Virus record (IMG/VR): IMGVR_UViG_3300042937_000216
Span: 1-64,000 of that record
DNA length: 64,000 bases
Strand: one strand, 5' to 3'
From: a virus
Positions within the stretch are counted from its first letter, which is position 1; each line of letters begins with the position of its first letter. A program made the translations under genes and the position numbers. Shown here in pieces: positions 1 to 64,000 of the stretch. The notes under the pieces were generated by a model. It saw only the letters and a program-made list of their open reading frames with translations, was not told the DNA's origin and did no database searches.

Positions 1-1761
1 GATGCGGTGTACAGCAACGCCGCAGTTCAATCAGGTGCCATTGCCAACGCAACAACAGCTATCACCACTGCTAACACAGCAATGAAAGGCTATGTCGACG
101 GGCAACTGTCGACAGCCAATACCGCAATGAAAGGATATGTTGACGCTATCAATTCTACCTTAACTGCCAATGCTAGTTTACAAGCAGGTAATATTGCGAC
201 TATACAAAGTAGCTATGCGCAATTAGTAGGAGCATCATTTAGTGGCGCAATATCCGCACCAAGTTTAACACTATCAACTACAGCATTGGCTATATCATCC
301 GGTGGTACAGGAGCAACAAGTTCAAGCGAAGCGTTAAACAATCTATTCCCAAGCGGTGAAACTAGCGGTTACGTATTAAAAACGTCAGGACCTGGAAGCT
401 ATTACTGGGCCGCCAGCGATACAGGTTCGAGCGGAGCAGTAGGCACTATAATCAGCACTAGTCGTGTTTATAAAACAGCCACTTCAGGACAAACAGTATT
501 TACAGGACTAGGTACCTTTACACCAGGTACCGGGCAACTGCGTATATACATCAACGGTGTCAGGCAGTTCGATAGTGCCTACACAGAAACTAATAGTTCG
601 GCTATTACATTGGCGGCTAGTGTAAGTTCAGGCACAGTGATATTAGCCGAAATTGATGCTTACACCGATTACAATGCCTATGCTAACATAACCTACAGTA
701 GTCCAGTTGGCACAATTAGTGCTACTAATGTACAAGATGCTCTGGCAGAATTGGACACAGAAAAAGCCGCATTGAGTGGAGCAACATTTACAGGTAATAT
801 TAGTGTACCCTATATTACAGGTGCTACAACCGTTACTGGTAATTTAACTGTGGGCGGCAATTTAAATGTATTGGGTAATGTAACATCATTTAATAGTAAT
901 AATGTAACTATACAAGATGCCTTAATTTATCTAGCTGATGCTAATGGCGCAGACGTACTTGACATAGGATTTGTGAGTTCATTCACTAACGGCGGCTATC
1001 AACATACAGGATTGGCACGTGATGCTACTGATGGCACATGGAAATTATTTGCCAATGTAGTAGCTGAACCAACAACTACCATTGACTTTACTAATGCTAC
1101 CTACAGTAATTTAAAAATAGGACAATTAACTTCAACTGGAGTAACAGCAACAGGGCCAGCAACTGTAGGTAACCTAACTGCTAATAATACTAGTATCACA
1201 GGTACAATGACCCAGGATGGTGTTGTTGGCGGTATTGTGCCAGTAGGTGGCATTATTATGTGGAGCGGAAATATCGCTTCAATACCAACAAGATGGGCAC
1301 TGTGTAACGGTAGTAACGGAACACCAGACCTACGTGATAGATTTATTGTTGGAGCAGGTAGTACGTATGCTCCTGGCGCTACAGGCGGTAGTAAAGATGC
1401 TATAGTAGTAAGCCACTCGCACTCTGCTTCGTCAACATTTAGTGGCAGTCCTTTAGGATCACATTCACACTCGGCTACTTCGACTGTAACTGACCCCGGC
1501 CACGTTCACAACGTAACTAGTATGTCAAATGGCGAAACTGGCACCGCTAAATTTGTAAATGGTAATGACGGCACCGCACCTTCTGGAGTAACTGTTCCGT
1601 CTGCCACTACTGGAATTACGGTAGGAACGTCGATATCATCTGAATCGGCAGGTACCCCAAGTGGCTCAGTAAGCACAACAGTGAATACAGAAGGGTCAAG
1701 TGGTACCAATGCTAACTTGCCACCATACTATGCTCTAGCATACATTATGAGGATTAGTTAA
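1..1761 (+). CDS. Tail fibre protein with C-terminal tail-collar domain (5' partial)
   Basis: The reading frame is already open at base 1, so the N-terminus lies outside the window. The visible part starts with short Ala/Asn/Thr-rich fibre repeats (TANTAMKGYVD), continues with beta-rich stalk sequence containing 'VTGNLTVGGNLNV', and ends with a phage tail-collar domain: 'VGGIIMWSG', then 'RWALCNGS', 'PDLRDRF', a run of SHSH pairs, and the closing 'YYALAYIMRI' typical of short tail fibres. It probably forms a receptor-binding trimer at the tail tip. It shares its Lys-Gly-Tyr-Val-Asp repeats with the next gene, whose ATG overlaps its stop by one base. Confidence 0.85.
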   Translation, partial: DAVYSNAAVQSGAIANATTAITTANTAMKGYVDGQLSTANTAMKGYVDAINSTLTANASLQAGNIATIQSSYAQLVGASFSGAISAPSLTLSTTALAISSGGTGATSSSEALNNLFPSGETSGYVLKTSGPGSYYWAASDTGSSGAVGTIISTSRVYKTATSGQTVFTGLGTFTPGTGQLRIYINGVRQFDSAYTETNSSAITLAASVSSGTVILAEIDAYTDYNAYANITYSSPVGTISATNVQDALAELDTEKAALSGATFTGNISVPYITGATTVTGNLTVGGNLNVLGNVTSFNSNNVTIQDALIYLADANGADVLDIGFVSSFTNGGYQHTGLARDATDGTWKLFANVVAEPTTTIDFTNATYSNLKIGQLTSTGVTATGPATVGNLTANNTSITGTMTQDGVVGGIVPVGGIIMWSGNIASIPTRWALCNGSNGTPDLRDRFIVGAGSTYAPGATGGSKDAIVVSHSHSASSTFSGSPLGSHSHSATSTVTDPGHVHNVTSMSNGETGTAKFVNGNDGTAPSGVTVPSATTGITVGTSISSESAGTPSGSVSTTVNTEGSSGTNANLPPYYALAYIMRIS

Positions 1762-2582
1762 TGTCATTAACACAGGTAACACCAGACGTACTACATAATA
1801 TACAAAGTAATGTTACTCAAGTAGGTACTTTGGTTAGTCTAACGGTTACTGGTAATATATCATCAGGTAATGTAACTGCTACAAATTTTACAGGAACCGC
1901 TAGTCTGGCAAACAATGCCAGCTTCCTTGGCGGAACGCCAGCTGCTAATTATGCTCTTGGGTCAGCAGTTACTACAGCCAACACTGCTATGAAGGGGTAC
2001 GTTGATGCGATAAACACGACACTAACATCAAATGCCGCAGTACAATCAGGTGCTATTACTACTGCTAACACTGCTATGAAAGGGTACGTTGATGCGATAA
2101 ACACGACACTAACATCAAATGCCGCAGTACAAGCTGGTGCTATTGCTACACTAACAGCCAACGCTGCAGTACAGGCAGGGGAGCTAGCAACCATTCAAGC
2201 AGGCGCAATTGCCAAAGGATATATAAGTTTTAGACCATCAGATGGTGCTGTGTTTGCGTCAAAAAATCTGTCTGTATCTAAAATAGCCGCTGGTAATTTT
2301 ACAATAACACTAGCTGCAGGAATTCAAAACGGTACAGTAAATTATGCGCCGATGGTAACTGCTATTAGTAGAGGGCATGTAGTTTCTTCAGCGTTTACAA
2401 CCCTAAATTTAGAAGTATACGGAGTTGGTATATTTTCTATCACAAGTTCAAACTTTACTGTTCTAGCTAATAGTAATTACAATACCGGCTTGTTCTATGC
2501 TGGTGGTAATGATGGTAACGAAGCACAACAATTTGCAGCGGCCTTGTTTGACCCAGAACGTATAACAGTTGTTGTATTTTAA
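1761..2582 (+). CDS. Repeat-containing tail fibre-like protein
   Basis: 273 aa. The start overlaps the upstream stop (TAATG). The N-terminal half is made of the same fibre modules as the preceding gene (TANTAMKGYVDAINTTL), including a near-perfect 87-bp tandem duplication. The C-terminal ~100 residues (from 'GYISFRPSDGAVFAS') form a non-repetitive beta-rich tip of unknown fold. It is probably a second fibre component or an alternative receptor-binding tip. I infer a structural role from composition and neighbours, not from a named domain. Confidence 0.7.
   Translation: MSLTQVTPDVLHNIQSNVTQVGTLVSLTVTGNISSGNVTATNFTGTASLANNASFLGGTPAANYALGSAVTTANTAMKGYVDAINTTLTSNAAVQSGAITTANTAMKGYVDAINTTLTSNAAVQAGAIATLTANAAVQAGELATIQAGAIAKGYISFRPSDGAVFASKNLSVSKIAAGNFTITLAAGIQNGTVNYAPMVTAISRGHVVSSAFTTLNLEVYGVGIFSITSSNFTVLANSNYNTGLFYAGGNDGNEAQQFAAALFDPERITVVVF
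1980..2130 (+). repeat. 87-bp tandem repeat inside a fibre gene
   Basis: A 64-bp block beginning AACACTGCTATGAA occurs at 1980-2043 and again at 2067-2130. The copies differ by one base that I can see. The 87-bp period equals 29 codons, so the frame is kept. The near-identity points to recent duplication or recombination in a receptor-binding protein. Confidence 0.85.
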
Positions 2583-2599
2583 AAGGTAGCAGATTAACA

Positions 2600-3094
2600 A
2601 TGCAAAAAATTATATTTTTTACTCCATTGGTAGAAACCGGAAAACTAGCTACAATTATTTCTAATGACTCGGTCAGTGAGCTAAAAGAACAGGGAATTAT
2701 TCCTAGTAACTCGGCAACCTTAATTAAAGATTATGATGAATCGGATCTTGATTTACGATATTCAATTTACCATGTTGATTTTTTTACATTCAACGATGCT
2801 ACAAATCCAACAGATATTGTTTTTAATAAAGAATTATTTGATATATATGTTCTTGATGTATTTAGACAAAAAAGAAACGAAGTATTTAAAATTTTAGATT
2901 CTCTTCAAACTAGGGCGATGCTAGCAAATAAATCAGAAGTAATCGCAGAAATTGAAGCAGATAAAACAGTATTACGAGATACCCCCGATAATATTGATTG
3001 GTCAAATAAACTAACAGTAAAAGATTTTTATTCTAATATGCCTATTGAACTAACTATTGATTATATGGCCAAATATGAATCAAAACTTAAATGA
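2600..3094 (+). CDS. Putative tail fibre assembly-type protein
   Basis: 164 aa with no firm domain. The C-terminal half is helical and has a pattern seen in phage fibre-assembly chaperones: 'RQKRNEVFKILDSLQ' followed by 'IEADKTVLRDTPDNIDW'. It sits directly after two fibre genes, as such chaperones usually do. The function is therefore inferred from position and pattern only; it could also be a small structural protein. Confidence 0.5.
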   Translation: MQKIIFFTPLVETGKLATIISNDSVSELKEQGIIPSNSATLIKDYDESDLDLRYSIYHVDFFTFNDATNPTDIVFNKELFDIYVLDVFRQKRNEVFKILDSLQTRAMLANKSEVIAEIEADKTVLRDTPDNIDWSNKLTVKDFYSNMPIELTIDYMAKYESKLK

Positions 3095-3602
3095 AATTCA
3101 ATCTATAATTGAAAAGAATATTCCATTAATTAAATATCATGCTTGGCTTAAAAATGATAAACCAAAAATTGATGGAAAACATTATGTATCGGAAGAATAC
3201 TTAGATTCGCTTGACAATAAAGACGCAGCAATTGGCAAGTATAGATACACGTTTGATTTTGCTGATTTAAAAATAGCAGACAAATTATACTCGTATGTTG
3301 AAAAAATGTTTCCGGGTTATAAACCATTGGTGTCCGGGCATTGGTATTACCCAAATGGTGGTTACATGAGTTGGCATACAAATTCAGATAAACCAGAAAA
3401 ACGTGTTTATATTACATACGTAGACGAACCCAATAAATCATTTTTTAGATCGTCTGTAAATAATAAAATAACAACTGATTGGGATTCTGAAAAGTTAACC
3501 GTAAGAGTATTTGATGTAGTAAGTACAGAGCCGTATTATTGGCACTGTGTTTATAGCGAATGTAATAGATACAGTTTTGGCTTTAGGTTATTTGAAAAAT
3601 GA
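3075..3602 (+). CDS. 2OG-Fe(II) oxygenase-like protein with HxN motif
   Basis: 175 aa from the ATG at 3075; a TTG 18 bases upstream would lengthen the overlap with the previous gene. The C-terminal half has the double-stranded beta-helix layout of prolyl-4-hydroxylase-type dioxygenases: 'GYMSWHTNSD' (first metal His, H101), then 'WHCVYSECNRYSFGF' giving the distal His (H157) and the 2-oxoglutarate-binding Arg (R165). The usual HxD acid is Asn (N103). Such proteins recur beside fibre genes in aquatic T4-like phages; the substrate is unknown. It overlaps the previous gene by 20 bp and the next by 4 bp (ATGA), so the three are probably co-translated. Confidence 0.65.
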   Translation: MNQNLNEIQSIIEKNIPLIKYHAWLKNDKPKIDGKHYVSEEYLDSLDNKDAAIGKYRYTFDFADLKIADKLYSYVEKMFPGYKPLVSGHWYYPNGGYMSWHTNSDKPEKRVYITYVDEPNKSFFRSSVNNKITTDWDSEKLTVRVFDVVSTEPYYWHCVYSECNRYSFGFRLFEK

Positions 3603-3955
3603 TTCATTTAATGGAAGATGAGTGGCAAATACAGGGTATAGGCCGGTCACAGATTATAACTGCTAATTTATATCCATTTATTAAATATAAAAAAATGAAT
3701 CCTGTTGAATTACACATTGACGAATTTGCCCACAAACCCCTAGATACTATTGAAATTGATCACCCTAGATATAAACTAGCAGATGTTATCTATCCGCTGT
3801 TTGCTGTTGACGGGATGCCTAATCCATATAATAAAAAATATAGAATGATAGATGGCAGACATAGACTACTAAAACAAATTAATTCAGGTAAAAGTGTATT
3901 TTTATTCTATGTGTTTGATTATCATACTATTAAACACTATATTCACCGATGTTAA
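3599..3955 (+). CDS. ParB/sulfiredoxin-fold small protein
   Basis: 118 aa, start overlapping the upstream stop as ATGA. Near the C-terminus 'YRMIDGRHRLLKQI' matches the 'xxDGxHRL' signature of the ParB N-terminal (sulfiredoxin-like) nuclease/nucleotide-binding fold. No helix-turn-helix or centromere-binding part is present, so it is not a partition protein. It may be a small nucleotide-binding or DNA-modifying accessory. Function not known. Confidence 0.55.
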   Translation: MIHLMEDEWQIQGIGRSQIITANLYPFIKYKKMNPVELHIDEFAHKPLDTIEIDHPRYKLADVIYPLFAVDGMPNPYNKKYRMIDGRHRLLKQINSGKSVFLFYVFDYHTIKHYIHRC

Positions 3956-4072
3956 CCAAACTCAAAAACTTCTCTCTCAGCTAAATACATTAAACACACT
4001 GTCTGCTCAGGGGATATGGAACCGCAAGCACACATACAGTTATAAAATAATATTGCGGAGTATTAACCTGAG

Positions 4073-7000
4073 ATGTCAAACTTAACCAGAATTAAGAATA
4101 ATCAGATTACGGATTCAACAATCCTTGCTAACACCAAGATTGTTCCGGGATCTATAGTAGGTAGCTTATTTAATGCTAACCTAACAATGACCAGTGATGT
4201 TACTATTACTGGTAACTTGACAGTACAGGGGTCAAGTACATACCTAACAGTAGCTAGTACTAATACCTACGTAAACGATCCGTTGATCGTTATGAACAAT
4301 GCCTACGCAGGCACTAATTTATATGACATTGGTCTATTGTTCAATCGTGGTAGTGACACTAACCAAGCATTTATCTGGGACGAAACAGAAGACGAATTCC
4401 GCTTAATAGGCACAGGTGAAACAGGCACTACTTACGGTAATGTAACAGCCAGCAGTTTTGCTAACCTACACATTGGTAATATTACTGTTGATTATATTGC
4501 TTCTGTTGGTACATTAAATTTAACCAATGCTACACTAACAGGTGATCTAGCAGTCAACGGTGGTGACATTACTACCACTGCTAGTACATTTAATCTAATA
4601 AACACAGATGCTACTACAGTAAACTTTGCTGGTGCCGCAACCAGTGTAGTAGCAGGTGCCACCACTGGTACATTCAATCTACGTAATGCTAACATTTATC
4701 TACCCAATGCCACTACATTGTACAGTGGTCAATCAACGTTATCGTTGGCAAACGAAAATGTAACAACATTAAACTTTGCTGGAGCAGCCACAGCATTAAC
4801 ATTAGGTGCTACATCAGGCACAGCAACTATTCGCAATGCTAACGTAGCGTTTCCAAATGCTACTACATTCTTTACTAGTCAAGCAACGATTTCGTTATTT
4901 GATGCTAATGCTACGACTGTAGACGCATTTAAAGCAGCCACCGACATAGAGATTGGCGCTACCAGCGGTACATTTAAAATTAACAACACCGCACTTGTAG
5001 GTAGCCAATCTACACAAGATGTGTTTAACACAGCTGCTACAACTGTAAACGCATTTGGTGCAGCAACTACAGCTAACATTGGCGCGGGCAGCGGCACAAT
5101 TACAATTAACAACCCGACATTAGTCGGACAACAAACAACACAAAACTTATACAACACAGTAGCAACCACAATGAATTTTGCTGGTGCTGCAACAAGTGTT
5201 AATATTGGTGCTGCAAGCGGTACAACAAACATTAAAAACAATGTTGATGTTGACCTAACATTAAATGCTCGTGATATTAACAGCACCGTAATTGGTAATG
5301 TAACTCCAGCAACCGGTAAGTTTACTAATATCTACAATACAGCATTAACCGAAACACGTGTTACATTTGTCGGAACTGCTAATGTAATTACTGACAGCGC
5401 AAACTTAACGTTTGTTACAGACACCTTAACTATTAGAAATTTAAGCGTTGATGGCGACACCAATACAATTGCTACATCATCGGGTAACATTAATTTATTG
5501 CCATCAAGTAGTATAGTTGATGTTGGCAGTGCTACATTGGCTAATGTTGCTGACCCAACAGAATTACAAGATGCTGTAACTTTAAACTATTTAAATACAC
5601 AAATTTCAAGTGCTGTTACCAACATTCAAGACGATGACAGTGATATTACTATTACTGATACTGGATCAGCCGCCGGCCAAATTACAGGTAATGTTGATGC
5701 TGTAAGATTTATTACAGTTAACGCTAATACCACGGCATTCTATGGTGACAGTAGTGCTGCTATTGTCTACATTGATGAATTAAACTCAAACGTGGGTATC
5801 AATGGTACTGCCCATATAGGTGACGATTTAACAGTAGCCGCCGGCGGGATTGTATACGTTAAAGACACAACAGAGGCTACCGCAGTAAATAGTGGAGCAT
5901 TACAAGTAACTGGTGGTGCTAGTGTTGCTGGCAACTTATATGTTGGTAGTAACAATTCTGTTGCTGGCAACATAGAAATTACAGCGTCTACACCAAGTAC
6001 ATCAACATCAACTGGTGCCTTACGTGTAAGCGGCGGCGCAGGTATCGCAGGTAATGTATGGATTGGTGCTAACTTAACGGTAACTGGTGATTTAACTGTT
6101 CAAGGTAACGTTGTTTCGTTAAATACATCAACTTTAGATGTTGAAGATTTAAACATCACAGTAGCCAAAGGTGCTGCTGATAGTGCAGCGGCAGACGGTG
6201 CAGGTTTAACAGTTGATGGCGCCGGCGCAACTATCTTATACACACATGCTACAACAAGTTGGAACATTAATAAGACACTAATAGGCATAGATGCTACACT
6301 GTCTGGCGATCTAGCAGTTAACGGTGGTGACTTAACTACTACAGCGGCAACATTTAATTTATTAAATGCTAACGCGACCACTGTAGACGCATTTAAAGCT
6401 GCAACTGATTTAGAATTTGGTGCTACTAGTGGTACATTAACAATCAACAACCCAACCGTAGTTGGCTCACAAACAACACAAGCATTGTATAATACAACTG
6501 CTACAACGTTAAACTTTGCTGGTGACGCAACTAGTGTAGTAGCAGGTGCCACTACTGGTACGTTTAATATACGTAACGCAAATGTGTACTTACCAAACGC
6601 TACAACATTATACAGTGGACAATCGACACTTGATATTGCTAATGTAAATGTAACAACATTAAGTATTGGTGGCGCAGCCACTGCTCTTGTTCTTGGAGCA
6701 ACTACAGGTACACTAACATTACGCAATGCCACAGTTACAACACCTGGGCAAATAGTCAGCACACGTGCTGGTAGTGCCACAACTGGCGATGGGCAAATAT
6801 TCCTAAACGGAGCAACAAGCAATCGTATTGACTGGGCGGCTACAGGTACAGGTGCTCCAACATTTACCACAAGAACTGATGGTACTAAAGTAGTTCTTTA
6901 CCCAGCACTAAGTGGTAGCACAGTTGATTACGCTATTGGTATTGACAGCGCAACAATGTGGTCTAGTATTCCAGAAGCTACCAGCGGATTTAACTTTAAA

Positions 7001-9043
7001 TGGTACGGTGCTGAAACACTAGTAGCAAACTTATCAGGTACTGGTAATTTTACTACAGTGGGTGATATAGCAGTTAACGGTGGCGACCTTACAACTACAG
7101 CGGCTACATTTAATTTATTAAACACAGATGCTACTACGTTAAATGTAGGTGGCGCCGCAACTAGTATTGTAGCAGGTGCTACAAGTGGTACGTTTAACAT
7201 ACGTAACGCAAACTTGTACTTGCCAAATGCTTCAACAGTGTTTAGTGGTCAATCAACTGTAGCGTTTATGAACAATGTTCCTACAACTGTTACAGCATGG
7301 GATGCCGCAACAGCGTTAACATTAGGTGACGCAACAGGATACACACGCATAGACAGTGGTAATATCTACTTGCCTAATGCGGCTAACATAGCAAGTACAC
7401 AGGCCACAGTAGCAGTGTTTAATACAGACACCACTACAGTTAATGCGTTTGGTGCTGCAACTAGTGTTGTAGCAGGTGCCGCAAGTGGTACGTTTAATAT
7501 ACGTAACGCAAACTTGTACTTGCCAAACGCAAGTACAATATTCAGCGGTCAATCAACACTTAGCTTTGCTAACACAGTAACTACCACAGCAGATTTGTTA
7601 GGTGATGCTACAAGTATCAGAATTGGTAGTTCAACAAGTGAAGTGATTGCTCGTAGTAATGTAACTGTCGGTAGTCATTTACGTGTTATATCTAATCAAA
7701 ATGCTGACACAGGTGGTAATGCTGCCCTAGTAGTTAATGGCGGAGCATTCATTACAGCTAATATTATTACACCAAGTATTGCTGTAGTTGGCGGAACTAT
7801 TATTACAGGTAGTTTCCCAAGCACTAGTGTAGACAACGGTGCGTTAGTTATTGAAACAGGCGGAGCAGGCATTGACGGAAACATTAACGTTGGTGATGGT
7901 GCGCAGTTTAATATCAACCAATCACTAAATCCATTCCGTGTATATGGTAAATTTGCTAATACATTAATCTACGCCGACAGTGTAACTGATACAGTTACCA
8001 TCGGTGGCAGTAATGTTGCTTCTGTAGCTGGCACAACACTTCGTGTTAACGGCAATGGTGCGATGATTATTCCAATTGGTGCGTCATCTGATCGCCCAGG
8101 AAGTTCAGGCAACGTTGACGTTGATGGTATGATACGTTTAAACAGTACTACAAACGTATTTGAATACTATATCGATGGCGGTTGGCAAACATCACAGGGT
8201 GCGTTTACTGTTATCACCTCTGATAACTTTAACGGCAATGGCGTAGCTAATACGTTTGTGTTGTCAAGCAGTACCACTACAACCGCTACAATGGTTATGA
8301 TCAACGGTGTAGTACAAATTCCTTCTACATCATATAGTATCAGCGGCAATGTGCTAGCATTCACTGAGTCTCCAGAAACAGGTGACGTTATTGATGTTCG
8401 TTCGTTAACCACAACTGTAACGGTTGCTGAGATTGGATCTGGATTTAACAACTTTAAAGCAAACGTTGATTACTTATTCTTAACAACTGGAACATCATCG
8501 GGCGAAACTCGAATGTTAGTAGACACAACAGGTCTTACTACATTTACAGGTGATGTAGAAATCTACGGTAACCTAACTGTTAAAGGTAATAGTGATGGAC
8601 AAATTACTATTGGTGATACTGCTGGCGATAATGTAGCGTTTAACGCAGACGTTAATAGTAGTGTAACACCAAACGTCGATGACACATACAATTTAGGTAG
8701 CGCAACTAAACGTTGGAAAAATGTTTTTGCTGGCAATATCGTACACGATCAAACAGCAATTAATACAAGTTCAACTACTACAGTGATAGATAGTTTTGCG
8801 ACATCAAATTACTCAAGCGCCAAATATATTGTACAGGTTAAAAACGGAGCTAACATTGAGGCAATGGAAGCATTGGTGGTTTCAACTTCGGCCGATGCGT
8901 ATATTACAACATATGGTATTATAAATGCTGGTTACGCAATGGGTTCATTGACTGCTAACGTAGTTAGTGGTAATGTGCGGTTGTATTATACAACAGCATT
9001 GAGTAACAGTAACGTTAAAGTACAAACAACATACATTGTGTAA
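4073..9043 (+). CDS. Giant repeat-built tail fibre / adhesin
   Basis: 1656 aa. The first ~150 residues resemble the N-terminal domain of long structural proteins in aquatic T4-like phages ('NDPLIVMNNAYAGTNLYDIG', 'NQAFIWDETEDEFRLI'). The body is many copies of a ~25-35 residue beta-strand module rich in Thr, Asn, Ala and Gly ('LPNATTLYSGQSTL', 'AATSVVAGATTGTFNIRNAN'). The C-terminal ~250 residues are less repetitive and include 'YNLGSATKRWKNVFAGNI', a motif common near chaperone-like fibre ends. It probably forms a long trimeric tail fibre or a host-surface adhesin. It lies between other fibre genes and a glycosyltransferase-like gene. Confidence 0.75.
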   Translation: MSNLTRIKNNQITDSTILANTKIVPGSIVGSLFNANLTMTSDVTITGNLTVQGSSTYLTVASTNTYVNDPLIVMNNAYAGTNLYDIGLLFNRGSDTNQAFIWDETEDEFRLIGTGETGTTYGNVTASSFANLHIGNITVDYIASVGTLNLTNATLTGDLAVNGGDITTTASTFNLINTDATTVNFAGAATSVVAGATTGTFNLRNANIYLPNATTLYSGQSTLSLANENVTTLNFAGAATALTLGATSGTATIRNANVAFPNATTFFTSQATISLFDANATTVDAFKAATDIEIGATSGTFKINNTALVGSQSTQDVFNTAATTVNAFGAATTANIGAGSGTITINNPTLVGQQTTQNLYNTVATTMNFAGAATSVNIGAASGTTNIKNNVDVDLTLNARDINSTVIGNVTPATGKFTNIYNTALTETRVTFVGTANVITDSANLTFVTDTLTIRNLSVDGDTNTIATSSGNINLLPSSSIVDVGSATLANVADPTELQDAVTLNYLNTQISSAVTNIQDDDSDITITDTGSAAGQITGNVDAVRFITVNANTTAFYGDSSAAIVYIDELNSNVGINGTAHIGDDLTVAAGGIVYVKDTTEATAVNSGALQVTGGASVAGNLYVGSNNSVAGNIEITASTPSTSTSTGALRVSGGAGIAGNVWIGANLTVTGDLTVQGNVVSLNTSTLDVEDLNITVAKGAADSAAADGAGLTVDGAGATILYTHATTSWNINKTLIGIDATLSGDLAVNGGDLTTTAATFNLLNANATTVDAFKAATDLEFGATSGTLTINNPTVVGSQTTQALYNTTATTLNFAGDATSVVAGATTGTFNIRNANVYLPNATTLYSGQSTLDIANVNVTTLSIGGAATALVLGATTGTLTLRNATVTTPGQIVSTRAGSATTGDGQIFLNGATSNRIDWAATGTGAPTFTTRTDGTKVVLYPALSGSTVDYAIGIDSATMWSSIPEATSGFNFKWYGAETLVANLSGTGNFTTVGDIAVNGGDLTTTAATFNLLNTDATTLNVGGAATSIVAGATSGTFNIRNANLYLPNASTVFSGQSTVAFMNNVPTTVTAWDAATALTLGDATGYTRIDSGNIYLPNAANIASTQATVAVFNTDTTTVNAFGAATSVVAGAASGTFNIRNANLYLPNASTIFSGQSTLSFANTVTTTADLLGDATSIRIGSSTSEVIARSNVTVGSHLRVISNQNADTGGNAALVVNGGAFITANIITPSIAVVGGTIITGSFPSTSVDNGALVIETGGAGIDGNINVGDGAQFNINQSLNPFRVYGKFANTLIYADSVTDTVTIGGSNVASVAGTTLRVNGNGAMIIPIGASSDRPGSSGNVDVDGMIRLNSTTNVFEYYIDGGWQTSQGAFTVITSDNFNGNGVANTFVLSSSTTTTATMVMINGVVQIPSTSYSISGNVLAFTESPETGDVIDVRSLTTTVTVAEIGSGFNNFKANVDYLFLTTGTSSGETRMLVDTTGLTTFTGDVEIYGNLTVKGNSDGQITIGDTAGDNVAFNADVNSSVTPNVDDTYNLGSATKRWKNVFAGNIVHDQTAINTSSTTTVIDSFATSNYSSAKYIVQVKNGANIEAMEALVVSTSADAYITTYGIINAGYAMGSLTANVVSGNVRLYYTTALSNSNVKVQTTYIV
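4547..7620 (+). repeat. Degenerate in-frame repeat array in the giant fibre gene
   Basis: Modules of about 75-100 bp with the core 'ACATTTAATT(T/C)', 'GGTGCCGCAACTAG' and 'GTAGCAGGTGC' recur in frame. Larger blocks beginning GCAGT(C/T)AACGGTGGTGAC are seen near 4550, 6315 and 7072. The copies have diverged at synonymous positions, so the array is old but still a substrate for recombination. Confidence 0.7.
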
Positions 9044-9049
9044 ACATAA

Positions 9050-9787
9050 ATGCTAAAAATTAATAAACTTTATAGAAGAGGGTACACTGGGGAAGAGATT
9101 ATTGCCCAGCGTACTCTTCAAGATGGTAACTGGAATACAGTTACAGAACATGTACCTAATAATGTTACAAATAATCAAATATCAAATCGTGCTGTAGTAT
9201 TTGGCAACGGCGAAAGTCGACTAACATTTAATACCAAACATGTAATGGGTCATAAATCGGGCTTGTTGGGAGCAGACACACTACAAACGTATGCGTGTAA
9301 TGCTTTCTATAGAGACTACACTCCGGACTTTTTGGTGTGCTCGGATCGTAGGGTTGCCCAAGAATTAGTAACAAGCAACTTTACTGCTGATAATGTAGTC
9401 TACACTCGTGTTGATATTATGTTAGAGTTCCCTAATAAGTTTTATCTAATTCCGCACGATATATACGCAGATGCTGGTACTACTGCTTTATATCTAGCTG
9501 CTTTTGATGGTCATAAACGAATCTATATGTTGGGATTTGATGGGCAAGAATCCGCAGTAAGAAACAATAATATATATGCTGATACAAATGGTTATGATGC
9601 TAGGACAGCATCAATATCTGGCAGCAAATGGGAACAAAATCAAAAAAGCATATTTGATGTATACGATGATGTTGACTTTATTCATGTTAGTGAAACAGGT
9701 CGCCATAGAATCCCAGAAAGCTGGAAGTATTGTTCGAATCTCAGACGTATTAGTTATCGTGATATGGTATTAGAAGCGGACCTATAG
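9050..9787 (+). CDS. MptE/GT42-like Rossmann-fold glycosyltransferase
   Basis: 245 aa. Motifs in order: 'VVFGNGESR' (glycine-rich loop after the first strand), 'YACNAFYRDYTPDFLVCSD', and 'AGTTALYLAAFDGHKRIYMLGFDG'. This layout matches the DUF115/MptE-like and GT42 sialyltransferase-like group, where 'GNGPS', 'CNxFY' and 'SGVYMCAVAIALGYKEIYLSGID' occur in the same order. It follows the fibre genes, so it may modify virion fibres or host surface glycans. The family link is reasonable; the substrate is unknown. It ends in a 6-bp convergent overlap with the Nudix gene. Confidence 0.55.
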   Translation: MLKINKLYRRGYTGEEIIAQRTLQDGNWNTVTEHVPNNVTNNQISNRAVVFGNGESRLTFNTKHVMGHKSGLLGADTLQTYACNAFYRDYTPDFLVCSDRRVAQELVTSNFTADNVVYTRVDIMLEFPNKFYLIPHDIYADAGTTALYLAAFDGHKRIYMLGFDGQESAVRNNNIYADTNGYDARTASISGSKWEQNQKSIFDVYDDVDFIHVSETGRHRIPESWKYCSNLRRISYRDMVLEADL

Positions 9788-10210
9788 TATTGCTTCTAGC
9801 GTTTTAATCTTAGCCGCAACGGCATTAAAATTAATAGTACGCCAAACTCCCGGGTGTAAGGGCTTAGGATGGTCTTCTAACTCAACCCAGCAGTAACCTC
9901 TATGCTCGTTGTTCAACACAGGAACAAATTCGGTATCTACTGGCGCAATAAATGTGTGATATGTAAAGTTACCGTTGTCGCTGGTAAATTTTTCTATAGG
10001 AATAAGTTTTGAGTCTTGAATTGTTCCACCAAGCTCTTCGCGTATCTCTCGCAACAGACTTTCAATTATACGCTCGCCCTGTTCTATCTTTCCACCAACA
10101 ACTCCCCACGTGCCAGAATACTTACTACTGTTACGCAATAGGAATAGATACCGTTTGGTTGTGGTACAATAGATAAAAGCGCCTACACTTTCTAAAGGAC
10201 GAGAGTCCAT
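9782..10210 (-). CDS. Nudix hydrolase
   Basis: 142 aa from the ATG at 10210; a further Met at 10264 would overlap gp15 by 73 bp. The Nudix box is complete: G-x5-E-x7-REUxEExGU is present as 'GKIEQGERIIESLLREIREE' followed by LGG. The enzyme should cleave a nucleoside diphosphate linked to another moiety (dNTP, sugar nucleotide, capped RNA or ADP-ribose). T4 has a Nudix protein too (NudE), but this one is not clearly its orthologue. It is the last gene of the minus-strand gp14-gp15 unit. Confidence 0.85.
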   Translation of the reverse strand: MDSRPLESVGAFIYCTTTKRYLFLLRNSSKYSGTWGVVGGKIEQGERIIESLLREIREELGGTIQDSKLIPIEKFTSDNGNFTYHTFIAPVDTEFVPVLNNEHRGYCWVELEDHPKPLHPGVWRTINFNAVAAKIKTLEAIL

Positions 10211-11598
10211 TGGCCGTTTTTGTATTCGCCTTCCCAGCTTTTCACCCACTGATTGAGATTCCATTTATATTGCGTCCCACTTGTTAGATTACTTACATAT
10301 TGTACATTATCTTCTTGCTGGCTGTCAAATACAATATTCCAATGAGTTCCGTTGTATTCAATAATATCGTTTGCGTTGGCTACTAGGTCTCTATTATCTG
10401 AACCGCGCCAAGCAATAGCACCTTCGCCAGGCAGATTATCCCAACTGCCAATTGCTTTAAGTATTAGGTAGCGAGTACCGGTAGCTGGACTGAGTATGCT
10501 AGCATCGACTGTGGCTTTAGTAGGATCAATAATCGCATTGATAGCTGACAGGGTATTGCTTGGTAATGTATCTATGTCGGGATTAAAAATCATTAACAAT
10601 TCATCAGTTGGGTGATAGCTGACTTGTCCCACAATCTCAGTAATGCCATCTTCCTGTAATAGTCTAATTTGACTAATACCATTTTCTAATACACCGTAGA
10701 CATTAATTAAATTACGCCATTGATCTCTAGTACCAATTTTAGTAGGAGTTTCTAGTGTGGGTTCTCTAGGAGTTTCGACGTCTTGTACTTTAAGCAAGGT
10801 TAAGTTATTGCCAATTAACAGCAATCCGTAATCCATTGGGGTAAAGTATTGACGCATGCCTAAGATATTAGAGTTATTATATACTTCTGTGCTTAGATCA
10901 CCTTGCGCATCGTGTATACTAGCAATAATTTTTTGAATAACACCAAGTTTTTTAACTTTAGTTGGTAGACTAATCCACACAGGTAATTTAAATGTCAATG
11001 TAGCAACATCAATTGGATTCTCGGTGCCAACTGGGATACTACGACTAGACCAATTTGGACTATCTAAATAAACAACACTCAGACTAGTCCAATCAATGTA
11101 GTTATCTGTGCTTTGTATTTCAAAAGCAGGATTAAATAACGGAACTATTTGTTCGATTAACTGTAATTTTTGTTTAGTGTTGCTAGTCCAAATATCTACT
11201 TTTAATTCTATAGTATACGGAACTGGCATTGATCGCTCAATAGTAAACGCATTACCTTGACGATTTTCGTATTCTTGAGTAGCTTCGTTGTAGTAACGTT
11301 GACGCACATGCATTTTGCCTATGTAAGCAGGGTCTTGAACACGATCTCGATCATAGTTAAGATTACTAATATACACAGTCATAGCGGGTGTTGTTGGTAA
11401 TGTGTTTTCGCTATTATTTTGAATAATATTCATTACTTGTTTACTGCCATCGCCGTAGTATACAGGTACACGCTGTAAGGTTGTATTACCTGATTGATCT
11501 GCGCCAAATTCTACTTGGAAACCACTGATCATACGTATAAATTGAACCAAAAAGCGTTCAATTTGCGCATCATAAAAGAATTGTTGAAGTGCGGCCAT
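10192..11598 (-). CDS. 15: Tail sheath stabiliser and completion protein gp15
   Basis: 468 aa, longer than T4 gp15 (272 aa). The N-terminal ~170 residues follow the T4 pattern: 'IERFLVQFIRMISGFQVEF', 'LQRVPVYYGDG', 'YISNLNYDRDRV', 'YTIELKVDIWT' and 'LIEQIVPLFNPAF', matching T4 'RVPITYAS', 'YELSIFTR' and 'IVEQILPYFQPHF'. The protein caps the tail tube and sheath and joins tail to neck. The C-terminal extension from about residue 280 is an unrelated beta-rich domain that ends in Trp-rich segments ('WNLNQWVKSWEGEY'), possibly a carbohydrate-binding-like decoration. Confidence 0.8.
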   Translation of the reverse strand: MAALQQFFYDAQIERFLVQFIRMISGFQVEFGADQSGNTTLQRVPVYYGDGSKQVMNIIQNNSENTLPTTPAMTVYISNLNYDRDRVQDPAYIGKMHVRQRYYNEATQEYENRQGNAFTIERSMPVPYTIELKVDIWTSNTKQKLQLIEQIVPLFNPAFEIQSTDNYIDWTSLSVVYLDSPNWSSRSIPVGTENPIDVATLTFKLPVWISLPTKVKKLGVIQKIIASIHDAQGDLSTEVYNNSNILGMRQYFTPMDYGLLLIGNNLTLLKVQDVETPREPTLETPTKIGTRDQWRNLINVYGVLENGISQIRLLQEDGITEIVGQVSYHPTDELLMIFNPDIDTLPSNTLSAINAIIDPTKATVDASILSPATGTRYLILKAIGSWDNLPGEGAIAWRGSDNRDLVANANDIIEYNGTHWNIVFDSQQEDNVQYVSNLTSGTQYKWNLNQWVKSWEGEYKNGQWTLVL

Positions 11599-11600
11599 AG

Positions 11601-13028
11601 TTAATTATCCGATGTTGGGCGTAGGGCATCACTTAGCCCTTGGCGTTCATAGACCACATTAGCATACACTGTGTATTCTAATAGCGACCCAATTAATAAG
11701 TTTTCAGTACCAACGGTAACTGCTAGATTACCACTGCTATTGCTTAATGTGTTGTTGACTTTAGTTCCGTTGATTAAAGTTTTAACACCGTAATTGGCAT
11801 TGTATCTAATCTCGGTAACTACTGCCCCGGTGCTGATATTAAACGAACTTGTGATCGCATTAGCAGGCGGAACATAAGTATTGGCAATTTTAATAACGTC
11901 CCAACCTAATGAATTTTTATAACTAGCATTGGAGTTGTTGATAAAACTATTGCGCTGTGTTTTGTTAGTAGTACCCGGTGTAAGATTTGTTCTCACATTG
12001 TCTTCAACTTTAACCCAACGCTTGCCGTCGAAGCGGAATAGTCTGTTTGGTTGGTAATCTAATCTTAAATAGAAATTACCAGTGGTCGCATTGCTTGGAA
12101 ACGCTATACCAGCAGCAACTACAGCACCGTTTGGTGGAACACCGTCACCAGTTAAATAACCTTGTATTTTTGCGCTTGGCGGTGTTGTTCCTGCGGTAGT
12201 ATCTTGAACGCTATCGCTAGTGTCTTCGGTAAGGGTACTAGCATCTAGTGGCCCCGGATCACCCGGAAACCCATTTTCTGTTACTGGAGCAGTATACATC
12301 CAGCTGGTATCGTATCCACTGGCAGGCAAATCAACTTCAGCACGATCAACAATAGCATCGTTTATCTCTAATAGTTTGTTTAATGTACTGTTTAGTTGAC
12401 CTAAACTAGTATCCGGAATGCCGTCACCGTCGGTATCGATATCAACACGATTAATAATGTCTTTGAATTCTTGACTATCTACCATTGGTGCTAGTTTAAT
12501 GCGCCATAGGTGCGGATACCAAGTTGGGGCAAAGCCTTCTGCCGCACGTGTAGCATCTTGTACTACATAGTAACGCTTAAGCGCACCACTTAACCCTTCG
12601 TCTAACGCATAATAGTCTTTAAGATGCGGCAATTCTAACACATCACCAACCATTACCTTGCGGCCCATCGAATCGACCATGTCGTTCAGGTGTAAGGTCA
12701 TGAATATAGTGTCACCGGTTAAGAATAACCCAAATTGCTGTAGGTCAAAATCGTTATCATTAACACGATAGATAGCACGCATTTTATAGATATCTGCGTC
12801 ATATTTGCGATCACGGTTTTCTAAGAACAGTAGGTCTTGAATATTTTTAGCACTGTCGCTGGCATATCCAGGTTCAGTTGCGCTGATAGCAACATTACCT
12901 GTGTTAGGGCCAAGGTACTTGTGTACGTATACATCAGTACCACCTACAGTGAACATTTCACTAATTCGACGATCAAAGAACCTGTAATCGTTACCTTTGT
13001 TCTCGCGCCATAAACTTAAACGTGGCAT
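11601..13028 (-). CDS. 14: Neck protein gp14
   Basis: 475 aa. The first ~190 residues resemble the gp14 neck family: 'NDYRFFDRRISEMFTVGGTD', 'LFLENRDRKYDADIYKMRAI', 'VMVGDVLELPHLKDYYALDE' and 'HLWRIKLAPM'. T4 gp14 (256 aa) has the same 'GDLIYFP' segment before a partner-binding region. The extra C-terminal half contains 'RLFRFDGKRWVKVEDNVRT', a common phage beta-domain. It lies 2 bp upstream of gp15 on the minus strand, and a GATAAATA motif lies 22 nt ahead of its start. gp14 and gp15 are inverted relative to gp13, which is on the plus strand. Confidence 0.75.
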   Translation of the reverse strand: MPRLSLWRENKGNDYRFFDRRISEMFTVGGTDVYVHKYLGPNTGNVAISATEPGYASDSAKNIQDLLFLENRDRKYDADIYKMRAIYRVNDNDFDLQQFGLFLTGDTIFMTLHLNDMVDSMGRKVMVGDVLELPHLKDYYALDEGLSGALKRYYVVQDATRAAEGFAPTWYPHLWRIKLAPMVDSQEFKDIINRVDIDTDGDGIPDTSLGQLNSTLNKLLEINDAIVDRAEVDLPASGYDTSWMYTAPVTENGFPGDPGPLDASTLTEDTSDSVQDTTAGTTPPSAKIQGYLTGDGVPPNGAVVAAGIAFPSNATTGNFYLRLDYQPNRLFRFDGKRWVKVEDNVRTNLTPGTTNKTQRNSFINNSNASYKNSLGWDVIKIANTYVPPANAITSSFNISTGAVVTEIRYNANYGVKTLINGTKVNNTLSNSSGNLAVTVGTENLLIGSLLEYTVYANVVYERQGLSDALRPTSDN

Positions 13029-13049
13029 TTAACATTCCTAATTATCTAG

Positions 13050-13057
13050 TATTTATC
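13050..13057 (-). promoter_or_regulatory. Late-type promoter motif GATAAATA for gp14-gp15-Nudix
   Basis: Read on the minus strand the sequence is GATAAATA, 22 nt upstream of the gp14 ATG. It fits the T4 late (-10 like) element TATAAATA, which is read by the gp55-type phage sigma factor. It is back to back with a sigma70 promoter on the plus strand (13062-13090). Confidence 0.6.
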
Positions 13058-13061
13058 GTCA

Positions 13062-13090
13062 TTGACAAGCTAGCCAAATGATGTTATAAT
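13062..13090 (+). promoter_or_regulatory. Consensus sigma70 promoter (TTGACA-17-TATAAT)
   Basis: A perfect -35 TTGACA at 13062-13067 and a perfect -10 TATAAT at 13085-13090 are separated by 17 bp. The next ATG (13100) is only 10 bases past the -10, so a transcript starting at the usual distance would have almost no leader. The spacer (AAGCTAGCCAAATGATGT) resembles that of the promoter at 48182. Confidence 0.85.
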
Positions 13091-13099
13091 ACTAAAACT

Positions 13100-13369
13100 A
13101 TGAGATACCAAATACAGACTAGTTTAGATTGGCCAGCTACTCAAACAGCACTTGAAGCAACCATACACAAAATGAACAAGTATACTAATGATCTATGGAA
13201 CATTAGTCATAATATTGGTTTAATGGTTAAAGACCTAAGTAAAGAAGAAATAAACTGTCGTAGATATCAAAAACAAACACGTGTCCATAAAGAAATGCTA
13301 GATAAGATTAATGAAGAGATAGCATCTTATGATAGAATGCTAACATTTGCGGTATTACTAGCTGGTTGA
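13100..13369 (+). CDS. Small coiled-coil hypothetical protein
   Basis: 89 aa, not recognised. Mostly helical and charged: 'TALEATIHKMNKYTNDLWNI' then 'EINCRRYQKQTRVHKEMLDK', consistent with a short helical hairpin. It starts 10 bases after a consensus -10 element with no Shine-Dalgarno visible, suggesting an early, leaderless mRNA. Probably an early host-takeover or regulatory protein, by analogy with other small promoter-proximal phage genes; that is inference. Confidence 0.6.
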   Translation: MRYQIQTSLDWPATQTALEATIHKMNKYTNDLWNISHNIGLMVKDLSKEEINCRRYQKQTRVHKEMLDKINEEIASYDRMLTFAVLLAG

Positions 13370-13394
13370 CTTTTAATAGAAAGGGCTATATAAT
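13366..13394 (+). promoter_or_regulatory. Sigma70 promoter (TTGACT-17-TATAAT)
   Basis: TTGACT at 13366-13371, a 17-bp spacer, and TATAAT at 13389-13394. It overlaps the end of the upstream gene. Transcription should start near 13401-13402, which coincides with the ATG at 13402. Confidence 0.65.
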
Positions 13395-13581
13395 GTTAAT
13401 TATGACAATAGAAGAAGCATACGCAGAAGTACAAGGGTTTGGAGAAATGAGTGGTGTTCGCAATCTGTGGGCGGCACTTAAGGCAATCGAAACTGAATGG
13501 GATGATATAGACACCCACACAAAAACAGCCTATAAAATGGTCAAGCGAGAATTAGAAAAGGAAATAGCAAATGGCAATTAA
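13393..13581 (+). CDS. Small hypothetical protein
   Basis: 62 aa from the ATG at 13393, which has a good ribosome-binding site (GAAAGGG, 7 nt spacing). A second in-frame ATG at 13402 falls where the overlapping sigma70 promoter would start transcription, so a 59-aa leaderless product is also possible. The sequence 'TIEEAYAEVQGF' to 'VKRELEKEIANGN' is helical with no known domain. The 3' end overlaps the next gene by 11 bp. Confidence 0.55.
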   Translation: MLIMTIEEAYAEVQGFGEMSGVRNLWAALKAIETEWDDIDTHTKTAYKMVKRELEKEIANGN

Positions 13582-14761
13582 AATTGATGGAGCAAAGAAA
13601 AAAACAAAAGTAACACGTGATCCAATTTTTGCTGATGAAAAAGCAGTGGGTAGTGAACCAGTATGGGATACCGAACGTGCTCTTAAAATGGATGACGTTG
13701 ATTTTGACCATCACATGCGTGTGAGCTTGCGCTATTACAACTATTTCTATTCTAGCAAAGAGCTTAAAAAATACTTAGTTGATTGGTTAAAGCAGACAGC
13801 GGGTGTTGCACACAAATTAGATGCTGTAACTATTACACGTTTTGCTAAAAGCACAGATGGATATACTCCGTTAACTGCTCCTGCGCTGATTAAAGCACAC
13901 AGTAAAGGTATGCCGTTGCGTGAGCGAGAAATTAAGTATATTATTGGCGTTGTTCATAAAACATTAGAAATGGATGCTGGCGAAGAAAAGATTGCTGAAA
14001 TAGTAGAAAAATCCAATGCTACAGTAGTTAAGGTTCCTACTATTCAAGACCGTATGAACGAAATTATGCGTACTCATATCCTACACTTTGAAGAGTTGGA
14101 AGATAGTCTATACGAAGGTGCCACGGTAGACCCAAAAGCCTACGAATACCTATCAGGCAAAAGCGTACCACAGGCTATGTTAGGCAAGATACAGGCAGTG
14201 TTTGAACGTCGCTATGCTGAAATCGTAGAAGCCAAGACTACAGATGACGAAGATCTTAAAGAAGCATACAGCTATATGAAGTCAGCAGACTACAAACGCT
14301 ACGATGCTTTCTATACAAAACTGTTTGATGGCATCGCCCAATACGGGCAGGTTAAGAAAGCAACTAAGAAAGCAAGTGTGCGTAAACCACCACAAAAAGA
14401 GAAGTTGGTTGCTAAACTTAAGTATCAAAAGAATGATACAACTAATAAACTCGTTTCGGTTAGTCCTGTAGATATCATCGGAGCACAAGAGCTTTGGGTC
14501 TATAACACCAAAACACGTAAGCTAGGTAAGTATGTAGCAGAAGAAATGGGTGGCGCACTTGGTGTTAAGGGTACTGCTATAACAGGTTTTAACGAGTCTA
14601 AGAGCGTACAAAAAACTCTCCGCAAGCCAGAGCTACAGTTAAAAGACTTTTTAAGTGCCGGCAAGATTGAGCTACGTAAGTTTATGGATAATATCAAAGC
14701 AACTGATATCAAACTTAATGGCCGTATTAACGTAGACACTATCCTACTTAAAGTAGCATAA
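13571..14761 (+). CDS. Conserved T4-like phage protein, unknown function
   Basis: 396 aa, basic in the middle ('VKKATKKASVRKPPQKEK', ~residues 258-275), followed by a C-terminal domain with 'AQELWVYNTKTRKLGKYVA', 'GTAITGFNE' and 'KTLRKPELQLKDFL'. I recognise this C-terminal pattern from structural-region proteins of aquatic T4-like phages, where it has no assigned role. The N-terminal two thirds are helical. It ends at the left arm of a long inverted repeat (14765-14810). Confidence 0.65.
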   Translation: MAIKIDGAKKKTKVTRDPIFADEKAVGSEPVWDTERALKMDDVDFDHHMRVSLRYYNYFYSSKELKKYLVDWLKQTAGVAHKLDAVTITRFAKSTDGYTPLTAPALIKAHSKGMPLREREIKYIIGVVHKTLEMDAGEEKIAEIVEKSNATVVKVPTIQDRMNEIMRTHILHFEELEDSLYEGATVDPKAYEYLSGKSVPQAMLGKIQAVFERRYAEIVEAKTTDDEDLKEAYSYMKSADYKRYDAFYTKLFDGIAQYGQVKKATKKASVRKPPQKEKLVAKLKYQKNDTTNKLVSVSPVDIIGAQELWVYNTKTRKLGKYVAEEMGGALGVKGTAITGFNESKSVQKTLRKPELQLKDFLSAGKIELRKFMDNIKATDIKLNGRINVDTILLKVA

Positions 14762-14764
14762 ACA

Positions 14765-14810
14765 AAATTATCCTGTTATTGATAATAAATACACGATAAC
14801 AGGATAATTT
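14765..14810. repeat. 15-bp perfect inverted repeat with late-promoter motif in its loop
   Basis: AAATTATCCTGTTAT (14765-14779) is the exact reverse complement of 14796-14810. The 16-nt loop holds TAATAAATA (14783-14791), a late-promoter-like element, 22 nt before the gp13 ATG. The stem could end or protect the upstream mRNA, while transcripts that start from the loop would carry only the right arm. Confidence 0.75.
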
Positions 14811-14812
14811 AA

Positions 14813-15715
14813 ATGGCAACAGCTACCGGAAATCTAAACTCTCGTCTAAGTATTACTACAGACAATCTATTCAATGCCAACACAGGTACAGGTGCCGGGC
14901 ATATTGACTTTAGCAGTGCTAGCATACAGGATGAACTAGCTACACTTGATCATCAACGTAACGACATTATTGACTATGTACGCCTACGATTAGGTGACGG
15001 AATGGTCGATGTTGAAGCAGACAAAGAGCATTTTGACATGGGCATCAAACAAGCCCTTATTCGTTATCGTCAGCGTAGTTCAAATAGCGTAGAAGAAAGC
15101 TATGCGTTCTTAGAATTATATCCAGAAACGCAAGAATATATATTGCCAAGAGAGATTATGAATATTCGAGCGGTCTATCGTCGAGGTATTGGTAGCGTGT
15201 CTGGTACTACTGCTAGTCAATTCGAACCATTTGCTAGTGGGTATTTAAACACCTACATGTTAGTAGCTGGTCGTGTTGGCGGACTAGTGAACTATGAATT
15301 GTTTACTGGATACCAAGAACTAGCTATGAAGATGTTTGGTGGGTATGTTAATTACCATTGGAACAAAACTACACATAAGCTAACACTTGTGCGTAAGATG
15401 CCATATCAAGGACCTACATACAGTGAAGATTGGAATGAAGGCGTTCTATTACACATAGACAACTACAAACCAGACGCAATGTTATTAAATGATCATACAG
15501 CATTTCCGTGGATCCAAGATTACGCATTGGCATTGGTTATGATCAGTGTCGGCCAAGCACGTGAAAAATTTGCTAGTATTGCTGGCCCACAAGGCGGCAC
15601 CACTCTTAACGGAACCCAACTTAAAACAGAGGGTCAAGCAATGCTTGACAAGTTAGACGAAGATATTAGAAATTACGTCGATGGCGGAATGCCAATGACA
15701 TGGATAACTGGATAA
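14813..15715 (+). CDS. 13: Neck protein gp13
   Basis: 300 aa (T4 gp13 is 309 aa). Recognisable segments: 'DIIDYVRLRLGDGMVDVEA' near the start, 'ALIRYRQRSSNSVEESYAFL', 'YILPREIMNIRAVYRRGIGS', and the C-terminal 'ALALVMISVGQAREKFASI' with 'LKTEGQAMLDKLDEDIRNY'. With gp14 it forms the neck that seals the DNA-filled head and accepts the tail. It is transcribed from the plus strand, away from gp14. Confidence 0.8.
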   Translation: MATATGNLNSRLSITTDNLFNANTGTGAGHIDFSSASIQDELATLDHQRNDIIDYVRLRLGDGMVDVEADKEHFDMGIKQALIRYRQRSSNSVEESYAFLELYPETQEYILPREIMNIRAVYRRGIGSVSGTTASQFEPFASGYLNTYMLVAGRVGGLVNYELFTGYQELAMKMFGGYVNYHWNKTTHKLTLVRKMPYQGPTYSEDWNEGVLLHIDNYKPDAMLLNDHTAFPWIQDYALALVMISVGQAREKFASIAGPQGGTTLNGTQLKTEGQAMLDKLDEDIRNYVDGGMPMTWITG

Positions 15716-15724
15716 CCAAACTGC

Positions 15725-15753
15725 TAGACCTAATAGCTTAACTGTATTACAAT
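15725..15753 (+). promoter_or_regulatory. Probable sigma70 promoter before dNMP kinase
   Basis: TAGACC at 15725-15730, a 17-bp spacer and TACAAT at 15748-15753; both hexamers are imperfect. A good ribosome-binding site (TTAGGAG) follows before the ATG at 15777, so this mRNA would have a normal leader. Confidence 0.4.
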
Positions 15754-15776
15754 AGTATATCAATTAGGAGTTTTCA

Positions 15777-16439
15777 ATGAGTTCTATCATCGCCATCTGC
15801 GGCTTTATGGGTTCCGGCAAGGACACCATAGCCGATTATCTAGTTAATTTCCACGGTTACAAAAGAGAAAGTTTTGCCAACAGCCTTAAAGATGCTGTAA
15901 GCGTAGTGTTTGGTTGGGACCGTGAACTGCTAGAAGGTCGAACTAAACAAAGCCGTGAATGGCGCGAAACTCGAGACGAGTGGTGGAGTAAACGCCTAAA
16001 GCAGGATATTACTCCTCGCTGGGTTCTACAGTACTGGGGCACTGAAGTAGTACGTAGAGGATTCCATAACGACATGTGGGTGGCTAGTCTGGAGAATAGA
16101 CTGTTACACAGCAAAGACGATATTGTTATTACTGACTGTCGTTTTCCAAACGAAATTAAAGCCCTAAAAAATATAGGCGCCAAAGTACTCAGAGTTAAAC
16201 GCGGCCCTGAGCCAGAATGGTACGAGCATGCTAAGAACTACAACAAAGGTCAGAAACGTATTGGGTGGGCATTAGGCAAACACGCATTAGACGAAGCCAA
16301 CGTTCATGCTAGTGAATATAGTTGGGTAGGTAGTAAGTTTGATAAAGTTATTACTAACGATACTACCATTGAGGACTTGTACGAACAAGTAGAGGAACTA
16401 TTAAAAGTCGGGGACGAGATCGCCCTGACGCCAGCCTAG
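15777..16439 (+). CDS. 1: Deoxynucleoside monophosphate kinase (gp1-like)
   Basis: 220 aa. The P-loop 'GFMGSGKDTIADYL' (~residues 9-22) starts the protein, as in the T4 gp1 dNMP kinase family. 'VLQYWGTEVVRRGFHNDMWV' and 'DIVITDCRFPNEIKALKNIG' match the family's substrate-binding and Walker B-like regions. It phosphorylates dNMPs for phage DNA synthesis. The length fits T4 gp1 (241 aa). The 3' end overlaps the convergent HNH gene by 39 bp. Confidence 0.85.
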   Translation: MSSIIAICGFMGSGKDTIADYLVNFHGYKRESFANSLKDAVSVVFGWDRELLEGRTKQSREWRETRDEWWSKRLKQDITPRWVLQYWGTEVVRRGFHNDMWVASLENRLLHSKDDIVITDCRFPNEIKALKNIGAKVLRVKRGPEPEWYEHAKNYNKGQKRIGWALGKHALDEANVHASEYSWVGSKFDKVITNDTTIEDLYEQVEELLKVGDEIALTPA

Positions 16440-16751
16440 TCCTTCTTTAGCAACTTCAATTTGACAGTTGGCGCAGACTGTTTTTAGATTAGATAAGTTA
16501 GTATTGTTTAAATTGCCATCGACGTGAAATACAAATGATTGTTCTTTGTACTTAAACTTAAAGCCACACTTTTCACAGTGTGGTTTTTTCTTATATCCTA
16601 CTGCTAGCCATTTTGGTTTTGGCACAGGGATATTTTTCTTTTTTCTAATACAACTGTCGCAACGAGTCCTATAATACGTTTTTCCTTCACGTTTATAGTT
16701 GACAGCTACGGGCTTTTTGCCGCACACAGAACATAAATTTCGCCATTGCAT
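16401..16751 (-). CDS. HNH endonuclease-like zinc protein
   Basis: 116 aa from the ATG at 16751 ('MQWRNLCSVCGKKPVAV'); an upstream TTG at 16796 is less likely. An N-terminal zinc ribbon (CSVCGKKP ... CDSCIRKKK) is followed by a treble-clef HNH region: 'CEKCGFKFKYKEQ', 'FHVDGNLNNTNLSNLKTVC' and a last Cys pair in 'CANCQIE'. This compact protein is common in aquatic T4-like phages, usually as a solitary insertion between structural genes. It lies opposite its neighbours, overlaps the dNMP kinase 3' end, and has TATAAATA 6 nt ahead of its ATG on the minus strand. Confidence 0.8.
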   Translation of the reverse strand: MQWRNLCSVCGKKPVAVNYKREGKTYYRTRCDSCIRKKKNIPVPKPKWLAVGYKKKPHCEKCGFKFKYKEQSFVFHVDGNLNNTNLSNLKTVCANCQIEVAKEGLGWRQGDLVPDF

Positions 16752-16756
16752 ACAGT

Positions 16757-16764
16757 TATTTATA
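16757..16764 (-). promoter_or_regulatory. Late-type motif TATAAATA (minus) before the HNH gene
   Basis: TATAAATA read on the minus strand, ending 6 nt from the ATG at 16751. The spacing would again give a nearly leaderless message, or the true start is further in. Confidence 0.4.
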
Positions 16765-16810
16765 TGAACCTTTAAAAGGGCGGCATAACCAACCAAAAAT
16801 TAAAATAACT

Positions 16811-16818
16811 TATAAATA
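16811..16818 (+). promoter_or_regulatory. Late promoter TATAAATA for tail sheath
   Basis: A perfect match to the T4 late element, 33 nt upstream of the sheath ATG, with a Shine-Dalgarno (AGAGGAAC) in between. Confidence 0.7.
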
Positions 16819-16850
16819 GTTTAAAGTAACCTAATTAGAGGAACAATACT

Positions 16851-19800
16851 ATGGCACTAATTTCACCAGGAGTACAGGTAACGGTAATTGATGAAAGTCA
16901 ATATACTCCAACAGCGGCAGGCACAGTTGCTTATGTTTTACTTGCTACTGCTCAAGATAAAGATACACCGGGCGGCGATCTAGCATCCTACACAACACTA
17001 GCTACTGCTGGTAAATTACAAAAAATTACCAGTCAACGCGATTTAGTGTTGAAATATGGTACACCAACATTCCAAGTTGATGCATCAGACAACCCAATAC
17101 ATGGCGACGAGCGTAACGAGTACGGCTTGTTAGCGGCTTACAGCGCATTGGGCGTTTCAAATCAAATTTATATCCAACGTGCAAACGTTGACCTAGCACA
17201 GTTAGAAGGAACAACAATCCGCCCAACTGGCACTCCGACTGATGGAACATATTGGTTAGATTTAGGTGCTACTAGTGCTGGTATATACGAATTTAACACA
17301 GCAAGAACAGGATTTACTCTACAATCAACTCGCGTAATTACTAGTGCGGATGATGTAGATGGTACTACTCCTAAATCTTCAATTGGTGCGATCGGTGAAT
17401 ATGCTGTAGTTGCTAGAAACACCAACAACCCAATATACCAAAAAGGTTATTTAAATAGATGGAATTTAGTAGGCACTGAAGAATGGGAAAGTAACGTTGT
17501 TACATTAACCGGTACAGTATCTAATCCAACTAATTTAAGCGTTGGAGATAAACTAGTTATCAACGGTGCTAATATTACACTTATTGGTACTACAGTAGCA
17601 AACGTAGCACAACAAATTAGTTCATCTGGTATTGCTGGCGTAAAAGCTACAGTAAATAGCGTTGGTCAAATTGAAATTCGTATTGATCGTAACTCAGAAA
17701 GCAACGGCACTACAGCCGATGGTGAAGTAACTATTGCTAAAGGAACTACAATTGGCGGAGTTGATGCTGCGGCTAAACTAGGTTTACTTACATCTAATAC
17801 ACAGACATTTAACGGTCCAACAATCCAATTTAGTGACTATCGTAATATCCCAGCATGGAGAGAAAGCGATGCTCCAAATACACGCCCGGCAGGTTCTGTA
17901 TGGTTTAAAACATCAGCAACCGGCAACGGTGCTAATTTTGGTATCAAACGCTACAGTTCAGCATTAGCTTCATGGGAAACATTAAGTGCTCCATTATATG
18001 CTAATGATAATGCCGCAATTTACGGATTAGATCCAAATGGTGGTGGTGGCACATTAGAAGCTGGTTTTATCTATGTAGAGTATGATGTTAATACTGGCAC
18101 ATTCATGGACAATGCTGAAGGTACATTTAAACTACGTAGAAAAAATACCGCTGGTATTTTTAAAATTACAGGTCAAGATATTACTCCATCATTTACTCCA
18201 ACTGAAACATTTGTAATTGAAGTAAGTGTAGCAGGTAATATTACACCACAATCAGCAACAATCACAATGAGCGGTTCAACTGCTTCATCATTCGTAGCTG
18301 ATATTTTAAGTGCTAATTTAAGAGATGTTATTGCTACTGTTGAATCAAGCGGAGCAGTAAGCATTACACACCTAGCTGGTGGTACAATTAAATTATCAGA
18401 AGGTTCTGGTACTCCTATTAGTGATGCTGGTTTAAACACAGCACCAGGCGTAGAAGAAATTGATACAGACGTGTACTTTGCTAGTCCATTTAGAGATCTA
18501 GTTTATACACCATCAGTATCTGCTCCATACAGCAACCCAACTGATGGTACACTATGGTACTATAACAGCCCATTAGAAGTTGACATTATGATTCATGATG
18601 GCACAAATGGCTGGAAAGGATATAGACAAGTTGGTAGTGACGCTCGTGGTTATGATTTAACAGCAACAGATTCAGAAGGCCCAATCCTAAGTGCTACACA
18701 ACCAACAACACAATCAGATGGTTCAAGCCCAGTAGTACCAGGCGAGCTATGGATTGACACAGGTGACTTAGAAAATTATCCAGTAATTCGTCGCTATGAT
18801 GGCGCAACATGGGAATTAATTGATAATACTGATCAAATTAACGTTGATGGTATTGTGTTTGCTGATGCCCGTTGGGACACTAGCGGTACAGTTAACCCAA
18901 TTACAGCAGATGCTGTAGCTATCAGTACACTAGCATTAAGTGATTATTTAGACCAAGATGCTCCTGATTACCAATTATATCCACGCGGTGCGTTATTGTT
19001 TAATACACGTCGTAGTGGTTACAATGTTAAACGTTTTGAAAGCACATGGCATAAAGGCGCAAGCCCAGAGCCCACAGTAGTAAGCGCATGGGTTTCACAT
19101 AGTGGTGTTGATAGCGATGCTGTTCCATACTTTGGACACAAAGCACAACGCAACACTATCGTTGAAGCAATGAAATCTGCTATTGAATCAAGTACTGAGT
19201 TACGTGAAGAGCAAACAGAGTTTAACTTAATTGTTTGCCCAGGTTACCCAGAACTAATTCAAAACATGATTACACTAAACAACGATCGCAAACAAACAGC
19301 GTTCATCATTGGTGATAGTCCATTAGATCTAAACAGTTCTAATATTGAACCTTGGATTAAAAATACTAACCTAGCATTAGACAACGGTCCTAAAGGTCTA
19401 GTAAGTAACAGTGAATATTTAGGTGTTTACTACCCAGCTGGATTTGGTACAGATTTAGGTGGTGAAAGCGTAGTAGTTCCAGCATCACACATGATGTTAC
19501 GTACATACATCCGTAGTGATAATGTTAGTTACCCATGGTTTGCTCCTGCTGGTGTACGCCGTGGCGTTATTGATAACGTTAGCGCAATTGGTTATATTGA
19601 CACTACAGAAAGCATTTTCCGTAGCATTGGTGTAACAGTTGGCCTACGTGATGTACTATACGCAGACAGAGTTAACCCGCTAACAGTATTACCAGGTGTT
19701 GGTCTAGTAGCATACGGTCAAAAAACTCGTAGCCCAATGACAAGCGCAATGGATCGTGTTAACGTAGCACGTTTAATTTGCTACTTACGTTTAGTATTAG

Positions 19801-20063
19801 ACAAAGTTGCTCGTCCGTTCATATTTGAACCAAATGATACAATTACTCGTAACCAAGTTAAATCATCATTTGAAGCAGTATTGAATGATGTAGTTGCTAA
19901 ACGTGGTTTATACGACTACTTGGTAGTATGTGACGAAACAAACAATACACCGGATCGTATTGATCGTAATGAATTGTATGTTGATATTGCTATTAAACCA
20001 GTCAAAGCAATTGAGTTCATCTATGTTCCAGTACGTATTAGAAGTACAGGAGCCCAATTATAA
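16851..20063 (+). CDS. 18: Contractile tail sheath protein gp18
   Basis: 1070 aa, larger than T4 gp18 (659 aa). The N-terminus 'LISPGVQVTVIDESQYTPTA' is the standard sheath opening. The C-terminal ~300 residues carry the conserved sheath domain: 'YPWFAPAGVRRGVIDNVSAI', 'YADRVNPLTVLPGVGLVAYG', 'RVNVARLICYLRLVLDKVA' and 'FIFEPNDTITRNQVKSSFE'. The large middle part (~residues 200-750) is inserted beta-rich sequence that decorates the sheath surface. Sheath contraction drives the tube through the host envelope. Strong late promoter upstream and a stable hairpin downstream. Confidence 0.93.
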   Translation: MALISPGVQVTVIDESQYTPTAAGTVAYVLLATAQDKDTPGGDLASYTTLATAGKLQKITSQRDLVLKYGTPTFQVDASDNPIHGDERNEYGLLAAYSALGVSNQIYIQRANVDLAQLEGTTIRPTGTPTDGTYWLDLGATSAGIYEFNTARTGFTLQSTRVITSADDVDGTTPKSSIGAIGEYAVVARNTNNPIYQKGYLNRWNLVGTEEWESNVVTLTGTVSNPTNLSVGDKLVINGANITLIGTTVANVAQQISSSGIAGVKATVNSVGQIEIRIDRNSESNGTTADGEVTIAKGTTIGGVDAAAKLGLLTSNTQTFNGPTIQFSDYRNIPAWRESDAPNTRPAGSVWFKTSATGNGANFGIKRYSSALASWETLSAPLYANDNAAIYGLDPNGGGGTLEAGFIYVEYDVNTGTFMDNAEGTFKLRRKNTAGIFKITGQDITPSFTPTETFVIEVSVAGNITPQSATITMSGSTASSFVADILSANLRDVIATVESSGAVSITHLAGGTIKLSEGSGTPISDAGLNTAPGVEEIDTDVYFASPFRDLVYTPSVSAPYSNPTDGTLWYYNSPLEVDIMIHDGTNGWKGYRQVGSDARGYDLTATDSEGPILSATQPTTQSDGSSPVVPGELWIDTGDLENYPVIRRYDGATWELIDNTDQINVDGIVFADARWDTSGTVNPITADAVAISTLALSDYLDQDAPDYQLYPRGALLFNTRRSGYNVKRFESTWHKGASPEPTVVSAWVSHSGVDSDAVPYFGHKAQRNTIVEAMKSAIESSTELREEQTEFNLIVCPGYPELIQNMITLNNDRKQTAFIIGDSPLDLNSSNIEPWIKNTNLALDNGPKGLVSNSEYLGVYYPAGFGTDLGGESVVVPASHMMLRTYIRSDNVSYPWFAPAGVRRGVIDNVSAIGYIDTTESIFRSIGVTVGLRDVLYADRVNPLTVLPGVGLVAYGQKTRSPMTSAMDRVNVARLICYLRLVLDKVARPFIFEPNDTITRNQVKSSFEAVLNDVVAKRGLYDYLVVCDETNNTPDRIDRNELYVDIAIKPVKAIEFIYVPVRIRSTGAQL

Positions 20064-20069
20064 CATAAG

Positions 20070-20091
20070 CTAGGGGAAGAAATTCCCCTAG
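20070..20091 (+). terminator. Hairpin after tail sheath gene
   Basis: CTAGGGGAA (20070-20078), loop GAAA, TTCCCCTAG (20083-20091), followed by ATTTTATG. The 9-bp stem with a GNRA loop is strong; the T-run is weak, so it may act as an mRNA stabiliser or partial terminator. Confidence 0.6.
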
Positions 20092-20110
20092 ATTTTATGA
20101 GACGAATTGG

Positions 20111-20118
20111 TATAAATA
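20111..20118 (+). promoter_or_regulatory. Late promoter TATAAATA for tail tube
   Basis: A perfect late element 19 nt before the tube ATG, with AAAGGAA as ribosome-binding site. Sheath and tube thus have separate late promoters. Confidence 0.7.
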
Positions 20119-20136
20119 TATAAAAGGAATAATAAA

Positions 20137-20754
20137 ATGGCAACAGCGTCATTAAGCAAATTTACAGTACCGTTAGCAACAGACCAAAGCGCATCAGCTC
20201 AAGGCCTGTTAATGCCAAAATTAAAGTTCCGCTTTCGCGTAACTTTTGAAAACTTTGGTGTAGATCCGGCTACTACAGAATTAACAAAACAAGTTATGAA
20301 CTTTACTCGTCCTAAACTAAGTTTTGAAGAAATTATAATCCCTGTTTACAACAGTAAGATCTACTTAGCAGGCAAACCAACATGGGAAACAGTTACCGTT
20401 ACAATGCGCGATGACGCATCGGGCGGTGTTTCTAAACGTGTTGGCGAGCAAATGCAAAAACAATTCGACTTTATGGAACAATCAAGCGCATCAAGCGGCA
20501 TTGACTATAAATTTATCACTAAACTAGAAGTATTGGATGGTGGTAACGGAGCAAATCAAGTTAATGTTCTTGAAACTTGGGAACTATATGGTTGCTATAT
20601 TAGTAATGCTGATTACGGCGATGCTGATTATAGTACAAATGATCCAATGACTATTGCGTTAACAATCCGCTATGACAATGCTGTACAAACTCCAGAAGAA
20701 ACAGGTATTGGTAGTACAGTAGCTAGAACGTTAGGTGTAACAACTACTGGTTAA
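20137..20754 (+). CDS. 19: Tail tube protein gp19
   Basis: 205 aa (T4 gp19 is 163 aa). Tube-fold segments are clear: 'KFRFRVTFENFGV', 'TKQVMNFTRPKLSFEEIIIP', 'KPTWETVTVTMRDDASGGVS' and 'VLETWELYGCYISNADYGDA'. It polymerises into the rigid inner tube that carries DNA. It follows the sheath gene as in T4 and is closed by a rho-independent terminator at 20773. Confidence 0.92.
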   Translation: MATASLSKFTVPLATDQSASAQGLLMPKLKFRFRVTFENFGVDPATTELTKQVMNFTRPKLSFEEIIIPVYNSKIYLAGKPTWETVTVTMRDDASGGVSKRVGEQMQKQFDFMEQSSASSGIDYKFITKLEVLDGGNGANQVNVLETWELYGCYISNADYGDADYSTNDPMTIALTIRYDNAVQTPEETGIGSTVARTLGVTTTG

Positions 20755-20772
20755 TCCAGATGACACAACTTA

Positions 20773-20799
20773 AAGCCCGGTTAAAATCCGGGCTTTTTT
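20773..20799 (+). terminator. Rho-independent terminator after tail tube
   Basis: AAGCCCGG (20773-20780), a 7-nt loop, CCGGGCTT (20788-20795), then a T-run. This is a textbook intrinsic terminator. Confidence 0.9.
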
Positions 20800-20804
20800 A
20801 TCTC

Positions 20805-20812
20805 GATAAATA
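20805..20812 (+). promoter_or_regulatory. Late promoter motif GATAAATA
   Basis: GATAAATA 19 nt before the ATG at 20832, directly after the tube terminator. Confidence 0.6.
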
Positions 20813-20831
20813 ATGTAAATAGGTAAACATT

Positions 20832-21926
20832 ATGGCAGGGTTCTTTAACCAATTTTTACAACAATTAGGTACAGGTGATGAAATTCACGACTGGCAACAT
20901 GCCTCTCGTACCTTTGTTGATGGTCTATATAGATTAAGTCCTAAAATTGGCACAATGTACCATGTGTTCATTGACCTTAATCCAACAGTAGCAACAGTAG
21001 ATCAAAATAGTCAAATTGAAATTGGGCTAATGGCTAAAAGTGTAAACTTACCTAAGTTTAGTGTACAAACTAAAACATTAAACGCCTACAACAGAAAGAA
21101 CATAATACAAGAACGTATTAACTATGATCCAATTTCGCTAACATTCCACGATGATAGCGCAGATGTAGTGCGTGAATTTTGGTACAACTATTACTCTTAC
21201 TACTATAGAGATGCCGATCACGAAGAATCACTTTTCCATCAAGATCACAAATATAAACAAAGACAAGAACAAACTTGGGGATATACTCCACAAGGCGGTA
21301 ATAACACACCAACCTATATTAACGCTATAAGAATATACAGCCTACATCAAAAGAGCTTTAGTTCTTATATATTGATGCGCCCAACTATTACTAACTTCCA
21401 ACACGGCCAACACATAGCTGGCGAATACGATACTATGGAACATAGTATGACTGTAGCATACGAAGCAGTACGCTACGAAACTGGTCCAGTAACCAATGGC
21501 ACAGTACAAGGATTTAATGTAATACACTACGACAACCAAGCAAGCCCACTGAGCAGTTTAGGTGGTGGCACCACAAGCATCTTAGGCCCAGGTGGTCTTA
21601 TTGAAGGTATAGGCGATGTAACAACTAACCTAGCCAATGGCAATTTTGTACAGGCTGCCTTGGGTGGATTTAGAACAGCAAATAATTTTAAAAATACCAA
21701 TTTGAAAAACGTAGCATCGGCAGAACTACAACAACTGGGTAAAAATATATTGCGTGGCCAAAATCCATTGAGCACAGTTTTTGTTCCAACAGCCGCTGGT
21801 ATTAATCAAGGTATTAGCAAGGCAATTAGCGCAATTCCGGGTGTTAATAAGATTACCAATACAAACAATATTAATAGTCAAGATAATCAATTACCGTCAA
21901 GTAATCAAGGTATCACAAACGTATAA
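20832..21926 (+). CDS. Tube-related baseplate/tail protein (gp54-like)
   Basis: 364 aa. The first ~220 residues have the tail-tube fold pattern: 'IEIGLMAKSVNLPKFSVQTK', 'YDPISLTFHDDSADVVREFW', and 'HSMTVAYEAVRYETG' at the end of the domain. That, plus a C-terminal tail of low complexity, fits the gp54 tube-initiator family (T4 gp54, 320 aa), which nucleates tube growth on the baseplate. It could instead be a second tube-like or completion protein. It stands alone behind its own late motif. Confidence 0.55.
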   Translation: MAGFFNQFLQQLGTGDEIHDWQHASRTFVDGLYRLSPKIGTMYHVFIDLNPTVATVDQNSQIEIGLMAKSVNLPKFSVQTKTLNAYNRKNIIQERINYDPISLTFHDDSADVVREFWYNYYSYYYRDADHEESLFHQDHKYKQRQEQTWGYTPQGGNNTPTYINAIRIYSLHQKSFSSYILMRPTITNFQHGQHIAGEYDTMEHSMTVAYEAVRYETGPVTNGTVQGFNVIHYDNQASPLSSLGGGTTSILGPGGLIEGIGDVTTNLANGNFVQAALGGFRTANNFKNTNLKNVASAELQQLGKNILRGQNPLSTVFVPTAAGINQGISKAISAIPGVNKITNTNNINSQDNQLPSSNQGITNV

Positions 21927-21935
21927 GGAACAACT

Positions 21936-22298
21936 ATGGCTATCGGCAATTTACCACCAAGTTCAAGTTTAAATAACACAACTGAATACTTTAACAATTT
22001 CTTTTCACAAAATTATAATGTTAATCAAAACGTCAACGATGCGGTTGTTGGATACTTCCAGTCTGTAACTGGAGATAAATCTAGCGGCACATTACTAGCG
22101 GCGTCAGTTATCTATACTGCTCAAACACAGGGTATGGATATTATGTCGCTATTAGATGAATTCCGTAAACTAAAAACACAAGAACTTAGTGCGTACCTAG
22201 CAATGTTGTTAAACTTTAATAGAGTAGAAACTAGTCTATTAGGCATTAGCAACAGTCCACCTATTAACAAATACATTCAACGAGCAATTCTAGCGTAA
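21936..22298 (+). CDS. Conserved virion-region protein, unknown
   Basis: 120 aa with ribosome-binding site AAGGAAC. Helical C-terminal half: 'TAQTQGMDIMSLLDEFRKLK' then 'LSAYLAMLLNFNRVETSLLG'. I recognise the pattern from T4-like aquatic phages, where it sits between tail and head-completion genes with no known function. It ends 2 bp before the gp4-like gene, so the two are coupled. Confidence 0.6.
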   Translation: MAIGNLPPSSSLNNTTEYFNNFFSQNYNVNQNVNDAVVGYFQSVTGDKSSGTLLAASVIYTAQTQGMDIMSLLDEFRKLKTQELSAYLAMLLNFNRVETSLLGISNSPPINKYIQRAILA

Positions 22299-22300
22299 TT

Positions 22301-22732
22301 ATGAGTAAGTATGCCAACGGCAAATACACAATCAAACACCCAGAAAAATACATAGGTAAAAAAGTTCCTACCTATCGTAGCAGTTGGGAATTTACTTTTT
22401 GTAGTTTTTGCGATAATAATCCAGCAATAGTTAATTGGGCCAGTGAAGCAATACAGATCCCTTATTTCAATCCTGTAAAAGGCAAACAGACAATCTATGT
22501 ACCAGATTTCTTAATAGTCTATGTAGATGCTAATCAACGTAAGCACACTGAACTAATCGAAATTAAACCCAGTACTGAAACCACGATGGAATCAGCACGT
22601 AGTTATCGTGATAAACTTATGGTAGCAATGAACATGGCCAAATGGGCCGCCGCTGATGCGTGGTGTAGAGCCAACAATATTCGATTTAGAGTTGTAACCG
22701 AATACGACATCTTCAAGAATATGAAACGTTAA
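22301..22732 (+). CDS. 4: Head completion nuclease-fold protein gp4
   Basis: 143 aa. The sequence follows T4 gp4 (gene 50/65): 'YTIKHPEKYIGKKVPTYRSS' followed by WEF, then 'NPAIVNWASEAIQIPYFNPV', 'VPDFLIVY' and 'ELIEIKP'. The 'PDF...EIKP' pair is the D-ExK core of a restriction-endonuclease-like fold (TnsA-like). In T4 the protein completes filled heads before tail attachment. Length agrees with T4 gp4 (150 aa). Confidence 0.85.
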   Translation: MSKYANGKYTIKHPEKYIGKKVPTYRSSWEFTFCSFCDNNPAIVNWASEAIQIPYFNPVKGKQTIYVPDFLIVYVDANQRKHTELIEIKPSTETTMESARSYRDKLMVAMNMAKWAAADAWCRANNIRFRVVTEYDIFKNMKR

Positions 22733-22742
22733 ATAATAAACT

Positions 22743-23249
22743 ATGACACAAAAACTATCAGACCTATTTAATTTACCGCCTGCGGAAGAAACAACAGTTG
22801 AACAAGCAGAGAACACTATAGAAGACAATCGCGCTATGATTGAAGACGTTGATCGTGCGATTGATAAAATAGATGCTGCACTGCCATTTGTAGCAGATTT
22901 AGACACTAGTGATAAAGAACTAGATGAACTAAGCGATCTAGCTAAAGAAAAGTTCAATGACCTAATTGATCTAGGCATGAACGTGGAAGCACGTTTTAGC
23001 GGGCATATCTTAGCCACAGCGGGCACACTGCTAGGACATGCTATTACAGCTAAACAAGCCAAGTTAGATAAGAAGCTACGTATGGTAGACCTACAGCTTA
23101 AGAAAATGCGCTTAGATCAACAAGCAGCCAAAGATGCTGAAAAAACCGACGGTAGCAAGCTACTAGACGCCGAAGACGGTAAAGGCGTTATACTTGATCG
23201 CAACGAACTATTAAACCAGCTTTTGGGCAAGAGTAATTTGCCAAAGTAG
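22743..23249 (+). CDS. 16: Putative small terminase subunit gp16
   Basis: 168 aa (T4 gp16, 164 aa). Acidic N-terminus, then a central antiparallel coiled coil 'DLGMNVEARFSGHILATAGT' to 'AKLDKKLRMVDLQLKKMRLD', and a C-terminal 'DRNELLNQLLG' helix. This matches the architecture of the small terminase, which forms rings that regulate gp17. It lies four genes upstream of gp17 rather than next to it as in T4. The assignment rests on architecture, length and position. Confidence 0.55.
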   Translation: MTQKLSDLFNLPPAEETTVEQAENTIEDNRAMIEDVDRAIDKIDAALPFVADLDTSDKELDELSDLAKEKFNDLIDLGMNVEARFSGHILATAGTLLGHAITAKQAKLDKKLRMVDLQLKKMRLDQQAAKDAEKTDGSKLLDAEDGKGVILDRNELLNQLLGKSNLPK

Positions 23250-23257
23250 CATAAATA
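23250..23257 (+). promoter_or_regulatory. Late-type motif CATAAATA
   Basis: One mismatch to TATAAATA, 24 nt before the ATG at 23282, with CAGGATCC as a possible weak ribosome-binding region. Confidence 0.4.
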
Positions 23258-23281
23258 ACACTATACAGGATCCTTACGAGT

Positions 23282-23905
23282 ATGAAGAACTTTTTAAATT
23301 ATCTAGCAGAGAATCAAAAAACTTACGAATTCCGTGTTAAGATTGCTAACTTTGACCCTAACGAAAGAATGGACCAAATCAAAGCAGCTCTCGAAGCATA
23401 CGCGGTAGAAAGCGTAAGTACACCAAAGCGTTTGCCAATCATGGAAAGCGATATTGATTTTCCTAACATCAAAAATTGTCAAGTATATCTATTAGATGCG
23501 GTACTTAAATACCCATGTAATAATGATCAGGTTCGTGCTGTTATTGCTGAACGTGCTAATATTCCGGCAGCTAATGTGTTTGTTGTTCCTAAGAACCACC
23601 CAGAAGAACTATGGCGTTGGAACGAAAGTGGTGACAGCGATCTACGTGAATTTAAACAAGGCGAAGCAGTATTAGATAAACCTTACGAAGACAATCCGGC
23701 AGCAACACAGGCTGGTAAAGACTATGCGAGTTTTAATAGTATTCTTAAAGAATTATCAACACCTAAAGAAGATATTGCTGAAGGTAAAGATGACACACCA
23801 GAAAGCAACAACGGTAAAACAACCAACGAATTACCACAAGGCAATACTAGCCCTGTAGGTAGCAATCAAAATAAGATCCCATCCGCTAAAAAAGGACAGA
23901 AATAA
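23282..23905 (+). CDS. Conserved structural-region protein, unknown
   Basis: 207 aa, not assigned. A folded N-terminal ~135 residues ('YEFRVKIANFDPNERMDQIK', 'NCQVYLLDAVLKYPCNNDQV', 'VPKNHPEELWRWNESGDSDL') are followed by a disordered, polar C-terminal tail of Asp, Ser, Asn and Lys. The first part has the ferredoxin-like alternation of strands and helices. CATAAATA at 23250 may drive it. Probably virion-associated by position. Confidence 0.55.
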   Translation: MKNFLNYLAENQKTYEFRVKIANFDPNERMDQIKAALEAYAVESVSTPKRLPIMESDIDFPNIKNCQVYLLDAVLKYPCNNDQVRAVIAERANIPAANVFVVPKNHPEELWRWNESGDSDLREFKQGEAVLDKPYEDNPAATQAGKDYASFNSILKELSTPKEDIAEGKDDTPESNNGKTTNELPQGNTSPVGSNQNKIPSAKKGQK

Positions 23906-23906
23906 C

Positions 23907-25928
23907 ATGAGCAATATGTACGATATCTTAGGTAAATTAAAATCAGTGTTTGCTACCGAAGTAGCAACTCCAAAATCATCAGAGCCATTATACGAAAGTG
24001 TAGAGCCAAAAGGTGATATCATGGAAGCTGTTAAAAGTTTAGAAGCTAAATTCCAAACATTTAACGAATCTGCCAAACCAGACTTCTTAGACATGGACAA
24101 AGATGGCGACAAGAAAGAGCCAATGAAGAAAGCTGCTAAGGAAAAAAAAGCTGAACCTTTTAGTAGCGACGACTACGATGAATACGGTGTACGTCACTCC
24201 TCATCTTTTAATCAACCACCTAAGAAAGCAGTTAAAGATAAGAACAATGCTAAAGGTGCGTTTAAAGATATGTTTGGCGGTGACGCAAAAGATCTAACCA
24301 GCAAACTAAAAATTAAAGAAGGTCAAGGTCCATATACACTTGATGATCCTAAACACCCTAAGTTCAAAGCAAACTACGAAAAATTTAAAAAATCTAATCC
24401 TGATTGTAAACTAGCAGACTTTGTTGCGGCAATGAAAAAGAAAGAAGCAACGATGAATGAAGCGGCTTACGACGAGCCAGAAGCACCTAATGCCGATGCT
24501 ATTGCTAAACGTAAACGTCTACAAGCATTAAAAGACCGTCAAGAAGACGAACGTGCTGAGCGTGGTGGTAGCAATACAAACACCCCAATCCGTAAAGTTG
24601 CTGGTAAAGCCTACGGTGGCGCTGCACAGAAAGATGACGTTAGCGATTTAGATGAAGTAGCACCTCCAGGTGCTAAAGCCGAACGTATGGTTAAACACAT
24701 TAAGAAAGGTTATAGTAAAGACGGTAATCTATCTAAGAAAGAAAAAGGCATTGCTTATGCTACAGCATGGAAAGCAAAAAAAGCAGGTAATTTAGATGAA
24801 GGTACAGAGTTTGGCGACACTATTAAAAATTCTGCTCCTGATATGAAAAAAGCTAAACCTACTAAACTTAAAGAAAGTCGTATGATCCAAGAGAGTGATT
24901 ATTATTACGAAGAAATTGGCAAAGCATTAGCTGAAGACAATCCAAATTTAGACACATCAACTGGTGATTTTGAAGCGGCTGTACGTAAAGAAATGGTAGC
25001 ACGCGGTATGAAACCAGAACGTGCTAGAAACATTTTATTAATGGATGAAGACTTCTTGGGCGATGTAGCTAGTGCTTATGCTCACTATTGTAAAGAACTT
25101 GCTGAAAGCAGTATTGTTCCAATGACAGCACCTGTGTCAGCACCAATAGTATCAAACACTGAAGAATTAGATGAGATTGCTAGATTAGCAGGTTTACCTC
25201 CAACAGTTAAACCAGCAGTACTTGAAGTAACTGAACTTGATGAAGCTGTTAGTCGTAAAGATTTCCGTATGGTTGCTGATTTAATCAAAGCAAATCCAGA
25301 CCGTGCGAAAGCTACAGAGTTAGCACATCACCATGCTGGTATTTTTGCTCAACAAAATCCACGTTTTAAACGTGATATGTTCTTAAATGCCTGTGGCGTA
25401 GATACTACTCCAGAAGTTTCTGTAGATGAAGGTAACGAATTTACTAAAGCACGTCTTGATGCTATACAGTCAGGTAAAGATACATTTGTAGTTGGTGGTA
25501 AAACTCATAGTGTTTCTGGTGACGTATCGCAAGAAAAACAACAAGTTGAAGAAGCTATTAACGTAACAATTAATGCGTCAGCAGATAGTGCTGATGGTAT
25601 TCATGTATTACAGTTGTTAGCTGGATTACAATCAGCAGAGCTACCAGCCGAACCAACAGTGCCAGTGGCTGCTCCTGAAGTGCCGGTAGCACAAGAAATT
25701 CCAGTAGGTGACGAGGGCGGTGAAGTTGCTGAAGAACGTGACATTGAGTATGTAAATACACCAAATGAAAAAATTGCTCCACTAAGCGCAGCAATTCCGA
25801 ATGGTACTGATTTACATAAATCTAAACGTCAAGATCCACGCACAGCTAATAAAGCTGCTAATCCGTTAGCAGTTGAAGAAAGCCTATGGAAAGACTACGA
25901 AAGTTTAATTAGCGATATCAAAGCCTAA
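23907..25928 (+). CDS. Large charged virion-region protein, unknown
   Basis: 673 aa, starting 1 bp after the previous stop. Highly charged and modular: an acidic 'DMDKDGDKKEPMKKAAKEKK' segment like an EF-hand loop (~residues 55-74), 'GPYTLDDPKHPKFKANYEKF', several 'EEL...EIARLAGLP' helices, and Pro/Ala/Val-rich low-complexity regions (~575-610). Similar long, partly disordered proteins occur near the terminase in aquatic T4-like phages and may be injected or scaffold-like. No enzymatic motif is seen. Confidence 0.55.
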   Translation: MSNMYDILGKLKSVFATEVATPKSSEPLYESVEPKGDIMEAVKSLEAKFQTFNESAKPDFLDMDKDGDKKEPMKKAAKEKKAEPFSSDDYDEYGVRHSSSFNQPPKKAVKDKNNAKGAFKDMFGGDAKDLTSKLKIKEGQGPYTLDDPKHPKFKANYEKFKKSNPDCKLADFVAAMKKKEATMNEAAYDEPEAPNADAIAKRKRLQALKDRQEDERAERGGSNTNTPIRKVAGKAYGGAAQKDDVSDLDEVAPPGAKAERMVKHIKKGYSKDGNLSKKEKGIAYATAWKAKKAGNLDEGTEFGDTIKNSAPDMKKAKPTKLKESRMIQESDYYYEEIGKALAEDNPNLDTSTGDFEAAVRKEMVARGMKPERARNILLMDEDFLGDVASAYAHYCKELAESSIVPMTAPVSAPIVSNTEELDEIARLAGLPPTVKPAVLEVTELDEAVSRKDFRMVADLIKANPDRAKATELAHHHAGIFAQQNPRFKRDMFLNACGVDTTPEVSVDEGNEFTKARLDAIQSGKDTFVVGGKTHSVSGDVSQEKQQVEEAINVTINASADSADGIHVLQLLAGLQSAELPAEPTVPVAAPEVPVAQEIPVGDEGGEVAEERDIEYVNTPNEKIAPLSAAIPNGTDLHKSKRQDPRTANKAANPLAVEESLWKDYESLISDIKA

Positions 25929-26287
25929 TGAAAATTAACGAAATCGTTACTGAAGCTAAACTAAGAAAGGGAGCTCGTAGAGCTATCCCTGGCTTAGAAA
26001 GCTACCCGGGCCTGGATAATAACAATAATCCATATTTGGCGTATCGATTTGGCATTGAACTAGCAGGCAGTCCTAATAGTGATCGTGACGTTGATGATCA
26101 AGGCGGCTGGGGCAGTGAATTTGCTACTATTGCCTATACAGAAGGCGAACGCGAAATCATTGATCATGCTAAAAAGAAATTTGGTATTCCTACTAAAAAA
26201 CAAAGTAATAAAAAATCTTCTGAACTAGATAAAGTTAATAAAACTAGTCCAGTAGCTCAACGCAAAAAGAACAAATACGGTGTCTAA
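25928..26287 (+). CDS. Small conserved phage protein, unknown
   Basis: 119 aa, start overlapping the previous stop (TAATGA). N-terminus 'MKINEIVTEAKLRKGARRAI', a central Gly/Asp-rich part with 'DVDDQGGWGSEFATIAYTEG', and a basic tail ending 'QRKKNKYGV'. No domain recognised. It overlaps the next gene by 8 bp, so this is part of a translationally coupled run toward gp17. Confidence 0.55.
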   Translation: MKINEIVTEAKLRKGARRAIPGLESYPGLDNNNNPYLAYRFGIELAGSPNSDRDVDDQGGWGSEFATIAYTEGEREIIDHAKKKFGIPTKKQSNKKSSELDKVNKTSPVAQRKKNKYGV

Positions 26288-26597
26288 TCATATACATTTA
26301 AAGTCGACTGACTTTTATAAAACAGAAGATCTTATACCTGAAGCAGTATTAGATGAAAATGATCCTCTATTGGATATGAAACGATTAGCTGGTATTAGTT
26401 TAACTCCTGGTCTTAATGTAGGCCGTCTACAAGAATATACTACCCCAGGTAGTGTAACTACAGCAGGTAGTAATACAAGTATAACTGCTATGGAAAAGAT
26501 TAACTATCAAAACGAAAACAACGTACAACCAGGAAGTCCAGAATGGTTCCGTTTATGGTTTAGTAAACCATATCTAACAGGTGAAAGTCCCTGGTAA
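26280..26597 (+). CDS. Small conserved protein upstream of terminase
   Basis: 105 aa with a GTG start overlapping the previous gene. The C-terminal 'PGSPEWFRLWFSKPYLTGES' is a compact aromatic motif I associate with proteins preceding terminase in aquatic T4-like phages. The centre holds 'LLDMKRLAGIS', the same helix type seen in the 673-aa protein two genes upstream. Function unknown; a packaging or virion role is inferred from position. Confidence 0.55.
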   Translation: MSNHIHLKSTDFYKTEDLIPEAVLDENDPLLDMKRLAGISLTPGLNVGRLQEYTTPGSVTTAGSNTSITAMEKINYQNENNVQPGSPEWFRLWFSKPYLTGESPW

Positions 26598-26622
26598 TTT
26601 AGCAATACCACCTCGCAGCCAG

Positions 26623-26630
26623 GATAAGTA
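26623..26630 (+). promoter_or_regulatory. Late-type variant GATAAGTA before gp17
   Basis: GATAAGTA starts 13 nt before the gp17 ATG. The same GATAAGTA lies 13 nt before the radical SAM start at 30392 and 15 nt before 56964, suggesting a real variant element, but the downstream spacing is short. Confidence 0.35.
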
Positions 26631-26635
26631 ATTAC

Positions 26636-28204
26636 ATGGCACAACCCAGAGCAACCGAAAACGTTCTAGTAAAGAAACCTCATACCATTGAGAGTTACAC
26701 ACAAGAACAACTACAAGAATTCGCAAAGTGCGCTGACCCTATTACTGGGCCAGAATACTTTATGAGTAATTATTTTTACATACAGCATCCTACTCGGGGC
26801 CGTATGTTGTATCAACCATTTGACTATCAAAAAGGCCTAATTAACAGCTACCATAACTATCGTTATAGTATATCGTTAATGCCCAGACAAACAGGTAAGT
26901 CAACAAGTGCCGCAGGTTACTTGTTATGGTACGCTATGTTTGTACCAGATAGTACTATCCTAATTGCCGCACACAAATACACAGGTTCACAAGAAATTAT
27001 GCAGCGTATTCGATATGCTTACGAAAGCGTACCCGATTATATACGTGCTGGTGCTACTAGCTATAACAAAGGTAGTATAGATTTTGATAATGGTAGTCGT
27101 ATAGTAAGTGCCACAACTACTGAAAACACAGGTCGTGGTATGTCTATATCACTACTATATTGCGATGAGTTTGCGTTCGTTCGCCCTACCATAGGACGAG
27201 AATTTTGGACTTCTATTAGTCCCACACTAGCAACTGGTGGTAAATGTATTATTACTTCAACGCCCAACAGCGATGAAGACCAGTTTGCTACCCTATGGAA
27301 AGGTGCGAACAAATGCGTAGATGAGTTTGGCAATCCAACTGAGTTAGGAATAAATGGATTCAGAGCATTCCGTAGCTACTGGCGAGAACATCCAGATCGT
27401 GACGAAAAATGGGCTATGGAGCAAAGAGCACAGTTAGGTGATGAACGTTTCCGCCGTGAAATGGACTGTGAGTTCATTATCTGGGACGAAACATTAATTA
27501 ATCCTAGTCATTTAGTTGATATGGAAGGTAAAGACCCTATAGAGCGCCAGGGCCAAGTACGATGGTATAAAAAGCCAGAAGCTAACAAAACATATCTTGT
27601 AAGTTTAGATCCTAGTCTAGGCACAGGTGGCGACCCTAGTGCTATACAGGTATTTGAACTGCCTACATTTATACAAGTGGGTGAGTGGCAACATAATCGT
27701 ACTATTGTACAAAGACAAATTGCTATTCTCAGTGAAATTACCAAGTACCTAAGTGAAACAGTTTCTGTTAATAACATTTACTATAGCTTAGAAAATAATA
27801 CATTAGGAGAAGCCGCGTTAGTGGCACTAGCGGAGTTGGGCGAGGAAAATATCAAAGGAACATTCTTGAGTGAGCCTAAGTCAATGGGCGGCGGCCGCAG
27901 ATATCGTAAAGGATTTAATACTACAAATAAATCAAAATTAAGTGCCTGCGCTAAGTTAAAAAACCTAATAGAAAGTAGAAAGATGACTGTTAATAGTAAG
28001 AATCTTATTAGCGAACTTAAAACGTTTGTGGCCAATGGTCCTAGTTATGCTGCTAAACCCGGTGAAACTGATGACCTAGTGATGAGTTTACTGTTGTCAG
28101 TCCGCATGGCAATGTTATTACAATCATATGACAGTAGTCTCGACAATGCTATGAGAGATACATTGGATGACATGATCGAGCCAATGCCATTCATACTTTT
28201 TTAA
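26636..28204 (+). CDS. 17: Terminase large subunit gp17
   Basis: 522 aa. ATPase: Walker A 'RQTGKST' (~residues 84-90) preceded by a Q-motif-like 'YQPFDYQKGLI', Walker B 'LLYCDEFA' with catalytic D177-E178, and coupling motif 'ITSTPNS'. Nuclease: RNase H-type acids D325 ('SLDPSLG'), E386 ('SLENNTLG') and D480 ('GETDDLVMSLL'), matching T4 D401, E458 and D542. It powers headful DNA packaging and cuts concatemers. All catalytic residues are intact, so the phage is likely functional. Confidence 0.95.
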   Translation: MAQPRATENVLVKKPHTIESYTQEQLQEFAKCADPITGPEYFMSNYFYIQHPTRGRMLYQPFDYQKGLINSYHNYRYSISLMPRQTGKSTSAAGYLLWYAMFVPDSTILIAAHKYTGSQEIMQRIRYAYESVPDYIRAGATSYNKGSIDFDNGSRIVSATTTENTGRGMSISLLYCDEFAFVRPTIGREFWTSISPTLATGGKCIITSTPNSDEDQFATLWKGANKCVDEFGNPTELGINGFRAFRSYWREHPDRDEKWAMEQRAQLGDERFRREMDCEFIIWDETLINPSHLVDMEGKDPIERQGQVRWYKKPEANKTYLVSLDPSLGTGGDPSAIQVFELPTFIQVGEWQHNRTIVQRQIAILSEITKYLSETVSVNNIYYSLENNTLGEAALVALAELGEENIKGTFLSEPKSMGGGRRYRKGFNTTNKSKLSACAKLKNLIESRKMTVNSKNLISELKTFVANGPSYAAKPGETDDLVMSLLLSVRMAMLLQSYDSSLDNAMRDTLDDMIEPMPFILF

Positions 28205-28254
28205 TACCTTTTATTATGAATTGGTATAAGCAGTACACGCTGCTAAGAAGAATA

Positions 28255-28262
28255 GATAAATA
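28255..28262 (+). promoter_or_regulatory. Late-type motif GATAAATA
   Basis: GATAAATA 5 nt before the ATG at 28268. The distance is short for a leadered mRNA; either the mRNA is leaderless or the motif serves a downstream start. Confidence 0.4.
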
Positions 28263-28267
28263 ATACT

Positions 28268-30325
28268 ATGAGAGAAACAGATAAAATAGCAGAAGCGTTA
28301 TTTGAAAAAATACGTGACAGATTTGAGGATGTTAGCCTAGGCGACGATAAAGCTAAAGCCACACAAGATCCTGAAAATGCCCGCTTCTTCAACTTTGACT
28401 ATGTAGTCGATGATAAAAACTACGGCAATATTACTATTAGCCTTATTGACGAGTCTAGTCTTAAAGTATATTTTAGTAAAAACATTAGCCACGAATTACA
28501 AGATGAAGAGCGCGACAAATGGTATGCGTTCTTACGTGAACTACGTGAATTTTCTAAACGTAATTTACTAAGTTTTGAGCCACGTGATATCACTCGCGCA
28601 ACACTTAAACATCGTGATCTACAACAGGTAAGCAAAGCTGATAGTACCTACGATAAAGACGAAGTAGTTAGTGAAAGTCGTATGTATGGCACAATGAATC
28701 GTAGCTATGAGGACTTTGGTCCTGTGCGTATCAAGGTAGCACATGCTAAACCTATTACCGACGAAACACGTGGTGCACGTTCACGTAACATTGCGGCATT
28801 GTTTGTAGAAAACAATCAAGGCGAGCGTTTCCGTATGCCATTCGAAAGCCTAATTGGCACCCGTGCTATGGCACGTCATATCAGCGCAGGTGGCACACCG
28901 AGTGACGAATTTGGTCAACATATCTGTGAAATGGTTGAAGAATTAAACAAACTGCGCCCATTTGTTCACAGTATGCGTCATAGACAATTTGAAGATGCTA
29001 CTACTAACGATATGTTAGAATCAGCATTTGAATATCACGGCCTGCTTAAAAATACTCTTAAGAAACTGAAGGGTAAAAAAGGCTATAACGAATATAAAGA
29101 ATCATATACTCCTCCGTTGAACGAAACAGACGAGTTTAATGAAGATGAATTACGTGAGAAGTTTGTTAAGAAAGTGTTTCCTGACAGACTATCACAAGCA
29201 CTACCAATTGTACACAAGGCTTATAATATGAAAAAAGAAAACGCAAATCAATACTCGGCACAATTTGAAAATTGGGCCAATGGGGTAGCTGAAAGCTGGG
29301 ATGATAGCAACGATGCCGGTAATGAACCGATTAGTGTTGATGATCTAGCAGACTTATTAGCTGAACCAGTCCCGTTTGGGGTTGATGGTATTAACGCAGT
29401 AGCAGCAATACGTGATGCTATTAATAGCAACGAATTAGAAAGCAAACTAGTAGCACAGGCCAAACAAAATCCAGACGCCGATGCCCGTGACAGTATTGTT
29501 AGTTGGGTATATGATAATGCTCCAACAGTGTATCAAGAGCTTATGAACGAAATTGGTGATGTAGACTCGGGCGAATTAGGCGAGTCTGGCACAGGTGATG
29601 CCCCAGTTGATAGCATGACACGTGCTGAATTGTTAGACTTTTTAGGCGCAAGCCCAGAAGAAGTAATGAACGTCAGTGATGATGAACTACGTGTTGCGGC
29701 TAACGAAAAAGCAGAATCATTACCCGAAGGTGACACATATGGCGCAAGCGGTACAGATGAACCGGTGGTAGATGAAGCACATGATGACTATGCGGGCGAA
29801 GATCAAATTGAATCTATCCAATCAGCTATCCTACGTAGAATCTTGGGTAATATTGGACAACATCAAGAACTATTAATGAAAGCAGGTCCAGATGGTGTTA
29901 TGAATGCCGCACGTGATGTAGCATCATTCCACGCACCGGTAGAAGAATTAGGCTCAAGCGATATTAGCATTATGGTCCGCGAAGTATATCGTGAAGTAGG
30001 CGTAGAATATTCAGAGTTACCTGAACAATTAGAAAAACACTTATCAGAAGAATACTGTGACGCATGCGACAGTGCTAAATGTTGCTGTGACAATGGTAAT
30101 GAAGAAATGGACGAATCTGTAGCAGGTGACGATCACGTTAACAAAGATGAAAAACTAAAACGTATGGGCGCAAAACCATTAAGCTTCAAAGACAAACTTA
30201 AAACTATTCCTCAAGGTATTAAGGCAATGGCCAAGGGCGAACCAGAAGACGATGTAACACTATACAATAAACAGTTCGATGAAGACATCGCACAAATGCG
30301 TAAGATAGCGGGCTTAGTAAAATAA
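28268..30325 (+). CDS. Large acidic virion-region protein, unknown
   Basis: 685 aa. The N-terminal ~260 residues look folded: 'FDYVVDDKNYGNITISLIDE', 'KWYAFLRELREFSKRNLLSF', and 'IAALFVENNQGERFRMPFES'. The rest is acidic and helical, with a Cys cluster 'YCDACDSAKCCCDN' (~residue 598 on) that could bind metal. The C-terminus ends 'DEDIAQMRKIAGLVK', the same 'MRKIAGL' type of helix as in other proteins of this block. Homologues occur near the terminase in pelagiphage-like genomes; function unknown. A rho-independent terminator follows. Confidence 0.6.
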   Translation: MRETDKIAEALFEKIRDRFEDVSLGDDKAKATQDPENARFFNFDYVVDDKNYGNITISLIDESSLKVYFSKNISHELQDEERDKWYAFLRELREFSKRNLLSFEPRDITRATLKHRDLQQVSKADSTYDKDEVVSESRMYGTMNRSYEDFGPVRIKVAHAKPITDETRGARSRNIAALFVENNQGERFRMPFESLIGTRAMARHISAGGTPSDEFGQHICEMVEELNKLRPFVHSMRHRQFEDATTNDMLESAFEYHGLLKNTLKKLKGKKGYNEYKESYTPPLNETDEFNEDELREKFVKKVFPDRLSQALPIVHKAYNMKKENANQYSAQFENWANGVAESWDDSNDAGNEPISVDDLADLLAEPVPFGVDGINAVAAIRDAINSNELESKLVAQAKQNPDADARDSIVSWVYDNAPTVYQELMNEIGDVDSGELGESGTGDAPVDSMTRAELLDFLGASPEEVMNVSDDELRVAANEKAESLPEGDTYGASGTDEPVVDEAHDDYAGEDQIESIQSAILRRILGNIGQHQELLMKAGPDGVMNAARDVASFHAPVEELGSSDISIMVREVYREVGVEYSELPEQLEKHLSEEYCDACDSAKCCCDNGNEEMDESVAGDDHVNKDEKLKRMGAKPLSFKDKLKTIPQGIKAMAKGEPEDDVTLYNKQFDEDIAQMRKIAGLVK

Positions 30326-30344
30326 CAAATATAATATCAATTAG

Positions 30345-30371
30345 AAAAGGCACTTTTATAGTGCCTTTTTT
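30345..30371 (+). terminator. Rho-independent terminator
   Basis: AAAAGGCAC (30345-30353), loop TTTTATA, GTGCCTTTTTT. This closes the structural/packaging block before the metabolic genes. Confidence 0.9.
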
Positions 30372-30391
30372 GTTGGCTGATAAGTAATTAT

Positions 30392-31243
30392 ATGAGTATA
30401 AAACTAGTATTACCATTTGTTGAAACTATGATTACGCAGGTGTGTAATCTAAGTTGTCACGGCTGTACTAACTACAGTGACCTAACACACACTGGATTTG
30501 TTACTTGGGCGCAAGGACGTCAAGAACTAGAAGCATGGCTGGATCGAGTTGATATATTAGACTTTGGTATCTTAGGTGGCGAACCATTGGTCAATCCGGA
30601 AGTAGACAAATGGATTGTGGGACTACGTGAACTGATGCCCAAGGCTCAAATACGTTTTACTACAAATGGCATTAACCTAGATAAAAAGTTTCATATAGTA
30701 GATCTACTACACGACATTGGTAACTGTGTGATTAAAATTGGTGTACATGTAGATGATCCTAGATTAGAAACAACCATACAACGTATCTATGATAGATACG
30801 ATTGGCAACCTGTAACTGAATACGGTATACAACGCCATACCACAGGTGACCGTGTTAGATTTCATGTAAAGCGTCCAGATACATTCTATAAAACATATCA
30901 AGGCACATACAGCGATATGAAACCGCACGACAATGATCCAGCAAAGGCATTTGCTATTTGTTGTCAACAAACGTGCCCGCTATTACACAAGGGTAAACTA
31001 CATAAATGTAGTACTGCTGGGTTAGTAAAAGAAACACTAGACAAAGTAGGCAATCCTAATGTGGAGTTGTGGGAACCGATGATAGATCATGGTATAGGTT
31101 CTGATTGCTCTGATTTAGAATTAGAACGATTTTTAGCTAACTTTGGCAAGCCCAATAGTATTTGCCGTCAATGCCCTACTGTAGACGACATTGACTCTAA
31201 AATTATACATTTAGAAAATGTGTCAACTAAAAAAATAAAATGA
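30392..31243 (+). CDS. Radical SAM enzyme (SPASM-like)
   Basis: 283 aa. The [4Fe-4S] motif CX3CX2C is present as 'CNLSCHGC' near residue 16, followed by the GGE motif in 'GILGGEPLVNPEV'. C-terminal Cys groups ('ICCQQTCPLL', 'HKCSTAG', 'CRQCPTVDD') suggest an auxiliary iron-sulphur cluster domain. Such enzymes modify peptides, sugars or nucleotides through the 5'-deoxyadenosyl radical. It is translationally coupled to two glycosyltransferase-like genes and an SGNH hydrolase, so the substrate may be a glycan or a sugar nucleotide. GATAAGTA lies 13 nt before the start. Confidence 0.8.
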   Translation: MSIKLVLPFVETMITQVCNLSCHGCTNYSDLTHTGFVTWAQGRQELEAWLDRVDILDFGILGGEPLVNPEVDKWIVGLRELMPKAQIRFTTNGINLDKKFHIVDLLHDIGNCVIKIGVHVDDPRLETTIQRIYDRYDWQPVTEYGIQRHTTGDRVRFHVKRPDTFYKTYQGTYSDMKPHDNDPAKAFAICCQQTCPLLHKGKLHKCSTAGLVKETLDKVGNPNVELWEPMIDHGIGSDCSDLELERFLANFGKPNSICRQCPTVDDIDSKIIHLENVSTKKIK

Positions 31244-32229
31244 CCTTAAGCATTGGCACACTTGATCGTAAGATATGGAGCAAGGATCTAATCCTAGTCT
31301 ACCTATACCACTGCCTTACCAACAACAAACGAGCAACAATAGACATGTTGCCTGAAGGGTCTTGTGCTATTGGATTAGGATTGTATGAATTATTAGATCA
31401 GTTCTGTGATACTACCGGATACCCTAAATCTAACGTTACAATTAAAACAGCTAATATGTTAGAGCAACATAGCGAATATCGAATAATACGTGATGCTAAC
31501 AGCTGGTATGAGATTAGCAGCATACAGGAATGGTTGTCTAATAGAACTATATCAACCGGCACTACTCCATCCAAACACTTTGCTAACTTTTCTAGTAGAA
31601 CAAACTGGTCAAGACTATGGATAGCAACTATATTAGATACCTATTACTCAGATAAAACATTACAAACATACTTGTACGACCAAACAACTAACAATTATAA
31701 TCCTAAATTATACACAGGAATAGATGATTTGATTAGACAGGGCTGTGATATGTATATAGAAGCAGCTAAGTTTATTGGTACATGCCCACGTACACTAGAT
31801 ATGCCTCAGATTTTAGAGCCTATACAACATCCGGAAAATTTAAAATTATTAGATTACTATCACGACATATTCTTAGATGTTGTGGTTGAACCCAATGTTC
31901 ACGGCAATTGTTTATTAGTAACAGAAAAGTTGTGGCGCTGTATAATAGCACGCAGACCTTTTATAGTAATGAGCAATAAAGATTATCTAAGTAATTTGCG
32001 AAAATTGGGATTCCGCACATTTGATCAGTTTTGGTCAGAGGAGTACGATAGTTACGCAGAAGCTGATCGTATACGAGCAATACACACACAGCTTGATCTA
32101 ATATCAACATATAAGGTGTCTCAACTAACTGAAATGTTAGATCTTATGAATGATATATTAGAACATAACTATAACACATTTATTGGACTAACAGCTCATA
32201 AAGTTAAACGGGTATTTTACAATGTCTGA
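31240..32229 (+). CDS. Glycosyltransferase-like phage protein A
   Basis: 329 aa, ATGA overlap with the radical SAM gene. The C-terminal third carries 'GNCLLVTEKLWRCIIARRPF' then 'IVMSNKDYLSNLRKLGFRTF', the 'TEK...RPFI' arrangement of GT-B enzymes such as GT10 fucosyltransferases, where the Glu-Lys pair contacts the sugar nucleotide. The next gene is a clear paralogue. The N-terminus is not informative. I call it glycosyltransferase-like on this motif alone. Confidence 0.5.
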   Translation: MTLSIGTLDRKIWSKDLILVYLYHCLTNNKRATIDMLPEGSCAIGLGLYELLDQFCDTTGYPKSNVTIKTANMLEQHSEYRIIRDANSWYEISSIQEWLSNRTISTGTTPSKHFANFSSRTNWSRLWIATILDTYYSDKTLQTYLYDQTTNNYNPKLYTGIDDLIRQGCDMYIEAAKFIGTCPRTLDMPQILEPIQHPENLKLLDYYHDIFLDVVVEPNVHGNCLLVTEKLWRCIIARRPFIVMSNKDYLSNLRKLGFRTFDQFWSEEYDSYAEADRIRAIHTQLDLISTYKVSQLTEMLDLMNDILEHNYNTFIGLTAHKVKRVFYNV

Positions 32230-33244
32230 TTTAGTTAATTTCTTCTGGCAACAGGTATACAATGTTATTGATCAAAATGATCGATATGAAACTGTATTAG
32301 AATTTGGCGACACACTAGTAATTAACTTTGATTGCCTGTACGAGCGTGAGCGAACACTACGGGCCAATGATCAATTGTTGTATTACCTACACAAAATAGG
32401 GCAAGATAAACGTTTTATTTTTATATCCGAAGATGGTGCTATACTAGAACATTCTGGTGCCATTGATGTAATCAACAATATAATTAAAACGTTTAATTTA
32501 ACTGCTAGCACCTGCGCAGTTATCTGTAGAGAAGAGATAGCAATACCTAATGCCACAGTTGATGTAGTTGATTGTGTACCCTATTGGTGTAAGGTATTGT
32601 ATAGCAGTGTTAAAGGTATCTCTATACCGCAGGGCAATTTTACAAAAAAGTTTGCTGTTTGGTTTAATCGTGGTACTATATTTAGATTAGCTATTACACA
32701 GCACTTGTACGAACACTATTTGAATGACAGTATAATATCCTATCAAGAACAGGGCGTGCTAGTTGATAGAAAAATGACTGATTATAATCAAGAGTTAATT
32801 GCCTGGGCAGAACAGCATACCCCTATAGTCTACGATCAACTGTTTCCTAATAGAACCTACACACACGAACTAATAGTAGGTCAACGCCACCCCTACAATG
32901 AATACTTTATGGAGATTGTTTGTGAAACCGATGTGCTTGGTACTAGTTGGATTACCGAAAAGACAATTAAAAATCTATACATAGGTAAACCTTTTATTGT
33001 CATGAGTGGGGCGGGCACGCTGGCTAAACTACAGTCTTACGGGTTTAAAACATTTGCACCGTGGATAGATGAAAGTTACGATAGTATAGACAATGTCCAT
33101 CTACGACAACAAGCAGTACTAGCAGAAATAGATAGTATAGCAACGCTATCATATGCCGATATTAATAATCTGTACTCCGAAATGAAACCCGTATTAGAGC
33201 ATAATAGGCAAGTATTTTTAGATGTAATACGGGCACAGCAATGA
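32222..33244 (+). CDS. Glycosyltransferase-like phage protein B
   Basis: 340 aa, overlapping the previous gene by 8 bp. Shares the C-terminal signature with its neighbour: 'GTSWITEKTIKNLYIGKPFI', 'LQSYGFKTFAPWIDESYDSI' and 'VLEHNRQVF'. A shared ancestor through tandem duplication is likely. It may act in series with protein A on the same glycan. Function inferred from the 'TEK...PFI' motif only. Confidence 0.5.
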   Translation: MSDLVNFFWQQVYNVIDQNDRYETVLEFGDTLVINFDCLYERERTLRANDQLLYYLHKIGQDKRFIFISEDGAILEHSGAIDVINNIIKTFNLTASTCAVICREEIAIPNATVDVVDCVPYWCKVLYSSVKGISIPQGNFTKKFAVWFNRGTIFRLAITQHLYEHYLNDSIISYQEQGVLVDRKMTDYNQELIAWAEQHTPIVYDQLFPNRTYTHELIVGQRHPYNEYFMEIVCETDVLGTSWITEKTIKNLYIGKPFIVMSGAGTLAKLQSYGFKTFAPWIDESYDSIDNVHLRQQAVLAEIDSIATLSYADINNLYSEMKPVLEHNRQVFLDVIRAQQ

Positions 33245-33918
33245 CACAGATACTGCTAGCTGGAGATAGTTGGGGCATAGGCGTATATCAAACTGTGAAT
33301 GGAGTATATACTGCTACAGGGCAAGGAATTCAAACTATATTAGAATCACAGGGATACACTGTGACCAACATCAGTGTTGCTGGAGATGCTAATAATAATA
33401 TAGCACAGCGTATTAAAGGTAACACAGCAGATCATATACTGTTTTTACAAACAGATCCGTTTAGGGAGCATTGTCAACATAAAGATGGGTTTAAGAAACT
33501 AAGACCCGTATTTTTTAAACACTTACTTACATTTGATTCGATTGATCATTGTTTAGATGTATATTACAATAACCTATACACAACGCTAAACAGATTAAAT
33601 AAACCAATTATCTGTTTAGGCGGTTGGAGTAAACTACATCCTAGTATATATAATTACAGCAATTTAATACCGGCTGTTCCTAGTATAACAGAATTGCTAA
33701 TACCTACAGCAACAGATGTGTACTTAAGTGACTTTGAGTGGTTTGCGCAACTTAATGATAATGTAGAAGTTATGCTCAAGTTTGGTACAGAAATTAAACA
33801 AATAATGTTAGAATCTAGCACCAAATTTGACCTTATTAACCAACAGTGGAACGATGTACACCCTAACCTACAGGGTTATATGCTTTTGGTAGAAAAAATT
33901 CGAAAATATCTCTTGTAA
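33241..33918 (+). CDS. SGNH/GDSL-type hydrolase
   Basis: 225 aa. Block I 'LLAGDSWGIG' carries the nucleophile Ser (~residue 9), 'GGWSK' follows mid-protein, and the C-terminal 'WNDVHPNLQGY' gives the DxxHP catalytic acid and His. This is the canonical SGNH esterase/lipase layout; in a glycan setting it could be an O-acetylesterase or acyltransferase. Last gene of the radical SAM and glycosyltransferase-like unit; overlaps by 4 bp. Confidence 0.75.
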   Translation: MTQILLAGDSWGIGVYQTVNGVYTATGQGIQTILESQGYTVTNISVAGDANNNIAQRIKGNTADHILFLQTDPFREHCQHKDGFKKLRPVFFKHLLTFDSIDHCLDVYYNNLYTTLNRLNKPIICLGGWSKLHPSIYNYSNLIPAVPSITELLIPTATDVYLSDFEWFAQLNDNVEVMLKFGTEIKQIMLESSTKFDLINQQWNDVHPNLQGYMLLVEKIRKYLL

Positions 33919-33926
33919 GATAAATA
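33919..33926 (+). promoter_or_regulatory. Late-type motif GATAAATA upstream of gp32
   Basis: GATAAATA immediately after the SGNH stop, 75 nt before the gp32 start. In T4 gene 32 also has several promoters, including a late one. Confidence 0.5.
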
Positions 33927-34001
33927 ATTATAGCGTATAGTATATAAATGCTTATACGTTTTAGGCATATTAAAGACCAACTTAACATAAAGGAAAACAT
34001 C

Positions 34002-35030
34002 ATGGCAACATCATTAGCAGAAATTCGTGCGAAATTACAAGCACAAGAAACTCGTGGTTCAGGTAATTCACAACAAGGTGGCGACAACGCTATCTACGCT
34101 CACTGGAACATTCCAGAAGGCACTTCGGCAAGAATCAGATTCCTCCCAGACGCAGATCCAAAGAATACATTCTTTTGGGCAGAACGTCTAATGATCAACT
34201 TAACGTTTGCGGGCGTTAAAGGTCAACCAGATAGTAAACCAGTTACAGTACAAGTACCATGCGTGGAAATGTACGGTGACCAATGTCCAGTACTAGCAGA
34301 AGTGCGTACATGGTTTAAGGATCCAAGTTTAGAAGAAATGGGTCGTAAGTATTGGAAAAAGAAATCATATTTGTTCCAAGGCTTTGTACGTGACAATCCA
34401 CTAGCTGATGATAACACGCCAGCTAACCCAATCCGTAGATTTATTATTAGTCCACAGATTTTTAACTTAGTTAAGTCAGCACTACTTGACCCTGAGTTAG
34501 AAAACTTGCCAACAGACTACCAAGGTGGCCTAGACTTTACAGTGTCTAAAACATCAAAAGGTGGTTATGCTGACTATAGTACTAGTAAATGGTCACGTAA
34601 AGAAAGTGCGCTAACCTCAGAAGAAGCAACAGCAATTGACACTAACGGTCTTCACAACCTAAGTGATTTCTTACCTAAGAAACCAAGTGATGCTGAGTTA
34701 AAAGTCATTAAAGAAATGTTTGAAGCATCAGTTGATGGTCAAGCATACGACACAGAACGTTGGGGTGCTTACTATCGTCCACGTGGGGTTGCAGCTCCAT
34801 CAGGTTCAGCAACTTCAGCAGCTCCGGTAGGTGATCGCGCAGTTGTTAGTGAACATGTTGAAAGTACTCCGGTAGCACAACCTGCTGCTGTAGTAGCTCC
34901 GATAGCCGAAAATCCTCCATTTGAAGCAGACGAACCAACACCAACAGCACCAGTAGCTACTCCAGCCGCTGGCGGCCAACGTGCTGAAGACATCCTAGCG
35001 ATGATCCGTAGTCGTCAAAACAAAGCGTAA
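34002..35030 (+). CDS. 32: Single-stranded DNA-binding protein gp32
   Basis: 342 aa from the ATG at 34002, which has ribosome-binding site AAAGGAAA; an in-frame ATG at 33948 lacks one. N-terminal 'SLAEIRAKLQAQE' is the basic cooperative-binding segment. The core has 'YAHWNIPEGTSARIRFLPDA' and 'FFWAERLMINLTFAGVKGQP', and the Cys-containing 'VPCVEMYGDQCPVLAEVRTW' where T4 gp32 holds its zinc site. The C-terminal ~70 residues are Ala/Pro/Glu-rich, like the acidic protein-interaction tail. It coats ssDNA in replication and recombination and precedes uvsX. Confidence 0.9.
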   Translation: MATSLAEIRAKLQAQETRGSGNSQQGGDNAIYAHWNIPEGTSARIRFLPDADPKNTFFWAERLMINLTFAGVKGQPDSKPVTVQVPCVEMYGDQCPVLAEVRTWFKDPSLEEMGRKYWKKKSYLFQGFVRDNPLADDNTPANPIRRFIISPQIFNLVKSALLDPELENLPTDYQGGLDFTVSKTSKGGYADYSTSKWSRKESALTSEEATAIDTNGLHNLSDFLPKKPSDAELKVIKEMFEASVDGQAYDTERWGAYYRPRGVAAPSGSATSAAPVGDRAVVSEHVESTPVAQPAAVVAPIAENPPFEADEPTPTAPVATPAAGGQRAEDILAMIRSRQNKA

Positions 35031-35044
35031 TAGTTAAACACGCA

Positions 35045-35065
35045 GGGCGGGGTATATCCCCGCCC
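35045..35065 (+). terminator. GC-rich hairpin between gp32 and uvsX
   Basis: GGGCGGGG (35045-35052), loop TATAT, CCCCGCCC (35058-35065). This is the most GC-rich stem in the window. No T-run follows, so it may be a pause, an RNA-stability element or an autoregulatory site rather than a strong terminator. Confidence 0.55.
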
Positions 35066-35087
35066 ATTACTTCAATAAGGATTAATC

Positions 35088-36164
35088 ATGGCAAAACCAT
35101 TCGACATTAGTAAATTTCGCAAGTCGATTACCAAGTCAATTGAAGGCTTAGGTATTGGCTTTAACGATCCAACCGATTGGATCTCAACTGGTAACTACAC
35201 ATTAAACTATCTATTAAGTGGAGACTTTCACAAAGGTATTCCAATGGGTAAGGTAACTGTATTCGCCGGTGAATCGGGCGCAGGTAAATCATTTATCTGT
35301 AGTGGTAACATTGTTAAAAACGCACAAGATCAAGGCATTTATGTAATCTTAATTGATACAGAAAACGCACTTGACGAAGCATGGTTACACGCATTAGGTG
35401 TAGACACAGATGAAAGCAAACTACTTAAACTTAATATGGCTATGATCGATGATGTGGCTAAAGTTATCAGTGACTTTGTTAAAGAATATCGTACCTTACC
35501 AGAAGAAGATCGTCCTAAGGTATTGTTTGTACTAGACAGTTTGGGTATGATGTTAACTCCAACAGACGTTAACCAGTTTGAAGCCGGTGAAATGAAAGGT
35601 GATATGGGTCGTAAACCTAAAGCACTTACAGCACTTGTACGTAACTGTGTAAACATGTTTGGTACATTGAACTTAGGTCTAGTAGCAACTAACCATACCT
35701 ACGCTAGTCAAGATATGTTTGACCCAGATGATAAGATTTCAGGTGGTCAAGGCTTTATCTACGCATCAAGTATTGTAGTAGCTATGCGCAAACTTAAACT
35801 TAAAACAGATGCTGATGGTAATAAGACTACAACAGTTAACGGTATCCGTGCCGCTTGTAAGATTATGAAAACACGTTATGCTAAACCGTTTGAGTCAGTA
35901 CAAGTAGAGATTCCATATGAAACAGGTATGAGTCCTTACTCGGGTATGGTAGATATGTTAGAAGCTAAGAGCTTGTTATCAAAAGAAGGTAACAGTCTAG
36001 TCTACAAACTTGCTGATGGCACTGTTATTAAACAATTCCGTAAAGCATGGGAACGTAACGAAGATGGTAGTTTAGATAAAGTTATGAAAGAAATTTCATC
36101 CAACTCTCATTTGCTAAGTACAAATGAAATAACAGAAGAAGCTGACGCCGAATCTGTTGAATAA
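35088..36164 (+). CDS. uvsX: RecA-like recombinase UvsX
   Basis: 358 aa (T4 UvsX 391). Walker A 'FAGESGAGKSFICSG' (~residues 62-76), Walker B region 'KVLFVLDSLGMMLTPTD', and the DNA-binding loop region after 'GDMGRKPKALTALVRNCVNM'. It catalyses strand exchange for recombination-dependent replication. It follows gp32, and its mediator UvsY lies five genes downstream, separated by two radical SAM genes. Confidence 0.93.
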   Translation: MAKPFDISKFRKSITKSIEGLGIGFNDPTDWISTGNYTLNYLLSGDFHKGIPMGKVTVFAGESGAGKSFICSGNIVKNAQDQGIYVILIDTENALDEAWLHALGVDTDESKLLKLNMAMIDDVAKVISDFVKEYRTLPEEDRPKVLFVLDSLGMMLTPTDVNQFEAGEMKGDMGRKPKALTALVRNCVNMFGTLNLGLVATNHTYASQDMFDPDDKISGGQGFIYASSIVVAMRKLKLKTDADGNKTTTVNGIRAACKIMKTRYAKPFESVQVEIPYETGMSPYSGMVDMLEAKSLLSKEGNSLVYKLADGTVIKQFRKAWERNEDGSLDKVMKEISSNSHLLSTNEITEEADAESVE

Positions 36165-36176
36165 TTTTACTTAACT

Positions 36177-36710
36177 ATGACTGATGACAATCTATCTCTA
36201 GTGTTTAGTGCCAGCCAATACAACGGTTGGCCTAAACTTAAATTTTATCTTGACGATGACCTGTACGAGGATTATACCTTTACAGGGCCATCGGCTAGGG
36301 TAGATATCCCTTTGGTTCTTGTTGATGGCGAACATGAACTAACCATAGAATTATACGATAAAACTCACAACAACACAAAAGTCGTTGATGATCAAATCAT
36401 TGAAGACCAAATAGTAACCTTAGAGCAGATACAAATTGGTGGAGTAGCTGTTCCCGATTTTGTTAAATACTCTGGCGTGTACTATACTAAAGAACAAACA
36501 TACCCAAACGGATTAACGTGGGGTATCAACGGAGAATGGCGAGTAAAGTTTAAGATGCCATTTATCAGCTGGATATTAGAAGAAAAGAATAAATTTAATT
36601 CAGCAGTGTATGATGCTAAAGAAACACTTGTTGGCGACTACAACGAATCAAAAAAACAAACGCTTATTTACTACCTAAAACAGTTAGAGGAAATGTTGGC
36701 CAGTGAGTAA
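36177..36710 (+). CDS. Beta-sandwich hypothetical protein
   Basis: 177 aa. The first ~65 residues read as a carbohydrate-binding-like beta sandwich: 'GWPKLKFYLDDDLYEDYTFT', then 'VDGEHELTIELYDKTHNN'. The C-terminal ~60 residues are charged helix. A distant likeness to the protein at 60920 ('VDGTIVHSG') is possible but weak. It overlaps the following radical SAM gene by 8 bp, so it may supply substrate binding for that enzyme. Function not known. Confidence 0.5.
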   Translation: MTDDNLSLVFSASQYNGWPKLKFYLDDDLYEDYTFTGPSARVDIPLVLVDGEHELTIELYDKTHNNTKVVDDQIIEDQIVTLEQIQIGGVAVPDFVKYSGVYYTKEQTYPNGLTWGINGEWRVKFKMPFISWILEEKNKFNSAVYDAKETLVGDYNESKKQTLIYYLKQLEEMLASE

Positions 36711-38265
36711 TTACAAACGAATAGCTGTACTATCAACAGGACTATTAAGTGTAGATCGCCCACCTGCGTCTAGCGCATTTCTAGCAGGCATTTGTGAAAA
36801 ACTTGACATAGAGTATGATATCTTTGACTTTAATATCATTGTAAAGAACGCTCTAGGCATTAGTCTATGGGAAAGACTGTTTGTAGTTCCCGTTGAAGGT
36901 GACCATTTTGTAACCATTGACCCTGAGTTATTAGCACAGGTTAAACAGGCTATATCAGCAGGTGTAGACAAACTCATAGCATACAATCCGGACCTTATTG
37001 CTGTTTCAGTCTTGAGCTTTATACAACATCCTTACGCAAAGCTAGTCACACAAGCTATACGTGAAAAAATGACCACAACTATCATTGCTGGCGGCCCGGG
37101 CATAGGATATCAAACAGAGCCTAACGTTACTATGGGCAAGCAGTTAATGGACCAAGGGTTACTTGACTACTATGTATTAGGTGAAGGTGACTATATATTT
37201 GAGGCATTCCTTAAAGGACAGCACGAACTAGGATTAAACGTTAAAGGAGCCAAATGGGAAAATTGGGTTCCGCAGATTGACAATCTAGATGGTCTTACAT
37301 TTCCTAGCTATAAAAAAGTTAAGTTTAGAGAATATATTAGTTCAGCTAATGACACAGGAACACCCATTGCTAGTATAACCGGCAGTAGAGGCTGTGTGCG
37401 CAGATGTACATTCTGTGACGTAGGTAATATTTGGAAGAAGTTTAGATTCCGTAGTGGCGACAACATTAGTCAAGAGCTACTACATCACTATCAACAAACA
37501 GGTATCCTAACATATCATTTTACTGATAGTTTAATCAACGGCTCGTTGAAACAGTTCATCGATCTACTAAAGAACATTATACAACTACAAGAACAATACC
37601 CAGAGTTTAAACAGTTAAAGTTTAGCGGGCAATTTATTGTGCGCCCAATCAAGCATCATCCAGAATATCTATACGAACTAATGCAGCAAGCCGGCTGTCA
37701 TCGATTAGAAGTAGGTATCGAATCGGGTAGTGATAGAGTGCGTGAGCACATGGGTAAGAAGTTTAGCAATGAAGACATAGACTATCACTATGCTATGTGT
37801 TCTAAATATAAAATTACAAATTCTTTATTAATGTTCACTGGTTACCCAACAGAAACATTAGAAGATCATCACGATACATTGAATATGCTTAGACGCTATC
37901 AAAAATATCTAATAGATGAAACAATCACCATGCTGGTATTATCAGAACCGATGGTATACTTACGTAATACTCCATTGGCTGAAACAGGCATGCAGGAAGA
38001 ATTAGGCATTCATTTGTTTAATAATGAGTATGGAAATACTCTATGGACATCAGACACTAATCCGGGACTAACTAATCACGAGAAGTATCGTAGATTTTTA
38101 GAAACAAATAGGTTAAGTGTAGAACTTGGATATCCTCGTTCGTTTGATGTAATACAACGACTACTGGATCATATCAGAGAAATGGTTCATTTTAAGAGTT
38201 CAAATTTAGAAGTTAAAGAAAAGTTTGATAATTTAATAGCTAATATGCTAACAGAAGGAGTGTAA
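36703..38265 (+). CDS. B12-binding-domain radical SAM enzyme
   Basis: 520 aa. The N-terminal ~170 residues have the Rossmann-like cobalamin-binding layout of B12-type radical SAM enzymes ('NPDLIAVSVLSFIQHPYA', 'TTIIAGGPGIGY', 'YYVLGEGDYIFEAFL'), though the usual DxHxxG is not evident. The radical SAM core follows with CX3CX2C in 'GSRGCVRRCTFCDVGNIWKK' and 'LEVGIESGSDRVREHMGK'. The GTG at 36703 overlaps the upstream gene. Members often methylate or rearrange unactivated carbons; the substrate here is unknown. Confidence 0.8.
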   Translation: MSNYKRIAVLSTGLLSVDRPPASSAFLAGICEKLDIEYDIFDFNIIVKNALGISLWERLFVVPVEGDHFVTIDPELLAQVKQAISAGVDKLIAYNPDLIAVSVLSFIQHPYAKLVTQAIREKMTTTIIAGGPGIGYQTEPNVTMGKQLMDQGLLDYYVLGEGDYIFEAFLKGQHELGLNVKGAKWENWVPQIDNLDGLTFPSYKKVKFREYISSANDTGTPIASITGSRGCVRRCTFCDVGNIWKKFRFRSGDNISQELLHHYQQTGILTYHFTDSLINGSLKQFIDLLKNIIQLQEQYPEFKQLKFSGQFIVRPIKHHPEYLYELMQQAGCHRLEVGIESGSDRVREHMGKKFSNEDIDYHYAMCSKYKITNSLLMFTGYPTETLEDHHDTLNMLRRYQKYLIDETITMLVLSEPMVYLRNTPLAETGMQEELGIHLFNNEYGNTLWTSDTNPGLTNHEKYRRFLETNRLSVELGYPRSFDVIQRLLDHIREMVHFKSSNLEVKEKFDNLIANMLTEGV

Positions 38266-38269
38266 TAAA

Positions 38270-38515
38270 ATGAGTTTAGAAGTAGATATCCTAGGCGAAA
38301 TGTGGTTAACCTGTAAAGAGTATATTAACCCTAAAGATAAACAAGCAGCCGCAGACCATGTGATCAGTGTTGTCGCTGACCATAGCATTACCGAAGCCGA
38401 TCTCAAATCATTTGGTGGTACTGACAGCTATCTTAAACGTGCTGTAGAAGAATATCTAGGCGAAGAAGAAGATCTTGATGAAGAAGAAGATCTCGACGGC
38501 AGTGACGACTATTAA
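38270..38515 (+). CDS. Small acidic protein
   Basis: 81 aa. A folded N-terminal part ('EVDILGEMWLTCKEYINPKD', 'TEADLKSFGGTDSYLKRAVE') is followed by a tail almost entirely of Asp and Glu. The same layout is common beside recombination genes in T4-like aquatic phages, with no known function. The stop overlaps the next ATG. Confidence 0.6.
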   Translation: MSLEVDILGEMWLTCKEYINPKDKQAAADHVISVVADHSITEADLKSFGGTDSYLKRAVEEYLGEEEDLDEEEDLDGSDDY

Positions 38516-39777
38516 TGTCTGATAAAAAGTTTTTCCCTATACATACAGCTACAGCCTGCCGCTTAAAGTGGTCTTGGTCTACACTGTATTTAAATAATGG
38601 AAAAACTGCTAGTTGTCATCGTGCTAGTTTCTCAAAATTAACAGCAGACACGTTTGGTAATTTTCACAACACAGACGAAAAGGTCAAGGCTAGAGAATTA
38701 ATGCTAGAAGGCCAATGGCCCGGCGATGGGTGTGAGCACTGTCGTGATATAGAACAGCATAGTAATCTTAGCGACAGACTATTTCAAAATACTGTGCCCA
38801 ATGAGTATCCACTAGAACTTGATGTTGACTCTACACTAACCCAAGTTGATCCCAGCGTACTTGAAATTTTTTTTAAGAATACCTGTAATTTGGCCTGTTT
38901 ATACTGTGAAGAATCTTTAAGTTCGCGCATTGCCACAGAGAACAGGATACATGGTAAACTAGTGCCCACAGTAGGAATACCTGCTACGGGGTTATACCAT
39001 CCAGACGATAGCGACAACAAATACAATGAATTTGTAGAGTTGTTTTGGCAGTGGTTAGACACAGGATACAGCAAACTACAGCGTATAAACATACTTGGTG
39101 GTGAGCCGTTTATTCAAGATGATCTAGATAGGCTGTTTGATTATATAGAACAACACCCTAATCCCAAGTTAGAAGTTAGTATTATCAGCAATCTGATACT
39201 CAAAACAACCAAGTTAGAACAGTTTTGTGCTAGGGTAAAACAGATGATTGCCCAGGGCAAACTCAAACAGGTTAAGATATTAGCCAGTGTAGACTGTTGG
39301 GGCCAAGAACAAGAGTATATTAGACACGGTTTCGATTGCGATATTTTTGAAAAGAATGTACAATACTTACTAACACAGAAATATTTACATTTAAGTATAT
39401 TGAGTGTGATTACTTCTTTGAGTATTAATACTTTGCCTATGCTAGCAGGTAAATTTGTTGAGTGGAATAAGCATAGACCTATACATTGGTATGTGAACAA
39501 TTTACTGCCCTTTGAAGATAACGTGTTGCGAGCAACTATATTTGACTACACACTATTCAAACAGGCAATAGAAGAAACAGTAAAGTTAATGCCTGCTAGT
39601 GCTAGCGATACATTTTTAGGTATTGTTAAACATATAGAACAAGCAACAGAAGATTTACCGACACAGCATAAACTATTAGAATACTTAACTGAAATTGATC
39701 GTAGAAGAAATTTAGATTGGAAACAAACATTCCCTTGGTTACTGGAAGAATTTAAACGATGTGGTATAATAAAGTAG
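38515..39777 (+). CDS. Twitch-domain radical SAM enzyme
   Basis: 420 aa. An N-terminal Cys/His-containing domain ('TATACRLKWSWSTLYLNNGK', 'GCEHCRDIEQH') precedes the radical SAM motif CX3CX2C in 'FKNTCNLACLYCEESLSSR' and 'INILGGEPFIQDDLDRLFDY'. This is the layout of phage 'twitch domain' radical SAM proteins, whose truncated auxiliary-cluster fold serves peptide or tRNA-like substrates in relatives. It is coupled to the acidic protein and to uvsY (18-bp overlap). Substrate unknown. Confidence 0.8.
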   Translation: MSDKKFFPIHTATACRLKWSWSTLYLNNGKTASCHRASFSKLTADTFGNFHNTDEKVKARELMLEGQWPGDGCEHCRDIEQHSNLSDRLFQNTVPNEYPLELDVDSTLTQVDPSVLEIFFKNTCNLACLYCEESLSSRIATENRIHGKLVPTVGIPATGLYHPDDSDNKYNEFVELFWQWLDTGYSKLQRINILGGEPFIQDDLDRLFDYIEQHPNPKLEVSIISNLILKTTKLEQFCARVKQMIAQGKLKQVKILASVDCWGQEQEYIRHGFDCDIFEKNVQYLLTQKYLHLSILSVITSLSINTLPMLAGKFVEWNKHRPIHWYVNNLLPFEDNVLRATIFDYTLFKQAIEETVKLMPASASDTFLGIVKHIEQATEDLPTQHKLLEYLTEIDRRRNLDWKQTFPWLLEEFKRCGIIK

Positions 39778-40214
39778 TACAAAATATAGGCGCACTACCG
39801 GACTTCATTGATTACTACACTAATGAGTTAGCTGTAGCTAAAAAAGAAGTAGGTGTCTACGGCAATATTGAAAAGAACTTGGCAGCCTTGCCGGGTATTA
39901 CAGAGCAACGCTTTAATCAACTACAAGAGATTGAAGCAGTACTTAACCTATTAAACATTCGCTTACGAAAGATCCGCAAAGAACACTTTAAAAAATACTT
40001 AGAAGCCTACAATCGTGCGCTTACATCACGTGATGCTGAAAAGTATGTGGATGGCGAGGACGAAGTCATTGATATGGAAACTATCATTAATGAAGTAGCT
40101 CTACTACGTAACAAATGGCTGGGTATTATGAAAGGTCTAGAAAGCAAAAACTTTATGCTAGGGCATGTAACTAGATTACGTACTGCTGGTATGGAGGACG
40201 CATCAATTGGCTAG
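39759..40214 (+). CDS. uvsY: Recombination mediator UvsY
   Basis: 151 aa (T4 UvsY 137). The C-terminal half aligns in pattern with T4 UvsY: 'KYLEAYNRALTSRDAEKYVD', 'EVALLRNKWLGIMKGLESKN', ending 'LGHVTRLRTAGMEDA' where T4 has 'IKHIQDMRAFEAG'. UvsY loads UvsX onto gp32-coated ssDNA. Its start lies inside the radical SAM gene, so the two are co-translated. Confidence 0.75.
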   Translation: MWYNKVVQNIGALPDFIDYYTNELAVAKKEVGVYGNIEKNLAALPGITEQRFNQLQEIEAVLNLLNIRLRKIRKEHFKKYLEAYNRALTSRDAEKYVDGEDEVIDMETIINEVALLRNKWLGIMKGLESKNFMLGHVTRLRTAGMEDASIG

Positions 40215-41106
40215 ACACAGTGAGATGATATTAAACTGCCTACGTGAGTATGATAGTTTTTTAGATAGTTTGAAGTTTATCGCAGATCTAGGCTGTGGTA
40301 CCGGTGAAGATATCACTTGGTGGGCTACGTTAGAAACACGTGACGATCGTCCAGAGCCCTATAACTATACCTGTTGGGCTATTGATAACGACCCTGCCAA
40401 ATTGGCTAATATCCCTAATTTACCAAACCTACACAAATTAACAGGCGACTTTACCAAACGATGTTTACCGCGCGAAGCTGATTTAATATTTGCTCACGAT
40501 GTATTACAATACAGCACTAATCCGTTAGAAACATTAAAACTGTGGAACGAACAGATGAACGTTAACGGCATGCTGGTATTAAGCGTGCCAACAGCCAGCG
40601 GTGTTGAATACAACAAATACTACAGTAGAAGCCACAGTGGTTGTTATTACAATCACACACCGGCTTCATTGATCTATATGCTGGCCGTAAATGGGTTTGA
40701 CACCCGCGATGCTTATATGTTGAAAAAGTTTAACGATCCGTGGATCAACATTGCGGTATACAAGTCAGATGTTAAACCGATGGATCCTGCTACCACTAGT
40801 TGGTTTGATCTAATGAACACAGGACTGCTACATCCAAGTGTGATTAACAGTCTTAATAAATTTGGCCATGTACGCCAAGAAGAATTATTGTATCCTTGGT
40901 TGGATAAAGAAAACTATTACATAGATTGGATTCCACAATGGACCGAAGTGCCAGCAGAAGCTGTACACAGCGAAACTGGTATAGTCAACACTGTAGTAGC
41001 GTCTGACAAGACTACTGTAGAGCAAGCACCGGCAGTAACTAAAAATACCAAACAGATGAAGTCTATGGGCGTACTCAGAGCTGCCAAGGGGCGGTATGTT
41101 AAATAA
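40207..41106 (+). CDS. SAM-dependent methyltransferase-like protein
   Basis: 299 aa with a TTG start preceded by a strong GGAGG. Motif I 'IADLGCGTGEDITWW' (~residues 22-36) and an acidic post-I 'CWAIDNDPAKL' define a class I methyltransferase; 'DLIFAHDVLQYSTNPLETLK' is motif IV. The C-terminal ~60 residues are low complexity. The substrate is not evident; the fold is used for small molecules, sugars and proteins. The 3' end contains the start of a truncated copy of the next gene. Confidence 0.7.
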   Translation: MARHSEMILNCLREYDSFLDSLKFIADLGCGTGEDITWWATLETRDDRPEPYNYTCWAIDNDPAKLANIPNLPNLHKLTGDFTKRCLPREADLIFAHDVLQYSTNPLETLKLWNEQMNVNGMLVLSVPTASGVEYNKYYSRSHSGCYYNHTPASLIYMLAVNGFDTRDAYMLKKFNDPWINIAVYKSDVKPMDPATTSWFDLMNTGLLHPSVINSLNKFGHVRQEELLYPWLDKENYYIDWIPQWTEVPAEAVHSETGIVNTVVASDKTTVEQAPAVTKNTKQMKSMGVLRAAKGRYVK

Positions 41107-41152
41107 GGTTGTTCTTGTTACAGGTGGATTTGACCCTAAGTTAGATAAATAA
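41096..41152 (+). pseudogene. Truncated 5' fragment of the nucleotidyltransferase gene
   Basis: An 18-codon reading frame, MLNKVVLVTGGFDPKLDK, whose first 14 codons match the start of the nucleotidyltransferase gene at 41832 (MNRVILVTGGF then DPLHSGH). It stops soon after the 'GGFDP' motif. It is the remnant left when the HNH endonuclease gene was inserted or exchanged at this point. Confidence 0.75.
41144..41151 (+). promoter_or_regulatory. Late-type motif GATAAATA before the HNH gene
   Basis: GATAAATA 18 nt before the ATG at 41170, with AAGGAAAT as ribosome-binding site. It lies inside the end of the truncated fragment, so the element probably came with the endonuclease gene. Confidence 0.5.
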
Positions 41153-41169
41153 ACATATAAGGAAATTAT

Positions 41170-41835
41170 ATGTTTATCGAAAACAAATATACATTATTGT
41201 ATTATAAAATTATTAAAAATAGAAAATTAAATCCATTAACTGGGTATATAGAAAAACATCATATTATTCCTAAGAGTATGGGCGGATCAAACAAAAACGA
41301 AAATTTAGTTAAACTATCTGCCAGGGAACATTTTATTTGCCATAGGTTATTGGTTAAGATGACAGAAGGACACAACAAAGTAAAAATGTCTTATGCTATA
41401 AGAACTATGATGAACAGAGAAAATCAATACCAACAGAGATATAAAATATCATCTAAAATTTATGAATCTATAATAGAAGAAACAAAAGCTACTATAGGTA
41501 ATAACCTAAAAGGCAGCAACAATCCATATTACGGAAAAAAACATTCCGAAGAAGTACGGCAAAAAATGAGAGAAAAACGAGCCTTACAGATTATGCCTGC
41601 CCGGAAAGGTAAAGTATATTCTGAAGAAACGTTATCTCGTTGGCGCGAAGCTAACAAAAAACAATTTACTGACCTTCATCAGATAGAGATACGTAGAACG
41701 AAGTGTAACAAAATACAAGGTATGAAAATTTATCATAATTCAGAAGGTAAAACAAAATACTACATCGAGGAAACTCAACCCAGCGGATGGGTTAAAGGCC
41801 GAGTTACAACAACAAAAGGGGGTGGTAATCAATGA
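41170..41835 (+). CDS. HNH homing endonuclease with NUMOD3 repeats
   Basis: 221 aa. The HNH core is 'EKHHIIPKSMGGSNKNENLV' with 'KLSAREHFICHRLLVKM' (His-His, Asn, His). It is followed by two NUMOD3-type DNA-binding motifs, 'NNPYYGKKHSEEVRQKMREK' and 'RKGKVYSEETLSRWREA'. Such free-standing homing endonucleases are typical of T4-like phages and cut the allele lacking them. The gene sits inside the nucleotidyltransferase gene, flanked by a duplicated 5' end, and its stop overlaps the rebuilt ATG (ATGA). Confidence 0.9.
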   Translation: MFIENKYTLLYYKIIKNRKLNPLTGYIEKHHIIPKSMGGSNKNENLVKLSAREHFICHRLLVKMTEGHNKVKMSYAIRTMMNRENQYQQRYKISSKIYESIIEETKATIGNNLKGSNNPYYGKKHSEEVRQKMREKRALQIMPARKGKVYSEETLSRWREANKKQFTDLHQIEIRRTKCNKIQGMKIYHNSEGKTKYYIEETQPSGWVKGRVTTTKGGGNQ

Positions 41836-42576
41836 ATAGAGTAATTCTTGTTACAGGCGGATTTTGATCCGTTACACAGCGGGCATATAGAATATTTTAA
41901 AGCTGCTAAAGCTCTTGGCAACATACTGGTCGTCGGAGTTAATAGTGATGTCTGGTTAGAGCGTAAGAAAGGTCGTGCGTTTATGCCCAGCGCAGAACGT
42001 GTGGCTATTATTGAGAATTTAAAAATGGTAGATCACTGTGTACTGTTCGACGACAGTGATGATAGTGCTCGTGAAGCAATACGTAATGTTAAGACGATGT
42101 ACCCTAACAGTCAGATAGTATTTGCCAATGGTGGGGATCGCACAGCTAACAACATTCCGGAAATGACCGAGTCTGATGTAGTGTTTAAATTTGGCATAGG
42201 TGGCCAAAACAAGCTCAACAGTAGCAGTTGGATTTTAGAGGAGTGGAAAGCGCCTAAAACCATTCGATCTTGGGGCTATTATCGTGTATTACATGACGTT
42301 TCTGGTGCCAAAGTAAAGGAATTAACCATTGACCCAGGTAAGAGCTTATCATTACAGCGACACGAGCACAGAACTGAATTCTGGCTGGTAACAGAAGGCA
42401 AGTGCCGAGTAACCAGCGGTGACAAACTAGCAGAAGAATTATGTAGGCACGACACTATCGAAGTACCTGAAGGCGCCTGGCATCAACTAAGTAATCCGTT
42501 TGTTGAACCGTGTCGTATAGTAGAATTACAATATGGCGCACGTTGTTTAGAGTCTGACATCGAACGTAAAGAATAA
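41832..42576 (+). pseudogene. Nucleotidyltransferase-cupin fusion with a frameshift at codon 12
   Basis: The ATG at 41832 reads MNRVILVTGGF and meets TGA at 41865; the frame that continues (DPLHSGHIEYFKAAKALGN) is +1. Removing one T from the TTTT at 41862-41865 restores 'GGFDPLHSGH', the HxGH motif of cytidylyltransferase-fold enzymes. Translation could also begin at TTG 41848 (242 aa). After the ~120-residue transferase domain comes a cupin ('SLQRHEHRTEFWLVTEGKCR', 'IEVPEGAWHQLSNP') like the C-terminal part of ManC. The pair would activate and isomerise a sugar phosphate. It may be a true pseudogene, a programmed +1 frameshift (TTT TGA) or a sequencing error. Confidence 0.7.
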
Positions 42577-42583
42577 ATACAAT
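42554..42583 (+). promoter_or_regulatory. Possible mixed promoter before the 374-aa gene
   Basis: CTGACA (42554-42559), an 18-bp spacer and TACAAT (42578-42583) could form a sigma70 promoter. AATAAATA at 42572-42579 overlaps it and resembles the late element. Which one is used cannot be told by eye. Confidence 0.35.
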
Positions 42584-42586
42584 ACT

Positions 42587-43711
42587 ATGAAAATATTTGA
42601 AGTTACTGAAAAAGTTACCAGTTCTGAACGAGTTAGATATAACAGCGAAATAGCTATGCTACTAGCATTCACTGGTGGTGAATTAAAATCATTTAATCCA
42701 GCTGCTCCGGAAGAATCAATTCCGGCTGTATCTTTAGCTAACCCTCAAGAAGTATATGAAGGAATTAAACGTTTTTTAGCCCCTAACTTCGATCCTGTTT
42801 TATTTGAAAAATGGTATGCTAGAACTTTAAACTATATTCCAAAAATTCAAAATAAAATGGACGTCACTCCTAACCAATATACTTGGGCAGCTGGACAGAA
42901 TAAAGCAGATGATGCAGCCGATATAGGATTTGTGGGCACATTAGAAGCTGGAGTTAGCGTTAAAGATGTGGGCGGTATTACGTTATCAAATCTGACTCCG
43001 GACGCAGTTGGTCTTGGTGGTGGCGGTGATGTTATTGCTAAACATGCCGCTCCTGAATTTGCACATTTAAAAACAGTTGTATTCACAGAAGTAATGAAAT
43101 TAGCCTTAGCATCACCTGACAAATTGTTATCTTGGCACACTAAACACCAAAAATATTACATTACATATAGTACTGAAAAGAAAAAGTTTATTGTTGTTGG
43201 AAAAGGCGGCGGCGAGTCTGTGCAAACCGTTGAATTAACTCAACAAGAAATATTAAGTCAGGTGGCAACTAACAAAGATTGGCAACGTCCGTTTGGTGAT
43301 TGGGCTGTGGCCAATTGGAAAAACCCAGTTCTTCAAGCCGCTGCTCAACCATTGATTAACAAAGTCGCTGGCGATTTTGAAAAGATTATCGAAACAACCT
43401 TACAGGATAACGCTAAATTAGCAAATTTATTGCGCTTTGCGGCCAAACCGTACTTCTATGCTACTACAAAAAACTTATTCTATGTACCAACACTAGCAAC
43501 AGTCAATGAGTTAAAAGTTAAAAATGTGTATTTCGCCAGACCAAACGGTTGGACATTAAAATTCTTAGCAGACATTGGCCGAGAAGATAGCGAACAGAGC
43601 GCACGTGTTGAAATTCATATCAGATATGCCAATGGTATGTTTGCTTGTAATCCTACCGTGCGTGTACAAAGTCTTAAACTTCCACAGTTTATCAGCTGGG
43701 AACTCTTGTAA
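42587..43711 (+). CDS. Hypothetical protein, possible nuclease fold
   Basis: 374 aa, not recognised. The segment 'IGFVGTLEAGVSVKDVGGIT' followed by 'LSNLTPDAVGLGGGG' recalls the 'D...(x)VK.GG..L.NLTP' stretch of some type II restriction endonucleases, but this is weak. Several Trp/Tyr-rich strands fill the rest ('SWHTKHQKYYITYSTEKKKF'). The next gene is an orphan DNA methyltransferase, which is why a nuclease is worth testing. It could equally be a virion protein. Confidence 0.4.
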   Translation: MKIFEVTEKVTSSERVRYNSEIAMLLAFTGGELKSFNPAAPEESIPAVSLANPQEVYEGIKRFLAPNFDPVLFEKWYARTLNYIPKIQNKMDVTPNQYTWAAGQNKADDAADIGFVGTLEAGVSVKDVGGITLSNLTPDAVGLGGGGDVIAKHAAPEFAHLKTVVFTEVMKLALASPDKLLSWHTKHQKYYITYSTEKKKFIVVGKGGGESVQTVELTQQEILSQVATNKDWQRPFGDWAVANWKNPVLQAAAQPLINKVAGDFEKIIETTLQDNAKLANLLRFAAKPYFYATTKNLFYVPTLATVNELKVKNVYFARPNGWTLKFLADIGREDSEQSARVEIHIRYANGMFACNPTVRVQSLKLPQFISWELL

Positions 43712-43734
43712 TTTAATTCAATTGACTGTATAAT
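43706..43734 (+). promoter_or_regulatory. Sigma70 promoter (TTGTAA-17-TATAAT) before the DNA methyltransferase
   Basis: TTGTAA at 43706-43711 and a perfect TATAAT at 43729-43734, 17 bp apart. The -10 is embedded in GACTGTATAATAC, the same extended core seen at 44785 and 48205. The ATG (43740) lies 6 nt past the -10. Confidence 0.65.
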
Positions 43735-43739
43735 ACAGT

Positions 43740-44681
43740 ATGACTCTCAAACCTGTAAACGCACATCTTGACAGTGTTACCATCGGTGATGTTGAACTTC
43801 ACAAACTAATCACGACAGCAGAACTAGATAAAGATCTAAAGAATCTAGACAAGTTTGATGCTGAGTCTAACGCCAACAACTTTGCTGGCAATCCTTTCTT
43901 ATATCATTTTCAGTTTAAGAACTTATTAAACTGCCGTAGAAAAGATGGCAAGACCATATATGATATTTGGAACGATAAACCAGAGTGGGATAAGTTAATA
44001 GACAGCACACGTAAACGTAACCGAGGCGGGCGCACTGCCGCTGGCAATGTGTTTGAATGTTTCCGTATTAACCTAGGTAGTATTGTGATGTTCAAAGCAA
44101 CTACTGCCAAGTATCTTTATAAGAAGTACAATGCTACTAGTGTCTTAGATCCAACAGCAGGATGGGGCGGAAGACTATTAGGTGCTTGGAGTTTAGGCAT
44201 AGACTATACAGGCATTGACACTAACGTGGAAATGAAACCTGCGTATGAGAATATGATCACATTCTTAGATGAGTATACAGGATTTAAGAATAAGAATTTC
44301 AAAGTTGAACGTAACGGACAGCGCCAAATGATATGGGATAGCTGTTTAGCAGTAGACTTTAGTAAGTTGGACTACGACTTTGTATTGACTAGTCCGCCAT
44401 ACGTTAATTTAGAACTGTATGAACACATGACTCCTTGGGAAAAGGATGAAGACTTTTATACTAACTTCTTTATTCCCTTGTGGGCAAAATGTTGTAAGCA
44501 TATTAAACAGGGCGGCAACGTTGCGTTTAACATTAGTCCTAAGATGTATGAAGATGCGCTCAAGCATGGACTAACACCTTGTGATGAGGAAGAAGACCTA
44601 CTACAACAAATGGGTCAGAAGAAAGAGCTGTTGACCACAGGCAAAAAGAAACACGATAAGATTTATATTTGGCATTGTTAA
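43740..44681 (+). CDS. DNA methyltransferase (TSPPY type)
   Basis: 313 aa. Motif I 'SVLDPTAGWGGRLLGAWSLG' and catalytic motif IV 'VLTSPPYVNLELYEHMTPWE' identify an amino-methyltransferase: N4-cytosine or N6-adenine, with (S/T)PPY favouring N4C but not proving it. No restriction partner is certain; the preceding 374-aa gene is a weak candidate. It may protect phage DNA against host restriction. It stands behind its own promoter and appears to be leaderless. Confidence 0.8.
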   Translation: MTLKPVNAHLDSVTIGDVELHKLITTAELDKDLKNLDKFDAESNANNFAGNPFLYHFQFKNLLNCRRKDGKTIYDIWNDKPEWDKLIDSTRKRNRGGRTAAGNVFECFRINLGSIVMFKATTAKYLYKKYNATSVLDPTAGWGGRLLGAWSLGIDYTGIDTNVEMKPAYENMITFLDEYTGFKNKNFKVERNGQRQMIWDSCLAVDFSKLDYDFVLTSPPYVNLELYEHMTPWEKDEDFYTNFFIPLWAKCCKHIKQGGNVAFNISPKMYEDALKHGLTPCDEEEDLLQQMGQKKELLTTGKKKHDKIYIWHC

Positions 44682-44689
44682 AATAATAG

Positions 44690-44718
44690 TTGACAATGAC
44701 ACAAAAAGGCCATATAAT
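44690..44718 (+). promoter_or_regulatory. Consensus sigma70 promoter 1 of the tRNA region
   Basis: Perfect TTGACA (44690-44695), 17 bp, perfect TATAAT (44713-44718). First of two tandem promoters that lead into the small gene and the tRNA array. Confidence 0.85.
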
Positions 44719-44761
44719 ATACATATATTTTAAGTAAGACATAAATAAATTAACAAACAGG

Positions 44762-44790
44762 TTGACAGGCTAATAAATAGACTGTATAAT
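44762..44790 (+). promoter_or_regulatory. Consensus sigma70 promoter 2 of the tRNA region
   Basis: Perfect TTGACA (44762-44767), 17 bp, perfect TATAAT (44785-44790) within GACTGTATAATA. The initially transcribed sequence (AGTTTTTATAGTAAGAAATT) is nearly identical to that after the promoter at 49597, so these promoters share a recent origin. Confidence 0.88.
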
Positions 44791-44833
44791 AGTTTTTATA
44801 GTAAGAAATTAATTAAAGGAATGCGAAAGCAAA

Positions 44834-44965
44834 ATGTTTAACCAGCTACATCAATTTAAAATATCGAAACAAGTGTGCGCACTTGCCACGATGTCTTATT
44901 GGTCAGCGATTGAGACATTAGGCAATGATCGCACACCGAATAGTATCTATGGGGATCTTAGTTAG
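44834..44965 (+). CDS. 43-aa small protein at the head of the tRNA array
   Basis: ATG at 44834, stop TAG at 44963-44965, with AAAGGAA upstream and a 43-codon frame beginning MFNQLHQFKISKQ. It is driven by two tandem perfect promoters and followed by an intrinsic terminator at 45000, so it forms a complete tiny transcription unit. No family recognised. It may be a host-directed early peptide or a leader peptide. Confidence 0.5.
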   Translation: MFNQLHQFKISKQVCALATMSYWSAIETLGNDRTPNSIYGDLS

Positions 44966-44999
44966 AGTTTATATATAATATAAATGAATTTTAATTAAG

Positions 45000-45030
45000 A
45001 ACCCTAAGATCGAAAGACTTAGGGTTTTTT
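45000..45030 (+). terminator. Rho-independent terminator after the small gene
   Basis: AACCCTAAG (45000-45008), loop ATCGAAAGA, CTTAGGGTT (45018-45026) and a run of T. Confidence 0.9.
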
Positions 45031-45247
45031 GTTTTATGTGTCTCGGAAACGAGGTCCAGGCAAGGCACATTAAAGATAGTATGTTAAACGGGCGGACAAG
45101 TGGATGGCATGTTCTTATGTGAACAGAAAATACTTGTTATAATAAAGTACATTAATTGGCAACTAGGTCCCACGCAATGTGGATTATGTCAGAGGCGAGT
45201 AATTAGTGTGCTTTATTATACGCATTCATATGAGTGCGTTAACAGTT
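45031..45247 (+). ncRNA. Structured non-coding span before the first tRNA
   Basis: About 215 bases with no convincing gene. Hairpins visible: ATGTG/CACAT (45036-45040 with 45066-45070) enclosing CTCG-GAAA-CGAG (45042-45053), CCAC-GCAAT-GTGG near 45170, and a long stem ACGCATTCAT/ATGAGTGCGT (45220-45239, one G-T wobble). The density of clean stems suggests a stable RNA, like RNAs C and D in the T4 tRNA cluster. That is an analogy, not homology. Confidence 0.35.
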
Positions 45248-45328
45248 TGTAGATAGTCCTGTTGGGCCAGGAGCCTAGCCATGCTAGGTCAAGATCGCAA
45301 CTTGTTGGGTTCGATTCCCAGTCTACAA
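45248..45328 (+). tRNA. Aberrant class II-shaped tRNA, anticodon CAT
   Basis: Acceptor TGTAGAT pairs with GTCTACA; T arm TTGGG-TTCGATT-CCCAG is normal. The anticodon stem GCCTA/TAGGT gives loop GCCATGC (CAT, with C instead of T at position 33). A 15-nt variable arm (CAAG...CTTG) is of Leu/Ser/Tyr type, the D arm has a 5-bp stem and lacks the usual loop, and no CCA is encoded. It may be decayed, or a tRNA-like RNA with another role. Confidence 0.5.
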
Positions 45329-45383
45329 TTTAACACGGCTCCTATCTATTGCCTACAGGGATAGCTTAGGAGTTATTTTATAA

Positions 45384-45462
45384 CTCAGTGTCGTATAGCC
45401 AGGCCTATTATGCGTGCTTTGGGAGCATGAGATCGTTGGTTCGAATCCAACCACTGAGACCA
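45384..45462 (+). tRNA. tRNA-Pro(TGG)
   Basis: Acceptor CTCAGTG/CACTGAG, anticodon loop TTTGGGA with anticodon TGG, T arm GTTGG-TTCGAAT-CCAAC, CCA encoded. Confidence 0.92.
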
Positions 45463-45469
45463 AGTTTAT

Positions 45470-45554
45470 GGAGGTGTAGGAAAATTGGTAACCCCAGCGG
45501 ACTGTAAATCCGCCGCCCCTGGCATTGTTGGTTCAAGTCCAACCGCCTCCACCA
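45470..45554 (+). tRNA. tRNA-Tyr(GTA)
   Basis: Anticodon stem GCGGA/TCCGC with loop CTGTAAA (GTA), long variable arm as expected for bacterial Tyr, T loop TTCAAGT, CCA encoded. Confidence 0.95.
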
Positions 45555-45560
45555 TATAAC

Positions 45561-45636
45561 GGAATGATAGCTCAATTGGTAGAGCAAGATGCTTTTAACG
45601 TCGAGGTTTAGGGTTCAAGTCCCTATCGTTCCACCA
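45561..45636 (+). tRNA. tRNA-Lys(TTT)
   Basis: Acceptor GGAATGA/TCGTTCC, D arm GCTC/GAGC, anticodon loop CTTTTAA (TTT), CCA encoded. Confidence 0.95.
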
Positions 45637-45641
45637 GTAAT

Positions 45642-45719
45642 GGTCTGTTAGAATAGTTGGCCTACTTCGCCTGCCTGTCACGTAGGAGATCACGGGTTCG
45701 AATCCCGTACAGACCGCCA
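45642..45719 (+). tRNA. tRNA-Asp(GTC)
   Basis: Acceptor GGTCTGT/ACAGACC, anticodon loop CTGTCAC (GTC) on stem CCTGC/GTAGG, discriminator G, CCA encoded. Confidence 0.95.
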
Positions 45720-45727
45720 AAAAGATG

Positions 45728-45756
45728 TTGACAACTAACAATATAGAATATATAAT
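45728..45756 (+). promoter_or_regulatory. Consensus sigma70 promoter inside the tRNA array
   Basis: Perfect TTGACA (45728-45733), 17 bp, perfect TATAAT (45751-45756), then AGTTGTATAGTTAATAG. It re-initiates transcription just before the initiator tRNA. Confidence 0.88.
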
Positions 45757-45771
45757 AGTTGTATAGTTAAT

Positions 45772-45846
45772 AGCGGGGTGGGGAAGTGGCAACCCGTCGG
45801 GCTCATAACCCGAAGATCGGCAGTTCGAATCTGTCCTCCGCAACCA
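45772..45846 (+). tRNA. Initiator tRNA-fMet(CAT)
   Basis: Anticodon stem TCGGG-CTCATAA-CCCGA has the three G-C pairs diagnostic of initiators. Position 1 (A) does not pair with 72 (A), as needed for formylation. CCA encoded. Phage initiator tRNAs are uncommon. Confidence 0.93.
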
Positions 45847-45851
45847 GTAAT

Positions 45852-45927
45852 GCCGGATTAGCTCAGTTGGTAGAGCAGCGCACTTGTAATGCGAAGGTCG
45901 TCAGTTCGATTCCGACATCCGGCACCA
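45852..45927 (+). tRNA. tRNA-Thr(TGT)
   Basis: Acceptor GCCGGAT/ATCCGGC, anticodon loop CTTGTAA (TGT), T arm GTCAG-TTCGATT-CCGAC, CCA encoded. Confidence 0.96.
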
Positions 45928-45933
45928 GTTTAG

Positions 45934-46009
45934 GCTCCCATCGTCTAGAGGCCTAGGACACCCGCCTTTCACGCAGGTAACACGAGTTCGAATCTCGTTG
46001 GGAGTACCA
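45934..46009 (+). tRNA. tRNA-Glu(TTC)
   Basis: Acceptor GCTCCCA/TGGGAGT with a G-T first pair, D arm GTCT/GGAC, anticodon loop CTTTCAC (TTC), very like E. coli tRNA-Glu in the D and anticodon arms. CCA encoded. Confidence 0.95.
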
Positions 46010-46014
46010 AACAT

Positions 46015-46099
46015 GCCTCTGTGGTGGAATTGGTATACACGCTGGTCTTAGAAGCCAGTGCCGAAAGGCTTGAGAGTTCGAGTCTCTCCGGGGGCACCA
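46015..46099 (+). tRNA. tRNA-Leu(TAG)
   Basis: Anticodon loop CTTAGAA (TAG) on stem CTGGT/GCCAG, long variable arm, CCA encoded. It reads CUA, a codon that is frequent in this genome's genes. Confidence 0.95.
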
Positions 46100-46102
46100 A
46101 AT

Positions 46103-46176
46103 GCGGGATTAGTATAATGGTATTATGACAGCCTTCCAAGCTGATGACGAGGGTTCGATTCCCTTATCCCGCTCCA
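46103..46176 (+). tRNA. tRNA-Gly(TCC)
   Basis: Acceptor GCGGGAT/ATCCCGC, anticodon loop CTTCCAA (TCC), T loop TTCGATT, CCA encoded. Confidence 0.95.
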
Positions 46177-46393
46177 AACACTAGCTTTACACTTTGCGCT
46201 TTATCGAAAGTGGGTTATTGCCAATACCATAACGGCAGGGTACACACGATGGTCTAGACCATACCACAAGTCCCATTGCCGGGAGCCTTGAAAGTATCGT
46301 GGGTGTTTTACTGTTTTTAACCACAAAGCAAACAGGCGGACAGGGTAACTACTCAATCTAGGGCCAGGTGGTGCTGGTAGCTAGTCCTTACAC
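46177..46393 (+). ncRNA. Structured non-coding span between tRNA-Gly and tRNA-Ala
   Basis: About 215 bases without a gene. CACTTT/AAAGTG (46190-46212) forms a hairpin, and ATGGTCTAGACCAT (46249-46262) is a perfect 14-bp palindrome. The remainder is GC-richer than the intergenic average. It may be a stable RNA or an eroded tRNA segment. Confidence 0.3.
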
Positions 46394-46469
46394 GGGGGTG
46401 TAGCTCAGTTGGGAGAGCGCATGCTTTGCAAGCATGATGTCGCAAGTTCGATCCTTGTCACCTCCACCA
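46394..46469 (+). tRNA. tRNA-Ala(TGC)
   Basis: Acceptor GGGGGTG/CACCTCC, D arm GCTC/GAGC, anticodon loop TTTGCAA (TGC), CCA encoded. Confidence 0.96.
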
Positions 46470-46476
46470 TACAATA

Positions 46477-46551
46477 GGACGGTTAGCTCAGCGGTAGAGC
46501 AGGGCCCTTACAAGGCCAAGGTCAAAAGTTCAATCCTTTTACTGTCCACCA
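46477..46551 (+). tRNA. tRNA-Val(TAC)
   Basis: Acceptor GGACGGT/ACTGTCC, anticodon loop CTTACAA (TAC), T arm AAAAG-TTCAATC-CTTTT, CCA encoded. Confidence 0.96.
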
Positions 46552-46558
46552 AGTTTAT

Positions 46559-46633
46559 TCCGAAGTAGCGTAGCGGTAGCGCAGAAGACTGTTAATCTTT
46601 TGGTCGGTGGTTCGATCCCACCCTTCGGAGCCA
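46559..46633 (+). tRNA. tRNA-Asn(GTT)
   Basis: Acceptor TCCGAAG/CTTCGGA, anticodon loop CTGTTAA (GTT), discriminator G, CCA encoded. Confidence 0.96.
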
Positions 46634-46641
46634 TTTTAAAT

Positions 46642-46716
46642 AGTCTGTTAGCTCAGCGGTAGAGCAGGGTGTTGATAACGCCAAGGTCAGTGGTTCAATC
46701 CCACTACGGACTACCA
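46642..46716 (+). tRNA. tRNA-Ile(GAT)
   Basis: Acceptor AGTCTGT/ACGGACT, anticodon loop TTGATAA (GAT), T arm AGTGG-TTCAATC-CCACT, CCA encoded. Confidence 0.95.
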
Positions 46717-46750
46717 ATTAAGTTGTTCTTTTCAATCAAAGGTGAATACT

Positions 46751-47221
46751 ATGAAAAAACTAGACATAAACCAAGTGCGTGACTTTATTCAAGCACAAAG
46801 TCTAGAAACCAAAGTCTACATTGGTGGTGACAGTCGACGTTTCCGTAAGAACGGACAATGGCATGCTGAATATACCTTGGCTATTGTAGTACACATTGAT
46901 GGGAAACATGGCTGTAAGATCTTTGGTGAAAGTAGTACTGAAGTGGACTACGATCAAAAACGTAGTCGCCCAAGTATGCGCCTAATGAACGAAGTCTACA
47001 AAATTAGTGAACTGTACTTAAAGCTACACGAAGTATTAGAAGACCGTGAAGTTGCTGTACATTTGGACATTAACCCAAACGAACTACATGGCTCAAGCTG
47101 TGTAGTACAACAGGCTATTGGTTATATCCGCGGAACATGTAACGTTATTCCAATGGTTAAACCAAACGCCTGGGCAGCTAGTTATGCGGCTGATCGTTTA
47201 AAAGAAATTATAGCAGCATAA
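46751..47221 (+). CDS. YkuK-family RNase H-like protein
   Basis: 156 aa from the ATG at 46751 (ribosome-binding site AAAGGTG, 8 nt away); an in-frame GTG lies 9 nt upstream. 'VYIGGDSRRF' is the first strand with the catalytic-type Asp, 'YTLAIVVHI' and 'AVHLDINPNE' follow with a second Asp, as in the YkuK/DUF458 RNase H-like group. Its place inside the tRNA array suggests RNA processing, but no member has a well-defined role that I can cite. Alone between tRNA-Ile and tRNA-Gln. Confidence 0.65.
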   Translation: MKKLDINQVRDFIQAQSLETKVYIGGDSRRFRKNGQWHAEYTLAIVVHIDGKHGCKIFGESSTEVDYDQKRSRPSMRLMNEVYKISELYLKLHEVLEDREVAVHLDINPNELHGSSCVVQQAIGYIRGTCNVIPMVKPNAWAASYAADRLKEIIAA

Positions 47222-47228
47222 GTTTAAT

Positions 47229-47303
47229 TGGGGTATGGTGTAATTGGCAACACAACACACTTTGACTGTGTCGTTTCAAGTTCGAGTCTTGATACCCCTG
47301 CCA
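47229..47303 (+). tRNA. tRNA-Gln(TTG)
   Basis: TGGGGTA/TACCCCT with an unpaired first position (weak 1-72 pair as in other Gln tRNAs), anticodon loop CTTTGAC (TTG), discriminator G, CCA encoded. Confidence 0.92.
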
Positions 47304-47304
47304 G

Positions 47305-47549
47305 TTTTGTTAGTGTGTGTACAGTAACCGTTATGTGACTATAGATTATACTTAATCCTTCTATAGTGTACCCGATGTCTGTAGCAACATATCTTAGGAT
47401 ATGTCTGTTGGTGAATTAAGTGTAGTCAACGACTAACAAATTTAAACAGTATCGGCCACGCCTCTTAACAATGCGCAACATGGTAAGCTGGATTTACAGC
47501 TAAAACTTGAGGACGCTCAAGGCTTCGGTCTTCCGGTGGGATAACCACC
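47305..47549 (+). ncRNA. Candidate multi-branched structured RNA
   Basis: TTTGTTAGT (47306-47314) pairs with ACTAACAAA (47432-47440) and would close a 135-nt junction holding two perfect 7-bp hairpins: ACTATAG/CTATAGT and ACATATC-TTAG-GATATGT. Downstream are AGCTG/CAGCT (47486-47501), CTTGAG-GACG-CTCAAG (47506-47521), a C(TTCG)G tetraloop at 47523 and GGTGG-GATAA-CCACC (47535-47549). No gene frame is evident. It is probably a stable phage RNA encoded with the tRNAs. Confidence 0.45.
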
Positions 47550-47556
47550 AATCTAT

Positions 47557-47632
47557 TCCGGTGTAGTGTTAACGGCTAGCACGATGGTCTCCAAAACCAC
47601 AAGACGCGGTTCGAATCCGTGCACCGGAGCCA
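47557..47632 (+). tRNA. tRNA-Trp(CCA)
   Basis: Acceptor TCCGGTG/CACCGGA, anticodon loop CTCCAAA (CCA), discriminator G, 3' CCA encoded. Confidence 0.94.
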
Positions 47633-47641
47633 AACATAATT

Positions 47642-47691
47642 TGTACAGTATAATGTACAAAATACCCCAAAATTGTACAGGATACTGTACA
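47642..47691. repeat. Two TGTACA-N6-TGTACA dyads
   Basis: The 18-bp dyad occurs at 47642-47659 and at 47674-47691, centres 32 bp (about three helical turns) apart. TGTACA is itself palindromic. A TATAAT lies in the first dyad but has no -35. This looks like a protein-binding operator or paired RNA hairpins between tRNA-Trp and tRNA-Cys. Confidence 0.6.
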
Positions 47692-47707
47692 CTTTAATAT
47701 ATAAAAT

Positions 47708-47784
47708 GCAACGGTACCAGAGTGGCCTAATGGCAAGGACTGCAAATCCTTTGTACGTCGGTTCAAATCCGACCCGTTGCTCCA
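47708..47784 (+). tRNA. tRNA-Cys(GCA)
   Basis: Acceptor GCAACGG/CCGTTGC, anticodon loop CTGCAAA (GCA), discriminator T, CCA encoded. Confidence 0.94.
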
Positions 47785-47789
47785 ATTAT

Positions 47790-47866
47790 AGAGATGTAGC
47801 ATAGTGGCCTAATGCACTTGCTTCATACGCAAGCTACCGTAGGTTCAAATCCTACCATCTCTACCA
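47790..47866 (+). tRNA. tRNA-Met(CAT), elongator (or Ile2)
   Basis: Acceptor AGAGATG/CATCTCT, anticodon loop TTCATAC (CAT), normal T arm GTAGG-TTCAAAT-CCTAC, CCA encoded. CAT may be read as Met, or as Ile if C34 is converted to lysidine. Confidence 0.88.
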
Positions 47867-47867
47867 C

Positions 47868-47946
47868 GCCCCCATAGCTCAGTCTGGACTAGAGCATAAC
47901 GCTACGAACGTTAGTGTCGGAGGTTCGAATCCTTCTGGGGGCTCCA
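47868..47946 (+). tRNA. tRNA-Arg(ACG)
   Basis: Acceptor GCCCCCA/TGGGGGC, anticodon loop CTACGAA (ACG; the A is expected to be deaminated to inosine by host TadA), CCA encoded. Confidence 0.95.
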
Positions 47947-47955
47947 AATAAAATG

Positions 47956-48019
47956 TTACTGAGCAGTAATATTTGCCGTCAAACCCGGCTAAATCAGTTC
48001 AAATATTACTGAGCAGTAA
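47956..48019. repeat. Duplicated TTACTGAGCAGTAA inside a 12-bp inverted repeat
   Basis: TTACTGAGCAGTAA occurs at 47956-47969 and 48006-48019, exactly 50 bp apart. In addition CAGTAATATTTG (47964-47975) is the perfect complement of CAAATATTACTG (48000-48011), giving a 12-bp stem with a 24-nt loop between tRNA-Arg and tRNA-Gly. Confidence 0.7.
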
Positions 48020-48028
48020 GATTAAAAT

Positions 48029-48103
48029 GCGGATATAGCGTAGCAGGAAACGCACGTGCTTGCCAAGCATGAGTCACGAGTTCGAATCTCGTTATCCGCT
48101 CCA
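48029..48103 (+). tRNA. tRNA-Gly(GCC)
   Basis: Acceptor GCGGATA/TATCCGC, anticodon loop TTGCCAA (GCC), T arm ACGAG-TTCGAAT-CTCGT, CCA encoded. Second Gly isoacceptor. Confidence 0.94.
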
Positions 48104-48105
48104 AT

Positions 48106-48180
48106 GGTGTCTATAGTGTAGCGGCAACACTAAGGATTGTGATTCCTTCATCACGGGTTCGAACCCCGTTAGACACCCCA
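48106..48180 (+). tRNA. tRNA-His(GTG)
   Basis: GTGTCTA/TAGACAC with an extra encoded G opposite discriminator C (the G-1 that marks tRNA-His), anticodon loop TTGTGAT (GTG), CCA encoded. Confidence 0.94.
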
Positions 48181-48181
48181 C

Positions 48182-48210
48182 TTGACAAGTCAACCAAATG
48201 ACTGTATAAT
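48182..48210 (+). promoter_or_regulatory. Consensus sigma70 promoter after tRNA-His
   Basis: Perfect TTGACA (48182-48187), 17 bp, perfect TATAAT (48205-48210). The spacer contains CCAAATGACTG, close to that of the promoter at 13062. The ATG (48217) is 7 nt past the -10, so the predicted start of transcription is the start codon. Confidence 0.88.
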
Positions 48211-48216
48211 ACGCTT

Positions 48217-48459
48217 ATGAATGATGAAGAACAATTAGCATGGGACATATTAAGCACGCCAAATAATGCGGACTTTAAGAATTATCGCAGACAGCATCGT
48301 ATGACATGGTTAACCAAAGACCGTAAGATATTGTTGATCAGAGACATGGAAACAGCACACATCATAAGTTGCGTTAATATGTTAGAAGCATTGGGGCAAG
48401 AAGAAACCTTGGCCTATAATGGCCTAATAGATGAACTAAGAAAGCGAGGACAAGAATAA
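48217..48459 (+). CDS. Small hypothetical protein, leaderless gene
   Basis: 80 aa, helical: 'NDEEQLAWDILSTPNN', 'RQHRMTWLTKDRKILLIRDM', 'ALGQEETLAYNGLIDELRKR'. No family recognised. It has no ribosome-binding site and begins where the consensus promoter should start transcription. Its last base overlaps the first of the next ATG, so the two are coupled. Confidence 0.6.
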   Translation: MNDEEQLAWDILSTPNNADFKNYRRQHRMTWLTKDRKILLIRDMETAHIISCVNMLEALGQEETLAYNGLIDELRKRGQE

Positions 48460-48842
48460 TGGACTTTACCATTGACTCAGAGTACTTAACAGATGTAACA
48501 ATTCGCAAAGAATGGAACACTTATACACAGAATGGTCGCGTACCAACTAATGAAGAACTTATTTTAATTATTCAAGGTAAAGGTGTGTGTTCAACTACAC
48601 ACTCAGAAGACCATCCGGAGTTTGCTAAGTTGCGTGAGCAGTTAGGCGAGTTGGGTTATATTGAGATTCAACGCAGTTGGTGGAATGGAGATAGAGTTCT
48701 AAAGCCGTTCAAACTTAACGGCAGAAAGTTCAAAGAGGGTGATCAGTTTAGTTGTGGTAGTGCAATGGGTAATCATCTTATTGTACGTGCCAAACACCCG
48801 GAATATTATAAGGATGAATACGATGATGAAACCATGGATTGA
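48459..48842 (+). CDS. Hypothetical protein
   Basis: 127 aa. 'NEELILIIQGKGVCSTTHSE' and 'LREQLGELGYIEIQRSWWNG' suggest a small alpha/beta fold; the C-terminus is 'GRKFKEGDQFSCGSAMGNHL'. Not recognised. Coupled on both sides (1-bp overlap before, 20-bp after), so it probably works with the phosphatase that follows. Confidence 0.6.
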   Translation: MDFTIDSEYLTDVTIRKEWNTYTQNGRVPTNEELILIIQGKGVCSTTHSEDHPEFAKLREQLGELGYIEIQRSWWNGDRVLKPFKLNGRKFKEGDQFSCGSAMGNHLIVRAKHPEYYKDEYDDETMD

Positions 48843-49242
48843 AAATATTAGTCTTGATGATGTGCGTAAAGGATATCACTACGACCCAGGTTTCAACAGT
48901 ATGCTAATACAGATTGTAGATCCTGGTACAGAATTCCCAACACCTAAGTATGACTTCCACACTGTACGCCAGTTCTACTTCTTAGATGTAGAAGAAAGCG
49001 ATAGCGAAAAGTTTTACTATGCGGCAGCCATTACCAATGAAGATGCTAAAGGTATTGCTAACGCATTAAAAGAAGCATGGGAACAGAGTATGAACGTAGT
49101 GGTACACTGCCACATGGGTGTAGCACGTAGTGGAGCAGTAGCAGAAGTAGGACAAATGATTGGGTTTAGAGATACAGAGAAATTCCGTGTTCCAAACCTA
49201 ATGGTCAAACACAAGCTAATGCACTATTTAGATTTAGTTTAG
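48823..49242 (+). CDS. Dual-specificity/tyrosine phosphatase
   Basis: 139 aa from the ATG at 48823 (AAGGA 8 nt upstream). The signature 'VVHCHMGVARSG' is a complete HCX5R loop with catalytic C96 and R102. 'FYFLDVEESDSEKF' carries the upstream general-acid Asp region. It should remove phosphate from Tyr/Ser/Thr in proteins, or from nucleotides or RNA 5' ends as some members do. It sits within the tRNA array, one operon with two unknown small proteins; tRNA-Phe begins 4 bp after its stop. Confidence 0.8.
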   Translation: MMKPWIENISLDDVRKGYHYDPGFNSMLIQIVDPGTEFPTPKYDFHTVRQFYFLDVEESDSEKFYYAAAITNEDAKGIANALKEAWEQSMNVVVHCHMGVARSGAVAEVGQMIGFRDTEKFRVPNLMVKHKLMHYLDLV

Positions 49243-49245
49243 AAT

Positions 49246-49321
49246 GCCACCTTAGCTCATCTGGTAGAGCACATGTTTGAAGCACATGGTGTGCCTGGTT
49301 CAAGTCCAGGAGGTGGCACCA
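49246..49321 (+). tRNA. tRNA-Phe(GAA)
   Basis: Acceptor GCCACCT/AGGTGGC, anticodon loop TTGAAGC (GAA), T arm CCTGG-TTCAAGT-CCAGG, CCA encoded. Confidence 0.95.
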
Positions 49322-49503
49322 AGTTTGGAAGAAAGCCGGTACATTATGTATTCGAGGTTAGGAGAGACCGGCAAACCGTCCATATAAAGACCAGACCTCA
49401 ATCTCGTTAAGAGACAATTCTGGTTCCGCTGACGCGAAAAGAGGATGGGCTGCGCTCACGGGGTTTGTTAGGTTCCTGACACATGAATACCTAACACTAA
49501 CAT
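49322..49503 (+). ncRNA. Structured non-coding span between tRNA-Phe and tRNA-Ser
   Basis: About 180 bases without a gene. ACCAGA/TCTGGT encloses a TCTC-GTTAA-GAGA hairpin (about 49390-49436), and TGTTAGGT (49466-49473) pairs with ACCTAACA (49489-49496). Probably another stable RNA or a tRNA-processing spacer. Confidence 0.35.
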
Positions 49504-49591
49504 GGAAGTTACTGAGGTCGGCTCCTCACACAGTCTTGAAAACTGTAGTTACCAGGAATGGTAAATCGTTCGATGCGATTAACTTCCGCCA
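49504..49591 (+). tRNA. tRNA-Ser(TGA)
   Basis: Acceptor GGAAGTT/AACTTCC, anticodon loop CTTGAAA (TGA), long variable arm, discriminator G, CCA encoded. Confidence 0.93.
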
Positions 49592-49596
49592 AATAC

Positions 49597-49625
49597 TTGA
49601 CACTGTCGGCAAACGGTGTTATAAT
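49597..49625 (+). promoter_or_regulatory. Consensus sigma70 promoter before tRNA-Ser(GCT)
   Basis: Perfect TTGACA (49597-49602), 17 bp, perfect TATAAT (49620-49625), then AGTTGTATAGTAAGAAATTA, nearly the same downstream sequence as at 44791. Confidence 0.88.
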
Positions 49626-49645
49626 AGTTGTATAGTAAGAAATTA

Positions 49646-49735
49646 GGAGAGTTGGCCGAGTGGTCGAAGGCAGCGGCTTGCTAAGCCGTCCTCCCAGTAA
49701 TGGGAGCATAGGTTCGAATCCTATACTCTCCGCCA
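49646..49735 (+). tRNA. tRNA-Ser(GCT)
   Basis: Acceptor GGAGAGT/ACTCTCC, anticodon loop TTGCTAA (GCT), long variable arm CCTCCCAGTAATGGGAG, CCA encoded. Confidence 0.95.
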
Positions 49736-49745
49736 AGATTAAGTA

Positions 49746-49821
49746 GGGCCGATAACTCACTCGGCGAGAGTACTGTGCTCATAACGCAGAAGGCAGGGAT
49801 CATAACCCTGGCGGCCCACCA
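49746..49821 (+). tRNA. tRNA(CAT), probably Met or Ile2, with an unusual T loop
   Basis: Acceptor GGGCCGA/GCGGCCC (one mismatch), anticodon stem CTGTG/CGCAG with loop CTCATAA (CAT). The T loop is ATCATAA, lacking the TTC start seen in every other tRNA here. C-G pairs at positions 4-69 and 5-68 recall Ile2 tRNAs. CCA encoded. Confidence 0.75.
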
Positions 49822-49822
49822 A

Positions 49823-49907
49823 GCGACTGTGGAGAAACTGGTATACTCATCAGACTTAAAATCTGACGCCGCAGGGCATGGCGGTTCGACCCCGCCCAGT
49901 CGCACCA
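49823..49907 (+). tRNA. tRNA-Leu(TAA)
   Basis: Acceptor GCGACTG/CAGTCGC, anticodon loop CTTAAAA (TAA) on stem TCAGA/TCTGA, long variable arm, CCA encoded. Confidence 0.95.
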
Positions 49908-49913
49908 GACACT

Positions 49914-49988
49914 CCGGTGTTAGTTAAATGGATATAACAGGGGATTTCTACTCCCTAGTTGGGGGTTCGATTCCCTCACGCCGGACCA
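49914..49988 (+). tRNA. tRNA-Arg(TCT)
   Basis: Acceptor CCGGTGT/ACGCCGG, anticodon loop TTTCTAC (TCT), T loop TTCGATT, CCA encoded. Last tRNA of the array. Confidence 0.93.
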
Positions 49989-50006
49989 TAACAACAAGGA
50001 AACAGT

Positions 50007-50264
50007 ATGTCAATAATACAAAATTATAATGTAGAAGAACAACTAACCGCCGCAGAAAATCGAGCAATTGAAAAACGTGAAGCAGACGAAATTATCAATA
50101 ATGCTATGAAAGAATTCTTAGCCAGCGGCGGAAAGATACAACAGATTGAGCGGGGAGTTAGCCAGCAAGCAGACGGCGCATCTTATGCAGCCTGGGGAGC
50201 AGCACGCAAAGCAGGTCGCCCAACAACAGATACGACAGCTTCAATAGCAGACCTTAACAAATAA
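50007..50264 (+). CDS. Small conserved phage protein
   Basis: 85 aa. Helical N-terminus 'EEQLTAAENRAIEKREADEI' and a conserved-looking 'FLASGGKIQQIERGVSQQAD' followed by an Ala/Gly/Arg-rich tail. The 'GGKIQxIxRGVS' motif recurs in small proteins of aquatic phages without known function; it resembles a DNA-binding turn. Ribosome-binding site AAGGAAAC. Confidence 0.55.
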   Translation: MSIIQNYNVEEQLTAAENRAIEKREADEIINNAMKEFLASGGKIQQIERGVSQQADGASYAAWGAARKAGRPTTDTTASIADLNK

Positions 50265-50282
50265 TATAAAAGGTAATACTAT

Positions 50283-50531
50283 ATGAAATTTACCCTAGCA
50301 GAAATTATTGAATTAGCTAAAGAAGTAGAACTTAGCGATGAAATCGATTGGGACGATTTGCCCTTAGATAAAGATCGCATCTACCAAATCATTGGTAGTC
50401 AAACCTATGAGCTATACCAAGAGTATGCTCTGTCAGAAAACGGTGAAGCTATACTCTTAGCCACCATCACAAAGTTGTTGATCGAAAACTTCGTATTGAA
50501 TTTACGTGTGCGAGGCAACAACGTCTTATAA
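50283..50531 (+). CDS. Small acidic hypothetical protein
   Basis: 82 aa, acidic, helical: 'LAEIIELAKEVELSDEIDWD' then 'YELYQEYALSENGEAILLAT'. No family recognised. AAAGGTAAT precedes the start. It ends 10 bp before the glycosyltransferase-like gene. Confidence 0.6.
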   Translation: MKFTLAEIIELAKEVELSDEIDWDDLPLDKDRIYQIIGSQTYELYQEYALSENGEAILLATITKLLIENFVLNLRVRGNNVL

Positions 50532-50534
50532 ATA
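50527..50534 (+). promoter_or_regulatory. TATAAATA motif before the glycan cassette
   Basis: A perfect late element overlapping the previous stop, 7 nt before the ATG at 50542. It would drive the long cassette 50542-54110 late in infection. Confidence 0.5.
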
Positions 50535-50541
50535 CTCAACA

Positions 50542-51618
50542 ATGATACTGCTTTTCAATGTTAAAATCACCAGTCAAGGTCTGAGTTATTATCACCGTAG
50601 CGAATGGCTACCTGTGTATGATCGCATGGACATCTTTAAATACTGCCTAGCCAGTTATTCAGCACTACTCCCCTTACTAAGTAAATGTTTATTTTACATT
50701 CAAGTTGAACCAGAATTTGCTCACAGACAACAAGAATTACAAGCATGGATCACAGAGTTATTTCCTGCTGACCGTTTAGAACTACATTGGCATCGCATTA
50801 ATCACACTCGTGATTGGCGCACACTGGGCGAACAGTTTGCTGATGATGACCTAATATGGTTTGCTGGTAATGATGATCATATCTTTATAGATCACAACCT
50901 AGATGTAGTGGCCGCTGGCATTCGACTATTAAATGAAGACCCCGACCCACTAAGCGTAATTTACTACAGCCATTGGCCAGAACAGATGCGCCTAAGCATA
51001 CACCATAATGGCGAACTTACACCAGATGGTAATTACATTAAGCACGTTTGGCGCACGTTTGATGCTATACGAATTTTAAAAGGTCAACGCTTTAAACAGT
51101 ATTGGCAGGATAATGAGTACGGCGACGAGATTGTATTCCGCACAGATACCCTATGGCACAAGGGCTATGAGTTAACAGGCCCTGTCTACAGCCCAACACG
51201 TGAGCTAGTTCGTCACTACGATGGCTACAGTCATGTTAGTCCACATATTATCAACCTAGCACCTCCTATTGTTATTCCTCCGGGCTTCTTTACTCGAGAC
51301 ATGCGAGTGCGTATTGGCTACGAGGATAGAGACAACAGTGCTACTAATCTTTATGCCGCGGCACAATTCCTATATGCGGCACAGCCACAGGGTACTGACT
51401 ATCGTTGGACCATCGAAGACATTCCGTTATTTTGGAAGAAATACATAGCTGATGTTGATGTTAATCTAGATCAACATATCTACAGTCTACAACAAGCACG
51501 TGATGCGGCCTACTTGGCCAGTACACGTATTCCAATGACCTGTTACAGCACAACCTTTGATCATACAGGTGCCGCACCTGACAGTTGGTTTAATAATCAT
51601 TTGAGAACACGTGGATAA
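50542..51618 (+). CDS. Glycosyltransferase-like protein (GT-A DxD)
   Basis: 358 aa from the ATG at 50542; an upstream GTG would overlap the previous gene. 'ADDDLIWFAGNDDHIFIDHN' places an aspartate-rich DxD-like metal site in a GT-A context, after 'YIQVEPEFAHRQQELQAWIT'. The C-terminal half has many Trp/Tyr/His residues. No closer family can be named. It is the first gene of a coupled series with a kinase and a nucleotidyltransferase, supporting a role in sugar transfer. Confidence 0.5.
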   Translation: MILLFNVKITSQGLSYYHRSEWLPVYDRMDIFKYCLASYSALLPLLSKCLFYIQVEPEFAHRQQELQAWITELFPADRLELHWHRINHTRDWRTLGEQFADDDLIWFAGNDDHIFIDHNLDVVAAGIRLLNEDPDPLSVIYYSHWPEQMRLSIHHNGELTPDGNYIKHVWRTFDAIRILKGQRFKQYWQDNEYGDEIVFRTDTLWHKGYELTGPVYSPTRELVRHYDGYSHVSPHIINLAPPIVIPPGFFTRDMRVRIGYEDRDNSATNLYAAAQFLYAAQPQGTDYRWTIEDIPLFWKKYIADVDVNLDQHIYSLQQARDAAYLASTRIPMTCYSTTFDHTGAAPDSWFNNHLRTRG

Positions 51619-52354
51619 TCTAGTACAGACATTTCGAGGGTTCAGCGGCAACCAAATATATCTAATGGATGACGGTAGTAAGTTGTTTGTTAGAAAAGTT
51701 GGCACGATTGGTCGTAATGTAGAACGTATGCTAGCACTAGTTAATAACTATCCTGTACCTAAAATATACAGGTACAGCGATATTACTCTAGACATGGAAT
51801 ATATACACGGTCTAGATATTAAAACGTATCTTAAGTCGCATCAACCAAATCGTTTATTACAATTTTTATTTGGCGTCTTAGATAAACTATCAGCTAATGC
51901 TGTAGATAAAGACTACACAGAAATTTACAAGGCTAAACTACAAGAAATTGATTTTAGTCTACTGCCGTTTACTGCGCAGGAACTCTTAGATAAACTGCCC
52001 AAACATTTGCCGCAAAGCGAATACATAGGTGATCTAACATTAGAAAACATTATCTACACAGAAGATGGATTCTATTTAATTGACTGCGCTACCATTGACT
52101 ACGATAGTTACATATTTGATATTGCTAAACTACGTCAAGACTTAAACCTACAGTGGTTTACTCGCAACAGTGACGTGGTATTAGATGTTAAGACTAACTA
52201 CATCAGTCAACAGCTTAAACAACGCTATCCACAGGCATTAGTGGATAACGATTACTTGTTAATTTTAATGCTACTACGTGTTTATCGACATGCCCCTCGA
52301 GGCACGTACGAACACGTATTTTTACTTGAAGGAATTAGACGATTATGGAAATAA
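51611..52354 (+). CDS. Aminoglycoside/choline kinase-like phosphotransferase
   Basis: 247 aa, GTG start overlapping the previous stop by 8 bp. 'YIGDLTLENIIYTEDGFYLI' is the catalytic loop (G-D-x-x-x-x-N) and 'DCATIDYDSYIFDIAKLRQD' the metal-binding DFD-like segment of APH/choline-kinase folds; 'MEYIHGLDIKTYL' is the hinge. The His usually before GD is Ile. It likely phosphorylates a small alcohol or sugar that the next enzyme activates with a nucleotide. Confidence 0.65.
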   Translation: MDNLVQTFRGFSGNQIYLMDDGSKLFVRKVGTIGRNVERMLALVNNYPVPKIYRYSDITLDMEYIHGLDIKTYLKSHQPNRLLQFLFGVLDKLSANAVDKDYTEIYKAKLQEIDFSLLPFTAQELLDKLPKHLPQSEYIGDLTLENIIYTEDGFYLIDCATIDYDSYIFDIAKLRQDLNLQWFTRNSDVVLDVKTNYISQQLKQRYPQALVDNDYLLILMLLRVYRHAPRGTYEHVFLLEGIRRLWK

Positions 52355-53370
52355 TTGTACCCGCCGCAGGATTAAGCACACGCTTTCCGGGCATGCGACC
52401 AAAGTATACCTTAGCCGACTTTACAGGCAAGATGATGTTTGAACGTAGTATTGCTCCGTATTTAGGCAGGCATCATATTACTCTAGGAATCATCGCAGAG
52501 AATGAAGCAAGATACGCTATTGCTGATTACGTTACTGAACACTACCCAGATGATATTACATTAATCGTCTTACCTGAACGTACCTCAGGACCAGCCAACA
52601 CAGTATATCAAATACTCAAAGCTATGGACTTTGCTCCCAGTACAGAATTCTTAATCAAAGACTGCGACAGTTTCTTTGAGCACGAATATCAAGAGGGAAA
52701 CTATGTATGTGTGAGCAGTATCAAAGATCATGAAGTACTTAAGAAGTTGGGCAGTAAAAGTTTTATTGTCAGCAATGATCAAGGCATTATTACCAGCATC
52801 ATCGAAAAGCAGGTAGTCAGCGATAAGTTCTGTGTAGGCGGATACAAGTTTGCCAGTGTTGGTATGTACCTAGATGCCTATGAAAAACTTAATGCGGCCA
52901 ACGTAAAAGAAATATTTGTCAGTCATGTTATTGAACAGTGCTTAAATGATCGTCATATCTTTAAAGAAGCCTTGGTCACTGACTACACCGACGTAGGCAC
53001 AGCAGATGATTGGTTTGAATACAATGATCGTGCTGTGGTGTTTTGTGACATTGATGGAACTATTATTCAAGCACAGAACTATAGAAAACATAATGTGCCC
53101 ACAGTGCCTTTGGCTAACAATATTGCCAGAGTTAAACAGCTAGTAGCCAACGGTGGACAGTTGATCTTTACTACAGCACGTCCCGAAAGCCGGCGTGAAG
53201 AAGATATCGCCATGCTAACAGAATTAGGGTTCAATGACTTCCAATTAGTATCAGGATTAAAGAATACCAAACGTATTCTAATCAACGACTACAATGAAGC
53301 TAATCCTTATCCACGAGCTATTGCGGTAAATATCAAACGCGACACGGATAATTTAACAGATTATATATGA
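52345..53370 (+). CDS. Nucleotidyltransferase-HAD phosphatase fusion
   Basis: 341 aa, two domains. Residues 1-225: nucleotidyltransferase with 'IIVPAAGLSTRFPGMRPKYT' (G-x-x-x-R loop and Lys), 'IKDCDSFFE' metal-binding Asp and 'DVGTADDWFEY'. Residues 228-341: HAD hydrolase with 'VFCDIDGTIIQ' (nucleophile and acid Asp), 'FTTARPESRREEDIAML' and 'RILINDYNEANPYPRAIAVN', close in layout to capsule-type EcbF/BcbF phosphatases. Together with the kinase upstream this resembles activation of a headgroup or sugar phosphate for surface decoration. Confidence 0.75.
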   Translation: MEIIVPAAGLSTRFPGMRPKYTLADFTGKMMFERSIAPYLGRHHITLGIIAENEARYAIADYVTEHYPDDITLIVLPERTSGPANTVYQILKAMDFAPSTEFLIKDCDSFFEHEYQEGNYVCVSSIKDHEVLKKLGSKSFIVSNDQGIITSIIEKQVVSDKFCVGGYKFASVGMYLDAYEKLNAANVKEIFVSHVIEQCLNDRHIFKEALVTDYTDVGTADDWFEYNDRAVVFCDIDGTIIQAQNYRKHNVPTVPLANNIARVKQLVANGGQLIFTTARPESRREEDIAMLTELGFNDFQLVSGLKNTKRILINDYNEANPYPRAIAVNIKRDTDNLTDYI

Positions 53371-54110
53371 GGCTAGTGCTTTTTAGTTATACAAAACATT
53401 ATCATATTATGCAGTTAGCGTATAGACATGCTCTAACTGCCTTTGATAATATCACTGATGTAACAGTTATATGGGATGACCTGTATGACCGTAGCTGTCC
53501 AGCAATGCCATTTAAGGCCGATGTTATTACACATTCGTCGTTGGACTTTTTATCTACAGAACAGCATGGCTGGCTACGTCAACAATATGTAAAATTAAAT
53601 TTACACAAGCTGTTCAACGAAGACAGCTGGATAGTATTAGACGCTGACGTGATACTAAAAACTAAAAAATCCTTTGACTGTAAAGAAATATATACAGACA
53701 GCGAAGATCATTATGAGCCGTATTTTAAATTTATTAAATATGCTTTTAACTTAGATAAAAATGATAGTCCTAGTTATATGACGCATTTTGCTCAAATTGA
53801 GCGCAGAGTATTAGTTAGTATAGAAGAGTTTATTTTAAATAAACACGGTAAAGATTTAATTTCAGTTTATAAAGAATATCCGGATATATCTCCGCCAGCT
53901 TGCCCTGGGTTTAGCGAGTTTGAGATATACGGATTATTTGTAGAACGGATACTACAAGAAAAAATAGCATTACCAGAATACCAAATTGAAAATTATTTGG
54001 CTGATAATTTTATTAAACATTACCACGACAACTATGATTTATTGTTGGAAGGTGATGATGCTGGTGTCCCTGTAGAATTTTGGCAAGCAGAGAAAATTAA
54101 ATTTCAATAG
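53367..54110 (+). CDS. DUF6492-type glycosyltransferase-like protein
   Basis: 247 aa, 4-bp overlap. 'WLRQQYVKLNLHKLFNEDSW' then 'IVLDADVILKTKKSF' contains the DxD-like 'DAD' of GT-A enzymes; 'ACPGFSEFEIYGLFVER' is the downstream acceptor-side motif of this family. It probably transfers the activated group made by the two preceding enzymes. Last gene before a new promoter. Confidence 0.6.
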   Translation: MRLVLFSYTKHYHIMQLAYRHALTAFDNITDVTVIWDDLYDRSCPAMPFKADVITHSSLDFLSTEQHGWLRQQYVKLNLHKLFNEDSWIVLDADVILKTKKSFDCKEIYTDSEDHYEPYFKFIKYAFNLDKNDSPSYMTHFAQIERRVLVSIEEFILNKHGKDLISVYKEYPDISPPACPGFSEFEIYGLFVERILQEKIALPEYQIENYLADNFIKHYHDNYDLLLEGDDAGVPVEFWQAEKIKFQ

Positions 54111-54115
54111 ATCAA

Positions 54116-54144
54116 TTGACATAGGTAATGTAATAATGTATACT
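54116..54144 (+). promoter_or_regulatory. Sigma70 promoter (TTGACA-17-TATACT)
   Basis: TTGACA at 54116-54121, a 17-bp spacer and TATACT at 54139-54144. AAGGAGATATC follows, so unlike the leaderless genes this transcript has a strong ribosome-binding site. It probably drives the 54164-61453 cassette. Confidence 0.8.
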
Positions 54145-54163
54145 ATATTTTTAAGGAGATATC

Positions 54164-54367
54164 ATGGCAACTAACGCAAGCTTCAATCTTTCAAAACCAG
54201 TTAAACGTATCGCGGCAACCATTTTAGACAAAGAAGTACGTAGATTATTTCTTAATGCTATGATTGATGCCGAGTACACTAAACTAAATGGCAAAGGTCG
54301 TAAATGGTCTGACCCAGCAACAGCACAAAGAGCTCCTAGGGGCAACGCAACACCTGCTACTGAATAA
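54164..54367 (+). CDS. Small basic protein
   Basis: 67 aa, basic: 'FNLSKPVKRIAATILDKEVR', 'YTKLNGKGRKWSDPATAQRA'. Strong ribosome-binding site AAGGAG. Not recognised; may be a nucleic-acid-binding peptide. Its last base is the first of the next ATG (TAATGA). Confidence 0.6.
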   Translation: MATNASFNLSKPVKRIAATILDKEVRRLFLNAMIDAEYTKLNGKGRKWSDPATAQRAPRGNATPATE

Positions 54368-55062
54368 TGACCACAGACGCAATCAAACAATTTTACAGTC
54401 GCATTAACTTTCCAGGCAAGTACTCTTGGGAAGATCTCAAGTTCTACGAAGAACAAGGGATCCACAACATCTATTTAAAAGAGATAGATGCTATTATGGT
54501 TGATGGCTACGATGTATTAGATGTTGGTTGCGGCACAGGCCTAGTAAGTAATCTATTTGCCATACACTATCCTAACAGTCAACTTACCGCAGTTGACTTT
54601 AGTGATAGTATTGACTATGCTCAGGAGTTTGCTAAAACAAATGGCATAGCCAATGTTAAATGGATTAAAAAAGATTTCTTAGAGTTTCGTACTGTTAAGA
54701 AATATGATTTAATTATCTGTTGTGGAGTTCTCCATCACATCCCTGAGTACCAACAAGCACTAGCTAAACTAAAGGGTCTATTAAAACCTGGCGGTAAACT
54801 AGTTCTTGCTGTGTACAATAAGTATGGCAAGATACTTAAAAAGTTCTTTGAGATCAAATATAACTCGCACACGCTATATCACGATCAAGAAAATAATCCG
54901 TTTGAAATGAGCTTTACCAACAGACAGGTCTTAAAGATGTGTAATGATTTAAAATTTGAATCAGTAACACCTAGTTTTAAGAATAAGTTTGTAGACACCC
55001 TAGCTTGGTTTAACAGCGAGAACGGTGGACTGGCTCTTTATGTCTTTACCAATCCTACGTAA
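54367..55062 (+). CDS. Class I SAM methyltransferase
   Basis: 231 aa. Motif I 'YDVLDVGCGTGLVSNLFAIH' (~residues 52-71), acidic loop 'LTAVDFSDSIDYAQEFAKTN', motif IV 'DLIICCGVLHHIPEYQQALA' and post-motif 'LLKPGGKLVLAVYNKYGKIL'. The fold is that of small-molecule methyltransferases (UbiE/Coq5-like). The next genes make radical SAM chemistry and hydrolyse S-adenosylhomocysteine, the product of this reaction. 23-bp overlap with the next gene. Confidence 0.8.
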   Translation: MTTDAIKQFYSRINFPGKYSWEDLKFYEEQGIHNIYLKEIDAIMVDGYDVLDVGCGTGLVSNLFAIHYPNSQLTAVDFSDSIDYAQEFAKTNGIANVKWIKKDFLEFRTVKKYDLIICCGVLHHIPEYQQALAKLKGLLKPGGKLVLAVYNKYGKILKKFFEIKYNSHTLYHDQENNPFEMSFTNRQVLKMCNDLKFESVTPSFKNKFVDTLAWFNSENGGLALYVFTNPT

Positions 55063-56953
55063 AAAAACAATTGTAGTCTGTAACTTTCCTAGATTCAGCG
55101 GTGAAATCTGGTTACCATACCTATGGGCCAGTGCCAAGACCTACTATGAACAATACGGTGAACGTAGTGATGAATGGACATGGTATCCTTGCTATGCTGA
55201 CATCTATAGTTCAGACAACATAGATAAAATCAAACAACTATTAACTGATGCTAAACCTGATGTGTTTGCTATTAGTCTGTATGTTTGGAACTATAACCTA
55301 GCCTACGAAATAGCCGCATGGGTCAAACAGACCTTTCCTAAATGTGTGATCATCAGTGGTGGTCCTCATCAATACTTTAAACACGATAGCAATTGGTTTA
55401 AAGAACATCCGTACTTAGATGCTAGTCTGCCAGGTGAGTGCTACGGCGAGCTGTGCTTTAACGAACTGCTGGACAATTACAGCGATGGCCAAATCAATTG
55501 GGATATGGTTACAGATGTACGCTACCCAAGCAAGGGCAGAAACATTAAAATTAGTAAGCAGACTATGGCGCATCGTGATAAGAAACAGTTTCAGTATGAT
55601 TGGAGTGCTCTACACAGCCAGTACACTGAACTTACTGCGTTTATTGAATTCCAACGCCATCACTTTCCTAGATCGTTGTTGCTGTGCGTAATTGAAACTA
55701 CTCGTGGATGCCCCTACGGTTGTACCTACTGTGATTGGGGTGGCGGTACTGCTACAACTGTTATTAAGAAAAGCATTGACAACGTTAAGTTAGACATTGA
55801 TGCTGTAAGTCAATTTGATCTTACATTCTTATACTTTGCTGATGCTAACTTTGGCATCTTTGGTCAACGTGACATTGACATTATCACTTACCTAATCAAA
55901 CGTAAAAAAGAAACAGGGCAACTGTTTAAGATTGGCTATGGTGGCTTTGCTAAAACAGAAAACAAGCTAGACGTTATTAGAGATATACTGCGTATTGACT
56001 TTGACAATTCACTAAGTCTAACCAAAGAACTTAAACTAAGCCTACAGACACTCGACGATGAGATACTAGAAAACATTGATCGTCAAAACATTAGCCTAGA
56101 AAAACAACTGGCTGTGTTTCAACCACTGGCACGTGATAAACAAATGCCTGTGTATGTTGAAATGATCATGGGCCTACCTGGTATTAGTTTAGAAAAATAC
56201 TATTACGAACTAGATGTATTGGGCAGTTATAATCTAAGTGTACAGTGGTTTGAATGGATCCTACTACCAGAAACACCTGCTTATGCCTATGCCTATAGAG
56301 CCAAGTATGGTATTGAAACCATAGCTAAAAACAAAGGTTGGGCAGTAGTAGAAGAAGATTCTGATAGAGAAGTTGTTGTAGGTGGACATACGTTTACCAA
56401 AGATGACTATCTACAAATGATATTAAGTAATAGCCTGTATCATTTGTTTGTACAGGGAGGCTTTTATAGAAATACCCTAGACTTCATACAAATATCTATG
56501 CCCGCAGATCACGGCATGATCATACGCGACATCTATGAACAGTTTTTTTTAAAGTCTAGATACAAAGATAAGGTACTGGCACGTTGGCAGGAAATTATTA
56601 ATAACCCTGATGTTCCCTGTACATTTGAAGTAGCTGGTGAACAGGTCTATGGCGGTTGGTACTTTGTTGCCCTAGCGTTCTCAGACGAAACGTTTGTAAC
56701 GTATATGATAGGATACCTACAGCAAAAATATATGATCCCATCTAGTATTATCAAACAAGACCGTGACATAACCATTAACTCATTTAACTTTGGATGTGCT
56801 AAGTGGCAGGGCCTAACTAGAATAAGCTATAAGAAAGCAGGTGGATTCCAAAATAACAGCGTACATTCGATGATTGGCCTGTTTATTAATCATATAGATA
56901 CAAATACAGTGTTCCACGGTAAGAAAAAGCTCTTAGGACTAATAGGCAGATAA
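55040..56953 (+). CDS. B12-binding radical SAM enzyme
   Basis: 637 aa from the ATG at 55040 (an in-frame GTG lies 15 nt upstream). Cobalamin-binding-like N-terminal domain (~residues 8-135: 'KTIVVCNFPRFSGEIWLPYL', 'VFAISLYVWNYNLAYEIAAW', 'KCVIISGGPHQYF'), then the radical SAM core with CX3CX2C in 'ETTRGCPYGCTYCDWGGGTA' (~residue 222). 'FADANFGIFGQRDIDII' and 'VEMIMGLPGISLEKYYYELD' are core strands. The C-terminal ~200 residues have no known domain. Relatives methylate sp3 carbons or build antibiotics and lipids. Confidence 0.85.
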   Translation: MSLPILRKKTIVVCNFPRFSGEIWLPYLWASAKTYYEQYGERSDEWTWYPCYADIYSSDNIDKIKQLLTDAKPDVFAISLYVWNYNLAYEIAAWVKQTFPKCVIISGGPHQYFKHDSNWFKEHPYLDASLPGECYGELCFNELLDNYSDGQINWDMVTDVRYPSKGRNIKISKQTMAHRDKKQFQYDWSALHSQYTELTAFIEFQRHHFPRSLLLCVIETTRGCPYGCTYCDWGGGTATTVIKKSIDNVKLDIDAVSQFDLTFLYFADANFGIFGQRDIDIITYLIKRKKETGQLFKIGYGGFAKTENKLDVIRDILRIDFDNSLSLTKELKLSLQTLDDEILENIDRQNISLEKQLAVFQPLARDKQMPVYVEMIMGLPGISLEKYYYELDVLGSYNLSVQWFEWILLPETPAYAYAYRAKYGIETIAKNKGWAVVEEDSDREVVVGGHTFTKDDYLQMILSNSLYHLFVQGGFYRNTLDFIQISMPADHGMIIRDIYEQFFLKSRYKDKVLARWQEIINNPDVPCTFEVAGEQVYGGWYFVALAFSDETFVTYMIGYLQQKYMIPSSIIKQDRDITINSFNFGCAKWQGLTRISYKKAGGFQNNSVHSMIGLFINHIDTNTVFHGKKKLLGLIGR

Positions 56954-56956
56954 GTA
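56949..56956 (+). promoter_or_regulatory. GATAAGTA late-type variant
   Basis: GATAAGTA overlapping the radical SAM stop, 15 nt before the ATG at 56964. Third occurrence of this variant just ahead of a gene. Confidence 0.3.
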
Positions 56957-56963
56957 TTTTAAT

Positions 56964-57833
56964 ATGTTTACTATCACACCTAAATCATTAACAACAGCAT
57001 TGCTAGTCACATTTGTGTGGATAGTGGGCGGCTACGAACTGTACGATACCATCACACACTTTAGTGAGCAATGGTATTGGTATCCGTTGGCGTTAATCTA
57101 CACGGTGGCCTTAAATGATTGCTTTGTTCATATGTGCTGTGGACATGCTCTGTATGAAATAGATACTACCAGAATTGGTTATAAGATTACTTCTTTCTTG
57201 GCCACTGTAGAAAATGGCTGGGGACCAATAACAACCCTATGCCTAATACATAAAAATCATCATATGTATAGCGACCAAGGAAACAAAGACTGCTCTAATT
57301 GGCGTAATCATTGGTACAATATGAGTTTACTGAGTCCTATTAACTATATCTATCAAGAAAAAACAGAATATCCAGATGCAGATAACTTCTTTAAGAAACA
57401 ACGCGAAGTACATAAAAATATTTTAGATGATCTTTGGACTTTCTTTATTGAAGAATATTCAAATTGGCTGACTGTACTTTATTGGATCGTTTTATATTTT
57501 GTCTGTCCAATATTCTTATTTAAAATAGTGTTTATGGGTAGATTCTTAATGAGTTTAATATCTCCGTTTGCTAGTATCACTGGCCATGTTTGGTTGCCGA
57601 CAAACTATAGAAACTTTAATACTCCGGATACATCGTATAATAATATTATTTTTTATTACCTAACATTAGGTATATATCCAACAGCTATACAAAATAATCA
57701 TCATGGCATGAGATATAGTTTAAAAACTGGACATAAAGTTCGTTGGTTTGAATTTGATTTAAGCGTGTACATAGTTAAATTTTTAAAATATTTTACAGAG
57801 AAAAGAGGAGCAAAGATTGATAATGGATTTTAA
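56964..57833 (+). CDS. Fatty-acid-desaturase-like membrane di-iron protein
   Basis: 289 aa, with hydrophobic segments near residues 8-25, 40-55 and 165-200. Histidine boxes: H56/H61 ('VHMCCGHALYEID'), H96-xx-H99-H100 ('HKNHHMYSD'), and 'QNNHHG' (H246-H247), matching delta-9 desaturase boxes HxxxxH, HRxHHxYSD and HNNHH. The first His of the third box is Gln243. It should insert a double bond or hydroxyl in an acyl chain. The flavodoxin-fold oxidoreductase that follows may pass electrons to it. Confidence 0.75.
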   Translation: MFTITPKSLTTALLVTFVWIVGGYELYDTITHFSEQWYWYPLALIYTVALNDCFVHMCCGHALYEIDTTRIGYKITSFLATVENGWGPITTLCLIHKNHHMYSDQGNKDCSNWRNHWYNMSLLSPINYIYQEKTEYPDADNFFKKQREVHKNILDDLWTFFIEEYSNWLTVLYWIVLYFVCPIFLFKIVFMGRFLMSLISPFASITGHVWLPTNYRNFNTPDTSYNNIIFYYLTLGIYPTAIQNNHHGMRYSLKTGHKVRWFEFDLSVYIVKFLKYFTEKRGAKIDNGF

Positions 57834-57854
57834 AATTGCGGATATTCAAACATA

Positions 57855-58526
57855 ATGATAGTACGCAGTATATTAGTACATCCAAATCAACAGAGCCTCA
57901 ACGGTGAATTGTTTAAAATGGCCAATGCTAGATTCGCTGAGTTGGGCTATACAGTTGAAACTTTAGATCTACATGCCAGCAAGGATGCTATTACTGAATC
58001 TTCTGAAATCTTGTATAAAACACCGAGACCAGATTCAGAGCGTAAATATAGATCAGTGTACAGTAATAATTATGGCAATGCTCGACAAGCAGGATTGCTA
58101 GGTGACTTTTCTAAAAATGAACTAGAAATGTTACAAAAAGCAGATCTGGTGTATGTTCAAACGCCTATATATGTTTGGTCAATACCTGCTATACTAAAGC
58201 TGTATATTGAAACTGTTTTTATAGATGATTATGTGTTTACTGTAACCGATGCCGGTGGAGATAAATTTCATATCGAGCCGCATTTAAAAGGTAAGCAAGT
58301 AGTGTTTAGTTTTACCACTGGTGGCCTGCCTAGTATGGCAACACAGGTATTAGGCAGCCCCGAAGCGTTAGTACAACCAGTCAAACCTATATTTGAATTT
58401 GTAGGATTTGAATGGTTACCCCACCATGTAACATGGGGAACATCAAAGTCACTCGATAAGTGTGACGAATATTTTAATCAATTTGGGGAGTATCTAAACA
58501 ATACTTTTCCGTTAACTGGAAGATAA
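57855..58526 (+). CDS. Flavodoxin-fold NAD(P)H:quinone oxidoreductase
   Basis: 223 aa. '[20 protein letters not shown]' is the FMN/FAD phosphate loop of the NQO1/MdaB family, '[20 protein letters not shown]' followed by 'KLYIETVF' is the flavin-contacting strand and helix, and 'VVFSFTTGG' precedes the quinone-side loop. It likely transfers two electrons from NAD(P)H. 1 bp separates it from the SAH hydrolase gene, indicating an operon. Confidence 0.8.
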
Positions 58527-58527
58527 T

Positions 58528-59814
58528 ATGGATTATAAAATCAAAGACATTGGACTTGCGGCGTGGGGTCATAAAGAAATAGCCATTGCTGAAACGGAAA
58601 TGCCGGGCCTAATGGCAGTACGTGAAGAATACAAAGAATCACAACCACTTAAAGGCGCTCGCATCGCAGGGTCACTACACATGACTATTCAAACTGCGGT
58701 ACTTGTACAGACTCTGATCGCGCTAGGAGCAACAGTGCGTTGGAGTAGTTGTAATATTTTTAGTACACAAGACCATGCCGCGGCTGCCTTAGCTGACCTG
58801 GGTATTCCTGTGTTTGCTTGGAAAGGTGAAACAGAGGAAGAATACTGGGATTGTATTCAACGCACCCTACATGGTCCAGATGGTTGGACACCTAATATGC
58901 TATTAGATGATGGACATGATCTAACCTATTATATACACAAACACCACCCGGGCCTATTAGGTAATATCCGTGGAGTGACAGAAGAAACCACAACTGGTAT
59001 ACACAAAATTAACGAAGCAATTGCCAAAGGTCAATTCCACCTGCGTGCTATTAACGTTAACGACTCAGTGACTAAAACTAAGTTTGATAATCTATACGGT
59101 TGTCGTGAAAGCCTAGTTGATGCTGTTAAACGTGCTACAGATGTTATGATTGCTGGTAAGATTGCTGTGGTAGCAGGCTATGGCGATGTAGGCAAAGGTT
59201 CAGCCGCTAGTCTACGTGCTCTGTCAGCTCAAGTTTGGGTAACTGAAGTAGATCCAATCTGCGCCTTACAGGCCGCAATGGAAGGTTACAAGGTTGTTAC
59301 CATGGACTATGCCGCAGACAAAGCAGACATCTTTGTAACAGCCACAGGTAACATCAATGTTATCACACACGATCATATGACGGCTATGAAGAACAACGCT
59401 ATTGTATGTAACATTGGTCACTTTGACAGCGAGATTGATATTGCTAGTATTGCTGGTTACGAGTGGGATGAAATCAAACCACAGGTAGATCATGTGACCA
59501 TGCCAAGTGGTCGTAAGATTATTGTTCTAGCTAAGGGACGACTAGTAAACTTAGGTTGCGGTACAGGACATCCTAGCTTTGTTATGTCAAACAGCTTTAC
59601 CAATCAAGTGCTAGCACAGATTGAAATGTTCCAAAACTGGGAAGACTACAATACTGGTAGTATTCATTTGTTGCCTAAACACCTAGATGAAAAAGTAGCT
59701 AAACTACACCTAGCACAAATTGGTGCGCAACTAACAGAGTTGTCAACGGATCAAGCTAACTACATTGGCGTTAGAGTAGAAGGTCCATATAAAGCAGAAA
59801 CATATAGGTACTAA
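58528..59814 (+). CDS. ahcY: S-adenosyl-L-homocysteine hydrolase
   Basis: 428 aa, full length for the family. '[20 protein letters not shown]' (substrate domain), '[14 protein letters not shown]', 'LLDDGHDLT', 'GVTEETTTG', NAD-binding '[20 protein letters not shown]', and the C-terminal 'PYKAETYRY' with the terminal Lys/Tyr that reach into the neighbouring subunit. It splits SAH into adenosine and homocysteine, removing the inhibitor formed by methyltransferases. A complete copy on a phage is unusual and fits the SAM-using enzymes around it. Confidence 0.95.
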
Positions 59815-59818
59815 GATT

Positions 59819-60916
59819 ATGAAAATAACTAAAATCCCAGGGTTAGGTAGATTTGGAGTTATCATTGATGACTTAGATCTTAATAACATTACCAACGAAG
59901 AGTGGTTAGCTATTGGCCAGCAACATTTACAGAACCTTGTAACTGTTTTTAGAAAAGCCAATATAACCAAAGAGCGTCAAATTGAACTGACAAACATGTT
60001 AGGTGCTCAACGTTTTGGTACTAAAAATTACTTTATCAACAAGTATAAACAACCATGGGATCTTATTATTGCCTTGGCATTGGAAGATGACAAGTCAATT
60101 GATAGTTTAGATCGTACAGTGATACGTAGCTGTATTAGTGCGCAAGAGCACACAGATACAGGCTACGATATTACACGAGTACAGGGTGGATATGATGCCA
60201 ACGGCAATCCATTGGGTATGTTTGCTGAAGGTGAATTGTTGTGGCACAGTAACGAAAGTGGTACATTAACGTTTACTCCAGGTGTTAGTTTACTAGCGGC
60301 CAAAAACGTAGTAGGCAGTGCCACAGGATTCCTGACCACAACTGACTATTACGAATCAGTGCCGGATAGTTTTCGCCGTGAGTTAGATGAAATGATAGTC
60401 CTACATAGATTTACTCCGGGTAAGATCTGCCCTGGACTAAACAAAAAACAAGACATCATTATGAATCTTAACATGTGCCCATATGATGATACAGAAATTC
60501 CAATGATCATGACTAGCCCAGGCGGAGTCAAAGGTCTACACTATAGTGTTAACACAGTGTGGAGTATCAAAGGCATGACCAAGAAAGAAAGTGATAAAGT
60601 CTTTGCTCGTATTAACAAAGAATTATTTGTACCTGAGTACACCTACGATCATTGGTATGAAAACGAAGGCGATTGGTTATTATTTGATAACTCAATTACA
60701 CAGCACAGACGTTTGGGTAATATTAAAGATCGTTTATGCTATCGTATACAGCATGACTACACTAATATTCAAAATGGTGTTTGGTATCCTTACGCACAGA
60801 AAGATATTCAACGTAGATATGAGCAAGAAATACGTAGATTTATCAAAGCAACAGGACATAAAGATTTTAAACTACCACCACGTAGGCTCGCTGACTTTAT
60901 TCCTTTTTTTAAATAA
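59819..60916 (+). CDS. TauD/TfdA-like dioxygenase with HxN site
   Basis: 365 aa. 'FGVIIDDLDL' opens the TauD-type fold. 'ELLWHSNESGTLTFTPGVSL' gives metal-ligand H143, with N145 in place of the usual Asp; the distal His is H296 in 'WLLFDNSITQHRRLGN', followed by Arg residues for 2-oxoglutarate. TauD-like enzymes hydroxylate small molecules. The Asp-to-Asn change may weaken or retune iron binding. Starts 4 bp after the ahcY stop. Confidence 0.75.
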   Translation: MKITKIPGLGRFGVIIDDLDLNNITNEEWLAIGQQHLQNLVTVFRKANITKERQIELTNMLGAQRFGTKNYFINKYKQPWDLIIALALEDDKSIDSLDRTVIRSCISAQEHTDTGYDITRVQGGYDANGNPLGMFAEGELLWHSNESGTLTFTPGVSLLAAKNVVGSATGFLTTTDYYESVPDSFRRELDEMIVLHRFTPGKICPGLNKKQDIIMNLNMCPYDDTEIPMIMTSPGGVKGLHYSVNTVWSIKGMTKKESDKVFARINKELFVPEYTYDHWYENEGDWLLFDNSITQHRRLGNIKDRLCYRIQHDYTNIQNGVWYPYAQKDIQRRYEQEIRRFIKATGHKDFKLPPRRLADFIPFFK

Positions 60917-60919
60917 CTA

Positions 60920-61453
60920 ATGCTTAATCAGTTGATATCTTTTTTTAAATCTAAAGAAAGTTATAGAACTCTACTAATGTTTGGGTCAGTTACTGACAGT
61001 GCCGCGGCAGAAATTACTGTCGACGGCACTATTGTACATTCTGGACCACTGACATCTGGTCTATTATTTAAATTTGTAACAAATGTAAAGGTACATGGAA
61101 CTGTAGACGTTAATATTAAATTAATCTATGGGTCATTTACTATTAATAATATTAGAGCCAGATACCCGGCACTAATTAATAATAGTTACCGAGGCTATAT
61201 AGACTTTCCACAACCAATTAGTCAACCCATTATTGATCACACACTACCACTAGTAGTCAATGATACTATATCATACAAACATTTTATGTATAATGGACCT
61301 AAGCAATGGTTAACAAATTCAAAATCAAACCAGCGTGTTGTAGTAATAGAAGATTATTACACAGCGGCCAAAACAGGCGTCATTAAAACAGATTGGCAGT
61401 ACTACTACAAGACTATTAATATAGAAGAATTAGATAATATAAATCTACACTAA
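60920..61453 (+). CDS. Hypothetical beta-rich protein
   Basis: 177 aa. Strand-rich N-terminal half ('YRTLLMFGSVTDSAAAEITV', 'VKVHGTVDVNIKLIYGSFTI'), Tyr-rich C-terminus. No family recognised. It closes the cassette 3 bp after the dioxygenase and may be a binding or scaffolding partner. The first porin gene follows after a 139-bp gap. Confidence 0.55.
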   Translation: MLNQLISFFKSKESYRTLLMFGSVTDSAAAEITVDGTIVHSGPLTSGLLFKFVTNVKVHGTVDVNIKLIYGSFTINNIRARYPALINNSYRGYIDFPQPISQPIIDHTLPLVVNDTISYKHFMYNGPKQWLTNSKSNQRVVVIEDYYTAAKTGVIKTDWQYYYKTINIEELDNINLH

Positions 61454-61523
61454 CTAATTTGCTCAAAAAGCTGTTAAAACCCCGCTAGATCATTATATAA
61501 TATTTTATTGCTAGTATCAGCCA

Positions 61524-61531
61524 TATAAATA
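61524..61531 (+). promoter_or_regulatory. TATAAATA late-type motif before the first porin
   Basis: A perfect TATAAATA in the 139-bp gap, 61 nt before the porin ATG. If real, the porin is a phage late gene. The mRNA leader carries ribosome-binding site AGAGGAAA at about 61580. Confidence 0.5.
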
Positions 61532-61592
61532 AAACTGTGGCTTATACGCACCCATGTGGCATAAAAGCAACAATTAACAAAGAGGAAACACA

Positions 61593-62804
61593 ATGAAGAA
61601 ATTATTATTAGCAACACTATTAGCAAGTATGTACTCTACAGCTAACGCTGGCATTCAAATCCCAGCAGGTGACTGGACATTAGACATTGGTGGCGTGGTA
61701 AACGCTTACTATACTAATACACGCGGTACAGGTGATGTAGTAGTTGGTGGCCTTGGTGGTCCTAACAGCACAGGCCAACGTAATGAATCAAATATTACAA
61801 CTGGTTTATTACCAAACGTATTATCAGTTTCTGGTAAATCACGTCAAAATGATTTAGACATCGGTTTTACTATCGCAATTAATCCAGGCGCTTCAACTAC
61901 AGCGGCTGGTGATCAAGGCGCTAACCAAGAAAATCGTCAAGCATTTTTAACCATTGGTGACAAATCATGGGGTAGCGTAAAACTAGGTAAAGACCTAGGC
62001 ATTTTCGCTAGTGATGCTATCTTAAATGATATGACATTGTTGGGTGTAGGTTCTGGTGCTGGCGCACTAGCTGGTAACACAACAACATTGGGTCGTATTG
62101 GTACTGGCTTCATGTACGCTGATTGGAAATCACAAATTGCTTACACATCACCAAACTTTAATGGCTTTAGCTTTACGGCTGGTGTAACACAAGCATGGAA
62201 TGCTCAAACAGCTGACCTAAGTGCTGTGACTGCGGGTGTACAAGCTGCTTCAGCAACTTCAACAGGCCGTGGCGGTGCTCAACCAGCATTTGAAGGTAAA
62301 CTATCATACTCATTAGAAGGTCCTATCGCTGCTAAAGTATGGTCAAGTGCTATTTCACAAAAAGTTGAAGGTGTAACTGGCTCTGCAGCAGATGACCGCG
62401 CTTATGCTTGGGACGTTGGTACAAACTTGGCTGCTGGCCCATATGGTTTAACTGCTTACTACTTTGATGGTAAAGGTATTGGCCGTACACTACAATTAGC
62501 TGATGGTTTTGATACTACTGGTCGCCGTCGTGATTCAAACGGCGGATACGTTCAAGGTACATACACATTGCCTACAGCTACTAAACTTGGCGTAAGCTGG
62601 GGTCAAAGTAAACTAGATCGTAATAGTGGTGAAACAGCTACCGCATTAGTTTCGAAAAACGAAATGTGGACAGTTGGTGCTTATCACCCACTTACAAAAC
62701 ACGTTAATCTAGTTGCTGAATACTCAGACGTTAAATCAGAAGCACAAAATGGTGCTGAAGGTAAATCACGTTCAGTATCAGCAGGTGCTATCTTATTCTT
62801 CTAA
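61593..62804 (+). CDS. Outer-membrane porin (Gram-negative type)
   Basis: 403 aa. Signal peptide 'MKKLLLATLLASMYSTANAG' with an AxA-type cleavage site. The mature chain alternates amphipathic strands ('WTLDIGGVVNAYYTNTRGTG', 'FLTIGDKSWGSVKLGKDLGI', 'IAYTSPNFNGFSFTAGVTQA', 'MWTVGAYHPLTKHVNLVAEY') and ends with Phe ('AGAILFF'), the signal for outer-membrane insertion by BAM. Best fit is the general porin group of betaproteobacteria (porin_4-like). It is bounded by a late-type motif and a rho-independent terminator. A porin inside a phage genome is unusual. Confidence 0.85.
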   Translation: MKKLLLATLLASMYSTANAGIQIPAGDWTLDIGGVVNAYYTNTRGTGDVVVGGLGGPNSTGQRNESNITTGLLPNVLSVSGKSRQNDLDIGFTIAINPGASTTAAGDQGANQENRQAFLTIGDKSWGSVKLGKDLGIFASDAILNDMTLLGVGSGAGALAGNTTTLGRIGTGFMYADWKSQIAYTSPNFNGFSFTAGVTQAWNAQTADLSAVTAGVQAASATSTGRGGAQPAFEGKLSYSLEGPIAAKVWSSAISQKVEGVTGSAADDRAYAWDVGTNLAAGPYGLTAYYFDGKGIGRTLQLADGFDTTGRRRDSNGGYVQGTYTLPTATKLGVSWGQSKLDRNSGETATALVSKNEMWTVGAYHPLTKHVNLVAEYSDVKSEAQNGAEGKSRSVSAGAILFF

Positions 62805-62828
62805 GATTTACTTCTTAGTTTAATAATT

Positions 62829-62856
62829 AAAAAGCCCCTTAACTGGGGCTTTTTTA
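62829..62856 (+). terminator. Rho-independent terminator after the first porin
   Basis: AAAGCCCC (62831-62838), loop TTAACT, GGGGCTTT (62845-62852) and a T-run. Confidence 0.92.
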
Positions 62857-62859
62857 CGG

Positions 62860-62920
62860 CTGTAATAAAAATTTAATCTGTTTGTAACACTACTGTAATC
62901 TTTGTGTGTTTAAATAATAT
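62860..62920 (+). promoter_or_regulatory. Double Pho box-like array and -10 for the OprP-type porin
   Basis: Four 7-mers lie in exact 11-bp phase: CTGTAAT (62860), ATTTAAT (62871), TTGTAAC (62882), CTGTAAT (62893), each followed by 4 bases. This is the direct-repeat layout of PhoB boxes (CTGTCAT-like 7-mer plus 4 bp). A -10-like TAATAT at 62915-62920 sits 11 bp after the last unit with no -35, as in PhoB-activated promoters. AAGGGG precedes the ATG at 62938. Confidence 0.65.
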
Positions 62921-62937
62921 ATATAAGGGGAATATTA

Positions 62938-64000
62938 ATGACCATACAAAAGATTAAATCAATAATGTATTATGTAGTGATAGCACTAGCAGTATCAGTT
63001 GCAGGATTAAAGCAAGCGCATGCCGACAGCACTAGCGACATTGTTAACGCACTAGTTATGAAGGGTGTACTTACAGAAGAAGAAGGCGCACTTATAACCA
63101 AAGGACACAGCGGAGAAAAAGTAGCTGCTAAAAAAGAAAAAGACACTACTGTACATGCGGCTAGTAAAATGAACATTCGTGGCTATTTACAAGTGCGCAA
63201 TACTACTATGCTTAGTGGTGACGAAGGAGTCAACCTTTGGTCAGATCGATCTGTAGGTAATAAAAACTCTCTTGCTGATCAAGACAAAAACTTTCTTATC
63301 CGTCGAGCACGTGTGATCATTTCTGGTTCAGCTGGTGATCGTTTAGATTACTATATTCAACCCGACTTTGCTAGTACAGCAGGTACCACAGGTAACGTTG
63401 CTCAACTACGTGATGCTTACGGTGACGTGAATCTAACCAAAGACAAAGTACATCGTGTACGTGTAGGCCAAAGTAAAGTACCATATGGCTTTGAGAATTT
63501 ACAATCTTCACAAAATCGGTTAGCACTTGATCGTGCTGACGCATTTAATAGTGCGGTGCGTGATGAACGTGATTTAGGTGCGTTCTACTACTACACACCT
63601 GATAATATACAAAAGCTGTTTAAAGAAATACAAGATGCAGGATTAAAACATTCAGGAAACTACGGTATGTTTGGCATTGGTGTGTATAACGGTCAAGGTG
63701 CTAACCAACAAGATCGTAATGATAATTACCACACAGTAGCACGTCTTACTTACCCATGGAAAACAGAAAGCGGCCAAATATACGAAGCTGGTGTACAAGG
63801 TTATACAGGCAAGTATGTAAGAACAGGTAGTGCGTATAGAAGAAATATGGGCAACAACGTTTACGCAACTAAAACACCAACATTAGAACCAGGCAACACC
63901 ACTGGATTCAAAGACGAACGTATGGGTGTAAGTTTTATGATGTACCCACAACCGTTTGGTCTACAAGGTGAGTGGAACTGGGGCAAAACTCCTGGCTTAG
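62938..64000 (+). CDS. OprP/OprO-type phosphate-selective porin (3' partial)
   Basis: Open from the ATG at 62938 to the window end (354 codons visible). Signal peptide with 'VVIALAVSVAGLKQAHA'. 'ALVMKGVLTEEEGALI' is the short N-terminal helix region; 'MNIRGYLQVRNTT', 'FLIRRARVIISGSAGDRLDY', 'QLRDAYGDVNL', 'RVRVGQSKVPYGFENLQSSQ' and 'RDERDLGAFYYYTP' are the conserved strands of the phosphate-selective porin O/P family. It would form an outer-membrane channel for phosphate or polyphosphate. The upstream Pho box-like array supports control by phosphate starvation. Confidence 0.88.
   Translation, partial: MTIQKIKSIMYYVVIALAVSVAGLKQAHADSTSDIVNALVMKGVLTEEEGALITKGHSGEKVAAKKEKDTTVHAASKMNIRGYLQVRNTTMLSGDEGVNLWSDRSVGNKNSLADQDKNFLIRRARVIISGSAGDRLDYYIQPDFASTAGTTGNVAQLRDAYGDVNLTKDKVHRVRVGQSKVPYGFENLQSSQNRLALDRADAFNSAVRDERDLGAFYYYTPDNIQKLFKEIQDAGLKHSGNYGMFGIGVYNGQGANQQDRNDNYHTVARLTYPWKTESGQIYEAGVQGYTGKYVRTGSAYRRNMGNNVYATKTPTLEPGNTTGFKDERMGVSFMMYPQPFGLQGEWNWGKTPGL

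Follow-up and report, generated by a model that had tools for sequence, protein, structure and literature searches.

Allo-tRNAs, as described in the accessible text of PMC7609411, carry many different anticodons and translate in Escherichia coli, and irregular allo-tRNAs occur in polycistrons, some of them left uncharged by the E. coli synthetases (PMC7609411; Mukai et al. 2017, via a review); the 8/4 allo-tRNA shape is also treated in the accessible portion of PMC7590224. For tRNA-Sec, the same part of PMC7609411 gives TCA as the usual anticodon and a 6-bp D stem with a 4-nt loop. The tRNAs of phages have in turn been linked to immunity: retron-Eco7 and Septu cut the variable loop of tRNA-Tyr and phage (T5/T6) tRNA-Tyr rescues, for which the authors of PMC13096335 propose a decoy or a supplement role, and in what is accessible of these sources the phage RNAs that counter tRNA-cutting immunity are tRNAs (PMC13096335, PMC11555353). 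A tRNA shape can also stand at the edge of a larger RNA, as in mascRNA, which in the partial account available is a tRNA-shaped RNA located 3' of MALAT1, a longer RNA that is itself structured. mascRNA is not known to encode a CCA.

The tRNA-like element described here lies in a stretch of 64,000 nt (the window) taken from a virus record of 122,452 bases, whose terminase has 55% identity to PA5oct-like Pseudomonas phage terminases. Between 45384 and 49988 ARAGORN finds the window's 26 tRNAs, which together account for all 20 amino acids, and every one of the 26 has U33 and an encoded CCA. The element has a structured leader RNA before it and tRNA-Pro, the first of the ordinary tRNAs, after it. 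The original prediction had called it the first member of the array, but the leader at 45090-45239 is an RNA-like feature that comes earlier. The features are as follows.

45090-45239, plus strand: conserved, structured leader RNA, four helices with covariation
45247-45328, plus strand: tRNA-like element, 82 nt, discriminator T45329
45247-45253, plus strand: 5' strand of the acceptor stem, TTGTAGA, 7 bp, fully paired
45257-45272, plus strand: D arm, TCCTG / TTGGGC / CAGGA, 5-bp stem and 6-nt loop with G18 and G19
45273-45289, plus strand: anticodon arm, GCCTA-GCCATGC-TAGGT, with C33 and CAT at 45280-45282
45290-45304, plus strand: variable arm, CAAG-ATCGCAA-CTTG, 4 bp with a 7-nt loop
45305-45321, plus strand: T arm, TTGGG-TTCGATT-CCCAG, found in the sequence and by the descriptor search
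45322-45328, plus strand: 3' strand of the acceptor stem, TCTACAA, followed by TTTAAC and no CCA
45337-45374, plus strand: hairpin between the element and tRNA-Pro, folding z -2.66, 1 of 200 shuffles as good
49504-49591, plus strand: tRNA-Ser(TGA), folding as 8/4, D arm of 5 bp with a GG-containing loop of 6 nt; closest in shape to the element within this phage

In shape, the element appears nearest to the 8/4 allo-tRNAs. T45254 is able to add an eighth acceptor pair with G45321 (8/4 composition), and the two kinds of RNA have in common a 12-bp acceptor branch that can be read as 8/4, a long D stem, a long variable arm, an anticodon unrelated to the shape and a position beside other tRNA-like genes. 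They differ in that the element belongs to a phage tRNA array and not to bacterial loci, and in having U73, a D loop of 6 nt, C33 and an anticodon loop that can be closed. The long D stem and long variable arm are also reminiscent of tRNA-Sec (RF01852), but the anticodon is CAT and not TCA and the D stem has 5 rather than 6 bp. Like the tRNA-Tyr of T5/T6, the element is phage-encoded, sits within a tRNA array and has a tRNA elbow and a long variable arm; unlike it, it is not a tRNA-Tyr, and no defence system is known for its host. It resembles mascRNA in being a tRNA shape 3' of a longer structured RNA with no encoded CCA; the two differ in that mascRNA is an animal nuclear RNA and that 15 of the 21 contigs have a leader unaccompanied by the element.

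Most of what the original prediction had read in the element is borne out by the sequence: the observation is real, the acceptor stem and the T arm are both intact, and the long variable arm, 5-bp D stem, C33, CAT anticodon and lack of an encoded CCA are all present. The statement that the usual D loop is missing is half right, since the loop is short (6 nt, TTGGGC) but retains G18 and G19, so that D loop and T loop can still meet at the elbow. The claim that none of the 26 neighbours shares these features goes too far: long variable arms occur in 5 of the 26 (Tyr, two Leu and two Ser, 85-90 nt), CAT in three and a possible D helix of at least 5 bp in seven, and tRNA-Ser(TGA) at 49504-49591 carries the identical 5-bp/6-nt D-arm layout. 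Only C33 and the missing CCA separate the element from all the array tRNAs. As for synthetase identity, position 3-70 is G-C, which excludes the G3:U70 pair of AlaRS, and among the parts read for SerRS and AlaRS identity the variable arm is present and position 73 is T.

The tRNA shape of the element is more than a chance arrangement. In the window, a descriptor made of a 7-bp acceptor, a 5-bp T stem, the T-loop consensus and set spacing has matches at 21 distinct 3' ends, those of the element and of 20 tRNAs, and it has no match in 60 dinucleotide shuffles. Folding z-scores are -2.5 for the window version, -2.6 for that of contig L003 and -2.3 for that of L015 (equally good folds in 3, 2 and 1 of 200 shuffles), and -0.2 for a fused version found in L005 (84 of 200). 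Standard tools are less decided. ARAGORN misses the element in the window but calls the L003 version tRNA-Met, and the Rfam tRNA model RF00005 does not list it; the RF00005 miss counts for little, as the 6-kb scan also omits one of the 26 ARAGORN tRNAs, tRNA-Ser(TGA), and another search two of them, tRNA-Ser(TGA) and the tRNA-Met at 49746. The Rfam scan of 6 kb matched only 15 T-arm bases of the element, and tmRNA was rejected on such a match (15 nt of the T arm, 12.1 bits, cut-off 47). A 371-base scan with laxer filters gave a full-length match to RF01852 at 30.2 bits, below the 47-bit cut-off. This match signals a tRNA fold and not tRNA-Sec, since at least six other tRNAs of the record outscore the element with the same model (at least nine other tRNA places score 16.8-38.4 bits, tRNA-Ser(TGA) being left out of this count); with a CAT anticodon and a D arm of 5 bp and a 6-nt loop, the identity of tRNA-Sec was set aside. 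When a profile of the element is scored at every array position the next match is an ordinary tRNA, tRNA-His at 24.3 bits, and since it is ordinary tRNAs that rank next, the element has a tRNA fold.

In silico, the 8/4 arrangement is favoured over 7/5 (P(8-75)=0.90 against P(59-75)=0.04), 7/5 being also possible, and the 12-bp acceptor/T stack is retained. In the anticodon arm, G32-C38 and C33-G37 are predicted to close the loop, which would leave a CAU triloop on a 7-bp arm, with P(33-37) of 0.99 in the window, 0.87 in L003 and 0.98 in L015. As a control, closure was also predicted for five of the 26 neighbours (Pro, Ala, Ile, Gly-GCC and Ser-GCT) at 0.67-0.80; by these models the closure appears stronger in the element than in its neighbours, which is not proof. 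The acceptor, a T arm with TTCRA and G18/G19 are as in a cloverleaf, with the exception of the middle of the L015 version, where another fold is preferred and the probability of the D stem is about 0.2; this predicted alternative counts against a rigid cloverleaf. A 7-nt anticodon loop with U33 is found in L003, whereas the window, L015 and L005 have C33.

Scans of IMG/VR with two parts of the element returned one and the same set of six contigs, with four distinct element sequences including that of the window, too few for covariation. The leader motif occurs in 22 contigs, and since L007 ends before the site, 21 are informative; these are contigs rather than independent lineages, and the 15 without the element hold nine distinct leaders. 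The element is thus present in six of the 21 (L002, L003, L004, L005, L006 and L015) and missing at the site in 15, and the leader is directly followed by tRNA-Pro in ten. In two of the 21, L005 and L006, it is broken: the sequence matches that of the window as far as the T loop, where it passes into the 3' end of a tRNA-Asp, which destroys the acceptor. The 3' part of the fusion resembles the tRNA-Asp of L009, including its CCA and downstream spacer, and by comparison with the window and L009 the deletion runs from T loop to T loop, with loss of Pro, Tyr and Lys, and also of His when L009 is the comparison. The junction of this inter-T-loop deletion is at GTTCGATTC (L005:10810-10833, and L006), and homology between T loops may be a route of deletion in tRNA arrays. 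A group I intron or split tRNA was rejected; it had been considered because the mismatched acceptor of L005 might have pointed to a 5' exon further upstream.

The intact versions are very similar to that of the window. L003 differs by one substitution in 82 (C33 to T) and L015 by three, neither with an indel; the L015 changes turn an acceptor A-U into G-U, alter the D loop and turn an anticodon-stem C-G into U-G, so that all four changes fall in loops or preserve a standard pair. The surroundings give a measure of this similarity: relative to the window, L003 and L015 each have 8 substitutions in the 150 bases of the leader, 2 and 1 respectively in the 55 of the hairpin, 12 and 11 in the 59-base stretch preceding the leader, where 16 of 67 alignment columns are gaps, and 13 and 12 in tRNA-Pro (11 gap columns of 84). 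The entire block of leader, element and hairpin is conserved, the element not clearly more so than the rest, so that its similarity may simply reflect exchange of the block. L015 and L063 have the leader inner loop and upstream sequence in common, and only L015 has the element and hairpin before tRNA-Pro. Sequence comparison therefore shows the element as a cassette that has been either gained or lost at this site. Random decay in relatives, which the original prediction had named as evidence against it, may apply in part: the 15 of 21 contigs without the element and the two with the fusion could be read that way, while the intact L003 and L015 copies, with their pairs preserved, do not look like long-standing decay.

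Beyond this set, a profile of the element run against 34 sources gave its four versions at 96-114 bits and nothing else above 23.7, and against 15 records the next best match was a tRNA-Leu at 25 bits. An exact-pattern search for bacterial homologues gave none in the bacterial genome contigs scanned, and among named phages the element matched six records at E of about 3, none spanning most of the query. A recent duplicate of a neighbouring tRNA was rejected as a source, the best of 165 distinct array tRNAs (of 166, the L003 version of the element being set aside) scoring 4.3, while 30 mononucleotide-shuffled elements gave best scores averaging 1.3 with a maximum of 6.1.

The leader preceding the element was aligned from 12 distinct versions, its helices being named after inspection of the sequences. 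The four helices are paired in 424 of 424 cells, against 30-49% in slid controls, three of their 36 pairs have changed on both sides, and none of 500 shuffles reached the observed values. In L012 and L048 the interior of the long stem is replaced and the stem itself kept, and the double change seen in helix 1 of L048 recurs, against another sequence background, in the leader of L063, which is outside the count of 12. The leader might instead act in DNA as an inverted repeat, and no convincing Rfam family match was obtained for it. The hairpin, for its part, is kept without the element in L008 and L019.

The array contains a second RNA of 8/4 shape. The tRNA-Ser(TGA) folds with an 8-bp acceptor and a possible 4-bp T stem and reaches 43.4 bits with RF01852; it is like the element in the distance from the 5' end to the anticodon stem, D-arm layout, 8/4 option and long variable arm, and unlike it in decoding parts that are ordinary (U33, G73 and encoded CCA). 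The 8/4 form is also found in L015 and L022, and in L008 with one change; L010, L019, L020 and L064 have a tRNA-Ser(TGA) of different sequence, 7/5 in three of the four, with a predicted fold in L010 that is not a cloverleaf. Among the records covering both the site and a tRNA-Ser(TGA), both element-bearing versions (window/L022 and L015) and one of five element-free versions (L008) have the 8/4 form, a co-occurrence that is suggestive on far too few cases. A profile of the tRNA ranks the element 20th of 37 matches (12.2 bits) and a profile of the element ranks the tRNA 25th of 42 (12.4 bits), which points to a common shape with no recognisable common sequence; descent of the element from this tRNA was rejected, there being no special kinship in either direction and an alignment score of -5.8. 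In named phages, tRNA-Ser(TGA) itself gave weak matches alone, in eight records at E of about 9.

Taken by its sequence features, the element is probably an optional tRNA look-alike and not an ordinary tRNA. Somewhat short of even confidence, we favour the idea that it is the gene of an accessory tRNA-like RNA of 8/4, class II, allo-tRNA shape which acts outside ordinary decoding, likeliest as a decoy. Starting from an element that keeps the elbow and stack, has an abnormal decoding end and comes and goes as a cassette, we infer that it would be transcribed together with the leader and the array, fold into the 8/4 shape, be trimmed and supplied with CCA by host enzymes, if at all, and work apart from ordinary decoding. 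U+1 and the lack of an encoded CCA make for a poor substrate of the type of RNase P that reads CCA. We would favour a role in which the RNA engages a tRNA-directed host enzyme, either as a decoy or as a spare substrate; a defence nuclease recognising the elbow or the variable arm would be an example. A decoy role is possible by analogy, because retron-Eco7 and Septu cut the variable loop of tRNA-Tyr and phage tRNA-Tyr rescues from them.

The main rival, which we hold to be rather unlikely, is early decay, in which an acquired class II tRNA would have lost CCA and U33 and now be under deletion from the clade. A decayed tRNA had been among the options of the original prediction, and it would fit the contigs in which the element is missing (15 of the 21), the broken fusions with tRNA-Asp in L005 and L006, C33, the ARAGORN miss and the failure of RF00005 to list the element, although the last weighs little when two ARAGORN tRNAs are omitted likewise. 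Versions that differ by one and three changes, without indels and with loops or pairs preserved, are unlike long-standing decay, both long helices are complete, and none of the 165 array tRNAs is a recognisable source. Decoding is the other way in which the element could be a tRNA after all. A host SerRS or other synthetase might charge it through the long variable arm, and it would then read AUG and mis-insert or recode, as a translating allo-tRNA. The possible 8/4 pairing and the length of both the D stem and the variable arm fit such a molecule, the L003 version has U33 and is called tRNA-Met, and the phage's own tRNA-Ser(TGA) combines a matching D arm and 8/4 fold with U33, G73 and CCA; this 8/4 tRNA-Ser in the same array weakens the decoy reading and strengthens that of a translating allo-tRNA, since it shows that an odd body is no proof of non-decoding, and together with the L003 version it leaves decoding by the element some probability. 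Nevertheless we consider it quite unlikely: C33 is found in three of the four versions, the anticodon loop can be closed, no CCA is encoded, special profile kinship with the 8/4 tRNA-Ser is lacking (20th of 37, 25th of 42), and mis-reading of AUG would cost dearly. We take U73 and U1-A72 to make up no recognisable identity set.

A further arrangement, unlikely in our view, would combine two 8/4 allo-tRNA-shaped RNAs in one array, a decoding tRNA-Ser and a non-decoding mimic whose CAU anticodon arm is closed, retained as an exchangeable cassette that absorbs or blocks a tRNA-directed enzyme of the host. Weaker than all of these is a processing signal, in which the tRNA shape would let RNase P free the 3' end of the leader, much as mascRNA does for MALAT1. 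RNase P uses the acceptor/T stack and the elbow. Both are retained in the element, which lies directly behind the covarying leader, but it has neither G+1 nor RCCA, and tRNA-Pro, directly behind the leader in ten of the 21 contigs, would give the same cut, which makes this explanation improbable. For the primer role that had also been put forward, no supporting evidence was found.

If the decoy reading is true, a non-decoding mimic kept by a phage would be a different tool against tRNA-cutting immunity from the tRNAs described so far, and the presence in a phage of allo-type tRNAs of 8/4 form would extend the known occurrence of this shape. Judged by titles and the beginnings of abstracts, none of the matches listed in our literature search, which covers subscription papers thinly, concerns a phage allo-tRNA or a non-decoding phage tRNA mimic.

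Several other features of the array and its borders were observed. A perfect sigma-70 consensus promoter (TTGACA-17-TATAAT, 44762-44790) precedes a small conserved ORF and the leader, promoter-like sites in the region being at chance level (three against 2.7 expected). Two long spacers within the array, at 46177-46393 and 47304-47556, are approximately 69-92% conserved among relatives, and a weak match to abiF RNA lies at 47456-47483 (30.6 bits, cut-off 37). The 82-nt spacer between tRNA-Arg and tRNA-Gly (47947-48028), in which TTACTGAGCAGTAA occurs twice, is 79-94% conserved among relatives. Between tRNA-Pro and the tRNA that follows it, where the window has just 7 bases, L008 (5513-5808) and L048 have an extra conserved spacer that looks structured. 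For the ORFs within the array at 46742-47221 and 48739-49242, the matches were to an RNase H-like protein (PF04308) and, weakly and below the cut-off, to a dual-specificity phosphatase. The small protein encoded directly past the array, at 50007-50264, contains an RNA-polymerase-binding domain of the SutA type (PF20661, 37.7 bits, cut-off 29.3).
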